Of a stretch of 52,163 nucleotides of DNA, positions 1-52,163 are shown piece after piece (positions within the stretch are counted from its first letter, which is position 1; each line of letters starts with the position of its first letter). Both the position numbers and the translations under genes were made by a program. The notes under the pieces were generated by a model. The model did no database searches, was not told where the DNA came from, and saw nothing but the letters and a program-made list of their open reading frames with translations. Source of the DNA: Sedimentisphaerales bacterium (GTDB lineage: Bacteria > Planctomycetota > Phycisphaerae > Sedimentisphaerales > UBA12454); assembly GCA_016930635.1 (NCBI GenBank), contig JAFGGI010000032.1, positions 1 to 52,163 on the forward strand, written 5' to 3'.

Positions 1-14
1 GTTTTATATACCGG

Positions 15-46
15 CGAAACAGAGCCCCGACAGTGATGGAGGGGGT
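15..46. repeat. Dispersed repeat, copy 1 (GAAACAGAGCCCCGAC type)
   Basis: The 16-mer GAAACAGAGCCCCGAC at 16-31 followed by a G-rich tract (GGAGGGGG) recurs at 51951-51980 at the other end of the window. In both copies TTTAGCCCC follows about 40 bases later. This is a REP/MITE-like dispersed element rather than coding sequence. Confidence 0.6.
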
Positions 47-280
47 TTCCTGAAAATGATATATGCACCCACAACGCGTTTAGCCCCCGGACCTGTGCCG
101 GGGGGCATTGTCATTCTGAGCTTGCCCCTTAGGGGGCTTCGCCGAAGAATCTCATCCTGTCCCGCCTCCCGGCGGCTCCTTAACTTTTCACTATTCACTC
201 TTCACTTTTCACTATTTTTCCCCTAAACCCTGATTCCCTGCATCCTGGTCTCCTGATAATCTGATTCCCTTAAACCCCGT

Positions 281-350
281 CATTGCGAGGCCGAAGGCCG
301 CGGCAATCTCTATCCGCTGTACGCTATTTTTCCCCCGCGGCAATCTCTAT
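281..350. repeat. REP-like palindromic repeat (CATTGCGAG...GCAATCTC)
   Basis: CATTGCGAGG at 281-290 and CGGCAATCTC at 301-310 flank a small GC-rich palindrome (GGCCGAAGGCCGCGG). The right half recurs at 335-350. Versions of the same family occur around 2228-2262 and, as two facing copies, at 52042-52130. Such units are widespread intergenic repeats in several bacterial phyla. Confidence 0.65.
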
Positions 351-519
351 TTCCTGCCCAAATATCACCCTTGATTAACACAAAAAATAAAGGTAGAATA
401 GCGAAACATAAAAGACGTTTTCGGTTTGCAATATTTATGCCGATATACTATTTTCTACTCAAAACTTTTTGTATATTATGTTAAGCAACAAAAGGTAAGA
501 AAGATAAAGGAATATAAAA

Positions 520-807
520 ATGGCAGCAAGACACCAAATCAGGTGTATAAACAAGAGTAACAGAACAAGTGCGTATGAGCGTATTACACACATCGGAGGT
601 CTGAATGCTGATGGAACGCGCTGGAAACTAACCCAAGAAGCTGCCATTGAAGGTATTGAGTCGGGCAAATGGGAATTCTATGTAAGTGTAAATGATAAAC
701 CTGTTGAGGTAATTGTTTCTACTAGTGCGCTAGGAAATAAATACCTTAAGACTCAGGCTGATGGAGAAGAACCAAATAACTTACTAAGTTTACCAGAGTG
801 TCCGTAA
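520..807 (+). CDS. DUF3892 family protein
   Basis: This 95-residue protein fits the DUF3892 family: an N-terminal IRCINK strand, a central THIGG motif followed by a G-x-x-W segment, the phrase 'GKWEFYV', and a C-terminal '[18 protein letters not shown]' that resembles the family's usual 'YLKT..D....NLLSLP.C' end. The start is supported by an AGGA at 508-511, eight bases before the ATG at 520. No membrane helix, signal peptide or catalytic motif is visible. The family has no established function. It lies 87 bp upstream of the GHKL/STAS-like pair on the same strand, so it may belong to the same accessory module, although the gap and a fresh ribosome site leave independent transcription possible. 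Confidence 0.75.
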
Positions 808-894
808 GTGTAGGTACAGCCCACCTAACATTAGCTCTTTATGTCGGTATTCCTATATTACGCAACAAGTGATGAAAAAAAAGGATAAATTGAC

Positions 895-1872
895 ATGTCG
901 ACATTGTATATTCCGAATAGTATAGCTCTCAGAAACTTCGATTCGATTTTCAAGTATAATAATTTCGACTTTTCTGATGGAAACGCCAAAATACATTTCC
1001 ATCCTACATATGTAGCTATGCACCCAGTTGGACTGGTTTTATACGCTTCTCTTGGGGATTACTTCAGGATGAATGATATTAAAACTTCGGCTTCTATTAA
1101 TTACAGCATTCGCTCAATTCCTTATCTTCAAAGAATGGGGTTATTCGCTGCACTTGGTTACTCAGACCCTGTTGAAACGGAAAGGCACGAAGAAACAGGA
1201 CGGTTTATCCCTTTAACTCGTATTACTAACAGCGATGAATTAACCACTTTTCTGAAGACTATCGATCCTCTTCTTCATACCACACAGGATATATCCAGAA
1301 TAGTCAAACATGTTTTCAGCGAGCTGTTACGTAATGTCTTAGAGCATTCTAAATCTAAGATAGGTGGACACGTATGTGCAACATATAATCATAATAGAAA
1401 AAAGGTTTCAATCGGAATTTCAGATACAGGTCAAGGTATTCGAAGTGGAATGAGAGGTTACAAGCAATTTAACAGTCACAAGGAAGCAATTCTAAACGCC
1501 CTTAAACCAGGTATTTCAGGAACTACTGCGAGACTGGGTGGTACTTTAGAAAATGCTGGTGCAGGATTATTCATTACGAAATGTATTGCACAGTCTACAC
1601 GAAATCATTTTTTGATCTACTCAGGAGACAGCTATTTCAAACTTCGCGCAAATCCCTTACCCGAGGATATCTTGTTTAATGCGAATCCAGAAGATGATTA
1701 TGCAACGATCAAAGATTCCCTCCCAGTATTTCATGGCACAGTTATTGGCATCGATATTCATATTGAGGACACAACTGCTTTTAATAAGCTTATGCAAACA
1801 ATCAGCGACTCATATCGAACTAGTCTTAACAAGATGAAGAAAGACTACTATAAAAGGATTAAATTCTCATGA
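895..1872 (+). CDS. GHKL-type ATP-binding protein paired with STAS-like protein
   Basis: This 325-residue soluble protein carries a histidine-kinase/anti-sigma-type ATP-binding fold in its second half. The N box is 'ELLRNVLEHS' (about residue 143), the G1 box is 'DTGQGI' (about 180) and the G2 box is 'GAGLFI' (about 223). There is no dimerisation-phosphoacceptor helix, receiver or membrane segment, so it is not a classical sensor kinase. The N-terminal 120 residues resemble no domain I can name, though the 'HPVGLVLYASL' stretch is reminiscent of a STAS-like core. The ATG at 895 has AAAGGA at 880-885. Its stop overlaps the next start by 4 bases (ATGA), indicating translational coupling. By analogy with SpoIIAB/RsbW-type partners it may control a bound protein by ATP-dependent binding or phosphorylation; that is inference. 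Confidence 0.7.
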   Translation: MSTLYIPNSIALRNFDSIFKYNNFDFSDGNAKIHFHPTYVAMHPVGLVLYASLGDYFRMNDIKTSASINYSIRSIPYLQRMGLFAALGYSDPVETERHEETGRFIPLTRITNSDELTTFLKTIDPLLHTTQDISRIVKHVFSELLRNVLEHSKSKIGGHVCATYNHNRKKVSIGISDTGQGIRSGMRGYKQFNSHKEAILNALKPGISGTTARLGGTLENAGAGLFITKCIAQSTRNHFLIYSGDSYFKLRANPLPEDILFNANPEDDYATIKDSLPVFHGTVIGIDIHIEDTTAFNKLMQTISDSYRTSLNKMKKDYYKRIKFS

Positions 1873-2153
1873 GGATATTGATTGAAGAACATTGTGGCTC
1901 TTTTGCTGAGAACAAAGATCAAGCTCGCAATATCCGTGAGAACCATATTCGTCCAGTGCTTGATTCAACGAATGATATCATAGTGCTTGATTTTTTTGGA
2001 GTTGACTCATCAACGCAGTCCTTTATTCATGCACTCATCAGCGGTTTCTTCCAAGAACTGGGAGAGAAAGCCTTAGAAAGATTTGAATTTCACAATTGCA
2101 GCAAAGCCGTGAAAAGCCTTGTGGCTACAGTCATTAATTATTCGCTTGAATAA
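1869..2153 (+). CDS. STAS-like (DUF4325) domain protein
   Basis: This 94-residue protein matches the STAS-like DUF4325 pattern: 'IVLDFFGVDSSTQSFIHALISGFFQELGEKALERFEFHNCSKAVKSLVATVINYS'. It has a central strand ending in an acidic D-F-x-G-V-D/S-S-x-x-F-I turn and a long helix, as in anti-anti-sigma-like proteins. It is translationally coupled to the upstream GHKL ATPase gene by a 4-base overlap, the arrangement expected for a two-protein switch. DUF4325 proteins are commonly found beside ATP-binding proteins, but the pathway they control is not known to me. Codon use and AT content resemble the ATPase gene and differ from the GC-richer core genes downstream, consistent with accessory DNA. Confidence 0.7.
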   Translation: MRILIEEHCGSFAENKDQARNIRENHIRPVLDSTNDIIVLDFFGVDSSTQSFIHALISGFFQELGEKALERFEFHNCSKAVKSLVATVINYSLE

Positions 2154-2729
2154 AATAACCCGTGCCCGTTTACCTGTTAATAGAATTAATTAGGGCCAGT
2201 GGGGCTATTGAAAAAGTCAAAATCGGATGATTGAGATTGCCGCGGTCTTCGCCCTCGCAATAACCCCGCTTTAAGGCACATCTGTGAAGCATAGTAGTAA
2301 TTCTTGGTTTCAACAATAGCGCAGCGGTAAAAATTCAGATTTTGAAACCTCGTGGGAAACTTGTTTACAAAAGAGGTTGAAAATTTGAATTTAAGCTATC
2401 CTTCGGATTGCTTAGTTGAAACAAATATTTCGTGTTTCTTCGTGCTCTTCGTGTTCATTCGTGGTTAATTAAATCCGCGTAATTTATGCCCTATGTATCA
2501 GTGTTTAAATATTTACCCTATTCGCTCTTATGCACTTATGACTTTTGCTCCTTTTTCTCTGATGACCGATAACTGAATACTGATAACTGTAATTTTTTGA
2601 GCATTTGAATTTAGATATTTGATATTGTTTAGGATTTCGATATTTGGATTTCGGATTTATCCCCTGTCCCCTATCCCCTATCCCCTAATTATCCTTGCAA
2701 AAACGAATCGACGGGGTATATTCCCAAAT
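2154..2729. other. Intergenic region with decayed repeats
   Basis: No gene seen in this 576-bp gap. It contains a REP-like unit (GAGATTGCCGCGG...CTCGCAATA) around 2228-2262, the foldback element at 2304-2425, a 'TTCGTGTTTCTTCGTGCTCTTCGTG' type iteration near 2430-2455, and a low-complexity stretch with CCCCTGTCCCC/CCCCTATCCC units at about 2657-2690. The upstream in-frame ATG at 2619 lies inside this low-complexity text and is unlikely to be the start of the acetyltransferase gene. Confidence 0.6.
2304..2425. repeat. 122-bp imperfect foldback (long inverted repeat)
   Basis: The outer arms TTGGTTTCAAC (2304-2314) and GTTGAAACAAA (2415-2425) are complementary. The inner arms AAATTCAGATTTTGAAACCTC (2331-2351) and GAGGTTGAAAATTTGAATTT (2373-2392) pair over about 20 bases with few mismatches, around a 21-base spacer. 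The whole can fold into one long imperfect hairpin. It is a candidate MITE-like or structured repeat element; no transposase is nearby. Confidence 0.6.
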
Positions 2730-3185
2730 ATGAATACCAGAAACGCCAAAGTCAAAGATGTCGAAGCGATATATTCGCTGATTAGTCATTATGCCCAGTC
2801 CGACAAGATGTTGTTCCGCTCGAAGGCGTATATCTATGAAAATCTGCAGATGTTCAGCGTCGCTGAGACAGACGGCCAAATCGTCGGCTGCTGCAATCTG
2901 CAGGTAATATGGGCCGACCTGGCCGAAATAAAGTCCCTGGCGGTGGCCGATGGCTATCAGAACAAGGGTATCGGCAAGGCTCTTGTCGAAAATGCCGTTG
3001 CCCGGGCCCAAAATCTCGGCATAAAAAAGGTATTTGCGCTGACTCTCGAGCCGGCTTTTTTCAAAAAACACGGCTTTACGGTCGTGGACATGGAAACATT
3101 GCCGATGAAGGTCTGGAGCGACTGTGCCAAATGCCCCAAGCAGGACGACTGTGACGAAGTAGCAGTAGAAAAGACACTCGTATAG
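2730..3185 (+). CDS. GNAT family N-acetyltransferase (ArgA-like)
   Basis: From the ATG at 2730 the product is 151 residues of standard single-domain GNAT fold: 'RNAKVKDVEAIYSLI' (first strand and helix), 'EIKSLAVADGYQNKGIGKALVENAVARAQNLG' (motif A, with the acetyl-CoA pyrophosphate loop YQNKGIG) and 'FFKKHGF' (motif B). The C-terminus holds C-A-K-C-P-x5-C-D-E, a pattern common in the short N-acetylglutamate-synthase-like GNATs, so acetylation of glutamate in arginine synthesis is possible, but no arg gene is nearby. A longer reading from 2619 would prepend 37 residues translated from low-complexity repeat sequence, so I reject it. Substrate is unproven. Confidence 0.75.
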   Translation: MNTRNAKVKDVEAIYSLISHYAQSDKMLFRSKAYIYENLQMFSVAETDGQIVGCCNLQVIWADLAEIKSLAVADGYQNKGIGKALVENAVARAQNLGIKKVFALTLEPAFFKKHGFTVVDMETLPMKVWSDCAKCPKQDDCDEVAVEKTLV

Positions 3186-3286
3186 CGTATAAAGGTTGCG
3201 ATGCTCGTTTCGTTATACGTTTGACGTTGGCCGTGATTTATGCCATAGGTACGAGTCGCGTAACCGATAGACGAAAAACGTGAATT

Positions 3287-4252
3287 CTAACCGACTTGTC
3301 TTCTTTCGAAGAAGGCTATTGCCAAAAGCAGGAATCCAACAGTGTAGAGCAAGCCGTAAGAACCAGCCATAACTATATATCTTAAAGGTACTTGGCTATG
3401 TTCGTATATGGCGTCACTGATCCAGAAAACCTGTAGGCTCGGGATTATAATTTTACCTATTTTAGCCCATAAATGACTTTCAGCAAGTCTTCCGAAGGTG
3501 TAATCGCTGATCAAGCCCAGCAGAAACAGGCCCACGCAGCAGCTTAGTGTGACGAGTATATTGAATCGGGTTGAGAACATTATAGCCGCTGCCGCGAGCA
3601 GGAACAGGGCTATCAGCAGCAGGATGGAGGCATAGGCATCGAATATAGCTATATTATTTCCTGCGGGATTGAATGACCAGGTTGGATCGATAAAGTAAAG
3701 AAACGCGATACTTATGGTCGCGAATATTGCGATCAGGATTATTGCCGTCGAACTGAATTTCCAGTCATAAGAGTAGTTCAGGAAAGCAGTTATAGCAAAC
3801 GAAAGACCTATGGACAAACTTGCTGATATCATAACGGTCATATCATGGGTATCGGCTGCTGCTGAGAGCACGCCATGGCGTATTGTCATAAGCATAGCTA
3901 TAGTAAAGACATAATGGGCTAAAATAATCGCTGCGATTACCCCTATAAATTTGCCAATAATGAAAATATATCGCGGCAGGGGCTTTGATAGGGTGGTTAA
4001 TATGGTCTTGGTCTCTATTTCCTCGGTAATTGACGCCGAAGCCGAGAAAGTCGCTATGAACAAACCAGCTATGAAGAGCGTAGAGAGTCCTAACTCTCTT
4101 AACATTTTGTTGTCATCATCCATGGTGTACATGGATAACGAAGGACTTATGATGAACAAAAACACAGCGGCTGTGATAATAACGGCATAGACCGGCTGTC
4201 TTATCGTTTCGACGAAGGTATTTTTCGCTATTGAAAGCAGTTTATAGAACAT
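3287..4252 (-). CDS. ABC-2 type transporter permease
   Basis: This 321-residue polytopic membrane protein begins 'MFYKLLSIAKNTFVETIRQPVYAVI', a typical start for ABC-2 permeases of the NosY/YhaP kind, and has six or more hydrophobic segments. The cytoplasmic loop 'EEIETKTILTTLSKPLPRYIFIIGKFIGVIAA' is the family's conserved coupling segment. No ATPase gene is adjacent. The same loop motif (K-x-I-x-T-x-x-x-K-P-x-x-R-x-x-x-I-I-G-K-x-x-G-V) occurs in the permease at 11888, so the two may share the ATPase at 10699. It is transcribed divergently from the SPFH operon; the 183-bp gap between them must hold both promoters. Confidence 0.8.
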   Translation of the reverse strand: MFYKLLSIAKNTFVETIRQPVYAVIITAAVFLFIISPSLSMYTMDDDNKMLRELGLSTLFIAGLFIATFSASASITEEIETKTILTTLSKPLPRYIFIIGKFIGVIAAIILAHYVFTIAMLMTIRHGVLSAAADTHDMTVMISASLSIGLSFAITAFLNYSYDWKFSSTAIILIAIFATISIAFLYFIDPTWSFNPAGNNIAIFDAYASILLLIALFLLAAAAIMFSTRFNILVTLSCCVGLFLLGLISDYTFGRLAESHLWAKIGKIIIPSLQVFWISDAIYEHSQVPLRYIVMAGSYGLLYTVGFLLLAIAFFERRQVG

Positions 4253-4435
4253 TTTTTAAGGATAAAAGTATTGCTATATAGAGTTTACCGAGTTATATTA
4301 CATTGTTTTAAATTTTTAGTAAAGCAACTTTTTTGTATACTTGTTTTCACGGGCGAAAGTTCAAAGTGTACGTGCCCATGGATGGAAGGTCACAATGAAC
4401 CATACGACTTAAAGTCATTCAGGAATTATATTTAA

Positions 4436-6478
4436 ATGCAGACAGAAGCTAAAAAAGCCGGATATGTTTGTCTGACAGCACTTATTTTAAGTGCGATATT
4501 TTCTTTCAGCAGCCTAATATTGTACAAGTTAACCGGGTCCTTTGCATTAGGAGCCCTTGGTTTTCAAATGATAGCAGGGGTGCTGATCTGGACTATTCTC
4601 GCTATTCAATTCTACCAGCGATTTCTTGCCGATCGCGAGAAACTCGATATGGAACAACTGGCACTTGGCAGCGGTGATACCATATTCGAATCACAAAGGA
4701 GTCATACCGAACTTTTTGCAGTTGCCCAGAACAGGTTAAAAATCTTTGAAAAATGGATATTGCCTATTTTTTCTCTTTTTATAGCTATCTATCAGATTTC
4801 TGTAGGCGGAGTACTGATAAGTTATGTTTTTCAGGGGCTGTCCAGAGCCCAGATGAACCATCTTCTTCTCGGCGCAGTACTGATGGTTTCCATCGCTTTT
4901 TTAAGTTTTCTTTTTTCACTTTATACCATAGGTCTGTCAAGCCTTCAGCAGTCGCGGCCTCTAAGAGCGGGGGGCAGTTATCTTCTGTCTATATCGATAC
5001 TGTCTTTTGCCTGTGCAGCAGGTCTTGCATTTGCTCAGTTTAAGGTGCCGGTCATTTTAGCGGTCTTCAACTGGGTTGTGCCGATAGTTATTTTTATTCT
5101 CGGCTTAGAGACAGTTTTTAATTTTGTTCTCGACAGATACCGCCCGAGATTGGCAGGTCAATACAGCAGTGCTGCCTTTGACAGCAGATTACTGGCGATA
5201 ATAGCATCTCCTAAAAGTATCCTGCAAACAGCAGCAAGTACTATTGACTATCAATTCGGTTTTAAGGTTTCTCAGACCTGGTTTTATAAAATAATAGCAC
5301 AGGCGATAGTACCATTGATAATTGTTTCGGCGGCGATACTTTACTTTTCAAGCTGTATTGTAATTATTGGACCCGATTCACAGGCGATAATCGAGAAGTT
5401 CGGTTCTGCATGTAATTCGCAGGGCCAAGTACGTCTCATAGGGCCTGGGCTTACAACGAAACTTCCCTGGCCTTTCGGTATAGTCAGGCAATTTCCATCA
5501 AAGCAGATCCAGGAAATAAATATAGGTTATGTGCCTGAGGAAGACCCTATCAAACAAAGGATGCCTTTGCTTTGGGGCATGGAGCATTATAAGGAGGAAT
5601 ACAACCTTCTGGTCGGCACCGAGGGCATAAACTCACAGGAAGAGGGGGCTGTTCCTGTAAGTATTATAAGGGCAGCTATTCCTGTGCAGTATCGTGTAGT
5701 GGACTTATATAAATATCTTTACAATTATGCCGATACCCGGAAGGTGCTTGAGTCTTTGTGTTATCGCGAGGTGATAAAATTTACTGCCAGTGCCCGGATT
5801 GAACCTGAATCGGAAAGCGGCACTGACCAGGAGAGTCTGCTTGGTGCTGGGAGGGAAAAAGCTTCTGCAGAACTTATGAAAATTATCCAGAGCGAATCAG
5901 ACAAGATGGGCCTTGGTGTTAAGATAGTCTTTATGGGTCTGGCAGGTTTTCATCCACCTCCTGATGTAGCGGAAAATTTCCAGGCAGTTATAGGTGCCGT
6001 TCAGAAGAAACAGGCTACTATTCTGGGGGCCATTGCCGAGAGAGACAGAGTTTTTACGACCAATGTCGGTTCTGTCAAGCAGGCCGAGGGTTTATACGAT
6101 CTTGCGGATAAATATATGCGGGCCGAACAGGCCGGGGACCAGGAGCAGAAAGATAAAATCAAGTTAGAGCTTGATAGTGCTTTTGTACAGGCTAAAGGCC
6201 GGTTATTTGCCGAGCTTCGTCAGGCAAAAAGTTATGCTTATGAGAGGGCAACCTTAGCTGAGGCTACCGGCAAGAGATTTAGTCAGCAATTACAGGCATA
6301 TAAAGCTGCCAGGCAAATTTACTCACATGAATTGAAGATGAGTATGCTTGAAGAGTCGCTTAAGAACGTCAGAAAATACGTTGTAGCGGCCGAAGGCGAC
6401 ACACAGGTAACGATAATAGACCTTCAGGAAAAGCTTGTTCCCAGCCTGTATGATATGGAGCCGGTAAATTTAGAGTAA
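4436..6478 (+). CDS. SPFH/Band 7 (HflK-like) protein fused to a multi-helix membrane region
   Basis: This 680-residue protein has two parts. Residues 1 to about 310 contain seven hydrophobic segments (about 12-33, 38-60, 100-125, 138-163, 177-198, 205-228 and 288-312) and resemble no domain I recognise. Residues 320-650 are an SPFH/Band 7 domain beginning 'VIIGPDSQAIIEKFGSA' and continuing 'GPGLTTKLPWPFGIVRQFPSKQIQEINIGY', followed by an Ala/Glu/Lys-rich coiled coil. Ordinary HflK has a single N-terminal anchor and about 400 residues, so this is an unusual fusion. It opens a tight run of 11 genes and is followed 44 bp later by an HflC-like gene, suggesting a hetero-oligomeric membrane scaffold that controls quality-control proteases such as FtsH. 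The start is ATG 4436 with AGGA at 4421-4424. Confidence 0.8.
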   Translation: MQTEAKKAGYVCLTALILSAIFSFSSLILYKLTGSFALGALGFQMIAGVLIWTILAIQFYQRFLADREKLDMEQLALGSGDTIFESQRSHTELFAVAQNRLKIFEKWILPIFSLFIAIYQISVGGVLISYVFQGLSRAQMNHLLLGAVLMVSIAFLSFLFSLYTIGLSSLQQSRPLRAGGSYLLSISILSFACAAGLAFAQFKVPVILAVFNWVVPIVIFILGLETVFNFVLDRYRPRLAGQYSSAAFDSRLLAIIASPKSILQTAASTIDYQFGFKVSQTWFYKIIAQAIVPLIIVSAAILYFSSCIVIIGPDSQAIIEKFGSACNSQGQVRLIGPGLTTKLPWPFGIVRQFPSKQIQEINIGYVPEEDPIKQRMPLLWGMEHYKEEYNLLVGTEGINSQEEGAVPVSIIRAAIPVQYRVVDLYKYLYNYADTRKVLESLCYREVIKFTASARIEPESESGTDQESLLGAGREKASAELMKIIQSESDKMGLGVKIVFMGLAGFHPPPDVAENFQAVIGAVQKKQATILGAIAERDRVFTTNVGSVKQAEGLYDLADKYMRAEQAGDQEQKDKIKLELDSAFVQAKGRLFAELRQAKSYAYERATLAEATGKRFSQQLQAYKAARQIYSHELKMSMLEESLKNVRKYVVAAEGDTQVTIIDLQEKLVPSLYDMEPVNLE

Positions 6479-6522
6479 AAATGCTGAATATTAGAACTTA
6501 TAAAATTTAAGGATAAGTCTAG

Positions 6523-7413
6523 ATGAAAAATATAACGGTTATAATTCTTGTTGTTCTGATTATCGTGGTGATGCTGCTTTATCTTATCTCGTTCCAGGTA
6601 AGCCAGACGGAGTCAGCGTTAATTTTGACATTTGGCAAGCCTACAAGACAGATTACTGAGCCTGGTTTCTATTTGAAATGGCCTTTGCCTATTCAGAAGT
6701 ATGTTCCGTTCGATTCAAGACCGAAGCTTTTCGAGGGTGTTGAAGAGGAGACAACAACAAAAGGCGGCGAACCGATAATTGTCAGGAGTTACATTATATG
6801 GCGTATTGGAGAGCCCCAGAAATTCCGTGAGGCTGTAAGAGATGAGGCGGGTGCTGAAAAGCTTCTCAGAAGCCGGCTTCGCGATGCTCAGAACAATGTG
6901 ATAGGCAAACACTATTTCAGTGAGTTTGTAAATACCGACCGTACACAGATAAAATTCAGTGATATTGAGGGTGAGATGATTGCTGTTATGTCCGGTCCTG
7001 TAAAAGAGGCTTACGGCATAGAGATTAAATCTGTCGGGTTAAAGATGCTTAAGGTTAATGATAAAGTTACCCAGGATGTTTTTGCAAGAATGAAGGCGGA
7101 CAGGAACCGCAAGACAGAAGCTACACTTGCTCAAGGCAATGCGGAAGCGATGCGGATAAAGAGTGATGCTGACTCGAAGATCACAGAACTTCTGGCTGCA
7201 GCGGAGGCGAGGGCAAAGGCGATACGCGGCAGCGGTGATGCTGAAGCAGCTAAATATTACAAGATGTTAGAGGCTGATCCTGAATTTGCGATGTTCCTTC
7301 GTGAAATAGAGACGCTGAAGAAGACTCTTAAGGACCGTGCGACAGTAATTTTGCCTGCTGATGCACAGCCGTTCAGGCTTCTTAAGGAAGTGCCGCAGAT
7401 ACAGCCGAAGTAA
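6523..7413 (+). CDS. hflC: HflC-like SPFH protein, protease modulator
   Basis: This 296-residue protein has one N-terminal anchor ('VIILVVLIIVVMLLYLISF') followed directly by the Band 7 start 'QVSQTESALILTFGKPTRQITEPGFYLKWPLPIQKYVPFDSR', very close to HflC. The C-terminal half holds the helix 'AEATLAQGNAEAMRIKSDADSKITELLAAAEARAKAIRGSGDAEAAKYY', diagnostic of HflC. In the known family HflK and HflC assemble into a large membrane cage around FtsH and limit its proteolysis. Here it lies between two other SPFH genes, 44 bp after the first and 18 bp before the third, all on one transcript. Length is normal for HflC (about 300). Confidence 0.88.
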   Translation: MKNITVIILVVLIIVVMLLYLISFQVSQTESALILTFGKPTRQITEPGFYLKWPLPIQKYVPFDSRPKLFEGVEEETTTKGGEPIIVRSYIIWRIGEPQKFREAVRDEAGAEKLLRSRLRDAQNNVIGKHYFSEFVNTDRTQIKFSDIEGEMIAVMSGPVKEAYGIEIKSVGLKMLKVNDKVTQDVFARMKADRNRKTEATLAQGNAEAMRIKSDADSKITELLAAAEARAKAIRGSGDAEAAKYYKMLEADPEFAMFLREIETLKKTLKDRATVILPADAQPFRLLKEVPQIQPK

Positions 7414-7431
7414 TTTGAAACAGGAATAATT

Positions 7432-8700
7432 ATGACCGCGATTCATAACCATAACCATAATCATAATCATGAACACGAGCATGTAGATTCGCAGGCAGAC
7501 ATACCGATTGAAGAATTGGATGCAGGCAGTAAGAGTCTTGCCGATGCTCTTCGGATCAGCTTTTTTGTTCTTAAGTTCATAATGATTGCGCTTGTGATAT
7601 TCTTTTTCGGCTCTGGTGTTTTTACGGTTGGTCCTGATGAGCGGGCCATGGTTTTAAGGTTCGGGAAGATACGCGGTGATACGAGTGATAAGCGGATACT
7701 GACTCCCGGCCTGCATTGGGCAGTTCCTTCTCCTGTGGATGAGATAATAAGATTTCCAGGCCGAAATACAGTTGAGCGGGTGACGCTGGATGCGTTTTGG
7801 TATGATGAAACCAAGAAGAGGCCCGGCCTGTCGCTTGATCCTGTTGTGGACGGTTATTGCCTTACGCGTAATGATTCGGTGGCGGACTTAAGGACCGGTA
7901 ATGATTACAACATAGTTCATTCAAGGTGGCTTTTGACGTATAGGATTTCTGATTGTGAGTTGTTCCTGAAAAATATATATGTCAAAGACGCACCGGCCGG
8001 TCAGAATTATATAGATGTCATAGGCGAGAGTGTCGAGCCGATGTTGAGAGCCCTGGCCTGCGATGCGATCATAACCACAATGGTCCAGTTCAGTATTGAT
8101 GAAGCTATAAAAAGCGATGCTGATATAAGCCGGCAGGCAAGCAAAGTTCTGCAGGCGAAGCTGGACGATATAGAAAGCGGTATAGAAATTGATTCAATGC
8201 AGATCACGGCGGTTACCTGGCCCCGGCAGGTTGAAGATGCCTTTATTGCATCGATCAAGGCGAGCAATGACGCGGACAGGATAATTCGCGAGGCAAAAGG
8301 ATATGCTGAGAGCAAAATCAATGAAGCCGGCGGAGCGGAGATAATTAATGCGTTTTCTAATCCTGATGTTACAGAGCCGCAGATGGAGTATTACTGGGCG
8401 AATGCTTCCGGCCAGGTTCGCCAGACCATATCGGAAGCGAAAGCCTATCGTACAAAAGTGGTTGAATCGGCCAAAGCCAACGCCGACTATCTTGTAAAAC
8501 TTCTGCCTCAGTATCGTAAGAGACCCCGTCTTGTGCTTGAACGGATATATTATGATGCGATGGAAGAGATCCTGGGCAATACCGATGAGAACATAATTGC
8601 TCAGCCCGGTTCAGATGTGAAAAATAAGGAATTCAGAATTATGATAAACAGGGACCCTGCTTTGAAGAAGGGCGGCCAGAAAAAAGTAACCGAGAAATAA
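7432..8700 (+). CDS. hflK: HflK-like SPFH protein with histidine-rich N-terminus
   Basis: This 422-residue protein has a cytosolic N-terminal tail, one anchor ('FFVLKFIMIALVIFFFGSGVF', about residues 42-62) and an SPFH domain ('VGPDERAMVLRFGKI...PGLHWAVPSPVDEIIRFPGR') with an HflK-type coiled-coil end. Residues 5-17 alternate His with Asn/Glu, giving seven His in 13 residues, encoded by a hexanucleotide iteration around 7444-7482. His-rich tails of this type usually bind Zn, Ni or Co. The next gene, 24 bp away, is a P1B metal ATPase without its usual N-terminal metal-binding domain. The ATG at 7432 follows CAGGAATAATT. Confidence 0.85.
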   Translation: MTAIHNHNHNHNHEHEHVDSQADIPIEELDAGSKSLADALRISFFVLKFIMIALVIFFFGSGVFTVGPDERAMVLRFGKIRGDTSDKRILTPGLHWAVPSPVDEIIRFPGRNTVERVTLDAFWYDETKKRPGLSLDPVVDGYCLTRNDSVADLRTGNDYNIVHSRWLLTYRISDCELFLKNIYVKDAPAGQNYIDVIGESVEPMLRALACDAIITTMVQFSIDEAIKSDADISRQASKVLQAKLDDIESGIEIDSMQITAVTWPRQVEDAFIASIKASNDADRIIREAKGYAESKINEAGGAEIINAFSNPDVTEPQMEYYWANASGQVRQTISEAKAYRTKVVESAKANADYLVKLLPQYRKRPRLVLERIYYDAMEEILGNTDENIIAQPGSDVKNKEFRIMINRDPALKKGGQKKVTEK

Positions 8701-8724
8701 TTAAGATCTTAAGAAACAGGAATT

Positions 8725-10668
8725 ATGGTACATAAAGCATTGAATTTAACGGCACATGAGGTTGATGCGGAAAAAACGCACCGCAAGCAGGTGACGGTCA
8801 GTATGGCCTTGATAGGTACGCTTCTTGGCGGGACGCTTTTGCTGAATAGTTTAATTTCTCCGATTTTCTACAGCAGTGAGATAAAGGATATTCTCGCGAT
8901 GCTTGCAGCGATACTTCTTGGTGCTCCGGTTGTTATCCATTCGATAAAGTCTGTCATACAGGGTCATATGCATATGGATGAGCTGGTAGCGTTGGCGATA
9001 GTTGCTGCCTTTGCTACGGGCGATTATGTTGCAGCGAGTGTTGTGGCGTTTTTCCTTTTGTTAAGCGAGCTTGTTGAAACAAGGACCGCGTTGGGTGCGA
9101 GAGCGGCAATTGAGTCGCTGGTTAAACTTACTCCGACTAAAGCTTGTCTGATTGGCAGTGACGGCCGTGAAGAGGAGATAACCGCCGCCCGATTGAGTGC
9201 AGGTGATGTGATCCGTGTAAAGCCGGGTGATAATATTGCAGCCGATGGTGAAGTTGTACAGGGTTTGAGTTCTGTAAATGAGGCAACAATAACGGGTGAA
9301 TCTTTACCTGCTGATAAGGTGCCTGGCATGCAGGTTTTTGCAGGCACGAGTAATCTGACCGGTGTTCTTGACATAAAGGTGACAAGGGCCGGCGAGGATA
9401 CAACGCTTGGTAAAGTTCAGTCTCTTATTCTCCAGGCTGAGCATACGAAAATACCTATAATGCGGATTATCGACAAGTATGTGAAGTGGTATATACCGAC
9501 AATATTGATGATATCCGGAATAATATGGTTCTTCACAGAAGATGTTGAACGTGCTATCGGTGCGATAGTTGTTTCCTGTCCATGCGCACTGATACTTGCT
9601 ACTCCAACCGCTATGGTAGCGGCGTTGTCGGCTTCGGCAAGACTGGGTATTTTGATAAAAAAGGTTGCCGATCTGGAACTTGCCGGCAGGATTACGGCGA
9701 TGGTATTTGATAAGACCGGAACGCTTACAACCGGCCAGCTTAATGTAACTAAACTCACACCTGCTGAGGGTGTCGAGGCGGCACAGCTTTTGAAATTGGC
9801 CGCCTCTGCAGAACAGATGAGTAAACATCCTGCTGCAAGGGCGTTGCAGGCGGTTGCCAGGGAAGCGAATCTGGTTCTTACTGTTGCCCGGGATTTTGCT
9901 GAAACGCCTGGTAAGGGTGTCTGTGCTGCTGTTGACAATGTCGAGGTGATGGTAGGCAGAGATACATTTCTTTCTGAGCAGGGGATTAATACTTCGGTTG
10001 TTGCTGATCCTGCACTGCATGAGGAGCAGGGGTTCAGTACTTTGTATGTTGCCGCAGATAAGAAATGTATCGGCTGGATAGGTTTGCAGGACAAGACCAG
10101 GGCCGAGGCCAGAGATTCTGTTAATGATCTGATGGATGCGGGCGTAAAGCGTATCACGATGCTTACAGGCGACAGGGAAGAGGTTGCAAAAAGAGTTGCC
10201 GGTGAACTCGGCTGCACTGATGTAAAAGCCAAATGTCTTCCACAGGACAAGCTGGCAATAGTGGAGCAGATGAAAGCAGACGGTCATGTTGTAGCAGTAG
10301 TTGGTGACGGAATTAATGATGCACCTGCGCTTGCCAGCGGTAATCTTGGAATAGCGATGGGAGCTGCCGGCAGTGATGTTGCAATCAACTCTGCCTCGAT
10401 TGCGCTGATGAATAACGATTTGAAGAGGCTGCCGTTTTTGATCAAGTTATCCCGTAAGACAGGCAGGGTCATTAATGAGAACCTGCTTTTCGGCATTCTC
10501 TTTATAATTCTCGGAGTTGGAGCATCTGCAGCAGGCTGGCTGCCTTTGATTTATGCAGCTGTATTGCATTTTTCAGGTTCTCTTGTTGTGATTTTCAATA
10601 GTGCCAGGCTGGTACGCTTTGGTGAAGAGCTTCAGCCGCACGCACCGGCAGTCAGTACAGCGATATAA
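8725..10668 (+). CDS. P1B-type heavy-metal translocating ATPase
   Basis: This 647-residue protein is a P-type ATPase of the metal-transporting class. Seen motifs: 'ITGES' actuator loop, transmembrane metal motif C285-P-C287 ('VSCPCALILATPTA'), phosphorylation site D329 in 'DKTGT', 'MLTGD' and 'GDGINDAPAL' in the nucleotide and hinge region, and 'KHPAARAL', the variant of the HP locus. There is no HMA domain and no Cys-rich N-terminus; membrane helices start near residue 25. The last helix reads 'LHFSGSLVVIFN' (H615), not the Asp-x-Gly of Zn/Cd pumps nor the Met/Ser set of Cu pumps; it is closer to the His-x-x-Gly-Ser/Thr set of P1B-4 pumps, which normally carry SPC rather than CPC. The transported metal therefore cannot be assigned. 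Start ATG 8725 after AAACAGGAATT. Confidence 0.9.
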   Translation: MVHKALNLTAHEVDAEKTHRKQVTVSMALIGTLLGGTLLLNSLISPIFYSSEIKDILAMLAAILLGAPVVIHSIKSVIQGHMHMDELVALAIVAAFATGDYVAASVVAFFLLLSELVETRTALGARAAIESLVKLTPTKACLIGSDGREEEITAARLSAGDVIRVKPGDNIAADGEVVQGLSSVNEATITGESLPADKVPGMQVFAGTSNLTGVLDIKVTRAGEDTTLGKVQSLILQAEHTKIPIMRIIDKYVKWYIPTILMISGIIWFFTEDVERAIGAIVVSCPCALILATPTAMVAALSASARLGILIKKVADLELAGRITAMVFDKTGTLTTGQLNVTKLTPAEGVEAAQLLKLAASAEQMSKHPAARALQAVAREANLVLTVARDFAETPGKGVCAAVDNVEVMVGRDTFLSEQGINTSVVADPALHEEQGFSTLYVAADKKCIGWIGLQDKTRAEARDSVNDLMDAGVKRITMLTGDREEVAKRVAGELGCTDVKAKCLPQDKLAIVEQMKADGHVVAVVGDGINDAPALASGNLGIAMGAAGSDVAINSASIALMNNDLKRLPFLIKLSRKTGRVINENLLFGILFIILGVGASAAGWLPLIYAAVLHFSGSLVVIFNSARLVRFGEELQPHAPAVSTAI

Positions 10669-10698
10669 TTCCATCATTTTTAATTTTGAAAGGTTTTT

Positions 10699-11904
10699 GT
10701 GGTTGGCACAAATGGTCAGTTTGTAGTTGAAACGTTTTCGCTGACGAAGATTTTTACCGACTGGTGGGGCCGGAGCCGAGTTGTTGCGGTTGAGGATTTA
10801 AATCTTAAAGTCAGGCAGAACGAAGTGTTCGGGCTTCTTGGCCCCAATGGCTCGGGTAAGACTACGGTTTTAAAAATGCTGCTTGGGCTGCTTTGGCCGA
10901 CCAAAGGCAGGGCAATAATTTTAAATAATGATATCAGGAATCCGAAGATAAGCGCTAAAGTAGGTTTTTTACCTGAAGAATCTTACTTGTATCCATATCT
11001 TAACGCTCGTGAAACGCTTGATTTTTACGGCAGACTCTTTGGCTTGAATTCGAAATTGCGAAGGGCACGAATTGATGCTCTGCTGGATATGGTAGGTTTG
11101 GCCGGTATGGCCAGCAGGCCTATAGGTACGTTTTCAAAAGGTATGGCCCGCAGAATAGGTCTTGCCCAGGCATTGATAAACGACCCGGAACTTTTGATAC
11201 TGGATGAGCCGACAAGCGGACTGGACCCTATTGGCACGAGGCAAATGAAGGATCTTATAGTTGAACTTGCAAAGCGCGGCAAAAGTGTGCTTCTATGCAG
11301 TCATCTGCTCGCGGATGCCGAGGAAGTTTGTGATAGAATAGCGATACTCTATGGCGGACATATGCAAAGGCTGGGCAGTGTTGATGAGTTGCTTAAGCAG
11401 GCTAATAAAAGGCAGATTACAACAGATGTTCTAAGTGCTGATGTAATCGATAAGATCAGGCATATCATAGAAAGTCAGGGCAGTGAATTTAATATGACAG
11501 AGCCAATGCAGAGGCTGGAATCTTTCTTTATAGATATAATCAGACAGGCTCAGCAGGAAAAGAGGCCGACCAGTGGAGCCATAAATAGACTGGATGCTAC
11601 AGTTGCAGAAAGAACTGCTGCTGTGGCAAATGTGCTTGATAAGCTTATTAATGCTAAAGTTGAATCCGGCGGTCCGGCAGAGCCGCAAAGGAAAGTAGAA
11701 ACGGTGAGGTTGAAGCCTAATGAAGATGTCCTGAGCCAGCTTACCGAAGATACGCAGCAGGATGCGATGTCTCCGTCCCAAACTGCAGAGCCCCGGCCCG
11801 ACCAGCAGGCCCGGGAACAGATTGAAAAGGAGGTTCTTGATGAGCTTGTAGAGGGACAGGATTCTGCAGAGGGGCAAGAGTCAGGGGATGATAAAAATGG
11901 GTAG
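10699..11904 (+). CDS. ABC transporter ATP-binding protein with long C-terminal extension
   Basis: The 401-residue product has a complete ABC domain in residues 5-225: Walker A 'GPNGSGKTTVLK', signature 'FSKGMARRIGLAQAL', Walker B 'LLILDEPTSGLDP' and the switch His in 'LLCSHLLAD'. This is the form seen in ABC-2 exporters. Residues after about 230 form a 170-residue acidic, Gln/Glu-rich, low-complexity tail without a recognised domain, much longer than the usual short regulatory tail. The start is GTG 10699 with GAAAGG at 10688-10693. Its 3' end overlaps the permease gene by 17 bases, so the two form an exporter. The unlinked permease at 3287 could use the same ATPase. Substrate unknown. Confidence 0.9.
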   Translation: MVGTNGQFVVETFSLTKIFTDWWGRSRVVAVEDLNLKVRQNEVFGLLGPNGSGKTTVLKMLLGLLWPTKGRAIILNNDIRNPKISAKVGFLPEESYLYPYLNARETLDFYGRLFGLNSKLRRARIDALLDMVGLAGMASRPIGTFSKGMARRIGLAQALINDPELLILDEPTSGLDPIGTRQMKDLIVELAKRGKSVLLCSHLLADAEEVCDRIAILYGGHMQRLGSVDELLKQANKRQITTDVLSADVIDKIRHIIESQGSEFNMTEPMQRLESFFIDIIRQAQQEKRPTSGAINRLDATVAERTAAVANVLDKLINAKVESGGPAEPQRKVETVRLKPNEDVLSQLTEDTQQDAMSPSQTAEPRPDQQAREQIEKEVLDELVEGQDSAEGQESGDDKNG

Positions 11905-13270
11905 AGTCTGGGCTGTTGCCAGAAATACTTTTATCTCTTCAATGAGAATGAAGACCGCCATAGTATTCATATTATTACTGATGATACTTTTGCCGGTCCT
12001 GTACCTGACGACCACTGGTGATGGTACCGCTATAGGACGTATTCAGAGTTTTATAAGTTATGGACTCGGCCTGACCGCGTTTCTTATTTCAATTCTTACT
12101 ATTATTGTGTCGTGTTATACGCTTAGCAGTGATATAAAACACAAACAGATTTATACAGTTGTTACAAAACCTGTTAAGCGGTTCGAATTAATTATCGGCA
12201 AAATTCTTGGTGTTGTTTTGCTTGATTTGCTGCTCTTGGTTGTATTTTCATCGGCAATTTACGCGTGTACTTTATATATGCCGCGGCTTTCCAAGGTGGC
12301 CGATACAGATATTAAGCGTCTTGATGATGAATTTTATACCGCAAGAGCCAGCTTGAAAGTTGATTTTGATGAATTAGCCATAGAAAAAATTGTATTTGAT
12401 GAATATGAAGAGCTTGTAAAAACAGGCCGACTCGACAAGTCTCGCAGCCGAGAGGACATACTTGATGAATTACGTAAGACAGAAAAGTACAGTAGAAATT
12501 CTGCAGAACCCGGCGGACAGGTGATATGGGAATTCCAGAATATTAAACCTTTCGATGTGAATGAGAGTATTTTTGTGCGTTTTAAGTATAACGCTTCTCA
12601 AATGGCGACGGGCGATATTGCTTATGGCAACTGGTATGTAGGAGATTATCGTCAGATAAAATATGGTCAGGGCTGGACAGAGACACCTATTTATAATGTT
12701 CCTCGTAAAGATACGTGTGGTTCGCAGCACGAATTTGAGGTTCCTGCCGATGCAGTAGCTAAAGATGGTTATCTTGCAGTGGTGTTTTACAATGAGCCGA
12801 GGAATGCCACTACAGTGATGTTTTCTCCTGAAGACGGTTTTGAGGTGCTTTATAAGGCGGGTAGTTTTAGAAACAATTTCCTTCGTGCTCAGGTAGTTAT
12901 ATTTGTAAGATTAGTATTTCTGGCTGTTCTTGGTGTTTCTTTGTCCGTATGGCTGGGGTTTCCGGTGGCCATTCTTTGCAGTTTGACAATATTTTTCATG
13001 GGTATGATTAACGGCTTTGTTGTAGGCTCCTTTGGTTATCTGGGGCAGAATATGATAGTATTTTATAAGTATGTAATGAAACCCTTGATATGGCTGCTGC
13101 CCAGATTCGACGGCAATTATAATATTAACGGGTACATAATCGATGCCAAGCTGATAAGCAATAGATTCCTGGTTTTTGCAATTGGCGCTCTCGTGATAAA
13201 ATCTTTGGTTTTAATGCTGGCAGGGTTTTTGATTTTTACAAAGCGTGAGATAGCAAAAGTAATTATTTAA
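11888..13270 (+). CDS. ABC-2 type transporter permease
   Basis: This 460-residue protein begins 'MGRVWAVARNTFISSMRMKTAIVFILLLM' like other ABC-2 permeases. There are helices near residues 20-42, 52-75 and 100-125, a large non-membrane insert (about 130-330) and four hydrophobic segments from about 340 to the end. The coupling loop 'DIKHKQIYTVVTKPVKRFELIIGKILGV' matches that of the permease at 3287. The large central insert probably lies outside the cytoplasm and contains a beta-rich segment. It overlaps the ATPase gene by 17 bases and is followed 8 bases later by the next gene, so all three are co-translated. Confidence 0.88.
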   Translation: MIKMGRVWAVARNTFISSMRMKTAIVFILLLMILLPVLYLTTTGDGTAIGRIQSFISYGLGLTAFLISILTIIVSCYTLSSDIKHKQIYTVVTKPVKRFELIIGKILGVVLLDLLLLVVFSSAIYACTLYMPRLSKVADTDIKRLDDEFYTARASLKVDFDELAIEKIVFDEYEELVKTGRLDKSRSREDILDELRKTEKYSRNSAEPGGQVIWEFQNIKPFDVNESIFVRFKYNASQMATGDIAYGNWYVGDYRQIKYGQGWTETPIYNVPRKDTCGSQHEFEVPADAVAKDGYLAVVFYNEPRNATTVMFSPEDGFEVLYKAGSFRNNFLRAQVVIFVRLVFLAVLGVSLSVWLGFPVAILCSLTIFFMGMINGFVVGSFGYLGQNMIVFYKYVMKPLIWLLPRFDGNYNINGYIIDAKLISNRFLVFAIGALVIKSLVLMLAGFLIFTKREIAKVII

Positions 13271-13278
13271 ATATCATT

Positions 13279-15054
13279 ATGTATGTTAGAACCTTTATTC
13301 TTTGTTTTTTATGTATAGTCATTGCCGGCGGGTTATTCTTTGCGGGTTCCTGTCAGCTTGATGAGATAAACAGACAGCGAAGTGAAATGAGGCTGGTGGT
13401 AAAGGAGCCGCTTGAAAATGCTCCTCCTTCTCTGGCTTTTGTGACAATAGCTCTCGGGTCTTTTCGCGGTCTTATAGTAGACATACTTTGGCTGAGAGCT
13501 ACCCAGCTGAAAGAAGACGGCAAGTTTTTTGATGCCAAGCAGCTTGCAGAGTGGATAACACTTCTTCAGCCGAGGTTTGCGTCAGTATGGGATTTTCATG
13601 CGTGGAATATGGCTTATAATATTTCAGTTGAGATTCCGGCTACCAGGCCTCAGGAGCGATGGCAATGGGTAAGAAACGGCTATGAATTACTGCGTGACAA
13701 AGGCATAGAAAAAAACCCTCATAGTGTAATTCTTTATCGGGCACTTGGATGGATATTCCAGCATAAGATAGCCGGGGAAACCGATGATTGCCATAAGTAT
13801 TATAAGCTTCAGCTTTATAATGCCATGAAAGTTCTGGTTGATCCGCAAACGCAGGAGCATTATAAAGCCCTTGCAGATTCACCTAAAGAGCCTGGTGACA
13901 TTTTTCAAAAACCTGAGGTAGCAAAATTTTTAAATGAACTTGCCTCGGCAGATAGTTCCTTTTCGCGATCTGAGGAGCTTGTCGATAATTATCTTTCTCT
14001 CAGGCAGCAGCCATCCCGTTTTTCTGAAGAAGCCTTTGCGGTGATAGATGATTTTCGCGGAACAAAGGCGCTTGAAGAATTTGATACTTTTGCAAAAGCA
14101 TATCAGTTGCGGCACAAATGGAAACTTGAGCCTGAGCTTATGGTGGAGTTGAATGAAAAGTATGGTCCAATCGACTATAAAGACCCGAACAAACTGTTGC
14201 CGCTGGACTGGACGCTGCCGGACACTCATTCTATTTATTGGGCAGCTCTTGGCCTGCAAAAAATGCCTCGGGAAACGGGCTCAGTTGATGAGCTTAATAC
14301 CGACAGAATAGTTTTTCAGGGACTTCAGCATCTTTATTATCGCGGCAAGATGGTTCTTTATACTTCGAAGATACCATCCAAGAGTGACCCGTGCGATATA
14401 ATAGAACGTCAAAGTGTGTTCTTGTTTCCGGATTTGAGAATGTTCGGCAGATATGACCAGGCACTGAGAGAGTTGATAAAGAAGTATGACAGATTGGGTG
14501 GTAATGTAGCTGCTGTCAAAAGTGCTCATAAAAATATGCTTAAACGTGCGGTGTTTTTGTTTTATCAGGCCGGTCATATGGGAAAGGCCACAGAAATTTA
14601 TAATGTTTTACGAAAGGAATATCCGGAGGATGAAGACATTCACGCCTCGCTTACGGATTATGTAAGAAAAAGATTTATTCTTCAATGTGAAACAAGCGGC
14701 ATTAGTGATGCACGAGAGATGATCACGCTTATGCTGCGGGAAGCTTATTATCATTATGCTGTGGGAAACGATGATGATGCTTTTGGCAGAGAATGGATGG
14801 CTATGGAGATATATGATAATTATCAGGAAGGTCTTAGAGTTGATGGGGCTGACAGGGCAGTTCTGCCTGATTTCGATGTGCTCAAATATATAGGTTTGAT
14901 AGGTTTTTTGGGTGACGCCAGATATCCTGATTATATACGTGAAAATATTCTCAGCCGTATACAGGTCGAAAGGCCTGAACTCTATAAAAAGCTTGAGCAG
15001 CAGCATGAGAGTTTTATGGAGGAAATGGGGAAACAGGAAAGCATGCAGCAATGA
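13279..15054 (+). CDS. Large membrane-anchored protein, probably TPR-like, unknown function
   Basis: I do not recognise a named family. The 591-residue product starts with a signal anchor ('TFILCFLCIVIAGGLFFAGSC', Cys near residue 25) that could also be read as a lipobox-like sequence. The rest is helical and rich in aromatic residues, with phrases such as 'ASVWDFHAWNMAYNISVEIP', 'RWQWVRNGYELLRDKGIEKNPHSVILYRALGWIFQHK' and 'AGHMGKATEIYNVLRKEYPEDEDIH', which look like degenerate tetratricopeptide repeats. It follows the ABC permease by 8 bp and overlaps the helicase gene by 4 bp. Its position suggests a periplasmic partner of the ABC exporter; that is inference. Confidence 0.6.
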   Translation: MYVRTFILCFLCIVIAGGLFFAGSCQLDEINRQRSEMRLVVKEPLENAPPSLAFVTIALGSFRGLIVDILWLRATQLKEDGKFFDAKQLAEWITLLQPRFASVWDFHAWNMAYNISVEIPATRPQERWQWVRNGYELLRDKGIEKNPHSVILYRALGWIFQHKIAGETDDCHKYYKLQLYNAMKVLVDPQTQEHYKALADSPKEPGDIFQKPEVAKFLNELASADSSFSRSEELVDNYLSLRQQPSRFSEEAFAVIDDFRGTKALEEFDTFAKAYQLRHKWKLEPELMVELNEKYGPIDYKDPNKLLPLDWTLPDTHSIYWAALGLQKMPRETGSVDELNTDRIVFQGLQHLYYRGKMVLYTSKIPSKSDPCDIIERQSVFLFPDLRMFGRYDQALRELIKKYDRLGGNVAAVKSAHKNMLKRAVFLFYQAGHMGKATEIYNVLRKEYPEDEDIHASLTDYVRKRFILQCETSGISDAREMITLMLREAYYHYAVGNDDDAFGREWMAMEIYDNYQEGLRVDGADRAVLPDFDVLKYIGLIGFLGDARYPDYIRENILSRIQVERPELYKKLEQQHESFMEEMGKQESMQQ

Positions 15055-17213
15055 AAAGGCAATTTCTTGCGACGGAGGGTTTGACCGAATCGCAGAAGAA
15101 AGCGGTTTGGCATAAACAGGGACCTCTTCTTATTATAGCCGGTCCCGGCAGCGGTAAAACACGAGTAATAACAAACAGGATTGCTGCGCTCATAAGTCAG
15201 GATGTTGAACCCCATAAGATTTGCGCGATAACATTTACAAATAAGGCGGCTGACGAGATGCGTAATCGGGTTATTGCCATGAATATGCCCGGCGGGGTAC
15301 ACGTCAGTACCTTTCATTCACTTTGTGTAAGAATTCTTCGCTGGTTTGCCCAGGCAGCCGGTATATCGGAAAATTTCAGTATTTACAATGAATCAGACCA
15401 GAAAAATTGTGTCAAAGATGCGATAAAAGCGGCAGAACTTGACGCAAAGAATTTCCCGCCCGGCCGGATATTAGAAACAATATCACGATTAAAGAATAAT
15501 CTTCAGGATATTACATCTTTTACCGCTGAGTCGGGAGATTATTTTTCCCAGTGTCTTGCAAAAATATACAGTAATTATCAGAAAATTCTTTCACAGAACA
15601 ATGCCCTTGATTTCGATGATTTGCTTTTAAAAACTGCGTTTTTGCTGCGTGATTTCGGCGATATTCGAAAACAATTGTCTCAGCGATACGAGTACCTGAT
15701 GGTTGATGAGTATCAGGACACAAATCATGCCCAGTATCAAATTGCCCGCGGTCTTTCTTTAGAGCATGGCAATATCTGTGTAACCGGTGATCCGGACCAG
15801 TCCATATACGGCTGGAGAGGTGCGGACATCGGTAATATACTTGCTTTCGAGCATGACTGGCCTGAGGCGACGGTTATAAAACTGGAGGAAAACTTTCGAA
15901 GTCTTCCTGAAATTCTTGCTGTTGCGGATAAACTCATTAGTGCAAATAAAGGCCGAAAGCAAAAAAAACTGGTTCCTGTTAAAAAGGGCGGTGCTGAAAT
16001 TGTTGTACGATGTCTTGATGACGAGCAGGATGAGGCTGATTTTATAGCTGATTTTATAAAACAACTGCTTGATAATGGAGAAGATGCGAACCGGATAGCG
16101 GTATTTTATCGTGTAAATTCCATGAGCAGGGCGATTGAGGAGGCTTTTGTTGAAAGTCAGGTTCCGTATCAGATAGTCAGAGGTGTTGAGTTTTATAATC
16201 GCAGGGAAATCCGTGATATTCTTGCCTTTCTCAGGTTGATTGTAAATGATGCGGACGACCGGGCCTTTTTGCGGATAATAAACACGCCGCCGAGGGGTAT
16301 AGGTAAAACAACAATTTCCCGACTAAGTGCTTACGCGGCTGATAAAAATACAGGTCTTTATAATACCGTAAAAAACTGCGAAAAGATGGATACTATCTCG
16401 GCAGGAGCAAAAGCAAAACTTAAGAAATTTGCACAGATGATCGAAGATTTTAAAAAGCACATTGATGATCCTGTTGCGATTCTGATGGACAGGGTTTTCA
16501 AGCAGAGCGGTCTTCATCAAAGCCTGCAGGCCCAAACCGCGGAGGAAGATTACAGTAAAGCTTCGCCGTTGGATAATGTCGCAGAACTTATAAGTTCTGC
16601 GAAACGATTTGACAGTCAGCAGGGCGGACTTGTCGACTTTCTTCAGCACATTGCTCTTTTCAGTGATACCGATACCCTGGATTTGCAGAGTGGAAGGGTT
16701 TCCTTGATGACACTTCATTGTGCAAAGGGTCTGGAATTCGATAATGTTTGTATCATAGGTCTTGAGCAGGGGATTTTACCTCATGAAAGAAGTATGGACG
16801 CTGTTTCGGAAATTGAAGAGGAACGCAGGCTGTTTTTTGTCGGGATTACCAGGGCGAAAAAGCGATTGTGCATAACTTTGTCCCGCCACAGGACGATACA
16901 CGGCCAGACAATAAGGACAATTGGTTCTCAATTTCTTTATGAAGCAGCTCTTGAGCCCGACCAGGCGGCGGAGCAGGATGAAAATGTCCATGATGAAGGT
17001 GTTTATTACGAAACTGGCGTTTCATGCTCAGATTCAGGAAGCAGCGGAGGAGCTTTTTCTGTCGGCCAGCTTGTCTCGCATAAAAAATTTGGCCTGGGCA
17101 GAGTAAAGGAGTTTCACAATCTCGGGGATAACAGTATAATTGTAGTACAGTTTAAAACTGGGCAAGTAAAGCCCTTGATGTTAAAATATGCCGGTTTAGA
17201 TATTGTTGAATAA
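15051..17213 (+). CDS. pcrA: UvrD/PcrA-type ATP-dependent DNA helicase
   Basis: This 720-residue superfamily 1A helicase carries all main motifs: Q motif 'LTESQKKAV', Walker A 'GPGSGKTRVITNRIAAL', Ia 'ITFTNKAADEMRNRV', II 'VDEYQDTNHAQY', III 'GDPDQSIYGWRGAD', IV 'LEENFRS', V 'SLMTLHCAKGLEFDNVCIIG' and VI 'EEERRLFFVGITRAKKRL'. The C-terminus has the PcrA/UvrD Tudor-like end 'GQLVSHKKFGLGRVKEF...VVQFKTGQVKPL', which contacts RNA polymerase in characterised members. Such helicases act in nucleotide-excision and mismatch repair and in removing stalled complexes. The start at 15051 overlaps the upstream stop by 4 bases (ATGA); AGGAAA lies at 15035-15040. Confidence 0.93.
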   Translation: MKRQFLATEGLTESQKKAVWHKQGPLLIIAGPGSGKTRVITNRIAALISQDVEPHKICAITFTNKAADEMRNRVIAMNMPGGVHVSTFHSLCVRILRWFAQAAGISENFSIYNESDQKNCVKDAIKAAELDAKNFPPGRILETISRLKNNLQDITSFTAESGDYFSQCLAKIYSNYQKILSQNNALDFDDLLLKTAFLLRDFGDIRKQLSQRYEYLMVDEYQDTNHAQYQIARGLSLEHGNICVTGDPDQSIYGWRGADIGNILAFEHDWPEATVIKLEENFRSLPEILAVADKLISANKGRKQKKLVPVKKGGAEIVVRCLDDEQDEADFIADFIKQLLDNGEDANRIAVFYRVNSMSRAIEEAFVESQVPYQIVRGVEFYNRREIRDILAFLRLIVNDADDRAFLRIINTPPRGIGKTTISRLSAYAADKNTGLYNTVKNCEKMDTISAGAKAKLKKFAQMIEDFKKHIDDPVAILMDRVFKQSGLHQSLQAQTAEEDYSKASPLDNVAELISSAKRFDSQQGGLVDFLQHIALFSDTDTLDLQSGRVSLMTLHCAKGLEFDNVCIIGLEQGILPHERSMDAVSEIEEERRLFFVGITRAKKRLCITLSRHRTIHGQTIRTIGSQFLYEAALEPDQAAEQDENVHDEGVYYETGVSCSDSGSSGGAFSVGQLVSHKKFGLGRVKEFHNLGDNSIIVVQFKTGQVKPLMLKYAGLDIVE

Positions 17214-17230
17214 GTTCAGAGGAAACAGAG

Positions 17231-18637
17231 ATGGGACAGCATCAATTGAAATTTTATTATAAAAATGTTACTGCCGGTGTTCTTGGTAAAGAACATGGTA
17301 TAACTGAGGAACAGTTCAAGCATCTGGCAGCTAAGAGTGAGCCTTTAATAAAGCAGCTTAATGCGGATAGAAAATCAGGTAGGATTCGGTATCGTGATTT
17401 ACCTTATCAGGACAAAACCGCAGAACAGGTTAAAAATATTGCCGAGCAGTTCAAATGGTGCCGGAATTTTGTCGTACTTGGTATAGGCGGCTCAGCTCTT
17501 GGCAATATCGCGCTGCAGACGGCACTGAATCCATATATGTATAATCTTGATGCCTCTCAGCGCAAGGGACCGAGACTTTTTGTTTTTGATAATGTTGACC
17601 CGCAGCAGATGAGCTCTTTTTTAAATTGGCTGGACGGCGAACTTGATAAGACAGTCTTTAATGTAATAAGTAAATCCGGCAGGACAGCTGAAACCGCAGC
17701 ACAGTTTTTGACTGTTTGTAAAATGCTGGAAGGAAAATTCGGCCGGGAAGCTTTGAAGAAGCATATAATTGCCACTACCGATCCAAAAGAAGGGACATTG
17801 CGTAAGATAGTTGATGAGTTTGGGCTGAGAAGTCTGGAAGTACCTGATGGTGTAGGCGGCAGGTTCAGTGTTTTAAGTCCGGTCGGTCTCTTAAGTGCTG
17901 CCATTTGCGGGATAGATATTGTCCAGCTTTTAGCAGGTGCTGCTGATATGGACAAAAAAGTATCCGATGTAAACTTTTATAAAAACCCGGCAGCGGTAAA
18001 TGCTGCCATAAACTACCATTATTATAATCGGAATAAGCGTATATCGGTTATGATGCCGTATAGTTTCGCATTAAAAGATCTTGCCGACTGGTATAGACAG
18101 CTCTGGGCTGAAAGTCTGGGCAAGGCGAAAGACCTTGCCGGCAAGGATGTTTTTGTCGGTCCTACTCCTGTAAAGGCTCTGGGAGCGACTGACCAGCACA
18201 GTCAGGTCCAGCTTTACAGGGAAGGTCCTAATGACAAGCTTTTTACTTTTCTTGCGGTAGAAGATTTTGATATAGATGTTCAGATCGGCCCGGCGCCTGA
18301 AGTTGCTTTGGAACTGGAGTATCTGACAAATCAGAAAATGAGCAGGCTTTTGAACAGTGAAAAGCTGGCGACCGAATATGCTCTTATAGCAAGCCAAAGA
18401 CCTTGTATTACAGTTATCTTCGAAAAAATTTGTCCTTATACTATAGGGCAGTTCATATATCTTTTTGAGACTTCCACTTCAATTGCCGGGATGCTTTTCG
18501 GTATAAATGCTTATGACCAGCCGGCGGTTGAACTTGGAAAAGAGGCAACATTCGCACTTATGGGTAAAAGCGAGTATGCTGAATTAGGCGAGAGAATAAA
18601 ACCGTTCGCGAAAATAGACGATCAATTTATAATTTAA
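17231..18637 (+). CDS. pgi: Glucose-6-phosphate isomerase
   Basis: The 468-residue protein fits the short bacterial phosphoglucose isomerase form (about 450 residues). It has two SIS-type sugar-phosphate binding halves: 'VLGIGGSALGNIALQTAL' and 'NVISKSGRTAETAAQF' in the first, 'ATDPKEGTLRKIVDEFG' and 'GGRFSVLSPVGLLSAAICGID' in the middle, and the signature 'GATDQHSQVQLYREGP' with its catalytic-site His, later ending in an 'AYDQPAVELGK' segment that supplies the family lysine. It interconverts glucose-6-phosphate and fructose-6-phosphate in the cytosol. It is followed 17 bp later by a mannose-1-phosphate guanylyltransferase, so fructose-6-phosphate from this enzyme may feed GDP-mannose synthesis. 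AGAGGAAAC at 17218-17226 is the ribosome site. Confidence 0.94.
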   Translation: MGQHQLKFYYKNVTAGVLGKEHGITEEQFKHLAAKSEPLIKQLNADRKSGRIRYRDLPYQDKTAEQVKNIAEQFKWCRNFVVLGIGGSALGNIALQTALNPYMYNLDASQRKGPRLFVFDNVDPQQMSSFLNWLDGELDKTVFNVISKSGRTAETAAQFLTVCKMLEGKFGREALKKHIIATTDPKEGTLRKIVDEFGLRSLEVPDGVGGRFSVLSPVGLLSAAICGIDIVQLLAGAADMDKKVSDVNFYKNPAAVNAAINYHYYNRNKRISVMMPYSFALKDLADWYRQLWAESLGKAKDLAGKDVFVGPTPVKALGATDQHSQVQLYREGPNDKLFTFLAVEDFDIDVQIGPAPEVALELEYLTNQKMSRLLNSEKLATEYALIASQRPCITVIFEKICPYTIGQFIYLFETSTSIAGMLFGINAYDQPAVELGKEATFALMGKSEYAELGERIKPFAKIDDQFII

Positions 18638-18654
18638 TCTAAGGGACGAAAATT

Positions 18655-19743
18655 ATGCGTTTTGCAGTGATAATGGCAGGCGGCACAGGCAAACGGCTAT
18701 GGCCCCTGAGCAGAGAAGACAGGCCTAAACAGGTTCTCAAACTTATCGAAGGTGATACTCTTTTAAGACGATGTTTTCAGAGGCTAAGTGATCTTTTTGA
18801 CCATCGCAATATTATTGTTCTGACCAACAAGGGTTATTCTGATCTTGTCCGTGATAATCTTCCTGAAATTCCATATGACAATGTGATAGCTGAGCCGGCT
18901 GTTCGTGATACTGCCGGCGCCATCGGACTTGCCGCCAGTGTGCTTTCGCGCTTTGACCCGGATGCTACTATGGCGGTGGTAACTGCTGACCAGGTCATAA
19001 AACCCTCCGATGTCTTTCGAGAGGTACTCAAAGACGGCATGACATATGTGGAAAAAAATCCTGAAGCACTGATAACTTTCGGAATTCAGCCTTCGTTTCC
19101 AAGTACCCAGCTTGGTTATATAAAACTCGGCAACAGTCAAAAATGTGATAACTGTGGTAATGAAATATTCGAGGTTGACTCCTTCAGAGAAAAACCTGAT
19201 TTAAAAACCGCTAAAGAGTATCTCTCAAGCGGTCAATACTGCTGGAATGCAGGTCTTTTTGTATGGAAGGCAAAGCGGATACTCCAGCTTTTATTTGAGA
19301 ATCTTCCGCAGACAAAACAGCCGTTGCAGAAGATTAAAGCTGCATGGGGATCTTCGAATCAGGAGGATGTGCTTGGTGAGTATTTTGTAAAACTGCCGAA
19401 GATAAGTATTGATTTTGCGATTATGGAAAAGGCACCGCAGGTTTGTGCCATAAGACTTAATTGCCGATGGTTTGATATGGGTTCTTTCTCGGCACTTGCC
19501 GACATTATCCAGTCCGATCCCAATGGCAATATTATTATCGCCAAAAACAGTGAGGCACTCGAATGTCAGGATAGCATCATTGTAACTGAGGATGACGACC
19601 ACCTGATTGCTGCTATCGGGCTCAAAGACATGGTAGTTGTGCATAGTCCTGATGCTACGTTGGTTTGTCCTATAGATGAAACTGCCAAGCTCAAGGAGCT
19701 TCTCGGCTTCCTCAAAACACGCGGTAAAGAAAAATATCTATAA
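18655..19743 (+). CDS. Mannose-1-phosphate guanylyltransferase (single domain)
   Basis: The 362-residue protein has the nucleotidyltransferase signature 'VIMAGGTGKRLWPLSREDRPKQ' at the N-terminus, 'AEPAVRDTAGAIGLAA' and 'FREKPDLKTAKEYLSSGQYCWNAGLFVWKA', all typical of the GTP-using mannose-1-phosphate guanylyltransferases. There is no C-terminal phosphomannose isomerase domain (bifunctional ManC is about 470 residues), so the isomerase must be encoded elsewhere. It makes GDP-mannose for envelope glycans and fits with the polysaccharide genes at 44-48 kb. It lies 17 bp after pgi and 18 bp before ruvX, in the same run of genes. Confidence 0.9.
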   Translation: MRFAVIMAGGTGKRLWPLSREDRPKQVLKLIEGDTLLRRCFQRLSDLFDHRNIIVLTNKGYSDLVRDNLPEIPYDNVIAEPAVRDTAGAIGLAASVLSRFDPDATMAVVTADQVIKPSDVFREVLKDGMTYVEKNPEALITFGIQPSFPSTQLGYIKLGNSQKCDNCGNEIFEVDSFREKPDLKTAKEYLSSGQYCWNAGLFVWKAKRILQLLFENLPQTKQPLQKIKAAWGSSNQEDVLGEYFVKLPKISIDFAIMEKAPQVCAIRLNCRWFDMGSFSALADIIQSDPNGNIIIAKNSEALECQDSIIVTEDDDHLIAAIGLKDMVVVHSPDATLVCPIDETAKLKELLGFLKTRGKEKYL

Positions 19744-19761
19744 CGGAGCATCTGGAAATAA

Positions 19762-20166
19762 ATGCGTTTTCTATGTATAGATTTGGGTGACAAACGAACC
19801 GGCCTGGCAATATGTGATAGTGACGAAACAATAGCTAGTCCGGTTGAGACGATAGAGGATCAGAAAGATTTAATCGGACATATCGCTGCAGCAATCAAAC
19901 AATATGATATAGAAGCTGTTGTTTTAGGTCTGCCTTTGAATATGGACGGCAGCGAAGGTGACAGGGCAGCGGTTGTTCGAAAATTTGCGAATAAACTTAC
20001 TGAAAAGATTGGAATTGAAATATTTTTTCAGGATGAAAGACTGTCGAGTTTTTCAGCTACAGATAAATTGTCCCGCACAGGTCTGACACATAAGAAGAAG
20101 AAAAACCGAATTGATGCAATCGCCGCCGCCGAAATCCTCAAAGAATTCATAGCTGCCAGAAAATAA
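19762..20166 (+). CDS. ruvX: Putative pre-16S rRNA nuclease / Holliday junction resolvase RuvX (YqgF)
   Basis: This 134-residue protein has the RNase H-like YqgF fold: 'MRFLCIDLGDKRTGLAICD' with the first catalytic Asp, 'EAVVLGLPLNMDGSEG', 'IFFQDERLSSFSA' with the catalytic Glu, and 'KKKNRIDAIAAAEIL' with the last Asp. The protein matures the 5' end of 16S rRNA in E. coli, and some members also resolve Holliday junctions. Length is normal (about 140). It is the last gene of the long plus-strand run; the next gene has its own promoter. T-rich sequence follows the stop but no clear hairpin. Confidence 0.9.
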   Translation: MRFLCIDLGDKRTGLAICDSDETIASPVETIEDQKDLIGHIAAAIKQYDIEAVVLGLPLNMDGSEGDRAAVVRKFANKLTEKIGIEIFFQDERLSSFSATDKLSRTGLTHKKKKNRIDAIAAAEILKEFIAARK

Positions 20167-20252
20167 ACAATTATTTTTTGGCTACAACTCTTTTTTCTGT
20201 ATAGACTTATAGATTTACGGCATAAATATTATATGTTTTTTTAAAAAAAGTA

Positions 20253-20281
20253 GTGACGTTTTTTGGGTTTTATCGTATATA
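20253..20281 (+). promoter_or_regulatory. Promoter of the Rrf2 regulator gene
   Basis: GTGACG at 20253-20258 and TATATA at 20276-20281 are 17 bases apart, a fair sigma-70 match. An A-tract (TTTTTTTAAAAAAAGTAG) lies just upstream, very like the one before the MerR promoter at about 37748-37765. The predicted start point lies inside the palindrome at 20281-20306. That excludes the upstream in-frame TTG at 20263 as a start codon. Confidence 0.55.
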
Positions 20282-20306
20282 TTACTAAGTCAATCGAAAT
20301 AGTAAT
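20281..20306. promoter_or_regulatory. Probable Rrf2 operator at its own gene
   Basis: ATTACTA (20281-20287) and TAGTAAT (20300-20306) are perfect inverted arms around a 12-base centre containing AGTCAATC. The site at 20785-20807 has ATTCC...GGAAT arms and AGTAAATC in the same place, so the two look like variants of one operator. Its position over the predicted transcription start would give autorepression. Confidence 0.6.
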
Positions 20307-20307
20307 A

Positions 20308-20769
20308 ATGAAAAGAGAATTTATTACACCAAAGATAATTTCGCAGAAGTGCAGATATGCCTTACGGGCTATATTTGAGTTAGCCAGCCGGGATCAGTCA
20401 GATGTGACAAAGATTTCCGAACTGGCAGCGGCGCAGAATGTTCCGCCCAGATTCCTGGAGAATATTCTCGTCGAGCTTAAACAGGCTGGATTCGTTGTCT
20501 CAAAGAGAGGTAATGAGGGAGGTTATATGCTGGCGTCTCCTGCAGAGAAATTGACTGTAGGGCAAGTGATTGCGTTTGTACAGGGTAATTCCGGTAGCAA
20601 TTTTGCCGCATCTGACAGAGATTTAAAGAATGGAGATTATGCCTTTTCGCAGCTTTGGCAGCGTTTGAATGATGCTATTTCTAATGTTTACGACAAAACG
20701 ACATTTGCCGGCCTGATAGAAGATGAATCGAAAGCAACAAAGGATTATGTTCCTAACTATGTTATATAA
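20308..20769 (+). CDS. Rrf2 family transcriptional regulator (CymR-like)
   Basis: From ATG 20308 the product is 153 residues. The winged-helix region 'CRYALRAIFELASRD...ISELAAAQNVPPRFLENILVELKQAGFVVSKRGNEGGYMLASPAEKLTVGQVIAFVQG' is a textbook Rrf2 domain. Only one Cys is present (in 'SQKCRYAL'), so the three-Cys iron-sulfur site of IscR/NsrR is absent. That places it with cluster-free members such as CymR, which in Bacillus represses sulfur genes. Palindromes at its own promoter, at the sulfur operon just downstream and at the THI4 promoter (23921-23951) support this role. The alternative TTG at 20263 precedes the predicted transcription start and is rejected; no good ribosome site precedes the ATG. 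Confidence 0.88.
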   Translation: MKREFITPKIISQKCRYALRAIFELASRDQSDVTKISELAAAQNVPPRFLENILVELKQAGFVVSKRGNEGGYMLASPAEKLTVGQVIAFVQGNSGSNFAASDRDLKNGDYAFSQLWQRLNDAISNVYDKTTFAGLIEDESKATKDYVPNYVI

Positions 20770-20807
20770 TATTTTTTTAGATATATTCCCAGTAAATCAA
20801 TAGGAAT
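20765..20807 (+). promoter_or_regulatory. Promoter/operator of the sulfur-assimilation operon
   Basis: A TATAAT at 20765-20770 overlaps the rrf2 stop codon; its -35 region is weak. The palindrome ATTCC...GGAAT follows at 20785-20807, starting ATTCCCAGTAA and ending ATAGGAAT. Its first 11 bases and last 5 bases are identical to the minus-strand reading of the THI4 operator at 23926-23946 plus flanks. The right arm (AGGAA, 20802-20806) is also the ribosome-binding sequence of the DUF2061 gene, so a bound repressor would block the transcript start region. Confidence 0.65.
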
Positions 20808-20814
20808 TATGAAC

Positions 20815-21036
20815 ATGGAAAGTCATTTTAGAAGTATATTAAAAGCGGTTACCTGGAGAGCCGGCGGGACATTTGTAACAATGGCAGTTGCCTGGCTTGT
20901 AGTCGGCCAGGTCGGTATTGCTGCCAAGATAGGGATTGTCGACACAATTTTTAAGATAGGCGTTTTTTATATTCATGAGCGGGTTTGGAATCGCGTCAAT
21001 TTCGGCAAGCAAAAACCGCCTGAATATCAGATTTAA
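20815..21036 (+). CDS. DUF2061 small membrane protein
   Basis: This 73-residue protein (75 if the ATG two codons earlier at 20809 is used) has the DUF2061 pattern 'SILKAVTWRAGGTFVTMAVAWLVVGQVGIAAKIGIVDTIFKIGVFYIHERVWNRVNFG', with two hydrophobic stretches. The AGGAA at 20802-20806 is 8 bases from ATG 20815 but only 2 from ATG 20809, so I prefer the later start. DUF2061 proteins often lie next to cysteine or sulfate assimilation genes, sometimes fused to such enzymes, and are thought to be membrane proteins of sulfate handling. Here it is first in an operon with APS reductase and sulfite reductase, 26 bp before the reductase gene. Confidence 0.85.
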   Translation: MESHFRSILKAVTWRAGGTFVTMAVAWLVVGQVGIAAKIGIVDTIFKIGVFYIHERVWNRVNFGKQKPPEYQI

Positions 21037-21062
21037 GGTAATTTTTTTAGGAGATTTGGAAA

Positions 21063-21779
21063 ATGATAAAGAATACTGAAGATGTAGCGGCTTTGGTGAG
21101 CGGTTTAAATTACGCTCAGAAGGTAGAGCGGAGCCTGGATTTAATCAGCCAGGCCTGGAAAGAATATGGCGATGCTCTGGTAGTGGCCAATAGTCTGGGC
21201 AAAGACTCGGTAGCGGTATGGCATCTTGCCAAGCGAGTCAGCCCAAAGATTAGAGGCTTTATTATTACCACTCGCTATAAACCGGCCCAGACAGTACAAT
21301 TTATGAATGAACAGGTTCGTCAATATCCGGAACTGAAAGTCTTCAAGAATGATGAGCCAATTGAAGATGGGCTTTACCGCACAGACCCGGACAAGTGCTG
21401 TGCGATATTAAAGGTGGAGCCGATTCGCAGAGCGATTAGGGAAATGAATGTCAGCTGCTGGGTAACGGGACTGCGATGCACCGAAGGCAGAACAAGAACT
21501 GATTTTAAGGAAATCGAAGAAAGAGATGTCGGCCTGATCAAGCTCAACCCTATTCTTATCTGGTATGAGCGTGAGATTTGGCAGTATCTGGCCCTGAATA
21601 ATGTTCCGGTAAATCCGCTTTACAGTGATGGCTATCGTTCGCTTGGATGTGAGCCCTGCACACGAATAACGCTCGATGCTGATGAACGTGCCGGCAGATG
21701 GATAGGTACAAGCAAGTGTGGCGGAGAATGCGGTATTCATACAAGGCCTTTGACAAATAAGAGCTCTGCCGGCGTATAA
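21063..21779 (+). CDS. cysH: Assimilatory adenylyl-sulfate (APS) reductase
   Basis: This 238-residue protein has the PAPS-reductase fold: PP-loop 'VVANSLGKDSVAVWHLA', the arginine segment 'WVTGLRCTEGRTRTDF' and the C-terminal catalytic motif 'KCGGECGIH' with nucleophile C223. It also has C112-C113 and C196-x-x-C199, the four-Cys set that binds a [4Fe-4S] cluster in APS-using enzymes and is missing from PAPS-specific E. coli CysH. It therefore should reduce APS to sulfite and AMP with thioredoxin. No ATP sulfurylase or APS kinase is in the window, so APS comes from elsewhere. It lies 26 bp after the DUF2061 gene and 34 bp before sulfite reductase. TTAGGAGA at 21048-21055 is the ribosome site. 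Confidence 0.9.
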   Translation: MIKNTEDVAALVSGLNYAQKVERSLDLISQAWKEYGDALVVANSLGKDSVAVWHLAKRVSPKIRGFIITTRYKPAQTVQFMNEQVRQYPELKVFKNDEPIEDGLYRTDPDKCCAILKVEPIRRAIREMNVSCWVTGLRCTEGRTRTDFKEIEERDVGLIKLNPILIWYEREIWQYLALNNVPVNPLYSDGYRSLGCEPCTRITLDADERAGRWIGTSKCGGECGIHTRPLTNKSSAGV

Positions 21780-21813
21780 AGGATATAATTTTGCCAGGGA
21801 CAGGAGAAATTAT

Positions 21814-23082
21814 ATGAGCGATTCGATTGCAAGTAAACTCTACGGACTCTATCCGCAGAAGCAGCAGGGGCTGTATATGCAGCGAGTTAAGATTCCGGGC
21901 GGAAGGATAAACTGGTCTCAATGGCGTCTTATTGCTGAGTTACAGGAACGTTTTGCTTGTGGAACTCCTATCCATTTGACAACCCGGCAGGATATTGAAC
22001 TGCATAACCTGCCGGCGGAAGGTGCGATAGAAGTAAAGCAGTCTTTGTCTGATGCCGGATTAGATCTGTTTGGCGCCGGAGGCGATAATCTCCGAAATAT
22101 TACGGTCTGCCCCGGCTGTGAGTTTTGCCATGATGGTTTTGATGTATTTGAGCTCTCAAAAATAGTAAGCGAAAAACTTCGCTGTCATCCTGCAATAATG
22201 GACTTGCCGCGAAAGTTTAAGATTAGTTTTTCCGGTTGTCCGGCAAGTTGTACCAAGCCGTACCTTAATGATATTGGTTTTATCGCACATTCAGAAAACT
22301 CTTTTGAGGTTATCACAGCAGGCTCTCTTGGTCCTGTACCGGTTTTGGGCATCAGGGCATATGAAAAACTACCGTCTTCAGATATCTTACCCCTGTGTTT
22401 TGCAGCTATTGATATGTTTGCAGAATACGGTGACCGTGAAAACAGAAGAAAGGCCCGATTCCGCCATGTCCGTCAAAAGCTTGGCGATGAGGCTTTCCTT
22501 ATGGAATTAGATAAACGGTTTAAATCTGCAAAAGAAAATACCTCCTGGCCCCAGATTAATATTACTAAAAACGATTCTCAATTAAAGTTCATACATCGTT
22601 TACATTTTCCTGATGGTAATATAAGCACTCAGGATGCATTAGCACTGGCTCAATTATGTGAACCTGCCGGTATAGAAGCTCGAATAACTTTTGACCATGG
22701 CATTGAATTGTATGGGGAAGAATCTTTGGAGTTGCCGGGTGATTTCAAAAAATTTAAAGATACTCTTGTGATAATTGCCTGCCCCGGAGCCAAGACCTGT
22801 TCACATGGCTTGATAGATTGTCAGTCGGCATCTGCAAATATAAGAGCTGCTTTTACAGGTAACCAGTTTGGCAGAATGAAGATCAATATTTCAGGCTGTC
22901 CGAACAACTGTGCCCATAGCAGTTGCGCAGCGATAGGACTTGTGGGACTGAAACGGGACAAAAAAGACTGTGTTCAGCTATACACAGGCGGAGGCGACGG
23001 CAAAAACCAAAATCTGGCCCAAAAAGGCGAAATTGAAACCGTCGCCAATATCGCATCTTTAATCACATCTATTAAGATTTAG
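21814..23082 (+). CDS. Ferredoxin-type sulfite (nitrite/sulfite) reductase
   Basis: This 422-residue siroheme protein has two tandem halves, each with a ferredoxin-like NiR/SiR domain ('LYMQRVKIPGGRINWSQWRLIAELQERFACG...LTTRQDIELHNLP'; 'IKFIHRLHFPDGNISTQDALALAQLCEPAG' style) and a 4Fe-4S/siroheme domain. The cluster motif C-x5-C...C-x3-C occurs in both halves: C99/C105/C142/C146 and C323/C329/C362/C366. Classical CysI and NirA keep it only in the second half. At 422 residues it is shorter than CysI (about 570). It should reduce sulfite to sulfide after APS reductase, with ferredoxin-like donors since no flavoprotein gene is present. AGGAG at 21801-21805 supports the start. Its stop runs 11 bases into the convergent THI4 gene. 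Confidence 0.87.
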   Translation: MSDSIASKLYGLYPQKQQGLYMQRVKIPGGRINWSQWRLIAELQERFACGTPIHLTTRQDIELHNLPAEGAIEVKQSLSDAGLDLFGAGGDNLRNITVCPGCEFCHDGFDVFELSKIVSEKLRCHPAIMDLPRKFKISFSGCPASCTKPYLNDIGFIAHSENSFEVITAGSLGPVPVLGIRAYEKLPSSDILPLCFAAIDMFAEYGDRENRRKARFRHVRQKLGDEAFLMELDKRFKSAKENTSWPQINITKNDSQLKFIHRLHFPDGNISTQDALALAQLCEPAGIEARITFDHGIELYGEESLELPGDFKKFKDTLVIIACPGAKTCSHGLIDCQSASANIRAAFTGNQFGRMKINISGCPNNCAHSSCAAIGLVGLKRDKKDCVQLYTGGGDGKNQNLAQKGEIETVANIASLITSIKI

Positions 23083-23872
23083 AGGCACAAGCCGGTTCCA
23101 GGCTGTTTACAAATGTTCTTACATCATCAGCGACTTTCTTGCCTGAATAGAGCATAGAACCGAATGTCGGTCCCATTCTTGGAAGGCCGTGGACGGTAGC
23201 TGCTGCCATTCCGCATACAAAAAGCCCCTCAAAAACCTGACCGGTTTTTTCTACAACCAAATCCTCGGAACTGTTCGCATCCATTGGGCCAAAGGTCTTT
23301 AATTTAAGCAGACCTCTTTCTTCCATACTTTTGCATACATAAGCATCATGGCCGGTGGCATCGATAACAGCTTTTGATTCCAAAGAGATAGGATCAACAC
23401 ATGTTATTGCCCGTGGCAGGGCGGAGACAGGGGTCCAGTTAACTACAGCACCTTCAACTTTGTTATTGCGCAAAACTACATCGTCGAACTTAGTCATATT
23501 AAGAATTCTTACGCCAGCATCACAGGCTGCAGAGATAAGTTTTGAACATGCATTTGGACCATCAGCAGTGAATAAACCACCCTCAACTTCCTTGTATGGT
23601 ATGTTAAGTTCGTCAAGTATTTGCTGAGATGGCGCCCTGAAGGTGAGTGTATTCATAAGATATCCGCCAATCCAAAATCCACCGCCGAGATAGTTATTGC
23701 TTTCCACAAGCAAAACCTTTAAACCGCTCTGTGCCAGATTTCTGGCTGCCATTAAACCGCTTGGGCCCGCACCGATAATTATGACATCCGAAACAACATA
23801 GTCCTGGAACCATTTTGTAAATTCACCTACGATTGCACGTGTTATCTGCGACTCGCTTACCTGCTGAAACAT
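23072..23872 (-). CDS. thi4: THI4-family thiazole synthase
   Basis: The 266-residue protein has an N-terminal dinucleotide-binding motif 'VIIGAGPSGLMAARNLAQSGLKVLLVESN', the THI4 phrase 'NYLGGGFWIGGYLMNTLTFR', 'VIDATGHDAYVC' and the C-terminal 'GMAAATVHGLPRMGPTFGSMLYSGKKVA'. THI4 enzymes make the thiazole moiety of thiamine from NAD, glycine and sulfur. Residue C158 in 'ITCVDP' sits where yeast THI4 has its sacrificial Cys, whereas archaeal sulfide-using THI4 has His, so the Cys type is suggested (alignment by eye). The gene faces the sulfite reductase gene, overlapping its 3' end by 11 bases. It is read from a consensus promoter whose -10 lies within a palindromic operator shared with the sulfur operon. 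AAAGGAAAAAAG precedes the ATG. Confidence 0.88.
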   Translation of the reverse strand: MFQQVSESQITRAIVGEFTKWFQDYVVSDVIIIGAGPSGLMAARNLAQSGLKVLLVESNNYLGGGFWIGGYLMNTLTFRAPSQQILDELNIPYKEVEGGLFTADGPNACSKLISAACDAGVRILNMTKFDDVVLRNNKVEGAVVNWTPVSALPRAITCVDPISLESKAVIDATGHDAYVCKSMEERGLLKLKTFGPMDANSSEDLVVEKTGQVFEGLFVCGMAAATVHGLPRMGPTFGSMLYSGKKVADDVRTFVNSLEPACASKS

Positions 23873-23920
23873 CTTTTTTCCTTTCTAAGTTTTTAATAAT
23901 TTTCCATAGCACAATATCCA

Positions 23921-23951
23921 TATAATTCCCATAGGATTACTGGGAATTATA
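23921..23951. promoter_or_regulatory. Palindromic operator upstream of THI4
   Basis: TATAATTCCC (23921-23930) and GGGAATTATA (23942-23951) are perfect 10-base inverted arms around an 11-base centre. Read on the minus strand it contains ATTCCCAGTAA followed by TCCTATGGGAAT, nearly the same as the site at 20785-20807. The minus-strand -10 hexamer TATAAT is part of the arm, so a bound protein should block transcription of THI4. Confidence 0.8.
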
Positions 23952-23973
23952 GTATTTAAAAAACTTTTGTCAA
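23946..23973 (-). promoter_or_regulatory. Consensus promoter of THI4
   Basis: On the minus strand TTGACA (23973-23968) and TATAAT (23951-23946) match the sigma-70 consensus exactly, with a 16-base spacer. The -10 overlaps the palindromic operator. The predicted transcription start is about 65-70 bases before the ATG at 23872. Confidence 0.8.
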
Positions 23974-24020
23974 GGACTTTTGGGTATATCTTGATAATTT
24001 GATGCGGAAATAGAGGGGGA

Positions 24021-24770
24021 TTATTGTGCCTGTGCGATTATATCGTCCGGAATATCGAAGTTGGCATATACGTTCTGCACATCGTCGTGTTCTTCGAATT
24101 CATCCATAAGAGCAAGAATCTTTTTTGCCTGGTCAACATCATTTATGGCAATGCTATTGGCAGGTATCATCGATAACTCTGCAACTTCGGTAGGTATCTC
24201 TTTTTCCTCGAGGGCTTTTTTCAGTTCTTCGTATGCGGCCGGGTCGCAGGTTATTTCATAGATTTGGCCGGTATTTTCCATGTCATCCGCACCGGCTGAT
24301 AAAGCGATTTCCATAAGATTATCTTCATCAGCGGCATCAACGGGAACTGTGATAAGTCCCTTTTTGCTGAACAAATAATTTACACATCCTGTTGTGCCTA
24401 ATGATCCGCCGTGACGTTCGAAAATCTTCCTGACCTCCGGGCCGGTTCGATTTCTGTTATCAGTCAGGGCCTCAGCCATGATAGCTACTCCGCCCGAAGC
24501 ATAACCTTCATAGATAACAGTTTCATAAGCGATGCTGTCATCTCCGCCGGCACCTTTTTTGATGGCCTTTTCTATTGTGTCCTTGGGCATATTGGCCTGT
24601 TTGGCTTTGTCGACCGCATATCGCAGAGAAAGATTAGCTGACGGGTCAGGTCCGCCTGCTTTAGCAGCAACTATAATGGTTCTTGCGATCTTGCTCCAGA
24701 CTTTGCCTCTCTTGGCATCATTGGCAGCCTTTTTATGTTTAATTCCAGCCCAGTGTGAATGTCCAGACAT
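24021..24770 (-). CDS. yebC: YebC/PmpR (TACO1) family protein
   Basis: The 249-residue protein begins 'MSGHSHWAGIKHKKAANDAKRGKVWSKIARTIIVAAKAGG', the near-invariant start of the YebC family, and continues with 'NMPKDTIEKAIKKGAG', 'YEGYASGGVAIMAEALTDNRNRTGPEVRKIFERHGGSLG' and an acidic C-terminus. Length is typical (about 245). Long annotated as a DNA-binding regulator, the family is now also linked to relief of ribosome stalling at proline stretches, which would suit its place as last gene of a transcription/translation operon headed by nusA. The start is 21 bases after the hisG stop. Confidence 0.94.
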   Translation of the reverse strand: MSGHSHWAGIKHKKAANDAKRGKVWSKIARTIIVAAKAGGPDPSANLSLRYAVDKAKQANMPKDTIEKAIKKGAGGDDSIAYETVIYEGYASGGVAIMAEALTDNRNRTGPEVRKIFERHGGSLGTTGCVNYLFSKKGLITVPVDAADEDNLMEIALSAGADDMENTGQIYEITCDPAAYEELKKALEEKEIPTEVAELSMIPANSIAINDVDQAKKILALMDEFEEHDDVQNVYANFDIPDDIIAQAQ

Positions 24771-24791
24771 AAAATTCTCTATCTAAAACTA

Positions 24792-25667
24792 TTAATGAAT
24801 AACCTTGTTTAACGGATACGTAATAATTCCCGAAGCACCTGCGCGTTTGAGCTGCGGCACGATTTTTCTTTCTGTCTCTGTATCAACAACAACCTCAACA
24901 GCAACGAAGTCAGAATCGGCAAGTGAAGAAATAGTCGGGCTTTTCTCAGCAGGCAGCACTTTTAATACTTTATCAATGCTTTTTTTTCCGACATTCATTT
25001 TCAGGCCGACAGTTGATTTAGCGTCAATAGCAGCATTTAAGAGTATGGAAATATTTTCAATTTTTTCGCGTTTAAATTTGTTTTTCCAGGCATTTTTGTT
25101 GGCAATAAATCTTGTTGTCGAACTCAGCAGGGTATCGATTATTCTAAGATTATTTGCCTTTAGGCTTGAACCTGTTTCCGTAAGTTCGACAATGGCATTG
25201 ACCAGCCTGGCCTTTACTTCAGTTGCACCCCAACTGAATTCCACCTTTACGTTTACTTTTTTATCTTTGAAGTATTTCTTCGTTACGTTTACCAGTTCTG
25301 TCGCGATAATTCCACCTTCGAGGTCTTCCGGCTTTTTAATTTTCGATTCATTTGGCACTGCAAGGACCCATCTTGCCGGTTTTGAAGTGGCTTTGCTGTA
25401 AAGCAGCTCGCATACTTCATGAACGGAGGATTTATTTTCGAGTATCCAGTCATAGCCGGTGAAGCCCGCATCAAGTACGCCATCCTCGACATATCTGCTC
25501 ATTTCCTGTGCCCGCAGCATAATGATCTGAATCTGGTCGTCATCAATTCGAGGAAAATAACTTCTTTCATACCCTGTTATATTGAAGCCGGCTTTTTCAA
25601 AAAGATCGAAAGTGGCATTTTGAAGACTTCCCTTTGGAATGCCGAGTTTTAAGATTTTTGCTGACAT
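24792..25667 (-). CDS. hisG: ATP phosphoribosyltransferase, long form
   Basis: The 291-residue protein starts 'LKLGIPKGSLQNATFDLFEKAGFNI' and contains 'MLRAQEMSRYVEDGVLDAGFTGYDWI' and the PRPP-binding region 'AIVELTETGSSLKANNLRIID'. Residues from about 215 form the ACT-like regulatory domain of long HisG, with 'KRAGASGIITYPLNKVIH' at the end, so HisZ is not needed and histidine feedback is expected. It catalyses the first step of histidine synthesis. No other his gene is nearby; the gene sits 9 bases after the endonuclease III-like gene and 21 bases before yebC in the nusA operon, an unusual location. Confidence 0.94.
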   Translation of the reverse strand: MSAKILKLGIPKGSLQNATFDLFEKAGFNITGYERSYFPRIDDDQIQIIMLRAQEMSRYVEDGVLDAGFTGYDWILENKSSVHEVCELLYSKATSKPARWVLAVPNESKIKKPEDLEGGIIATELVNVTKKYFKDKKVNVKVEFSWGATEVKARLVNAIVELTETGSSLKANNLRIIDTLLSSTTRFIANKNAWKNKFKREKIENISILLNAAIDAKSTVGLKMNVGKKSIDKVLKVLPAEKSPTISSLADSDFVAVEVVVDTETERKIVPQLKRAGASGIITYPLNKVIH

Positions 25668-25676
25668 TTTTACTCC

Positions 25677-26357
25677 TTATTTTTTTGCTTTTGCTTTTCT
25701 CTTTGCACCAGCGTTTGTTTTTTTATCTGCCGTAATCTGTGCTGCTTTTGAGCTAACAAGCTCGCTGTCATGCCATAAAAAGGTGTAAAAAGCATATGCA
25801 TTTGCTGCAGAAATATATCTTTCGACAAAAGCGGTAATTTGCTCATTATCAAGTTTAGGATCAACTATCTTATGAGTTTTAAGATGCTCGATCATCTTTT
25901 CCGTTATTGGTACAGAATGAGCATTTATGATTGTCAACATAATGTAATTACTGACAAAACGTGTCATACCGTTAAGTTTTTCGAGGATTTCCCTGGCGGC
26001 TTTTTTTCTCGAGCTCATAAAATCCTCAAGCGAGAGACAGTCATACTTCTGGAAGATAGAGTTTAATATAGAGGTAAGTCTGGCGGCACATTTTTCTGCT
26101 TCTGTCACATCGCTTTTTATCACCTCGACGATCTCTTCAGTTCTTGCGACTCTCAGGTCGTTGAAATCTACAAAATGTGACTGGATTTTTTTTAAAGCAG
26201 ACCTTGTGCCGGACTCAGTTGAGTTTTCAGACAACACTGCAAAAACAATTGCCTCGACCGGGTCGTCATAAGCGGGCTTTTTAGGCTTGTCACTGCCTTT
26301 TTTTAAAATGCTGTAAAGTTTTTTCAACCTTTGGATATATTGGCTACTGCTCTTCAT
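25677..26357 (-). CDS. Endonuclease III-like protein, probably catalytically inactive
   Basis: This 226-residue protein (from ATG 26357) resembles the HhH-GPD fold of endonuclease III: 'DPVEAIVFAVLSENSTESGTRSALKKIQSHF' matches the first half, and 'EILEKLNGMTRFVSNYIMLTII' lies where the helix-hairpin-helix 'LPGVGRKTA' should be. The catalytic Lys of the hairpin is Phe and the catalytic Asp of the following 'VDTH' is replaced ('PITEK'). The C-terminal four-Cys iron-sulfur loop is missing; the tail is Lys/Ala-rich. It should therefore not cut DNA, though it may bind nucleic acid. The gene overlaps the rbfA 3' end by 14 bases and precedes hisG by 9. A longer reading from 26396 adds 13 Lys-rich residues. 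Confidence 0.65.
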   Translation of the reverse strand: MKSSSQYIQRLKKLYSILKKGSDKPKKPAYDDPVEAIVFAVLSENSTESGTRSALKKIQSHFVDFNDLRVARTEEIVEVIKSDVTEAEKCAARLTSILNSIFQKYDCLSLEDFMSSRKKAAREILEKLNGMTRFVSNYIMLTIINAHSVPITEKMIEHLKTHKIVDPKLDNEQITAFVERYISAANAYAFYTFLWHDSELVSSKAAQITADKKTNAGAKRKAKAKK

Positions 26358-26721
26358 TTTTTTCTTCTTCTGAAAATTCTTTTGAAACTTCTTCAATTAT
26401 CCTGAGCGTTTCCATGGTTTTTTTTAACCTGTCATCTATATGGAAAGACAGGTGCGGGCAAAATTTACTTTTAACATAATCACCAAGCAACGATTGAATA
26501 TGACCTGCAGCATGATTTATTGCATCAAAAGTCAGTTGTTGCTTTGCTTCGTTTTTACCCATAATGCTCAAAAAAACATCAGCTTTTTTCAGGTCTGGTT
26601 CAATTTTTACTTCTGTTATGCTGATAAAACCTTCGATTCGCGGATCCTGCAGATGATTATTAATTATATCACTAACCGCTTCTTTAACTACCCGCGACAT
26701 TTTGTCCTGTCTTCTTGACAT
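26344..26721 (-). CDS. rbfA: 30S ribosome-binding factor RbfA
   Basis: The 125-residue protein starts 'MSRRQDKMSRVVKEAVSDIINNHLQDPRIEGFISITEVKIEPDLKKADVFLSIMG', a clear RbfA KH-type sequence, with 'HAAGHIQSLLGDYVKSKFCPHLSFHIDDRLKKTMETLRIIEEV' completing the domain. It binds the 30S subunit during late assembly of 16S rRNA and is needed at low temperature in E. coli. The gene follows infB by 14 bases, the common nusA-infB-rbfA order. A highly acidic C-terminus ('EEEKNEEQ') overlaps the start of the next gene. Confidence 0.95.
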   Translation of the reverse strand: MSRRQDKMSRVVKEAVSDIINNHLQDPRIEGFISITEVKIEPDLKKADVFLSIMGKNEAKQQLTFDAINHAAGHIQSLLGDYVKSKFCPHLSFHIDDRLKKTMETLRIIEEVSKEFSEEEKNEEQ

Positions 26722-26735
26722 TTTACATCAATATT

Positions 26736-29366
26736 TTAAAGAGTTCTTTCAACTTTGACAATTTCGTAAACCTCAAAAACATCCTGTGTTTTCACATCGT
26801 CAAAGCCGGCAATTTTTATACCGCACTCAAAGCCGTTTTTAACTTGTCTTACGTCATCTTTGAAATGCTTAAGAGATTCTATCTGGCAATTGTCCTTGAC
26901 AATAATGTTATCCCGTATAAGCCTTATCCTTGAGTTCCTGTTGACTTCTCCCTGTTCTACATAACATCCTGCGATAGTTCCCACGCCGGAAACTTTAAAT
27001 GTATCCCGTACAACAGCTCTGCCGATGCTGTTAATCTGTTCTTCCGGTTCGAGCATTCCGACCATAGCCTTTCTTAGGTCTTCTGCTATTCTGTATATAA
27101 TATTATACAGTCTTATATCTATGCCTTTTTCTTCGGCGAGTTTAACAGCCTTGTCCTCAGGCACAACGTTAAAGCCTATAATTATTGCTCCCGATGCCTC
27201 GGCGAGCAGGGCGTCACCTTCTGTTATGCCGCCGACAGCAGCGTGCAGAATCTTTACCTGTACTTCATCAGTACTTATTTCCGTCAGATATTTAGTTAAT
27301 ACATCCACTGAACCCTGAACATCTGCACGAATTATGATATTAACCTCTTTTGCTTTACCTGCTTCTATCTGGCTAAACAGATTTTCCATTGTAATCTGTG
27401 ACCGTATACCCAGAGCAGCTTTCCTGGTGGTAGTTTTTTTCTCATCAGCGGCAGCCTTTGCACGATTGAGATCTGCCAGGCAGTAGAATTTATCTCCTGC
27501 CTGAGGGACATCATTTAAACCCGAAATTTCAACGGGCATAGCACTATCTGCCGAGCGGATAGATTTGCCGAGGCTGTCTCGCAGAGCTCTTATTCTGCCG
27601 TAACCTGTGCCTGCCAGAATAACATCACCTTTTTTGAGTATTCCTTCCTTTATAAGAATTGTTGCGACTGGGCCTTTTTTCGGACTTATTCTTGCCTCAA
27701 TAACCCATCCAGTAGCTGGTAATGTGGGATCTGCCTGGAGTTCGAGCAGTTCAGCTGCATAGTCAAGATGTTCAAGAAGTTCTTCAACCCCTTCTCCTGT
27801 TGTGGCACTGGTTTTAACGATATCCGTATTTCCTGACCATTCGACAGGAGTGAGCTCATGTTCGGCAAATTGACCATATATTCTGTTAAGATCGACTCCC
27901 GGCAAATCAATTTTATTCAATGCAATGATAATATGAACACCTGCAGCTTTTGCATGATGAATTGCTTCTATGGTCTGCGGCATTACACCGTCGTCAGCGG
28001 CAACAACAAGTACGACTATATCTGTCATATTTGCACCCCGTGCCCGCATTGCGGTAAAGGCTTCATGACCAGGCGTATCCAGGAAAGTAACTTTTTTCTG
28101 ATTATCTTTGTCGCCGAATATTACCTGTGATGCACCTATGTGCTGAGTAATTCCGCCGGCTTCACCCTTGACAACTGTTGTCGAGCGGATCTTATCAAGC
28201 AGGCTGGTTTTGCCATGGTCGACATGGCCGAGCATTGTAACTATTGCAGGCCGTTTTTGCATATTGTTCCTTGACCTGTTTTCAAATTCTTCTGCAATTT
28301 GTTCTTCGATAGATTTCTTATGCTGCACGATTAGTTCGGTGCCTAATTCAAGAGCAACAAGCTCAGCGACATCTGTGGGAATAGTTTGATTTGCATTTGC
28401 CATAACAGAGTGTTCGATGAGCTTTTCTATTATCTCAGTCGTTTTTACTGCTAAAGCAGCCGATAAGTCTTTGACAATTATCGGCTCGGAAATATATGCT
28501 TTTTCCGGCTTTATTTTAGTAGTTTCTTCAGCTTTAGACCTCTTAGTTTCAATTTTTCTGACAGGTCTTAGCCGCATACCTTCACCGCTGGCAGCACTGA
28601 GTCTTGCACGTCTCTCTTCGATATCTCTGCTTCGCAATTTGCGGCCTACCTTCTTATGTCGGTTAGGCTCCTCTTCTGCATAGTCTTCATGCTTTCTGCC
28701 GTGGGTTTTACTCTTACTTTTTCCGCCGTGTGGTCTGAGGTTCATTGTCTCAGGGGCACTTGCGAGAAGCGGCTCAGAGGCCTCCTTTAAATATGAGGGC
28801 TTTGAAGATTTTGTCTTTGGCCGTGGTCTTTCGATTTGTTCAGGTTCTTCAACTCGTATAACTCGCGGTCCGGATAGCTTTGCCGGTTTAGGCTTTTTCA
28901 GTTTTGGTCCTGCCGGTGCTACCGATTTAGGCGGTTTTGGAAGCTCTGGTTTTAGTTCTACTCTGGGCCTTGCCGGTTCAGTCTGTATCGGCTGTTCAAC
29001 TTGTTCTGTCTTGGGTTTTTCTGCAGTTTCCTCGACAGGCGGCTCAACAACGGCGGCTTTTACTTCTGCTTTATCATCTGCAGATACTTTACTTTTTTCT
29101 TTCTTGTCAGTTTTCTTTGGAGCAGCAGCATTTTTAGGTGTTTTTTTCTTTATACGAGCCTTCTTAAGATCGACGCGGGCCGTAGTTTCAACAGCTGTTA
29201 TATGCTCTCCTTCGCTGAACCATTCACGAATGGTGGCTGCCAGACCTGCTGAAATTGTTGACATGTGATTCTTTACATCAAGTCCTTCAGCCTGGCATTT
29301 ATCAAGAATAGACTTACTCTTGACACCAAGCTCTTTGGCTAAAAGATGGACTCGTGTAGTTGCCAA
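26736..29366 (-). CDS. infB: Translation initiation factor IF-2
   Basis: The 876-residue protein has an N-terminal IF2-N helix ('[35 protein letters not shown]'), a long Lys/Pro/Glu-rich linker (about residues 70-280), a second IF2-N segment ('[27 protein letters not shown]') and the GTPase core: G1 '[12 protein letters not shown]', 'GGITQHIGA', G3 'DTPGHEAF', G4 'NKID'. The beta-barrel domains and C-terminal fMet-tRNA-binding region follow. It places initiator tRNA on the 30S subunit. Length is normal for a long-linker form. The gap to nusA is 31 bases. Confidence 0.97.
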
Positions 29367-29397
29367 TCTTATTTATCTCCGGTTATTTTTATATAGT

Positions 29398-30627
29398 TTA
29401 CAGGTCCGCTTCTTCTGATTCTACTTCTTTGACCTGTTTGTCCATCATAGTTTCAGCTATAGTCGGTTCAGTTTCAGAGGTTTGTTTCTTAGCTGATTCT
29501 TCAGCAGCTTTTATGACTTTTGCGGCAATTTCCGGGTCCAGGCCTATTTCACTTATTAAAGGTTCTGTGCCGATTTCCGCAAGGTCAAGAACGCTTATTA
29601 TACCCAATGCGATAAGCTTATCGACGAAAGTGTCATCAATATCTTCTACATCTTTGATCGCGATGGATAGTCTTTCAACCTCCTGATTATATTCTTCGGG
29701 AGTGAGTATATCGATATCCCAGTCAGTCAGCCTGGCTGCCAGTCTTACATTCTGGCCGTGTTTTCCAATAGCCAAACTTAACTGGTCTTCAGGTACAACA
29801 ACGGTTGCACCGCCAAGTTCAAAGCAAAGTGCAACCTGGCTGCATTTTGCAGGCATCAGGGCATTTGCTATAAGCTCCTGTGAAGATTCGTTCCATCGGA
29901 CAATATCTATTTTTTCGCCACCGAGTTCATCAACTATATTTCTTATCCTGCTTCCGCGCACACCAACACATGCGCCGACTGCATCAACTTTGCTGTCATT
30001 GGACAGTACAGCTATCTTTGTTCTGTAGCCTGCTTCTCTTGCAAGAGCTTTTATTTCTATTATTTCCTCAGCTACTTCCGGAACTTCAAGTTCGAAAAGC
30101 CTTCTGATAAAGTCCGGATGTGTCCTGGAAAGTATTATCTTTACAACACTTGATGTCTCACGTACATCGAGGATAAGACATCTGATTCTTTCTGACGGAT
30201 GATGATTTTGACCGGTAATTTGCTCACTCTTCGGCAAAATCGCTTCGGTTCTGTTGCTTAGATTGACGATGACTGCTCCGCTTTCGTAGCGAACGACAAT
30301 TCCGCTGACTATTTCTCCTTTTCGTTCTACGAATTCATCGTATATACTCTGTCTCTCATCTGCTTTTATTTTTTGGATCATTACCTGCTTGGCGGTTTGT
30401 GCCGGGATTCTGCCAAGCTGCCTTATGTCGATTTGCTGACCGTCCTTAAAGGCGACTATAGCTCCGCTTGACCTGTCTATTCTTACCTCAATATCTGCAT
30501 CGGTTTTGCCGAAATACTTTCTGGCGGCTGATACCATTGCTGTTTCTAAGTCCAGAAAAATAGCCTCCCGGTCGATATTTTTATCGCGAGCGATGTTGTC
30601 AACTATTCTTATAAGCTCTTGGTTCAT
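29398..30627 (-). CDS. nusA: Transcription termination/antitermination factor NusA
   Basis: From ATG 30627 the product is 409 residues: N-terminal RNA-polymerase-binding domain ('MNQELIRIVDNIARDKNIDREAIFLDLETAMVSAARKYFG'), S1 domain (about 110-180, 'GEIVSGIVVRYESGAVIVNL'), tandem KH domains ('VDAVGACVGVRGSRIRNIVDELGGEKIDIVRW' and 'LSLAIGKHGQNVRLAARLTDWDIDI') and a short C-terminal helical repeat ('IDDTFVDKLIALGIISVLDLAEIG'). AAAGGTAAG lies just upstream of this ATG on the minus strand. The longer reading from 30702 would begin inside the leader terminator hairpin and is rejected. rimP, which often precedes nusA, is absent; a structured leader takes its place. Confidence 0.95.
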   Translation of the reverse strand: MNQELIRIVDNIARDKNIDREAIFLDLETAMVSAARKYFGKTDADIEVRIDRSSGAIVAFKDGQQIDIRQLGRIPAQTAKQVMIQKIKADERQSIYDEFVERKGEIVSGIVVRYESGAVIVNLSNRTEAILPKSEQITGQNHHPSERIRCLILDVRETSSVVKIILSRTHPDFIRRLFELEVPEVAEEIIEIKALAREAGYRTKIAVLSNDSKVDAVGACVGVRGSRIRNIVDELGGEKIDIVRWNESSQELIANALMPAKCSQVALCFELGGATVVVPEDQLSLAIGKHGQNVRLAARLTDWDIDILTPEEYNQEVERLSIAIKDVEDIDDTFVDKLIALGIISVLDLAEIGTEPLISEIGLDPEIAAKVIKAAEESAKKQTSETEPTIAETMMDKQVKEVESEEADL

Positions 30628-30658
30628 TATCTTACCTTTCGTTACAACAGTCTTGCGT

Positions 30659-30693
30659 AAAAAAATGGAAACACCTGTGTTCAGACGTTTCCA
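30659..30693 (-). terminator. Intrinsic terminator in the nusA leader
   Basis: On the minus strand TGGAAAC...GTTTCCA arms (30693-30687 and 30672-30666), extended inward by two G-U pairs and CTG/CAG to about 12 base pairs with an AACA loop, are followed by seven T (30665-30659). This is a strong Rho-independent terminator about 30 bases before the nusA start codon. It could work as an attenuator or end a small RNA. Confidence 0.8.
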
Positions 30694-30925
30694 CTTCGAC
30701 AAGCCTCAAAATTATCGCGGGCTACCATCCTACATAGGCACTCCTTCCGCGACAACCTTGTAAAAAGCCTTCGAAGCGAAAGCATCGGTGCACCGCATCA
30801 AGGAACCGAAGTCTCTGTGCGATCTACCAAAAGATGTAGCCACTCGGCTACGCACGGCTGTAAAATCCTGTACAAAACATTGCTATGCCTTTTTCTTGTT
30901 CTTTTAAACTTAAAAACAGGTTTAG
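30659..30925 (-). ncRNA. Structured 5' leader / possible small RNA upstream of nusA
   Basis: A consensus promoter at 30932-30959 and the terminator at 30659-30693 bound a 260-nt minus-strand transcript with no coding potential I can support. Seen pairings on the minus strand: GTGCG/CGCAC (30855-30851 with 30821-30817) enclosing two hairpins, TAGCC-GAGT-GGCTA and ATCT...AGAT, thus a three-way junction; and TTGTCGCGG/CCGCGATAA (30755-30747 with 30720-30712) enclosing 26 bases. The 5' end (AAACCTGTTTTT) can pair with the 3' half of the terminator stem, a possible antiterminator. I recognise no known class: it lacks RNase P, tmRNA and SRP signatures. Confidence 0.6.
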
Positions 30926-30931
30926 CAAAGA

Positions 30932-30959
30932 ATTATACAATACCCCCCGTTTTTGTCAA
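30932..30959 (-). promoter_or_regulatory. Consensus promoter of the nusA operon
   Basis: On the minus strand TTGACA (30959-30954) and TATAAT (30937-30932) are exact sigma-70 consensus hexamers with a 16-base spacer. The predicted start near 30925 gives a leader of about 300 nt before nusA. Confidence 0.85.
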
Positions 30960-31084
30960 ATAATTAACGATGTATTTTTGTCTGATGTGGCGGATAAATA
31001 GTGCATTATTTGGATTGATAATAACCCAAACAAACGATTTTTAGACAAAATATGTTAAAATAGGTAAAACAAGAGGTGACATAT

Positions 31085-31513
31085 CTATTTGATTGTGATA
31101 TTTTGTTTTATTGTTGAGATTTCCAAATCGGTTGCATTGCTCCTGGCGGCGGCGGCAAGAACAAGCCCAGCATCGCGGAATTTTATCGCTTTATCTACTC
31201 GCAGCCGCAGTGTCGTCATGTTTTTTTCGATAGTTTCTTTGTTAATATACAAAACGAGCCAATCGATGATATCACTTGGCTGCACGAAGGGACATTTTTC
31301 TGAACCTACTGCAAAGATTATTTTCTCGTTTGACTCATCAGGAAAAACACTGACAGTTGCAGGGGATTTTTCATCTTTGTTGTTGCCTGCGTATGTGCAA
31401 TCTGTCGGCACATCAAGCTGGAAATTCTCCGCATCGATCCTTTGATATACAATCACCAGGAATATGATTAGCAGTAAAACGATATCAATTATGCCGGTCA
31501 GATTAAGTTTCAT
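31085..31513 (-). CDS. ExbD/TolR family biopolymer transport protein
   Basis: This 142-residue protein has one N-terminal helix 'NLTGIIDIVLLLIIFLVIVYQRI' with D10 in the position of the proton-conducting Asp of ExbD/TolR/MotB, then a periplasmic domain of about 110 residues. The cytosolic stub is unusually short (residues 1-5). It overlaps the TolQ/ExbB-like gene by 11 bases and is the last gene of a VWA-TolQ-TolR set, so it is the energising partner of that channel protein. Confidence 0.85.
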   Translation of the reverse strand: MKLNLTGIIDIVLLLIIFLVIVYQRIDAENFQLDVPTDCTYAGNNKDEKSPATVSVFPDESNEKIIFAVGSEKCPFVQPSDIIDWLVLYINKETIEKNMTTLRLRVDKAIKFRDAGLVLAAAARSNATDLEISTIKQNITIK

Positions 31514-32306
31514 AGATTTTTTCTTTAGGGTTCGAGACAGGATTTTCTTCTATAGAATCCTTTATTTCGACGAGAATCATTTCGGCCTGGATCGCTGCTT
31601 CCTGTGCGATGGATTCTATTTTATTACTGAATATACTGTGAACCACAAGTGCCGGTATCGCGATAAGCAATCCCCAGAAAGTCGTGACCAGTGCGACACT
31701 GATACCGTCAGCCATCTGTTCGGGCCTGGGTTGGCCGGAAGCTAAAACGATCGTATTAAAGAGTTTTATCATTCCGTAAACGGTTCCGAAAAGTCCTATC
31801 ATAGGTGAGACGTTGCCGATAATATTGAGCCATTCGATTTTTCGCATCAATGCCCTGTATTGCTGTTTAATAACATCTGAGATGGTATTCTGCATTTGAA
31901 GCTGTACCTGTATCTGTCTCCTGTCAGCAGGCTGATTTCGAATAGCTGCATAAATAGCGCAGCTTACTAAATCGTTTTTCTCAGGAAGAATCTCCAGCAG
32001 TTTTTGCCAGCCTTGGTTTCTTATGGTTTTTATGATATCTGTACCGGAATTAGCAGGCAGAAGAACAGATGCTCTCAGGCTCTTTGTATAGTTGATCGTC
32101 AGTCCGATCGTTATTATTGACAGAGGCAAAAGAATAAACCATACAATAGCGCCGCCGGAGATTACGAACTGTGTAAAAAATGTTCTTTGTCCCTGTTCGT
32201 TGTTTTGGCCGGCAGCTGAAAAGACGATAATACATACAGTTACAAGAACAGCTGCAAGTATTACTATTTTTATCAGATTTTTTCTAAAGTCTAATGTCAT
32301 ATTCAT
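31503..32306 (-). CDS. MotA/TolQ/ExbB proton channel family protein
   Basis: The 267-residue protein has an N-terminal helix ('LIKIVILAAVLVTVCIIVFSA'), a second near residues 45-70 and the family core 'RALMRKIEWLNIIGNVSPMIGLFGTVYGMIKLFNTI...ADGISVALVTTFWGLLIAIPALVVHSIFSNKIE'. The 'IGLFGTVYGMI' and 'ALVTTFWGLLIAIPAL' phrases are diagnostic. With the ExbD-like protein it should form a proton-driven motor. Its start overlaps the VWA gene stop by 4 bases, showing tight coupling. Confidence 0.9.
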   Translation of the reverse strand: MNMTLDFRKNLIKIVILAAVLVTVCIIVFSAAGQNNEQGQRTFFTQFVISGGAIVWFILLPLSIITIGLTINYTKSLRASVLLPANSGTDIIKTIRNQGWQKLLEILPEKNDLVSCAIYAAIRNQPADRRQIQVQLQMQNTISDVIKQQYRALMRKIEWLNIIGNVSPMIGLFGTVYGMIKLFNTIVLASGQPRPEQMADGISVALVTTFWGLLIAIPALVVHSIFSNKIESIAQEAAIQAEMILVEIKDSIEENPVSNPKEKIYET

Positions 32307-33193
32307 TTGTTAATTAATGTAAAACTGCCGCCGGTTGCCTGAGCCAGTTGCCTAAGTATAAACTCATCCTGTGCTTTTGGCCAGAACCCAATAGTATTTA
32401 TTCTTGTTGTATCGCAAAAATTGTTTCTGAAATTAATTACATCTGCCAGCAGATTATCATCCCCATTTTCTGCCAGGTTAAAGCCGTCTGTTAAAAAATA
32501 GATAACATCCGGACTGTTAGCGGCAAGGTCTTTACTCATCATCGCAATTGTCAATGCCTGGACGGCATTTGTTCGGCCTTTAGGACGTATTTTATGGACA
32601 AATCCGATTGCTTGCTGTTTTACAGGTCCCGATGCCCGCACCAGACCTGTCTGGCTGAATTTATAAAGCTGATTATCACCGAAGAAAACGATCTGGAAAT
32701 ACCTGTCCGGTTCAAGAGAACCGATTGAATTTATAAGTTGAGCTTTGACCCTTTCAAATACACCCTGCATACTGCCTGAACAGTCCACTACAAAACAAAA
32801 CCGTTTTTCGCTTAAACTGTTTTCAAAAAACCGGGCCGTTTGTTCCTCTGCAGGATACATGCTCAAATTTTCACTCGGCAGTGACTCGATAAGGTCGGCT
32901 TCGATTGATGCGCCGAATATGGGTTTTGGAGTTTGGTCAAGTTCAAACTGAGGCCTTTTGCCGATTTGACCTGTTTGCGAACTGATAACTTTTGGCTTCG
33001 GAAGTATTTGTGCCTTATCGGCAAGATTGCTGACTGCTTTAATCCTTGCCGTTGCTGCTTTTGCCGTGCTGACGGGTACCTGTTTTGCTGAAAAACTTAC
33101 GAAAGCAAGTAGAGATAAAATAACTGCGTGCAATATTAATGAAATAATAAACGAATTGGTTACGGTTTTTTTGTCCGAATTTACATGATTCAT
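32303..33193 (-). CDS. Membrane-anchored von Willebrand factor A domain protein
   Basis: The 296-residue protein has one N-terminal helix ('FIISLILHAVILSLLAFVSF', about residues 14-33), a proline/lysine-containing linker to about residue 125, then a VWA domain. The metal-site motif 'VVDCSGSMQG' (D-x-S-x-S), the Thr in 'GRTNAVQAL' and the Asp in 'FLTDGF' complete the MIDAS set. The Lys/Pro-rich linker after a single N-terminal anchor is reminiscent of TonB, and the gene is coupled to TolQ/ExbB- and TolR/ExbD-like genes. I infer a periplasmic VWA protein driven by or attached to the proton channel. The promoter is probably further upstream, since ldt ends only 42 bp away. Confidence 0.8.
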   Translation of the reverse strand: MNHVNSDKKTVTNSFIISLILHAVILSLLAFVSFSAKQVPVSTAKAATARIKAVSNLADKAQILPKPKVISSQTGQIGKRPQFELDQTPKPIFGASIEADLIESLPSENLSMYPAEEQTARFFENSLSEKRFCFVVDCSGSMQGVFERVKAQLINSIGSLEPDRYFQIVFFGDNQLYKFSQTGLVRASGPVKQQAIGFVHKIRPKGRTNAVQALTIAMMSKDLAANSPDVIYFLTDGFNLAENGDDNLLADVINFRNNFCDTTRINTIGFWPKAQDEFILRQLAQATGGSFTLINK

Positions 33194-33235
33194 TTTCAGC
33201 TTAATGCTTTATAAAATAAACGCCGCTGTCACCTG

Positions 33236-34249
33236 TCAATCCACAACCCGCAGTTCTGAATGACCAGGCTCGAACATATCATACAGCTCTACTAATTCTC
33301 CGTTATACAGCCGGATGCATCCGCGGGAGCTTTTTGTCCCGATAGTCGATTCATCTTTTGTGCCGTGAAATGCTATTCCTGTGATGCTGCGGGTTCTGTT
33401 GTCGATACCTTCCAGTTCTATCCAGCCCGAGCCAAGCGGATAATCCGGGTCATTTGCGTGATATGTCTTTCCTGTTTCCGGGTCCGTCCATGTAGGCTTA
33501 ATAAGTTTGCCGCCGACTTTTGCCCGCCACAGCCCAGGCGGTGTCTCATATCCTTCTTTGCCGAGCCCTACTTTGTAAGTTTTTACATATGTATTTTGCA
33601 GGTAAAGGTCCATCATGAAAGATGAGCGATAGACAATAGCGTAAAACGGCCCATTTACAGTTTTTATTACCTGTCCTGCCCGCAGGGATTTTTCACTCTG
33701 AATATTGTTTATTCTCATCAGGAACTGGTAAGGCACCTTATATTTTTTGGCGATGTTTGACAGCATATCGCCTGGCTGGACCTTATATGTGGAGCAGAGA
33801 TTATCGCCGAAATAAACCGTTCTGCCAAAAAGCCACTTATCAGCCAAACTTGCCATCTGAGCTTTAACCTGCTCTCTAAGAGCCGTATCCATTCCCATAT
33901 TAATGGCTTCGTTAAGAGTGTCTCTGGCTGCAATGATTTTGTCCTCATCAATTGATTTTTGGGCATCCTGTAAAAATGCCAGCACCCTCGAGCCTGTCAG
34001 GCCGTTAGCCTCGGCTACAATATGCCTCAAGTCAGTGGCTTTCTTTATTTGCTCCTTCTCTGCGATATCTTCTGCTTCTATCTGCAAAGGCTGAGTTTCA
34101 ACTGACTCCTGCGCAGGTTCGGCCTTGTCTTCTGAAGGAGAATAGAAAAATAATACTGCCCCTATAACTACAATAACTGCTGCAATTGTATAATAAATGG
34201 CCGTCTTTCTTCTGCGCGACCTGTAACTGCCATACGATGACATTGCCAT
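33236..34249 (-). CDS. LysM domain L,D-transpeptidase
   Basis: The 337-residue protein has an Arg-rich cytosolic start, one anchor ('IYYTIAAVIVVIGAVLFFYS'), an acidic linker with a helical repeat-like part, a LysM domain ('YKVQPGDMLSNIAKKYKVPYQFLMRINNIQSEKSLRAGQVI', about residues 150-195) and a C-terminal YkuD domain. The YkuD catalytic set is complete: 'IAFHGTKD' and 'SSRGCIRLYNGE' with the nucleophile Cys. It should bind peptidoglycan and make 3-3 cross-links or attach proteins. It sits between the cyclo-ligase and the VWA gene on the same strand; together with dapF it shows that the cell has diaminopimelate-type peptidoglycan. Confidence 0.92.
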   Translation of the reverse strand: MAMSSYGSYRSRRRKTAIYYTIAAVIVVIGAVLFFYSPSEDKAEPAQESVETQPLQIEAEDIAEKEQIKKATDLRHIVAEANGLTGSRVLAFLQDAQKSIDEDKIIAARDTLNEAINMGMDTALREQVKAQMASLADKWLFGRTVYFGDNLCSTYKVQPGDMLSNIAKKYKVPYQFLMRINNIQSEKSLRAGQVIKTVNGPFYAIVYRSSFMMDLYLQNTYVKTYKVGLGKEGYETPPGLWRAKVGGKLIKPTWTDPETGKTYHANDPDYPLGSGWIELEGIDNRTRSITGIAFHGTKDESTIGTKSSRGCIRLYNGELVELYDMFEPGHSELRVVD

Positions 34250-34275
34250 TTTATTTTTTTATCCTTCTGCTGTGT

Positions 34276-34845
34276 TTATTTTTTTATGTAAATTACACCT
34301 TCATCTGTTACGAGCATATCGACCGGCTGGTCATGCTCTGTTGTTGGTACGACCGGTATGATCTGTTCGGCAAATCCAAAACCGCATTTTATGGCCCGCA
34401 GCTTTTCATGAGGAAAGAATCTGTCGTAATAAGACCCGCCTCTGCCCAACCGGTTACCTTCCTTGTCAAAAGCCAGTCCGGGCGTTACTACCAGGTCAAT
34501 ATCCTCAAGCGGAACTGGTATCCCTGTTACCGGGTTTCTCAGGCCTCCTGCCTCGGTAGCTATACCGGCCTCAAGAGAGCTTATCTGTACCGGGATCATA
34601 TGTCTTTGCTGCCATGAAATTTTCGGGACAGCTATTGTCTTCGTATGCTGCCAGGCATACATAATAAAAGCTGCGGTATCGATTTCATGAGGCATGGAGA
34701 GAAATGCCATAATAGTAGTTGCTTTCTGAAATTCCGGCGTGTCAGCAAGATTTTTGCAGGCTATCTGGCTCTTACCGGCCAGCTGCTCCGATGAGTAACT
34801 GCACAATTGCGTTCTCATTTGCTGCCGCAACTGCTTTTTGTCCAT
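34276..34845 (-). CDS. 5-formyltetrahydrofolate cyclo-ligase
   Basis: The 189-residue protein begins 'MDKKQLRQQMRTQL' and contains 'IMAFLSMPHEIDTAAFIMYAW', 'VAVPKIS', 'LVVTPGLAFDKEGNRLGRGGSYYDRFF' and 'GFGFAEQIIPVVPTTEHDQPVDMLVTDEG', all characteristic of the MTHFS family (ATP-binding 'GRGGSYYDR'). It converts 5-formyl-THF to 5,10-methenyl-THF. In many bacteria this gene neighbours 6S RNA; I find no such RNA beside it here. It lies 20 bp after rarA and 26 bp before the L,D-transpeptidase gene. Confidence 0.93.
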   Translation of the reverse strand: MDKKQLRQQMRTQLCSYSSEQLAGKSQIACKNLADTPEFQKATTIMAFLSMPHEIDTAAFIMYAWQHTKTIAVPKISWQQRHMIPVQISSLEAGIATEAGGLRNPVTGIPVPLEDIDLVVTPGLAFDKEGNRLGRGGSYYDRFFPHEKLRAIKCGFGFAEQIIPVVPTTEHDQPVDMLVTDEGVIYIKK

Positions 34846-34865
34846 TTAGCGTCCTTCCGTTGGAG

Positions 34866-36221
34866 TTACTTTCCTTTTTCCTTTTTTATCAGAATTTCCA
34901 GCTTTTGTAAATAATCCATAATTAATTTTTCTCTGCCGAGGGGCTTTGGGATGTAATATTTGTCCTTTTTGCCGGGCAGATAGTCCTGTACCGCAAAGCC
35001 GCCGGGCCAGTCATGAGGATACTTATAGTCGGCTCCGTAACCCTGCTTTTTAGCCCCTTGATAATGTGAGTCTTTGAGGTGTTTTGGCACAGGGATAGTC
35101 TTCTTATTTTTCACATCACCCAGGGCCGACCATATAGCCTTAGCCGAGGCATTGGACTTGGGAGCACAGGCGATATATATAGCTGCTTGTGCCAGCGGCA
35201 GTTGTGCCTCCGGAAAGCCCACAAATTCCGATATCTGCACTGCCGCCGCTGCCAGGATAGTTGCCGTTGGGTCGGCATTACCGACATCCTCAGCCGCACA
35301 GACCGCTATCCTCCTTGCGATAAAACGCGCATCCTCGCCGCCTGCTATCAGCCTTGCCAGCCAATAGACCGTGGCATCCGGGTCTGAACCCCGCATACTC
35401 TTCTGTAAGGCACTGGCCAGGTCATAATGAGTATCTCCCGTCGGATCAAAGCAGATAGACTTTTGCTGTATGGACTCTTTAGCGATTTCAAGGTCGAATT
35501 TTATCGTTTTAACCCCGGCGTTTTTCTGGGACATAACTCCTATTTCAAGGGCACCCAAAGCCTTTCTCGCATCACCGTCGCTCATTATAGCGATGTATTC
35601 AAGGGCGTCTTCTTTGGCAATAATATCCAAAGGACCCAGCCCTCGCTTCTTATTGGTCAAAGCCCTTTTTAAAAGCTGAATAATGTCAGATTTTTCCAAA
35701 GGCTTAAACTCGAAGATAGTACTGCGTGACAGCAGGGGGGAATTGACGGCGAAGTAAGGATTTTCAGTAGTAGCTCCTATCATAATAACTACCCCTGTCT
35801 CGACATCGCTTAAGAGCACATCCTGCTGTGCTCGGTTGAAGCGGTGTATTTCGTCGATAAACAGGACGGTTTTTCCTTTTTTGGTAAGCAGTCTGTCTTT
35901 TGCCTCGGCCAGTATTGTACGGATATCTGAGACATTTGCGGCCGGGGCACTGAGATGGAAAAATTTTGCCTCTGCCTGTTGAGCGATGACCCATGCCAGG
36001 GATGTTTTGCCGGTTCCGGGAGGCCCGAAAAATATAAGGCTGCTGAGAGTCCCGGCCTGCAGCATTCGGTAGAGCAGTTTTCCGGGCGATATGAATTCCC
36101 GCTGGCCGATGAATTCATCGAGATTGCCAGGCCTCATTCTTGCCGCAAGAGGTGCATTTAACAGTAGTTGTGCCTGTTCTACCTCAGAAAAAAGCGACTT
36201 GTCATCTCTGCTTTCGGGCAT
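34866..36221 (-). CDS. rarA: Replication-associated recombination protein A (RarA/MgsA)
   Basis: The 451-residue AAA+ protein has the characteristic start 'APLAARMRPGNLDEFIGQ', Walker A 'FFGPPGTGKTSLA', Walker B 'VLFIDEIHRFNRAQQD', sensor 'GATTENPYFAVNSPLLSRS' and the C-terminal tetramerisation region 'LARLIAGGEDARFIARRIAVCAAEDVG...PKHLKDSHY...YKYPHDWPGG'. It acts at stalled replication forks in the cytosol. The start at 36221 gives the usual short N-terminal lead. The predicted promoter places transcription start at or next to the ATG, so the mRNA may be leaderless. First gene of the minus-strand run ending with the TolR-like gene. Confidence 0.95.
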   Translation of the reverse strand: MPESRDDKSLFSEVEQAQLLLNAPLAARMRPGNLDEFIGQREFISPGKLLYRMLQAGTLSSLIFFGPPGTGKTSLAWVIAQQAEAKFFHLSAPAANVSDIRTILAEAKDRLLTKKGKTVLFIDEIHRFNRAQQDVLLSDVETGVVIMIGATTENPYFAVNSPLLSRSTIFEFKPLEKSDIIQLLKRALTNKKRGLGPLDIIAKEDALEYIAIMSDGDARKALGALEIGVMSQKNAGVKTIKFDLEIAKESIQQKSICFDPTGDTHYDLASALQKSMRGSDPDATVYWLARLIAGGEDARFIARRIAVCAAEDVGNADPTATILAAAAVQISEFVGFPEAQLPLAQAAIYIACAPKSNASAKAIWSALGDVKNKKTIPVPKHLKDSHYQGAKKQGYGADYKYPHDWPGGFAVQDYLPGKKDKYYIPKPLGREKLIMDYLQKLEILIKKEKGK

Positions 36222-36227
36222 AAACCT

Positions 36228-36257
36228 ATTATACCGCCCGATTAAGCCTTTTGTCGA
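36228..36257 (-). promoter_or_regulatory. Promoter of rarA
   Basis: On the minus strand TCGACA (36257-36252) and TATAAT (36233-36228) are separated by 18 bases. Only AGGTTT separates the -10 box from the ATG, so transcription should begin at the start codon or within a base or two. Confidence 0.6.
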
Positions 36258-36378
36258 TGATAACTTTGCCCCGAACCTGCTTTGTATTATTAGGTTAGAA
36301 AGTAAGCATTGTTTATGTTTTGCGGTTAAAATCGGGAAAAGGTTGATATTATGACGAGAATATCGAGCAGGTGCGGGG

Positions 36379-37455
36379 TTACTTTATGTCGACTTTTGTC
36401 GGATTGCAGACTTTTACGGTATTTTTGCCTGCCTGTTTAGCGGCATAAAGTGCCTCATCGCTGTAGTGGGTTATTTCTTCCGGGCACATCTCACCGTCGT
36501 ATTGGCCGACTCCGATACTGACGGATACCTCGATTTTTTGTCTCTCCCAGATGATAGGAGATCTCGAAACTTCTTCGACCATTCTCTCTGCTACTACCGT
36601 AGCTTCTTTCAGCGAGGTATTTGGAAGAATAATTGCGAATTCATCACCGCCGTATCTTGCGGCAGTGTCGATCTTTCGAATACACGAAGCCAGTTTCCTG
36701 CTGACCCTTTTTATCGCCATATCGCCGGCACGGTGTCCGTAGTTGTCATTGATAGGCTTGAGATTGTCAATATCAGCCATTATTATCGAAAGCTGTCCGC
36801 CGTATCGCTGGCATCTTCTAAGTTCTCTTTCCAGGTTCTCATAGAATGTCCGGTGATTAGCCAGACCTGTCAGGCCATCGGTCTTGGCCTGATACTGTGT
36901 CTTCTCGAAGAGCTTGATATTGCCTATCGAAGCCCCCATCAGCTGACGCAGCAGTTCAATAATAGCGATATCTTCATCACTGAATTTATCCGCGTCGATC
37001 TTGTCTGATATATTCAATACACCGACAACTCTGTTATGGCAGATAAGCGGAGCGATTATGCAGTTATCTGACTGGTAATTCTTCGGAAATTTACGGTTCG
37101 TTTTCGAAAATACCTGGGTCTTATGGTGGTCGATGTTTTCGATAATGACCAGATTGTTAGTTCTGATGGCCTTTATCATAGGTGATAAATTGGCCTGGTT
37201 CAGTGATACTATATTATTAATCAAAAATGGATGATTATTGTTCTGCAGATGCAGCATTTCACTTATTTCATCAAGGATATACAGTGAGGCAAATCGGGCG
37301 TTAACAAGTTTGGGAACCTGCTCGACGCAGATTTCACCTATTTGTTGCAGATCCAGGCAGTTGATCTGCTGAACAAGCGGGGCGATAACCTGTAAAACAT
37401 TCCAGTCAGAGGCTTTTGATTGGCAAGCAGTTTTGTCTTTTTTATTTTCGCTCAT
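36379..37455 (-). CDS. GAF domain diguanylate cyclase
   Basis: The 358-residue cytosolic protein has a GAF domain in residues about 20-180 ('LVNARFASLYILDEISEMLHLQNN...CIIAPLICHNRVVGVLNISDKIDADKFSDEDIAIIELLRQL') and a GGDEF domain from about 195 ('AKTDGLTGLANHRTFYENLERELRRCQRYGGQLSIIMADIDNLKPINDNYGHRAGD'). The active-site loop is 'RYGGDEFAI', intact, and 'RKID' lies five residues before it, a normal inhibitory I-site. It should make c-di-GMP in response to a ligand or redox signal at the GAF domain. It is divergent from the MerR/FlgB-like/flhG/fliA block, consistent with a motility switch. Confidence 0.93.
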   Translation of the reverse strand: MSENKKDKTACQSKASDWNVLQVIAPLVQQINCLDLQQIGEICVEQVPKLVNARFASLYILDEISEMLHLQNNNHPFLINNIVSLNQANLSPMIKAIRTNNLVIIENIDHHKTQVFSKTNRKFPKNYQSDNCIIAPLICHNRVVGVLNISDKIDADKFSDEDIAIIELLRQLMGASIGNIKLFEKTQYQAKTDGLTGLANHRTFYENLERELRRCQRYGGQLSIIMADIDNLKPINDNYGHRAGDMAIKRVSRKLASCIRKIDTAARYGGDEFAIILPNTSLKEATVVAERMVEEVSRSPIIWERQKIEVSVSIGVGQYDGEMCPEEITHYSDEALYAAKQAGKNTVKVCNPTKVDIK

Positions 37456-37887
37456 AACCCTTTTTTTACAAACAAGTTAGAATGAAAATATACTGCTGCC
37501 GCTACACGCGTCAGCTCATATCGGTGCTTCAAACTGCCTGATTTGCCAAAAAAATTGCTATTTTCTGTGCTGTTTTTCTTTGGGCAAAATCAGGTCCGAA
37601 AACACATCCTTTTTCAGGTATGACAGCCGCTGATTTTCAGCGATCTGCCCCCATATTTCATAACTCTTTTAAAAGATAAGAACTTTTTCGGCTTCGTGCA
37701 AACCTGTGCGGATATGAAAGGCAGGGCAAAAAGAGAAAATTTCGCAATTTTTTTAAAAAAAGTAGTTGACGGGAAATAGAATAAGTTTTACATTTTATAA
37801 AACGTAAAAGTTGTTTTTTGAGACCGTGAATTTGCTATTAAAGGACTTTTGCCTTTTACGGCCGGTAATATTTAAAAAGGCCCGGAT
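37456..37887. other. Divergent intergenic region between diguanylate cyclase and MerR genes
   Basis: This 432-bp stretch has no gene. It holds an inverted pair CTGATTTGCC (37538-37547) / GGGCAAAATCAG (37582-37593), a short hairpin CGCTG-ATTTT-CAGCG (37628-37642), the A-tract and MerR promoter (37748-37794) and two overlapping dyads at 37785-37809. The predicted MerR leader is about 85 bases. I tested the first half by eye for a c-di-GMP riboswitch and did not find its conserved core. Confidence 0.6.
37766..37809 (+). promoter_or_regulatory. Promoter and dyad operator of the MerR gene
   Basis: TTGACG (37766-37771) and TACATT (37789-37794) are 17 bases apart. Over the -10 lie GTTTTA/TAAAAC arms (37785-37790 and 37798-37803) and the overlapping TTTTAC/GTAAAA arms (37786-37791 and 37804-37809). 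A bound regulator here would repress rather than twist the promoter, unlike classical MerR operators, which lie between -35 and -10. Confidence 0.5.
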
Positions 37888-38184
37888 ATGTTTGAATCGC
37901 AGCAATCAAATTTAACGAGGAACGGTAAAGCTGAATTTTCTGTTCCTCAAAAGCTTTATCGCATCGGTGAGATAGTAAGTTACACACCGTATTCTCGTCA
38001 GACTATTCACAACTATACGATTATGGGTCTGATAAGAGAGGCTGCCTGGACCCAGGGCGGTCATCGGCTTTATGACGAAAGTGTTTTCGAGCAGCTTTCA
38101 AAGATCACCGAACTTAGAAAAACAAAAACGCTGACCCAGATAAGGGAGATACTTGAAGCGCCTGGTACCGACTTTTGCGTTTAA
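37888..38184 (+). CDS. MerR family transcriptional regulator (short form)
   Basis: The 98-residue protein is a MerR DNA-binding domain with almost nothing after it: 'KLYRIGEIVSYTPYSRQTIHNYTIMGLIREAAWTQGGHRLYDESVFEQLSKITELRKTKTLTQIREIL'. It lacks the long dimerisation helix and effector domain of full MerR proteins (about 130 or more residues). It begins a block with a FlgB-like gene, flhG and fliA, so it may control flagellar or motility genes. AAAAGGCCCGG precedes the ATG. The end of the gene lies 23 bases before the next start. Confidence 0.82.
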   Translation: MFESQQSNLTRNGKAEFSVPQKLYRIGEIVSYTPYSRQTIHNYTIMGLIREAAWTQGGHRLYDESVFEQLSKITELRKTKTLTQIREILEAPGTDFCV

Positions 38185-38207
38185 AATGTAATTACAGGAA
38201 AATAGCT

Positions 38208-38648
38208 TTGACTAACGACACTGAACAAATGGATTTGTCATCATTGATTCGGGATAACATAGACGATATACTTGTAAAGATCATTCAGTTTACGCATATT
38301 CGCCACGATGTTATTCAGAAAAATATAGAGGATTGTCACGCCGAAGACTTTGTTCCCAGACGTGTTGATGTTGAAGACTTTGCGAAAGTCATTTCCATAG
38401 CATTATCGGAGCATCAGAAATCAAAAAGACTTGTTCTGTGTGACAGCCCGACTGTCAGTTTCAAGGCAGACGGGCGGTTGAATATAAAATTGAAAGTTGA
38501 TACTGCTGCCCTGGGACTATTTGACAGAGACTTTGATCAGTATATGCGTCTTCAGCAAAAGCGGCTGGACGAAAATATGATAAATAACCGAACGGCTTGT
38601 GCTCTGTTGAGTCATAAATTGAAATTTTCCAGGGCCCCGGCCAGATAA
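38208..38648 (+). CDS. FlgB-like protein (flagellar basal-body rod-like), uncertain
   Basis: From TTG 38208 the product is 146 residues. Residues 32-54 ('RHDVIQKNIEDCHAEDFVPRRVD') resemble the rod-protein N-terminal motif of FlgB ('R..VI..NIAN..TPGY..R.V.F'), with the NIAN/TPG residues largely changed. The end, 'FDRDFDQYMRLQQKRLDENMINNRTACALLSHKLKFSRA', follows the FlgB C-terminal pattern of an Asp before a helix with 'M..L..NQL.Y......L..KF..L'. Length is that of FlgB (about 135). AGGAAA at 38196-38201 is six bases before TTG 38208; ATG 38229 is an alternative. It sits between MerR and flhG. No hook or rod genes are nearby, so it could be a divergent FlgB or an assembly-sensing paralogue. 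Confidence 0.5.
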   Translation: MTNDTEQMDLSSLIRDNIDDILVKIIQFTHIRHDVIQKNIEDCHAEDFVPRRVDVEDFAKVISIALSEHQKSKRLVLCDSPTVSFKADGRLNIKLKVDTAALGLFDRDFDQYMRLQQKRLDENMINNRTACALLSHKLKFSRAPAR

Positions 38649-38734
38649 TATCGCCGTAAGCTCTTTTTAATAAAGATGTTATAAGTTTATATAGAATAAT
38701 TTATGGAGTAATTATATCTTTCAGGGAGGAATCA

Positions 38735-39583
38735 ATGGCCACAACATCTGTCGAAGAACTTGCCAAACTTGCTGCTGCCAACAGCCAAAAAGCAAATGTT
38801 CTCGCAGTTGCCAGCGGTAAAGGCGGGGTCGGCAAGACAAATGTATCGGCAAATCTGGCTATTTGTCTGGCTGCACTTGGCAAGAGGGTTGTGGTATTGG
38901 ATGCTGACTTCGGTCTTGCAAATCTGGATATCATTTTCGGCATAAACAGCAAATATAATCTCTCTCATTTCATTAAAGGCTGCAGAACTCTTGACCAGAT
39001 ATGTCATACTACCCCATCAGGGGTAGATGTGATCTGCGGCTTTAGCGGTATCGATTCAGTGACAGGTGTATCTGACTTTGTCAGAGAGAGGATTATAAGG
39101 ACGCTGGAAACATTATCCGATAATTATGATGTAATTATTGTAGATACCTCTGCCGGTATCGGCAGAATGGTCTTATCTTTCTGTATGGCTTCTGACCATA
39201 CGGTTCTTGTAACTACACCTGAACCTACGGCAATGACAGATGCTTATACTGTGCTCAAGGCTCTTACGATCAAGCGGTACAACGGCAGGGTTAGTCTTCT
39301 TGTAAATAAAGCTTCGAGCGTAGCGGAAGGAAAAAATGTTTACAGACAGGTCTCAACAGCAGCGGCACAGTTTATAGGTGTCAAGCTTCATCATACTGGC
39401 GTTCTTCTAAGGGACGAGCGTGTATCTCTGGCCGTTAAAAAACGCCAGCCGGTCGTGCTGGAATATCCCAAGTGTTCTACTACACGAGCGTTGATGACTG
39501 TCGCAGCAAGGTTGAGCAGAGTGCCTGTGAGCAGTACGGCAGGACAGAGTTTTTTCAAAAAAGTTGTTAACTGGTTTTTCTAA
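38735..39583 (+). CDS. flhG: MinD/ParA-type ATPase, FlhG-like
   Basis: The 282-residue protein has the deviant Walker A 'ASGKGGVGKTNVSANLAICLAALGKRVVVLDADFGLANLDIIFGI', Walker B region 'YDVIIVDTSAGIGRMVLSFCMASDHTVLVTTPEPTAMTDAYTVLKAL' and the C-terminal 'LLVNKASSVAEG' segment, the combination typical of FlhG/YlxH, which sets flagellar number and place with FlhF. Residues 1-20 contain no clear FlhF-binding DQA motif. GGAGG at 38725-38729 supports the start. It ends 145 bp before fliA and follows the FlgB-like gene by 86 bp. Confidence 0.88.
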   Translation: MATTSVEELAKLAAANSQKANVLAVASGKGGVGKTNVSANLAICLAALGKRVVVLDADFGLANLDIIFGINSKYNLSHFIKGCRTLDQICHTTPSGVDVICGFSGIDSVTGVSDFVRERIIRTLETLSDNYDVIIVDTSAGIGRMVLSFCMASDHTVLVTTPEPTAMTDAYTVLKALTIKRYNGRVSLLVNKASSVAEGKNVYRQVSTAAAQFIGVKLHHTGVLLRDERVSLAVKKRQPVVLEYPKCSTTRALMTVAARLSRVPVSSTAGQSFFKKVVNWFF

Positions 39584-39608
39584 AACGCCTCGGATAATAG
39601 GCCGATAT
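39581..39608 (+). promoter_or_regulatory. Possible sigma-28 type promoter before fliA
   Basis: TAAAACGC (39581-39588) and GCCGATAT (39601-39608) resemble the flagellar sigma-28 consensus (TAAAGTTT, about 11 bases, GCCGATAA) with a 12-base spacer. It begins at the flhG stop codon and lies about 120 bases before fliA, which would give fliA autoregulation. Confidence 0.35.
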
Positions 39609-39728
39609 TAATTATGGAAGCATCAAAGGCGTTAAATCCGCTAAAAGCGGTGCGGTTTTAAAAATGAATTTCATCTTACATAGCTTATCGGACTTCTGAG
39701 TCTATACGAATTTTTGGAGGACAAAAAA

Positions 39729-40517
39729 ATGTCGCCGACAAAGAAAAATATCGAAGTTGATGTAGAGGTCCTGTGGGGGGAGTTTTTCAAAGACCGCAAT
39801 GACGAAAACCGCAACAATCTGATGGAGTACTATCTGCCGATAGTCAAGTACACCGCAGAGCGTGTATATGTGAAACTACCTGAAAAAGTTGATATTGATG
39901 ATTTGATCAGTGCCGGCATATTCGGCCTGATGGATGCTATAAATGCCTTTGATCCTGAAAGAGGAGTAAAGTTTGCCACATATTGTACGCCGCGTGTCAG
40001 GGGAGCTATTCTTGACGAGCTGAGGAGTATGGACTGGGTTCCGCGTCTCGTCAGAGCCCGCGCACATCAACTTGTAAACACAACCAGGAGACTTGAGGCT
40101 GATCTTGGCAGGCTTCCCAGCGAGCAGGAACTTGCTAAAGAGCTTGAAATGGATACCGATGAATTCCGCCGGCTTCAGCGTGATGCTACGGCTGTCGGCC
40201 TTGTCTCTCTGAGTAATAACCTCGATATCGAAGGCGACAAGGATATCTGTGAGATAGACATCATCGAGGATAAAAAGAGCGAAGACCCGATCATTGAAGC
40301 GCAAAAGAGGGACTTGAAAGGACTGCTTACAAAGGGTCTGACCCGCGCTGAAAGACTCATACTTGTCCTTTACTATTATGAAGAGATGACGATGAAGGAA
40401 ATCGGTGCAACCCTCGACCTTTCCGAATCGAGAGTCTCGCAGATGCACTCATCCATAATCGCAAGGCTAAAGGCCCAGATGGATACCCGCAAAAAGGAAT
40501 TCAGCATTAATAAGTAG
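39729..40517 (+). CDS. fliA: FliA/WhiG family RNA polymerase sigma factor
   Basis: From ATG 39729 the product is 262 residues: region 2 ('NNLMEYYLPIVKYTAERVYVKLPEKVDIDDLISAGIFGLMDAINAFDPERGVKFATYCTPRVRGAILDELRSMDWVPRLVRARA'), region 3 ('NTTRRLEADLGRLPSEQELAKELEMDTDEFRRL') and region 4 ('GLTRAERLILVLYYYEEMTMKEIGATLDLSESRVSQMHSSIIARLK'). This is the FliA/WhiG (sigma-28) group. GGAGG at 39716-39720 is 8 bases before ATG 39729; the in-frame TTG at 39714 overlaps that site and is rejected. No anti-sigma FlgM is seen nearby. It probably transcribes late flagellar genes. Confidence 0.94.
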   Translation: MSPTKKNIEVDVEVLWGEFFKDRNDENRNNLMEYYLPIVKYTAERVYVKLPEKVDIDDLISAGIFGLMDAINAFDPERGVKFATYCTPRVRGAILDELRSMDWVPRLVRARAHQLVNTTRRLEADLGRLPSEQELAKELEMDTDEFRRLQRDATAVGLVSLSNNLDIEGDKDICEIDIIEDKKSEDPIIEAQKRDLKGLLTKGLTRAERLILVLYYYEEMTMKEIGATLDLSESRVSQMHSSIIARLKAQMDTRKKEFSINK

Positions 40518-40628
40518 ATTTCTGCCGGTTTGGACATCCATGGCAGGGGGGTAAAATTTAGCTTTTAATTTTCCATTTACTTTAGTATGGTATCCCTCTG
40601 AAGATTTACTGTTTTAACAGGTGTTTAA

Positions 40629-41504
40629 ATGCAATTTACGAAAATGCATGGTATCGGCAACGATTATGTCTATGTGGATTGTTTCACACAGACGGTTAGC
40701 GACCCTGCCGCCTTGGCGCCGCTGATCAGCGACCGCCACAGGGGCGTCGGCGCCGATGGTCTGATATTGATATGCCCATCTAAGATTGCTGATGTCAGGA
40801 TGAGGATGTTCAACGCCGACGGTTCCGAAGCCCAGATGTGCGGCAACGGCATCCGATGCCTGGCAAAATATGCCTATGAGCATTCGCTCGGCAGAAAAAG
40901 CGGCCCGTTTTCTGTGCCCGGCGGTAATACCTTTCCTGTTTCTCTGCGTGTCGAGACCGGCAGGGGTATTCTTACGCTCGGCCTGCAGATAGATAATAAT
41001 AACAAAGTCGAAAAAATCTGTGTCAATATGGCTCAGCCCATTCTTGTCCCGGCCAAAATCCCCGTTGTGCTCAAAGGTGATGATGTTATCAATGCACCTA
41101 TTGACATCCAGGGCAGGCAAATGCTAATGACCTGTGTCTCGATGGGCAATCCGCATGCGGTATTTTTTGTTGATGACCTTTCAGCAATTGAACTGGAAAA
41201 ACTGGGTCCTGCGATAGAAAATCACAAACTTTTCCCGGAAAGGATAAATGCCCATTTTGTAAGGGTTGATTCTGCCGGCGAATTTACAATGGTCACATGG
41301 GAGCGGGGCAGCGGGGCGACTCTGGCCTGCGGCACCGGTGCCTGCGCCTGCTGTGTAGCTGCTGTGCTTACTAACAGATGTGCCAGGGCGGTAAAAGCCA
41401 ACCTCCCCGGCGGGATACTTGAGTTGAACTGGTCCGAAGCGGACAATTGTGTCTATATGACAGGCCCCGCGACCGAGGTTTTCACCGGCAACTGGCCTGA
41501 TTAA
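40629..41504 (+). CDS. dapF: Diaminopimelate epimerase
   Basis: The 291-residue protein has the two catalytic cysteine motifs of DapF: 'GSEAQMCGNGIRCLAKYAYE' and 'GSGATLACGTGACACCVAA'. The N-terminus is 'MQFTKMHGIGNDYVYVD' and 'VSMGNPHAVFFVDDL' lies between. It converts LL- to meso-diaminopimelate for lysine and peptidoglycan. The start at 40629 is preceded by ACAGGTGTTTAA. The gene ends convergently with the pseudoprotease gene, sharing 4 bases, so no terminator fits between them. It stands alone after fliA, 111 bp downstream. Confidence 0.96.
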   Translation: MQFTKMHGIGNDYVYVDCFTQTVSDPAALAPLISDRHRGVGADGLILICPSKIADVRMRMFNADGSEAQMCGNGIRCLAKYAYEHSLGRKSGPFSVPGGNTFPVSLRVETGRGILTLGLQIDNNNKVEKICVNMAQPILVPAKIPVVLKGDDVINAPIDIQGRQMLMTCVSMGNPHAVFFVDDLSAIELEKLGPAIENHKLFPERINAHFVRVDSAGEFTMVTWERGSGATLACGTGACACCVAAVLTNRCARAVKANLPGGILELNWSEADNCVYMTGPATEVFTGNWPD

Positions 41505-42988
41505 TCAACCCTGATATTTGCCAGCTTGTCAATTCCGTAGGTCTGCGCAATTATCATATTTGCCTGGAACATTTTATTTCTGTCGAGGATGATTTTCGGC
41601 TCATCAAGCTCGAATTCTATCACATCATACTTTTCCTCCGGCTTAAGCGCCAAGGCTTTCGGAATATCTGTCATACATCTGATCTTCATGCCGTTGATAC
41701 TGTCAACGACAAACTGCCGAAGACCGTGATAGCCCAGATTAATATCCGATGGCAGCACAAGACTTAATAAAACTATCTCTTTTCGCTCATCTGTAGGCTT
41801 AAACGCCTCATTCAGCAGATAATTATATATATGAGAATTGGTACTTCCCGCCCAATTCCCGCCTCTGGCAGCAAGATATGTTTTCGTGAGCCTTTGCAGT
41901 ACACATCCGCCTATGATGTAATACTCCGGCTGATTATCCAAATCATACCAGGGCACGAGCATTTCATAAACGTTGAAATTTTTCGCAACGGTTGATATTT
42001 CCTCATTTTTGCCGTCCCGCCATATGTCGAAGGTTATCTTTTCGCCTGCGGTTTTGCTTGTTACAAGGTAATCCAGGAGAAGGATATCATATTTTGGATG
42101 GGTAAATTTGCCGTACGGACTCAGCGCAAATCCGTCTATGCTCAGGATCACATCACCTGTTTTCAGCACATCGCTGCCTGTACCTATCGTAGCCACATCG
42201 GAGACATAAACACCATGCTGAATATTTTCAGGCAGCTTCAGATATTTCCGCAGGGCAGGGTCTATCAGTCTTGTCGTATCGAAACCGAGCGTCCCGATAC
42301 CGTCATAATGGCCGTCTTCAGCATCAGCCAGGAATCTGTTTATAATCTCTGCCGGGATAAGCTCCACATCCTGGTCATTTGACCAGCAGGCGATCCCGAG
42401 CGGTTTATTGCCGATACAGAATAGTTGTCCGCTGTTCGTATTATCAGAGACATTCGAAACCATAATGTCGAGTATTCGTGCCGATGCTATTGGAGAGGAG
42501 CCTATGCCTGCTCTGTCGATATAACCTCTTCCGCTGTATATCTGCTCTGTCTGTGAGAGCCAGTAGAAATTAACCCTGGCGCCTTTTTTATATTTTGCGC
42601 TGAACGTCAACGGCTTCAAAGGTTTATTCATAGCATTAGGGTCGAGTTCGATAAGCGCGAGATTGCACTCGTAATCGATAACTTTTATTTTAGCCGGTAT
42701 AAATTCGTTTTGTCCGAATCTTTTTGCCTTTATCTGTGCAGCGTTTGCCAGTCTTTGCGCAACCGTAATAACCTGATTTGGTCCAACAGCACATCCGACG
42801 CTCCATCCGACACTCAGACCTGTATTTTTCCATGGCTGATATTGTTCATAACCGTAACAGGATATATCGAGATGAACGATCGAGTCTCTGATTGATTTTG
42901 TCATATCCGCACCGCCGTCGGCAGGGGTGTTCGATAAAACAATCAGCCCGGCAAATAATACAATGAAGGAAAGCTTTAGTTCTTTCAT
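41501..42988 (-). CDS. HtrA-like trypsin-fold pseudoprotease with PDZ domain
   Basis: From ATG 42988 the product is 495 residues with a signal peptide ('LSFIVLFAGLIVLSNTPADG'). It is a paralogue of the protease encoded upstream: the same fold, order and C-terminal region ('GTLGF...LKTGDVILSIDGFALSPYG...' PDZ). The triad is broken: the His position is Q78 ('ITVAQRL'), the Asp is N109 ('YECNLALIEL') and only S186 ('NTNSGQ') remains, with the oxyanion Gly-Asn-Ser-Gly-Gly also altered. It should not cleave peptides. GGAGG lies before ATG 42988 on the minus strand, and the ATG overlaps the upstream stop (ATGA), so both proteins are made together, probably as a complex in the periplasm. Confidence 0.85.
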   Translation of the reverse strand: MKELKLSFIVLFAGLIVLSNTPADGGADMTKSIRDSIVHLDISCYGYEQYQPWKNTGLSVGWSVGCAVGPNQVITVAQRLANAAQIKAKRFGQNEFIPAKIKVIDYECNLALIELDPNAMNKPLKPLTFSAKYKKGARVNFYWLSQTEQIYSGRGYIDRAGIGSSPIASARILDIMVSNVSDNTNSGQLFCIGNKPLGIACWSNDQDVELIPAEIINRFLADAEDGHYDGIGTLGFDTTRLIDPALRKYLKLPENIQHGVYVSDVATIGTGSDVLKTGDVILSIDGFALSPYGKFTHPKYDILLLDYLVTSKTAGEKITFDIWRDGKNEEISTVAKNFNVYEMLVPWYDLDNQPEYYIIGGCVLQRLTKTYLAARGGNWAGSTNSHIYNYLLNEAFKPTDERKEIVLLSLVLPSDINLGYHGLRQFVVDSINGMKIRCMTDIPKALALKPEEKYDVIEFELDEPKIILDRNKMFQANMIIAQTYGIDKLANIRVD

Positions 42989-44457
42989 ATTTGTTCCTCC
43001 GTAAATGCCCATGTCGGGACATTATATTTTTTAAGGATAAGTTCGTTTTTCTGATGTGCTTTTTTTGTCTCTATAGACAGGGGTATGTCAGAATTCATGA
43101 ATTTAAGAACATAAAACTCGCCATCCTGATTTTCGAAAGCTTTCTTGACATCATCCAGGCTGCGGATTGTAAACCCGTTTATACTTTCAAGAGGCGTATT
43201 AATAAATCCTTCAGCATAAGAATTAATTTCATCCGGGAGTATCTCAGACAGAATTACATATTCTTTTCTCAATTTGTCCGTGTTGAGCTGCTGTGAATAA
43301 GTAAAGAGATATCTTAGCGTATGCGGAATGCTGCTCATCCAGTCTGCTCCCCACGTCTCGAGAAAATTTCTTGAAGCAGAGACAAAAGTTAAACCGGCAA
43401 AACATATGTACCCGGGCGGATCATCAAATAGTCTTGCATATTCGAACACCGGCCGGTTGAGCTGTATTGTCAGTTCAGTGGTTTTTTTCTCCCCGCCTCG
43501 CCAGAAGGTTATCTCTGCCTTCTCGCCTATCTGTTTCTGTTCTATTACCTCTGACATATGATGTTTACTGCCGTATATCATTATCATACCGTCATTATCG
43601 ACGTCATAATCATCGACTTTTGTTATCAGGTCGTCTTCCTGCAGTGTTTTTTCAGCGGAGCTGTTTAGTATGACAGACGTTACCACTATGCCTTCTGCAT
43701 CAGGGGGTACTTTCAGGAATTCCCTGTAGCTTTCGTTATGCAGTCCGGGATAAAGCATCACTCCTAAGGTTCCGAATCCGTCGTATGCCCCGTCTTTTAT
43801 GTCTTTTAGGAAGTGTTTAATAACAGTAGTAGGTATCATGTAACCGATATTGTCAGCCTGACGTATTCCCTGAAAAGCAACGCCGATTACTTTGCCGTCC
43901 TGTATTACACATCCGCCGCTGTTGCCCGGATTTATTGCTGCATCTGTCTGAACTACCAAATGCGCATCGGCTCTGCTGTGAGCATATACATCGGTTTGGA
44001 TTCTTGATACCACGCCTTCGGTTACGCTGATATGTGTAGTACCGCCCATCGGAAAACCGTAAGTTGAGACGGTACTGTTAACCTTGGGAAGCTCGCCCAG
44101 TTCCAGCGGTACAGTATCTGCGAAAAAAGACTCATCGCTGACTTTCAGCAGGGCCAGATCGCAGTCATGACCGACAAATTCAACTGTTGCAGGATATTTT
44201 TTCGCAATGTTTTCCTTCCTGATGATTATATATCTGTTATCCGCGATGTTATGAGCATTTGTAAGGATCCTGTTACCTTCGATAATAAATCCCGAGCCGA
44301 CACCGCCTCTTGTTGATTCCTGCTTCCAGGGAGTTGTATAGTTATAGCTCTGTGTAATAGTCTGGATCATCACTACTGATTTTGACATGTCTGCCTGCTC
44401 AGCGGCGCACAGACTGCTGTATAAAAGGACAATAAAGACAGGTAATATTTTTCTCAT
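42985..44457 (-). CDS. HtrA/Deg-like serine protease with PDZ domain
   Basis: The 490-residue protein has a signal peptide ('ILPVFIVLLYSSLCAAEQA'), a trypsin-like domain with complete triad H69 ('TNAHNI'), D100 ('HDCDLALLKV') and S180 ('NPGNSGGCVI'), then a PDZ-like region ('EGIVVTSVILNSSAEKTLQEDDLITKVDDYDV') and a C-terminal domain resembling the second PDZ of plant Deg proteases. It should be a periplasmic quality-control protease. The stop overlaps the start of the dead paralogue by 4 bases. It starts 24 bases after the O-antigen-ligase-like gene. Confidence 0.9.
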   Translation of the reverse strand: MRKILPVFIVLLYSSLCAAEQADMSKSVVMIQTITQSYNYTTPWKQESTRGGVGSGFIIEGNRILTNAHNIADNRYIIIRKENIAKKYPATVEFVGHDCDLALLKVSDESFFADTVPLELGELPKVNSTVSTYGFPMGGTTHISVTEGVVSRIQTDVYAHSRADAHLVVQTDAAINPGNSGGCVIQDGKVIGVAFQGIRQADNIGYMIPTTVIKHFLKDIKDGAYDGFGTLGVMLYPGLHNESYREFLKVPPDAEGIVVTSVILNSSAEKTLQEDDLITKVDDYDVDNDGMIMIYGSKHHMSEVIEQKQIGEKAEITFWRGGEKKTTELTIQLNRPVFEYARLFDDPPGYICFAGLTFVSASRNFLETWGADWMSSIPHTLRYLFTYSQQLNTDKLRKEYVILSEILPDEINSYAEGFINTPLESINGFTIRSLDDVKKAFENQDGEFYVLKFMNSDIPLSIETKKAHQKNELILKKYNVPTWAFTEEQI

Positions 44458-44481
44458 TTTTAAGCTCCGTATTATACTGAT

Positions 44482-46761
44482 TTACTGCTTTTGGCGCATC
44501 CGTATAAGTTCTTCGAGTTTTTCTTTTGCATTAATATAGTTAATATTTCCCATTTTACTGAAAACATCTCTGTCTGGATACATTATTCTGAATTGTTCTC
44601 TGAAAGCGTCTTCTATTTCTATAGCCTTTTCATAATGTTCGATAGCAAGGGCGATTTTGTTCTGCTGCCGGGCAATATTTGCAAATTCAGCGTGCAGATT
44701 AGCCGAGGAAGGATTATATACCAAAGCCTTCTGAAAATAAGCGAGGGCTTTTTCTGACCAGACCGCTCGTTCGCTGGAATTTATCTGTGCCATTATTCTG
44801 TAAACTTCAGCGAGGTTTTTATAGTTATTGTAATCAGTCCGGTCCCTTCTTATGGCAGCCAGAAGTACTTTTTCAGCTCTGAGCAGAACCTGGGGCGAAT
44901 TTTTAGGCGTTTTCTTGAACTTATGAATGAACATTTCGCCGGCAAGGGCTCCGGGAGTAGGATTTAAACCGTCATCTCTGTTAGCACTGATCAGTAATGC
45001 CGTTGCTTCTTCGATTTCGCCTTTCTCGAATAACTGATTTGCCCTTTCTGTTTTTATCGCTGCTTTAGCTCCCGGTATTATACAGAACCATAAAAGCAAA
45101 GTTGCAACGGCAATAGCACCGGCAGCAAGAACAGTCTTTTTCAGTTTAGTTGGCGCTGCCTGACTGCTTACAGTATTTTCTGTGCGATAATCTGTATAAA
45201 CAATTGCCGCACAGACCCAAAAGGCCGTCATTATGCCGGGCTCAAAAATTGCGAAATCTATAAGATTGTGAATGAGCATAGCAATAAGACCGCACAAAAT
45301 TGCACCATTGTTAAGTTGATGATTCCTGAGTTGCTCCGGATTTTTGGTGCACAGCCGGAAAATTATCCCGAAGCAGAATGCTGGCACCAAATACATAGTA
45401 GTAATTATGTACATAATAGCAAATATGTAAGTGCTGTTTATTTCGCCGCTGCCAAGTGCTGTTCGTGCAAAAGCCGGCCTGATAAAAAGCAGTACCAGCA
45501 CAGCCAATATTCCGCAATTGGTTATAATTTCAGTTATACGGTTCTCTTCGGATTCAGATTTGACTGAAAGTTTACCTTGCCTGCAGATTTTTATGATTGG
45601 CCAGAATATTGCGGTGCAGAATCCTGCCAGGCCGATTATCCCGTATTGAGCGGCTATGTTTAATATAAAATTATGCGGGTCCCTGACTGTTTCGATAGCC
45701 TGTGGTATTTTGTATTGTGTGTAATACGCTCCGAAGTTGCCGCCTCCGACGCCGGTCCATAAGTTGTCCCGGATGATCTTTACCGCCGCCGACCAGTACT
45801 GCCATCTGACCAGCATCGAATTTCCGCCCGGCAGTGTCTCGTGTTTTATGCCGTAGTTAACGACAAAGGCTGTGCCGATAACAGCCAGGATAATTATCGC
45901 AGATATTATCAAAACCTGCCTTTGCCTCAGAACAGAACCGAACCTGACGGTTAAAAACAGCAGGATTATGCCGATTATAAATGAAGCTATCGCACCTTTA
46001 CTGTGTGTCTCGAATAAACCGAACAGAAAGATCAGCACCAGAACTGCCGGGATCCATAATTTTTTGATACTGCTTTTGAAATCAAAACATGCAAAAATGC
46101 AGAATGTCACAAGAACAAAGAAACTGGCAGTACTGTTGCCTGTGGTAAAAAATCCCCTTACATCCTTTGAATAAAGCCTGTGTTCGTAGAGCATATGTTC
46201 AAATGAACCGGGCTCTATCCCTATCTGCTCGAGTTGAATGCCGGGGGCCTGTTCGTATTCTTCTATTAGAAATTTATTGCTGCTGAAAAACTGTTCACTG
46301 CACTGATATACATTAGCTGTGCCTATTGCAATAATAGCAAATAGCAGGAGCTTTTTTCTTGCATTGGTATCAGCAATCTGCCCAAGCACAAAAGCTGTCA
46401 TCATAGATGAAAGGATTGTTATAGAATCGGTTATTCCCGCCCGCCGGTTCGATGCTGCGATAGTACTGATGATACATCCAACAGCAAAAACTCCTATGCC
46501 GAACTCGAATACTCCCGGACGATACGGGAGTTTTCCATTCCATAGTCTTGCAACTATCCAGGTAACCGCCAGGATAATAGACAGGCTCGAAATGCCTACA
46601 CTTAATATGTTGTCGTAAAAGGTGCCCCGCAGAGAAAGTGACTCGATATGAGGGTTCTCCATGAAACTCAGCCTTAGAGTTATAATGCATAAGAACATTA
46701 CAAACAGGGCTGACTCGAAAAAATAGATTCCTGTATTCGTCTTATTGTTCTGATGGGTCAT
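44482..46761 (-). CDS. O-antigen ligase-like membrane protein with C-terminal TPRs
   Basis: The 759-residue protein has about ten or more helices in residues 15-560 with a central Wzy_C/O-antigen ligase-like region: 'DVRGFFTTGNSTASFFVL' and, in the main loop, 'WQYWSAAVKIIRDNLWTGVGGGNFGAYYTQYKIPQAIETVRDPHNFILNIAAQYGIIGLAGF'. The 'GVGGGNF' and 'DPHNFIL' phrases recur in these glycan polymerases and ligases. Residues from about 600 form TPR helices ('KALAYFQKALVYNPSSANLHAEFANIARQQNKIALAIEHYEKAIEI'). It probably ligates or polymerises lipid-linked glycan, with the TPR end on the periplasmic side. It overlaps the transferase gene by 20 bases. Confidence 0.82.
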   Translation of the reverse strand: MTHQNNKTNTGIYFFESALFVMFLCIITLRLSFMENPHIESLSLRGTFYDNILSVGISSLSIILAVTWIVARLWNGKLPYRPGVFEFGIGVFAVGCIISTIAASNRRAGITDSITILSSMMTAFVLGQIADTNARKKLLLFAIIAIGTANVYQCSEQFFSSNKFLIEEYEQAPGIQLEQIGIEPGSFEHMLYEHRLYSKDVRGFFTTGNSTASFFVLVTFCIFACFDFKSSIKKLWIPAVLVLIFLFGLFETHSKGAIASFIIGIILLFLTVRFGSVLRQRQVLIISAIIILAVIGTAFVVNYGIKHETLPGGNSMLVRWQYWSAAVKIIRDNLWTGVGGGNFGAYYTQYKIPQAIETVRDPHNFILNIAAQYGIIGLAGFCTAIFWPIIKICRQGKLSVKSESEENRITEIITNCGILAVLVLLFIRPAFARTALGSGEINSTYIFAIMYIITTMYLVPAFCFGIIFRLCTKNPEQLRNHQLNNGAILCGLIAMLIHNLIDFAIFEPGIMTAFWVCAAIVYTDYRTENTVSSQAAPTKLKKTVLAAGAIAVATLLLWFCIIPGAKAAIKTERANQLFEKGEIEEATALLISANRDDGLNPTPGALAGEMFIHKFKKTPKNSPQVLLRAEKVLLAAIRRDRTDYNNYKNLAEVYRIMAQINSSERAVWSEKALAYFQKALVYNPSSANLHAEFANIARQQNKIALAIEHYEKAIEIEDAFREQFRIMYPDRDVFSKMGNINYINAKEKLEELIRMRQKQ

Positions 46762-47836
46762 TTGTTCCCGTCGATTCGAGAATAGCTATAATAGCCAGCA
46801 CCAGGACCGCCTGCCAGAAAACAAGCATTCCATAAACTGAGTTGATTATTTTCAGCGTAATAGCACCCAGTCCGGTTGCCAGCGTTGCCAGGTAAAGTGT
46901 AAGCACAGCCTGCACTTCGGTTAATCCGCGTTTTCTGAGTCTGTGTGAGAAGTGCTGAGTATCTCCGACAAACGGGCTTTTACCCTGGCTGATTCGCAGA
47001 ATAGTTACGCTTATAAAATCATATAAAGGCAGCGCCGTTATCACCAGCGGCATCAGTACGACATACCATTTGCCGGCTTCGGTAGATTCATAATATGTAG
47101 TCCGCAAGGTTAAAAGTGCAACGAAAAAACCGATTACAAACGAACCTGCATCGCCCATAAAGATAGAGGCCGGGAAAAAATTGAACAGCAAAAATCCCGC
47201 CAGCGCCCCGGCAAAAATCAATGCAAAACCGCTTACGAATATCTGTCCCGAAAGTGCCGCCGCGAAAGATAAAATTACTGAAACTATAAGAGCAATTCCA
47301 GTACTTGCCCCGTCCATATTATCGAGGAAATTAAATACGTTTATCAAAAGCACTATCCAGACAGAACTAAGAACTGAAGTTATGACCTTGTTATGAATAA
47401 AAAGCTCGACCCTGACATCGGCAAAATAAGCCGCGGCAAACGCCGCGATAAACTGTACTATTAGTTTCGTACGTGGCGACAGATTCTTCAGATCATCCCA
47501 TAATCCAAGTCCGAACAGTACCGCAGAGCATATGATAATTATCAGCAATTCTGAAACTTTCCCTGCAAAATCTGTCAGATTGGTGGCAAGTTTTTCTCCC
47601 AAAAATCCGGGCGGACTTTTAACCAGGATTATTGCTCCCAGACTGAAGATGCCGATAGTAGCGAATATTCCTATCCCGCCTCCTAACGGAATGATTGATT
47701 TATGAAATCTGTCTTCTCGCGGATGTGCGACGAATCCTGTCTTTGCAGCAATTTTTTTGACAATAGCCGTCAAAACAACCGAAACCGCCAGGCTTGCGAA
47801 AAACGCTGCTAAATAAATAGTAGGCATCTGGTCCAC
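46742..47836 (-). CDS. Undecaprenyl-phosphate sugar-1-phosphate transferase (WecA/MraY family)
   Basis: The 364-residue polytopic protein has the MraY/WecA signatures 'VLFGLGLWDDLKNLSPRTKL' (Asp-Asp), 'NVFNFLDNMDGASTGIALIVS', 'FNFFPASIFMGDAGSFVIGF' and 'DTQHFSHRLRKRGLTEVQAVL' (His-rich loop). The N-terminus 'GFVAHPREDRFHKSIIPLGGGIGI' is the WecA type rather than MraY. It adds a sugar phosphate to undecaprenyl phosphate at the inner membrane, starting a surface glycan. It lies before the ligase-like gene (20-base overlap) and 4 bases after the DUF4416 gene. Confidence 0.92.
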   Translation of the reverse strand: MDQMPTIYLAAFFASLAVSVVLTAIVKKIAAKTGFVAHPREDRFHKSIIPLGGGIGIFATIGIFSLGAIILVKSPPGFLGEKLATNLTDFAGKVSELLIIIICSAVLFGLGLWDDLKNLSPRTKLIVQFIAAFAAAYFADVRVELFIHNKVITSVLSSVWIVLLINVFNFLDNMDGASTGIALIVSVILSFAAALSGQIFVSGFALIFAGALAGFLLFNFFPASIFMGDAGSFVIGFFVALLTLRTTYYESTEAGKWYVVLMPLVITALPLYDFISVTILRISQGKSPFVGDTQHFSHRLRKRGLTEVQAVLTLYLATLATGLGAITLKIINSVYGMLVFWQAVLVLAIIAILESTGTNDPSEQ

Positions 47837-47840
47837 AGAA

Positions 47841-48377
47841 TCACTCCTTTAACTGCTGGATAACCTTATCCCTGACCTTGCTGAAAAATCCGTAGTACCT
47901 GTCTTCCGTATGGTCGGGAAACGTATATTCGAATCCTTTCCATTCTCCCTTGCTGTAAATGAGCGTCACCTCAGCCCAAATATTTTGGCCGATATATATT
48001 CGGTGCGAAAAATTCTTCGTACTCGCTAACACCAGCTTCGATGGCTCGATATATCCCGGGTCGAGATTAACAGGCCGGCTCAAACCGCCGCCGATCATAC
48101 CGGCAAGTTTTTCTTCCATTTCATTTGTCTTGAGCTTAATTCCCGCCAGCCTGCCGGGCTCGATCAGTTTTTCAACCGTTATAAACTTTTTAACTATAGT
48201 TTCTCCCATTTCGTCGGCATAATATTTCGTATGTGTAAAGGGCCAAATCTGGCTTTCCAAATCGCAATCGCCGAACTCAGATTTTATTAATCCTATCGCA
48301 GCCTCGACTGCCTGTTCACTGCAGCCGAGAATACCGATAATCAATTTTACAGGGTCAGGTTTTCTAAGCTTCCACAT
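47841..48377 (-). CDS. DUF4416 family protein
   Basis: This 178-residue protein matches DUF4416: 'PVKLIIGILGCSEQAVEAAIGLIKSEFGDCDLESQIWPFTHTKYYADEMGETIVKKFITVEKLIEPGRLAGIKLKTNEMEEKL...VNLDPGYIEPSKLVLASTKNFSHRIYIGQNIWAEVTLIYSKGEWKGFEYTFPDH'. The family is widespread in anaerobes and planctomycetes and has no known function. It lacks a signal peptide or helix. It is immediately before the wecA-like gene (4 bases) and after a hairpin that separates it from proS. Confidence 0.85.
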   Translation of the reverse strand: MWKLRKPDPVKLIIGILGCSEQAVEAAIGLIKSEFGDCDLESQIWPFTHTKYYADEMGETIVKKFITVEKLIEPGRLAGIKLKTNEMEEKLAGMIGGGLSRPVNLDPGYIEPSKLVLASTKNFSHRIYIGQNIWAEVTLIYSKGEWKGFEYTFPDHTEDRYYGFFSKVRDKVIQQLKE

Positions 48378-48393
48378 TATCTATTTCGGTTAG

Positions 48394-48415
48394 CCCCACC
48401 AACACTTTGGTGGGG
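48394..48415. terminator. Symmetric hairpin between proS and the DUF4416 gene
   Basis: CCCCACCAA (48394-48402) and TTGGTGGGG (48407-48415) pair perfectly over 9 bases around a CACT loop. On the minus strand (the direction of both neighbouring genes) it is followed by CTAACC rather than a T-run, so termination there would be weak; on the plus strand TTTGTT follows. It may be a partial terminator or an RNA processing/stability site. Confidence 0.5.
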
Positions 48416-48431
48416 TTTGTTCCCTTTAAAA

Positions 48432-50159
48432 TTATAATTCAGCCTTTAATTTTGCGATCAACTCCTGAGTTTTTTCTTTTGTTTTTTCAAGAGGAACTTT
48501 TGTTATTTCGGCTTCTCGTCTGAGTTTAATCTCTGCACAGTTTTCCGCTATCGACTTGGCTCCGATAGTTATACGGATCGGTATCCCGATAAGGTCTGCA
48601 TCTTTAAATTTAACTCCTCCCCGCGCATCCCTGTCGTCCAGCAGCACCTCTACGCCGCTTTGACTCAATTCGTCGTAAAGCTTTTCGCCTGCCTGTACTA
48701 TCTCATCCTTATTCCCGGCCGGCACAATAATAACCTCATAAGGCGCTATACTTATCGGCCAGACAATTCCGTCCTTGTCATATAACGTCTCAATGGCCGA
48801 GGCAACAATTCGATTTACTCCAATACCGTAACAGCCCATTATACAGGGCTTTTCAGTACTGTCCTTATCGAGGAATTTTGCCCCTAACTTCTTACTGTAC
48901 TTTGTCCCAAGCTTGAATACCTGTCCGACCTCAATACCTCTTTTAAATGTCAGTTTCTTGCCCTGATACGTATCCGTTTCAACAGCATTTCTTATATCGG
49001 CGACTATTACCTTCTCTCCCTCTATCGCAAAATCCCGCCCCGGCACAACATTCTTAATATGATAGTCTGTCTTGTTCGCACCGGTAATACCAACCTCGAT
49101 AGTAAGCACCGAATGGTCGATGATGAGCTTGTCAACCTTGTCGACAAGTCCGACAGGCCCTGCAAAACCGACTTCGGCGCCGGTAAGTTTTTGTATCGTT
49201 TCTTCATCAGCAAGGTCGATAGAACCGCCCGCAGCACATCGCAGTTTTTCAGGATTGATCTCAAAATCCCCGCGAACAAGTGCCAGCACTAATTTATCAC
49301 CCGCCTTGTAAACAAGAGTCTTTATAAGTTCTTCAGCCTTCGCCTTCAGAAACGCACATATCTCATCAATAGTCCTCTGATTTGGCGTATGTATTTCTTC
49401 TATCTTGTCATATTTTTTGCCTCTCTTTGCGGCGACAAGGGCGTCAACCGGTGCCTTCTCCAGGTTGGCCGCGTAGCTGCCGTCTTCGGTCTGAACAATT
49501 ACATCCTCACCTGATTCGCACGGTATTGTAAACTGATGAGACCCCGCGCCGCCCATCTCGCCCGACTCGGCCTCGACAATAGCATAGTTCAATCCGCATC
49601 TGCTGAATATCTTTTTATAAGTTTCATACATCACCTTGTAAGTCTCATCCAGACTTGTCTCGTCAGCGTGAAAACTATATGAATCTTTCATTATAAATTC
49701 CCTGCTCCGCAACACACCGAACCGGGGCCGGAATTCATCTCTGAATTTGAAGCTGATTTGATAAATATTTATCGGCAGCTGCTTATAGGAATTTATCTCA
49801 CCCGCAACGACAGAGGTAACAACTTCCTCAGCAGTAGGGGCCAGCACATTTTCCCTCCCATGCCTGTCAACAAACCTCGCCATCGTCTCACCGTAATCAA
49901 CATCCCTGCCTGTCTGCTGCCATAGGTCTATCGGCTGAACTGCAGGCATCAAAATCTCCTGTGCACCGCTCCTGTCCATCTCGTCCCTGACAATATTCAT
50001 CACCTTCATCAGCACCCGCCAGCCCAAAGGCAGATACGTATATGTCCCGCTGGCAAGCTTACGCATCAATCCTGCACGTATCATTAGCTGATGACTGGGT
50101 ATCTCGGCCTCTGCTGGAACCTCTTTTACGGTCGGTATGAGAGCTTTGCTGTACCTCAT
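48432..50159 (-). CDS. proS: Prolyl-tRNA synthetase (bacterial type with editing domain)
   Basis: From ATG 50159 the product is 575 residues. It has class II motif 1 ('GTYTYLPLGWRVLMKVMNIVRDEMDRSGAQEILMPAVQP'), motif 2 ('FRDEFRPRFGVLRSREFIMKDSYSFH'), an INS-type editing domain between about residues 220 and 390 and motif 3 ('CIMGCYGIGVNRIVASAIE'), then an anticodon-binding domain ('DDRDARGGVKFKDADLIGIPIRITIG'). AGGAAAAG precedes ATG 50159 on the minus strand; the longer reading from 50195 adds 12 non-conserved residues. A plausible promoter is TTGCAA/TATAAA at 50248-50220. Confidence 0.95.
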   Translation of the reverse strand: MRYSKALIPTVKEVPAEAEIPSHQLMIRAGLMRKLASGTYTYLPLGWRVLMKVMNIVRDEMDRSGAQEILMPAVQPIDLWQQTGRDVDYGETMARFVDRHGRENVLAPTAEEVVTSVVAGEINSYKQLPINIYQISFKFRDEFRPRFGVLRSREFIMKDSYSFHADETSLDETYKVMYETYKKIFSRCGLNYAIVEAESGEMGGAGSHQFTIPCESGEDVIVQTEDGSYAANLEKAPVDALVAAKRGKKYDKIEEIHTPNQRTIDEICAFLKAKAEELIKTLVYKAGDKLVLALVRGDFEINPEKLRCAAGGSIDLADEETIQKLTGAEVGFAGPVGLVDKVDKLIIDHSVLTIEVGITGANKTDYHIKNVVPGRDFAIEGEKVIVADIRNAVETDTYQGKKLTFKRGIEVGQVFKLGTKYSKKLGAKFLDKDSTEKPCIMGCYGIGVNRIVASAIETLYDKDGIVWPISIAPYEVIIVPAGNKDEIVQAGEKLYDELSQSGVEVLLDDRDARGGVKFKDADLIGIPIRITIGAKSIAENCAEIKLRREAEITKVPLEKTKEKTQELIAKLKAEL

Positions 50160-50219
50160 TGCTTTTCCTGATTTTTCAATTTTACCCGAATTCACTTAAA
50201 ATCACGCTATTAACCAGAA

Positions 50220-50248
50220 TTTATATACCCACAGGCCCCTTTTTGCAA
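50220..50248 (-). promoter_or_regulatory. Promoter of proS
   Basis: On the minus strand TTGCAA (50248-50243) and TATAAA (50225-50220) are 17 bases apart, a fair sigma-70 match, about 60 bases upstream of ATG 50159. The lipoprotein promoter diverges 40 bp away. Confidence 0.55.
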
Positions 50249-50283
50249 GAAGAACTTTGACGACTTTATCTCCTTAAAACCTT

Positions 50284-50311
50284 TTGACAGAAGCTCTTAG
50301 TCTGGTATAAT
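50284..50311 (+). promoter_or_regulatory. Consensus promoter of the TPR lipoprotein gene
   Basis: TTGACA (50284-50289) and TATAAT (50306-50311) are exact consensus hexamers with a 16-base spacer. It is the third perfect promoter with this spacer in the window (others before THI4 and nusA). The predicted leader is about 50 bases. Confidence 0.85.
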
Positions 50312-50369
50312 TTCATTCAAATGGATTTGTGACCGGACCGAACTGTTCTACTTCTGAAAGGATTGACTC

Positions 50370-51362
50370 ATGCCGGACAAAACTAAATTGCTGGTTTTGC
50401 GTCTGACAGTACTTGCAGCAGCGATTATCTTTGTTTCGGGTTGTGTTAAATCTGCAAAAAAAACCAATCACGTAGGCCTTTACGTAGATGCACTCTCGCT
50501 GGCCGATTCCAACTCACCTGACAAAGCAATAAAAAAACTCGAACAGGCTATCGAACAGAATCCTGATTTCGCAATGGCTTATTCACTTCTCGGCCGGATA
50601 TATTTCCAGCAGAACCAATGGACCAAAAGCGCTCTCGCTTATGAAACAGCAGTCGCTGTCAATCCCTGGTCGCTCGATGATTTCCAGAACCTCGGCAGGG
50701 TATATCGTCTGATGAGTGATTTTGCCTCTGCCGCTCGAGCCTACGCAAGAGCCTGCGAAATCGACCCGCAAAATGCCTCCGTCCATCTCGGCGCCGCCGA
50801 TTCCTTCTTCGGCCTGGGTGATTATGAAGCCGCACTCAGCTATGGCCTGGCTGCAAGAGACCTCAATCCATCGGATTCCGAAATCGAAAAACTGCTCGGC
50901 GATATATACGTTGCCCGTCAGGATGATGAAATGGCTATCGATTCATACAAAAACGCGCTTGAGCTCAAAGGCAACGACCCTGAGGTCATGCTCCAGCTCG
51001 CCGTTTCATATCTGAGGCTCGAACGTTTCGACTCTGCCAAAGAACTGCTCGAATCGATAATAGCTGAAAATCCTTTCAACGGCCAGGCCTGCCGTCATCT
51101 CGGCTTTACCTATCTCAAACTCGGAGAAATAGACCTCGCCGTCCAGAAATACAAAGAAGCCGTTGATATAGACAATAAAGATTGGCGGGCACACAAGGGC
51201 CTCGGCGTCGCGTATATGATGAAATACAGAATGCTCAAAAGTCTCGACGACGAAACTGCTCCCGATTTCCGCAGTAAAGCCCTTCGCCACTGGAGCCGTT
51301 CGCTCGATTTGAATCCCGCGCAAAGCAGACTCCTGAAATTATATAGAAAATACACGAATTAA
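50370..51362 (+). CDS. Tetratricopeptide repeat lipoprotein
   Basis: The 330-residue protein has a lipoprotein signal ('LRLTVLAAAIIFVSGC', lipid-modified Cys about residue 25). At least seven TPR units follow ('DKAIKKLEQAIEQNPDFAMAYSLLGRIYFQQNQWTKSALAYETAVAVNPWSLDDFQNLGRVYR', 'GDYEAALSYGLAARDLNPSD', 'DLAVQKYKEAVDIDNKDWRAHKGLGVAYM'). It should be anchored to a membrane and act as a protein-binding scaffold. The ribosome site is GAAAGGA at 50356-50362. It is followed by lspA, 9 bases later, which makes the enzyme that would process this lipoprotein itself. Confidence 0.88.
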   Translation: MPDKTKLLVLRLTVLAAAIIFVSGCVKSAKKTNHVGLYVDALSLADSNSPDKAIKKLEQAIEQNPDFAMAYSLLGRIYFQQNQWTKSALAYETAVAVNPWSLDDFQNLGRVYRLMSDFASAARAYARACEIDPQNASVHLGAADSFFGLGDYEAALSYGLAARDLNPSDSEIEKLLGDIYVARQDDEMAIDSYKNALELKGNDPEVMLQLAVSYLRLERFDSAKELLESIIAENPFNGQACRHLGFTYLKLGEIDLAVQKYKEAVDIDNKDWRAHKGLGVAYMMKYRMLKSLDDETAPDFRSKALRHWSRSLDLNPAQSRLLKLYRKYTN

Positions 51363-51371
51363 GGGCCTCAC

Positions 51372-51971
51372 TTGACTGCCGCCGAGACAAACAACTGCCC
51401 GCAGAAACGATTCTGGGAATCATTAAACAAACAAATATCACCATCTAAAGCTCATCTTCTATTTTGGACTGTCTTTATTATTGGTCTTGTCTCTGACCTG
51501 TGGACCAAATCCGCCGTCTTTAATTGGCTCGGCGAGAGAATCCCGCATAAATATGATGTCATCCACGGCTTCTTCAGGCTCGTACTCGTCGAAAACTCAG
51601 GCGCCGCCTGGGGCATAGCCGCAGGTAAAACAGTTCCCTTAATTATGATTTCTATAATTGCGATGATTGTTGTCTTTGGCGTATTTCTCTGTGCCAAAAA
51701 ACCTCGCCGAATGGTTGTTTTCTCACTGGCGCTTCTTTTAGCTGGTATTATTGGAAATCTATACGACCGTGTTTTCAACGATGGCAGGGTCCGCGATTTT
51801 TTGGACTTCTATTACAAAGATTGGCACTTCCCCGCATTCAACATCGCCGATTCGATGCTGACAATCTCAGTATTTCTGCTGATACTCGTTACCCTCTTCG
51901 GCCACGAACCAAAAGATACGATACAACAGAGCCCAAGCGATAGCGCAGGGGAAACAGAGCCCCGACCGTAA
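51372..51971 (+). CDS. lspA: Lipoprotein signal peptidase (SPase II)
   Basis: This 199-residue protein has the four helices of LspA and both catalytic aspartates: 'GNLYDRVFNDGRVRDFLDF' and 'FNIADSMLTISVFLL', with 'VLVENSGAAWGIAAG' before them. It cleaves the signal peptide from diacylated prolipoproteins in the inner membrane. The start is TTG 51372, 9 bases after the lipoprotein gene. Residues 1-25 form a hydrophilic extension absent from most LspA (about 165 residues). The last residues ('SAGETEPRP') are encoded by a dispersed repeat (51951-51980), so the C-terminal tail is probably a recent addition. Confidence 0.92.
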   Translation: MTAAETNNCPQKRFWESLNKQISPSKAHLLFWTVFIIGLVSDLWTKSAVFNWLGERIPHKYDVIHGFFRLVLVENSGAAWGIAAGKTVPLIMISIIAMIVVFGVFLCAKKPRRMVVFSLALLLAGIIGNLYDRVFNDGRVRDFLDFYYKDWHFPAFNIADSMLTISVFLLILVTLFGHEPKDTIQQSPSDSAGETEPRP

Positions 51972-51980
51972 GGGAGGGGT
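51951..51980. repeat. Dispersed repeat, copy 2, at the lspA 3' end
   Basis: GAAACAGAGCCCCGAC (51951-51966) with the G-rich tail (AGGGAGGGG) matches the element at 16-45. A related half unit (CAACAGAGCCCAAG) lies just before it at about 51924-51937. The repeat supplies the last codons of lspA. Confidence 0.65.
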
Positions 51981-52041
51981 AATCAAAAAGTATTTAGCCC
52001 CGCCAATACTCAATATTTTGCATTAAAATATATCTGTACAA

Positions 52042-52130
52042 TGTCATTGCGAACGAAGTGAAGCAATCTAAAACGGTTATGATTTTTAGTGCCCTGAGAT
52101 TGCTTCGTCGCTTTGCTCCTCGCAATGACA
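52042..52130. repeat. Facing pair of REP-like repeats
   Basis: TGTCATTGCGA...AAGCAATCT (52042-52069) and AGATTGCTTCG...CGCAATGACA (52097-52130) are inverted copies of the same unit separated by 27 bases. They belong to the CATTGCGAG...GCAATCTC family seen at 281-350 and 2228-2262. Confidence 0.8.
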
Positions 52131-52163
52131 GGATTGATAAGGACTTACTCTGTTTGACGCAAA

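Follow-up and report, generated by a model that had tools for sequence, protein, structure and literature searches.

A histidine-tailed HflK-like protein beside a P1B ATPase: a candidate SPFH-scaffolded metal-efflux platform in Sedimentisphaerales

The window, a stretch of 52,163 nucleotides from a Sedimentisphaerales bacterium of the Planctomycetota (assembly GCA_016930635.1, contig JAFGGI010000032.1, forward strand), carries genes for three SPFH proteins followed by one for a heavy-metal ATPase. Reading 5′ to 3′, the order is giant SPFH, HflC-like, HflK-like, P1B ATPase, ABC ATPase and permease, of which the first four constitute a single operon unit with the following features (positions are those of the window):

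4436..6478, + strand: giant SPFH protein, 680 aa, Band_7 at 310-530; plasmid units have it in the equal position
6523..7413, + strand: HflC-like SPFH protein, 296 aa, Band_7 6.2e-22, TIGR01932 122.2 bits against a cut-off of 134.4
7432..8700, + strand: HflK-like SPFH protein, 422 aa, Band_7 9.5e-17, TIGR01933 126.8 bits, HflK/C fold matches
7444..7482, + strand: His tract of the HflK-like protein, residues 5-17, seven alternating His, by direct reading
7522..7611, + strand: predicted HflK transmembrane helix, residues 31-60, from the model
8725..10668, + strand: P1B-type ATPase, 647 aa, without an HMA domain (TIGR01525, motifs, model)
8725..8790, + strand: ATPase N-tail, residues 1-22, 3 His; most order relatives have MAHxHLHxK...HTHGKQ
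8971..8973, + strand: ATPase His83 in GHMHMDEL, before a membrane helix; His in 116/117 order ATPases
9577..9585, + strand: CPC motif 285-287 of the membrane metal site, present in 117/117 order ATPases
10567..10599, + strand: ATPase last-helix motif H615...N625 (HxxGS x5 N); H and N in 117/117 order ATPases

On the 3′ side of the unit, positions 10699-15054 hold the ABC ATPase, the permease and a 591-aa protein without a Pfam or NCBIfam match. No metalloregulator was seen among the window's ORFs neighbouring the unit, and no paper on the unit was found among open-licence PMC papers.

The HflK-like gene (7432-8700) encodes MTAIHNHNHNHNHEHEHVDS..., its product beginning MTAIHNHNHNHNHEHEH, with His at residues 5, 7, 9, 11, 13, 15 and 17; direct reading confirmed the seven alternating His at residues 5-17 reported in the initial annotation of this DNA. 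Although the protein falls below the curated cut-off of TIGR01933, the FtsH modulator HflK equivalog (126.8 vs 159.4 bits), it is HflK-like by domain and fold, the best structural matches of its model being HflK/C chains (PDB 7vhq, 9cz2 and 7wi3). Residues 1-23 of the model have pLDDT below 50 and a long helix spans residues 31-60; the N-terminal tail is accordingly predicted to be disordered. HflK crosses the membrane once, by an N-terminal helix, and its SPFH domain is periplasmic (PMC12005517), which predicts a cytoplasmic position for the tail. The source genome also has an FtsH gene, on a different contig.

The adjacent ORF (8725-10668) scores 542.1 bits against TIGR01525, above the cut-off of 346.25 bits, and carries D329KTGT as well as C285 and C287, identifying it as a heavy-metal P1B ATPase. 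That this pump lacks an HMA domain and a Cys-rich tail, as had also been claimed, was borne out: Pfam returned no HMA domain in it, its AlphaFold model has a membrane helix from residue 15 and no folded N-terminal domain, and its tails contain three His and no Cys at the N-terminus and one His and no Cys at the C-terminus. The N-terminus of P1B pumps faces the cytoplasm, and most order relatives carry there the short His motif MAHxHLHxK, which is weakened in the window's family. Within the source genome, no further P-type ATPase was found by PF00122, nor any HMA domain by the HMA family.

The motifs of the pump match neither P1B-2 nor P1B-4. According to PMC10800456, P1B-2 (ZntA) combines CPC with an Asp in the last helix, and P1B-4 (CoaT) combines SPC with HEGGT(X)5N. 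The window pump has CPC, but H615 stands where we place the last-helix Asp of P1B-2; its HxxGS(X)5N spacing fits P1B-4, but with CPC instead of SPC. CtpC, the partner of PacL1, is described in PMC9374683 as CPC plus HN; the window shares the CPC and reads HF, while distant unit relatives and the proteobacterial unit ATPases read HN in the last helix. Within the explanation that we prefer, the pump is a candidate P1B6-like ATPase, CtpC having been compared by its published motif description. In a structural comparison with VIA-align, the top match was a copper P1B ATPase (Z 35.9, rmsd 5.9, 619 aligned), with 7qbz in third place (Z 30.5, rmsd 10.5, 580 aligned); the fold therefore does not reveal the metal.

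From 150 matching genomes of the order we took 138 HflK loci, omitting 12 (partial or weak matches and the G377 region); locus L202 was also omitted because its start ran into HflC. Most genomes compared are metagenome bins, and relatives that carry a name belong to the Planctomycetota, chiefly as bins labelled Phycisphaerae, Phycisphaerales or Sedimentisphaerales. The ATPase lies directly 3′ of HflK on the same strand in every readable order locus (131/131; median gap 52 bases), the remaining 7 of the 138 stopping at a contig edge. Scoring a tail as His-rich when at least 4 His fall in 15 residues, we counted 58 such HflK tails among 174 unit loci (45 of the 138 in the order, 13 of the 36 elsewhere), with starts set by rule (first ATG past the upstream gene) so that some tails may be mis-started. 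By the same measure, none of 16 canonical HflKs of the phylum, which have no ATPase neighbour, is His-rich (Fisher p 0.003), and the His tail is restricted to the ATPase-linked kind of HflK. When plain ORF starts were used and the first 50 residues scanned, N-termini with at least 4 His in 15 were found in 51/178 HflK-type proteins and 55/145 ATPases, and in none of the giant SPFH (0/165) or HflC (0/172) proteins. Since only 5 of 864 other ORFs of the same loci have such N-termini, the His tail is not a product of chance.

The comparison of orthologues with and without the ATPase neighbour, which the initial annotation had proposed, thus separates the two kinds of HflK; yet 48 of the 131 linked order HflKs have no His at all, so the tail is optional and not required. 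The observation named there as counting against its reading, HflK beside the ATPase without His, therefore holds in part, and one case, G242, pairs a His tail with an ATPase that is not linked. His content of HflK tails ranges from 0 to 27, two or more Cys also occur in 16 of 138 order tails, and gain and loss of the tail amounts to 20 parsimony changes on 117 tips vs 33.5 in shuffles. Several individual loci deserve mention. In G185, whose HflK is His-tailed, no orthologous ATPase was found, the SPFH genes lying close to a contig end; L174 and L175 (genomes G386 and G385) combine a His/Cys-rich ATPase C-terminus with an HflK tail containing CCC. Seven loci of other lineages (L201, L203, L205, L207, L209, L211 and L218) have the ATPase ~7.5 kb upstream of HflK, and their HflK tails are among the longest, with 13-23 His.

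The tract had further been described as a hexanucleotide iteration able to change length by slippage. The first part stands to a degree: CATAAC and CATAAT each occur twice in the tract, but CATGAA, CACGAG and CAT follow, and exact tandem copies number at most 2. The second part does not, as adjacent His codons are identical in 231 of 418 cases vs 237.9 in shuffles. Across the 58 tails, exact hexamer copies number 2 or fewer in 57 and three in one, and spacer residues vary (D, G, E, N) while His persists. With so few exact copies, and His codons no more alike than shuffled ones, slippage was rejected as the origin of the tail.

An exchange of ligands between the HflK and ATPase tails was also considered and set aside. 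Across the order, the rank correlation is -0.27 (p 0.004, 117 loci) and a Fisher test on counts split at 4 ligands gives p 0.0004; independent contrasts give r -0.04, PGLS gives p 0.31-0.68, and simulation gives P 0.011-0.05 with thresholds picked post hoc. A trade-off is not seen by PGLS or contrasts and is seen weakly in the post hoc simulation.

The HflK tail does track the metal site of the pump, in a comparison conceived after inspecting the ATPase tree and hence post hoc. Of 22 loci outside the order with a CPC or TPC pump, 13 carry His-rich tails on HflK and 9 do not, against 0 of 17 loci with CPS, CPG, CPL, CPT, CPV or VPA; among the loci compared, the tail is therefore seen on HflK only beside pumps that keep the second Cys of the membrane site. 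The association gives a Fisher value of 7.8e-5; when the one trait or the other was simulated along the ATPase tree, P was 0.0012 and 0/5000. These counts leave out L230 (motif uncovered) and L262 and L263 (HflK tail unclear), and L213 has no ATPase. Within the order the comparison is powerless because all 117 pumps compared are CPC. In four genomes of a single genus the SPFH genes are kept without a linked ATPase; HflK there is not His-rich in its tail, and the nearest ATPase lacks both CPC and the last-helix His. Additional loci agree: among those with CPC, the HflK tail of L383 is His/Cys-rich, the ATPase tails of L385, L387 and L419 are His- or Cys-rich, and L386 combines 3 His in HflK with some Cys in the ATPase, and the CPS loci L414 and L417 have no such tails (L382, L404, L408 and L409 are incompletely readable, and L384 and L416 duplicate loci already counted). 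In the ATPases of loci L248-L251 (G172, G002, G095 and G034), all of one genus, VPA replaces CPC and Q replaces the last-helix His; these pumps have lost their customary metal ligands.

Searching plasmids with the ATPase of the window uncovered an equivalent set of four genes in Klebsiella aerogenes, Rhizobium, Paraburkholderia and Burkholderia, and ten plasmid records hold HflK relatives at at least 41% identity to the Klebsiella HflK. All nine records examined have giant SPFH, HflC, HflK and ATPase in that order. Their His-rich tails lie on other subunits, on HflC in 8/9 and on the ATPase in 8/9, with at least one in 9/9 and none on HflK (0/9). Unit ATPases from both phyla cluster in the ATPase tree with support 0.796, in a group that also includes the three unlinked ATPases of the genus described above that keeps its SPFH genes without a linked ATPase. 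The entire four-gene unit of L371 (4442-10168) lies close to a Tn3-family transposase on a conjugative plasmid of Klebsiella aerogenes; E. coli genomes gave no near match to this unit.

By analogy with the PacL-CtpC effluxosomes of Mycobacterium tuberculosis, we consider it fairly probable that the window encodes an SPFH-scaffolded metal-efflux platform, with the HflK tail as an auxiliary metal-capture arm. The three SPFH proteins would form a membrane assembly that holds a P1B (P1B6-like) ATPase, and the disordered cytoplasmic N-tail of HflK would provide many weak binding sites for soft or borderline divalent ions, raising the local ion concentration near the entry of a pump without an HMA domain. 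Zn2+ or Cd2+ would be the most likely ions, with Ni2+, Co2+ or Cu binding as possible as that of Zn2+. The tail would be an auxiliary and tunable part, which lineages may gain or lose and may place on HflK, HflC or the ATPase. The earlier suggestion that the tail serves as a metal-capture device of an ATPase-linked SPFH scaffold is thereby retained in part: its restriction to the unit, its tracking of CPC, its disorder in the model and its cytoplasmic side by homology all speak for it, and a transfer from the pump is unsupported.

The likeness to the mycobacterial system, as described in PMC9374683 and PMC13043812, lies in a membrane scaffold gene beside a P1B ATPase, a cytoplasmic zinc-binding His/Asp motif, a CPC + HN ATPase and the auxiliary nature of that motif: PacL1 is a scaffold with a zinc-binding cytoplasmic DLHDHDH that becomes necessary only when zinc is high (PMC9374683). 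PacL, however, is a small DUF1490 protein with Glu/Ala repeats and not an SPFH protein, its foci form without flotillin, and CtpC has an N-terminal MBD, whereas the window pump has no HMA domain and its presumed scaffold consists of three SPFH proteins. The PF07371 (DUF1490) profile had 0 matches in the source genome, and control genomes likewise gave none. With the HflK/HflC-FtsH complex (PMC12005517; PDB 7vhq, 9cz2 and 7wi3), the unit shares the fold, the single N-terminal membrane helix and the SPFH domain, but it adds a third, giant SPFH protein, and the canonical HflKs of the phylum have neither His tail nor ATPase neighbour. HvHMA1, an HMA1-type P1B ATPase, resembles many unit relatives in its His-rich pump N-tail; it has SPC and HEGG (PMC3498361), whereas the unit has CPC and HxxGS or HN, and the unit's tail may sit on a different subunit.

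Other readings of the tail were weighed against the same evidence. That it is a metal sensor, altering HflK/C assembly or the control of protease or pump stability with no metal handed to the pump, draws on the interaction of canonical HflK/C with FtsH (PMC12005517), on the FtsH gene elsewhere in the genome and on a PacL1 scaffold role separable from its metal motif (PMC9374683). We regard this as unlikely, because the tail tracks the CPC of the pump and pumps themselves bear such tails, both of which agree better with capture close to the pump. His-rich tails bind metals in many proteins, and their wide variation here, from 0 to 27 His, would suit a passive membrane buffer or store unrelated to pump flux; the limitation of the tail to ATPase-linked HflK and its dependence on CPC make this quite improbable.

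Frequent gain and loss, together with disorder in the model, could equally be expected of a neutral low-complexity product of repeat slippage, but with no slippage mark, His kept while spacers vary, a low background among other ORFs and the link to CPC, we give such an origin little credence. Least credible of all is the view of the initial annotation that the pump lost an HMA domain once present in its ancestors and that HflK took over the role of this domain. The pump does have no HMA domain, and in family f1, with a His-rich HflK in 9/11 loci, the ATPase N-tail His motif is weakened; against this, HMA is absent from all 27 unit ATPases scanned, with or without a His tail, and from the 4 plasmid unit ATPases scanned, so that no loss event is seen, and PGLS finds no trade-off. 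Going beyond the metal-efflux platform proposed for the window, an SPFH ring or cage might corral P1B pumps across phyla, its cytoplasmic rim lined with many interchangeable His-rich arms borne by HflK, HflC or the pump, so that the arm would belong to the assembly as a whole rather than to a single protein; we hold this wider proposal only tentatively.

A conserved operon in which three bacterial SPFH proteins accompany one metal pump, and whose tails follow its metal site, offers a direct, testable cargo for an SPFH scaffold. The related four-gene sets with tails on other subunits point to a little-known kind of metal-export platform, and suggest that such platforms, known in mycobacteria, may have arisen elsewhere with a different scaffold.

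Follow-up and report, generated by a model that had tools for sequence, protein, structure and literature searches.

A candidate ribosome-read terminator switch with a start-stop mini-ORF in the nusA leader of Phycisphaerae

NusA and translation initiation factor IF2 are produced from one nearly universal operon, and how their levels are set is poorly understood outside E. coli. This question is raised by a locus of a Sedimentisphaerales bacterium, in which the window (the whole stretch of DNA analysed, 52,163 nt) carries an operon in the order nusA-infB-rbfA behind a leader transcribed leftwards from the minus strand. The leader extends ~265 nt from its promoter to an intrinsic terminator, and a further 31 nt lead to the nusA start codon at 30627 (Table 1). 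As judged by comparison with related sequences, the leader is a putative terminator/antiterminator switch with two leader ORFs. A preliminary description had proposed a structured leader with an attenuator before nusA, which is backed here by its conservation, by complementary strands and by limited compensatory change. Neither the two ORFs nor the antiterminator strand figured in that description. Upstream of the leader, ExbD/TolR-like, MotA/TolQ/ExbB-like and LysM-L,D-transpeptidase-like genes lie on the same strand (31085-34249).

Table 1. Features of the nusA leader and operon, with positions in the window
Feature	Position	Strand	Basis
Promoter TTGACA (30959-30954), 16 nt, TATAAT (30937-30932)	30932-30959	-	12/12 consensus match, sigma-70-type
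Transcription start, predicted	near 30925	-	promoter position
ORF1 Shine-Dalgarno AAGG	30888-30891	-	sequence
ORF1 MFCTGFYSRA*	30848-30880	-	comparison of SD+ATG ORFs across leaders
Branched element at ORF1 stop: GUGCG:CGCAC (30855-30851 with 30821-30817) and hairpin GUAGCC-GAGU-GGCUAC (30851-30836)	30817-30855	-	sequence and folding
Antiterminator strand GCUUUCGCUUCGA	30771-30783	-	complementary to terminator 5' arm; p = 0.01 in the window
Long stem UUGUCGCGG:CCGCGAUAA, mini-ORF between its strands	30712-30755	-	folding; shuffle p = 0.005 in the window
Mini-ORF Shine-Dalgarno AAGGAG	30741-30746	-	comparison across leaders
Minimal ORF AUG-UAG (start-stop)	30730-30735	-	comparison of SD, AUG and early stop
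Terminator: 5' arm UCGAAGUGGAAACG (30699-30686, shared with antiterminator), hairpin 30694-30666, U-tract 30665-30659 (seven U)	30659-30699	-	sequence and comparison
nusA	29398-30627	-	TIGR01953, E = 8.7e-102
infB (translation initiation factor IF2)	26736-29366	-	TIGR00487, E = 1.5e-211
rbfA-like ORF directly 3' of infB	26344-26721	-	sequence and gene order

Promoter, terminator and pairing elements

The comparison covered 167 distinct leaders, defined as the regions upstream of NusA homologues and taken mostly from metagenome assemblies, so that the counts given below are not phylogenetically independent. The named relatives found through NusA belong mostly to the Phycisphaerae, many of them labelled Sedimentisphaerales. 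Whole-leader alignment with MAFFT and RNAalifold across families yielded only the antiterminator helix or the terminator helix because the families are too divergent, and anchored and permutation tests were used in its place.

The promoter, described before as perfect, matches the consensus at every hexamer position and is kept in 12/12 members of the window's family. A DNA search of 98 related genomes recovered a single copy of the leader in its own genome and homologues in three further genomes from the family (~70% identity), likewise preceding nusA, as the leader does in every genome examined. The predicted folding energy of -89 kcal/mol, compared with -73.4 kcal/mol for shuffled sequences (z = -3.0), indicates a structured RNA. 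A strong promoter and terminator with such an RNA between them would also suit a mostly constitutive terminator that releases a ~265-nt small RNA acting elsewhere, nusA being expressed by leak-through. This is highly improbable in view of the invariable position before nusA and the single genomic copy, nor would a trans-acting RNA be expected to show antiterminator pairing or to carry two ORFs.

The strong terminator reported about 30 bases before nusA is confirmed as a stem followed by seven U, and a terminator was located in 155/167 leaders, mostly with the arm AAGUGG[AG]. In L011 and L021 (HGW-Planctomycetes-1), the leader terminator and nusA are separated by an inserted small ORF that by eye resembles GIY-YIG (MNPVRPRWFYTYYLKCVKDETFYTGCTNDLRKRLKEH...) and has inverted-repeat-like ends (CCCGTTAGACC / GGTCTAACGGG).

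The antiterminator strand is complementary to the terminator 5' arm over ~13 nt. In family f1, which includes the window, and in family f7, the strand GUUUCUGCUUCAG upstream of the mini-ORF is complementary to the arm CUGAAGUGGAAAC, the window having GCUUUCGCUUCGA against UCGAAGUGGAAAC. Each of nine core positions is paired in at least 67 and up to all 72 of the 72 leaders compared (67-72), and cognate duplexes average -14.5 kcal/mol as compared with -12.8 kcal/mol for permuted ones, with 0/2000 permutations as good, a figure inflated by relatedness. Family f6 carries the terminator loop CCUGAAG, whose exact complement CUUCAGG occurs upstream in 19/21 of its leaders and in 7/129 of the others, and in L193 of this family both sides have changed in a compensatory manner (AUUCAGG / CCUGAAU). 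The earlier suggestion of a covariation check in related nusA upstream regions is partly answered by the antiterminator complementarity and this compensatory pair. Because f6 pairs with the terminator loop instead of the 5' arm, what is conserved would be the ability to pair with the terminator, whichever part of it is the target. For the distant leaders with M-R-type mini-ORFs, no antiterminator was identified by complementarity to the terminator.

A different pairing, between the 5' end and the 3' half of the terminator, had been put forward before. It is possible in the window (-8.9 kcal/mol) but is not conserved, with family cognate pairs at -4.61 kcal/mol and permuted pairs at -4.48 kcal/mol. 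The accompanying proposal that NusA senses its own level through this pairing is consequently unsupported as stated, whereas the antiterminator strand and the two ORFs with Shine-Dalgarno (SD) sequences are conserved. NusA may nevertheless contribute to pausing or to termination.

The long stem and the branched element of the preliminary description are both present. The antiterminator strands enclose the long stem, with the SD and mini-ORF near its tip, and the stem is significant (p<=0.05, shuffle test) in 35/65 leaders; in leaders with mini-ORFs of two or three codons, a flanking stem is unsupported by permutation. Terminator and antiterminator are predicted to be mutually exclusive. In ensemble folding their means are 0.52 and 0.45, respectively, and this near-even modelled balance is as would be expected of a switch. 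Leaders of f7 (e.g. L033, L150, L169, L190) contain variable extra hairpins, which separate either the antiterminator from the mini-ORF or the long stem from the terminator and leave the core undisturbed.

Two conserved leader ORFs

The lengths of SD-preceded ATG ORFs in all leaders form two peaks only, at 1-3 and 10-13 codons, while the shuffled background is flat. The longer class corresponds to ORF1, represented in relatives by an SD and 10-13 codons (e.g. MVLTGLANSAK*, MVQIGKVSRAFA*, MIFIGIYSRV*); 105/149 leaders have an SD-preceded ATG ORF of 8-14 codons at this place, where 23.8 would be expected. The geometry is conserved, with median spacings of 67 nt from the ORF1 stop to the antiterminator, 51 nt from there to the mini-ORF AUG and 52 nt from the AUG to the terminator arm. 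Neither a regulatory codon run nor a recognised arrest sequence was found in ORF1, and pN/pS of 0.78-0.84, similar to the 0.65-1.22 of other frames, lends no support to an arrest peptide selected for its amino acids.

Among more distant Phycisphaerae, a gene for an ABC ATPase of the MalK/UgpC type (ABC_tran, OB_MalK, TOBE_2) frequently fills the ORF1 slot with its 3' end, and M-R-* is a frequent form of the mini-ORF. In L046, L047, L053, L083, L095, L098 and others, such a gene adjoins the nusA leader, its final codons standing where ORF1 would be; several of these ATPases share a similar C-terminus, S-A-[AN]. One may speculate that the free leader ORF began as the tail of a gene lying upstream.

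The mini-ORF, comprising an SD, an AUG, 0-3 codons and a stop within 150 nt of the terminator, is found in 110/128 leaders and in 6.9% of shuffles. Pure start-stops occur in 67 leaders (51 AUGUAG, 13 AUGUAA, 3 AUGUGA), the remaining mini-ORFs encoding M-R, M-A-D, M-K-K-G, M-S-D and others. At the mini-ORF position, strong SD+ATG sites meet a stop within four codons in 131/149 cases, where ~17% would be expected if stops made up 3 of 64 codons. Because an SD with a start-stop is not rare by itself, the 52-kb window containing three more of them, the case for the mini-ORF rests on its conservation. Outside the order, it is present in 15/49 leaders, with 4.8 expected. The nusA leaders L217, L219, L226, L227, L228 and L229, from other classes of the phylum, have an SD with a start-stop AUGUAG or AUGUAA followed by a GUGGG terminator. 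In L019 and L198, the slot retains its SD and has AUA in place of AUG (GGCUAUAAG; UUAUAGAGUAA), which may represent loss or a non-AUG start.

The AUG-stop could instead be an RNA sequence or structure motif whose likeness to an ORF is incidental. The predominance of UAG among the start-stops (51/67) fits such a motif, as does one f7 subgroup in which UGUAGU can pair with a downstream ACUACA. Translation is favoured because divergent lineages, with mini-ORFs as unlike in sequence as M-R and M-K-K-G, keep SD, AUG and early stop; beyond the order, too, start-stops appear in some leaders of nusA, and the motif explanation is accordingly given very little weight.

Relation to known leaders and minimal ORFs

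The absence of a recognisable RNA class, as stated in the preliminary description, is borne out by Rfam searches, which gave only chance hits at gathering and permissive thresholds. The window contains no tRNA or tmRNA. The covariance model of the rimP leader, RF01770, had no match at its gathering score in the window or 12 related loci, while the positive control, the E. coli rimP leader, matched at 102 bits. In that E. coli leader no start-stop was seen by eye.

The rimP leader is a known attenuator of the nusA-infB operon in other bacteria, with a conserved GGGc...gCCC terminator (Naville and Gautheret 2010, PMC2965389). Both leaders combine a position before the nusA-infB operon with a conserved terminator having a G-rich 5' arm and a C-rich 3' arm; distant members and other classes have GUGGG...CCCAC, and the window has GUGGAAAC. 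They differ in that nusA lies directly downstream here, without rimP between, and in the two ORFs and clear antiterminator. The present leader is a functional counterpart of the rimP leader, yet fails RF01770.

For the rimP leader, no antiterminator was visible in most species and NusA was suggested as the binder (PMC2965389). By analogy, NusA or another RNA-binding protein might bind the present leader and set termination directly, the ORFs merely tuning ribosome traffic or RNA stability. In its 5' arm, AAGUGG, the terminator is kept in sequence beyond what pairing alone would demand, and GUGGG terminators before nusA are common across the phylum, also outside the order, in line with such a protein. 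In f1 and f7, however, antiterminator pairing also explains the conserved arm, and direct binding leaves the conserved mini-ORF and ORF1 unexplained, which makes it an unlikely account of the leader.

Judged by its sequence, the present leader would work like a leader-ORF attenuator. With ribosome-mediated attenuators of the trp/his type and antibiotic-sensing ones, e.g. bmrC (PMC4191407), it shares, at the sequence level, a leader ORF with an SD and a competing antiterminator and terminator. It differs in having no regulatory codon run or recognised arrest sequence, in its second, minimal ORF inside the antiterminator hairpin, and in its target, the transcription/translation machinery.

Minimal ORFs with an SD that act in cis near a regulated gene are shared with bacterial minigenes, such as those of lambda bar. 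The two-codon ORF of axe-txe (PMC8708949) acts on translation or mRNA stability, whereas the present mini-ORF lies inside a terminator switch, is often a start-stop and is conserved class-wide. A leader start-stop serving as a regulatory site for ribosomes has a parallel, unrelated by descent, in the eukaryotic AUGUAA of plant NIP5;1, where it is boron-dependent and involves mRNA decay (PMC11915504). In a literature search missing most subscription journals, no paper was found that describes a bacterial terminator switch with a start-stop ORF within it, or that treats nusA leaders of Planctomycetes, and initiation itself was not found described as an attenuator input.

Proposed control by translation initiation

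The conserved ORFs with their SDs point to ribosomes as the probable sensor, and control of the switch by ribosomes, i.e. ribosome-mediated transcription attenuation, is considered moderately likely. A ribosome or initiation complex on the mini-ORF (and ORF1) during transcription of the leader would select the structure formed and thereby set the output of nusA-infB-rbfA. Since a start-stop ORF has no elongation phase, occupancy of the mini-ORF would depend on two events only, initiation (30S, fMet-tRNA, IF2) and the release that takes place at the start codon, and these alone would be reported by the element.

Computed equilibrium folds lend this proposal no clear support. With a normal-size ribosome footprint on the mini-ORF, the antiterminator fraction goes from 0.42 to 0.42, and occupancy of this extent was rejected as a shifter of equilibrium folds. 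A wide footprint (-28..+29) tilts the folds toward the terminator, with 18 up and 4 down of 43. The tilt is about as large when the segment separating ORF1 from the antiterminator is blocked instead.

The most economical scheme for the ribosome-read switch would be negative feedback, in which the mini-ORF is loaded when initiation is efficient, so that the antiterminator stem is hindered and termination favoured, while at low IF2 initiation is weak, the stem stays free and read-through results. This direction of feedback is tentative, with the link to IF2 drawn from gene content. The infC gene of E. coli, autoregulated through its AUU start codon, offers a comparison, as there too an initiation factor gene is governed by an initiation event for which the factor itself matters; infC control is, however, translational, located at the gene's own start codon and without an attenuator.

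The start-stop mini-ORF may possibly, if still doubtfully, be a direct gauge of translation initiation within an attenuator, feeding IF2 and initiation capacity back on nusA-infB-rbfA across the Phycisphaerae as a class and in parts of further classes of Planctomycetota. The model yields exact, single-codon predictions. If it is true, a conserved ORF free of elongation, placed in a terminator switch, would act as a sensor of initiation itself.
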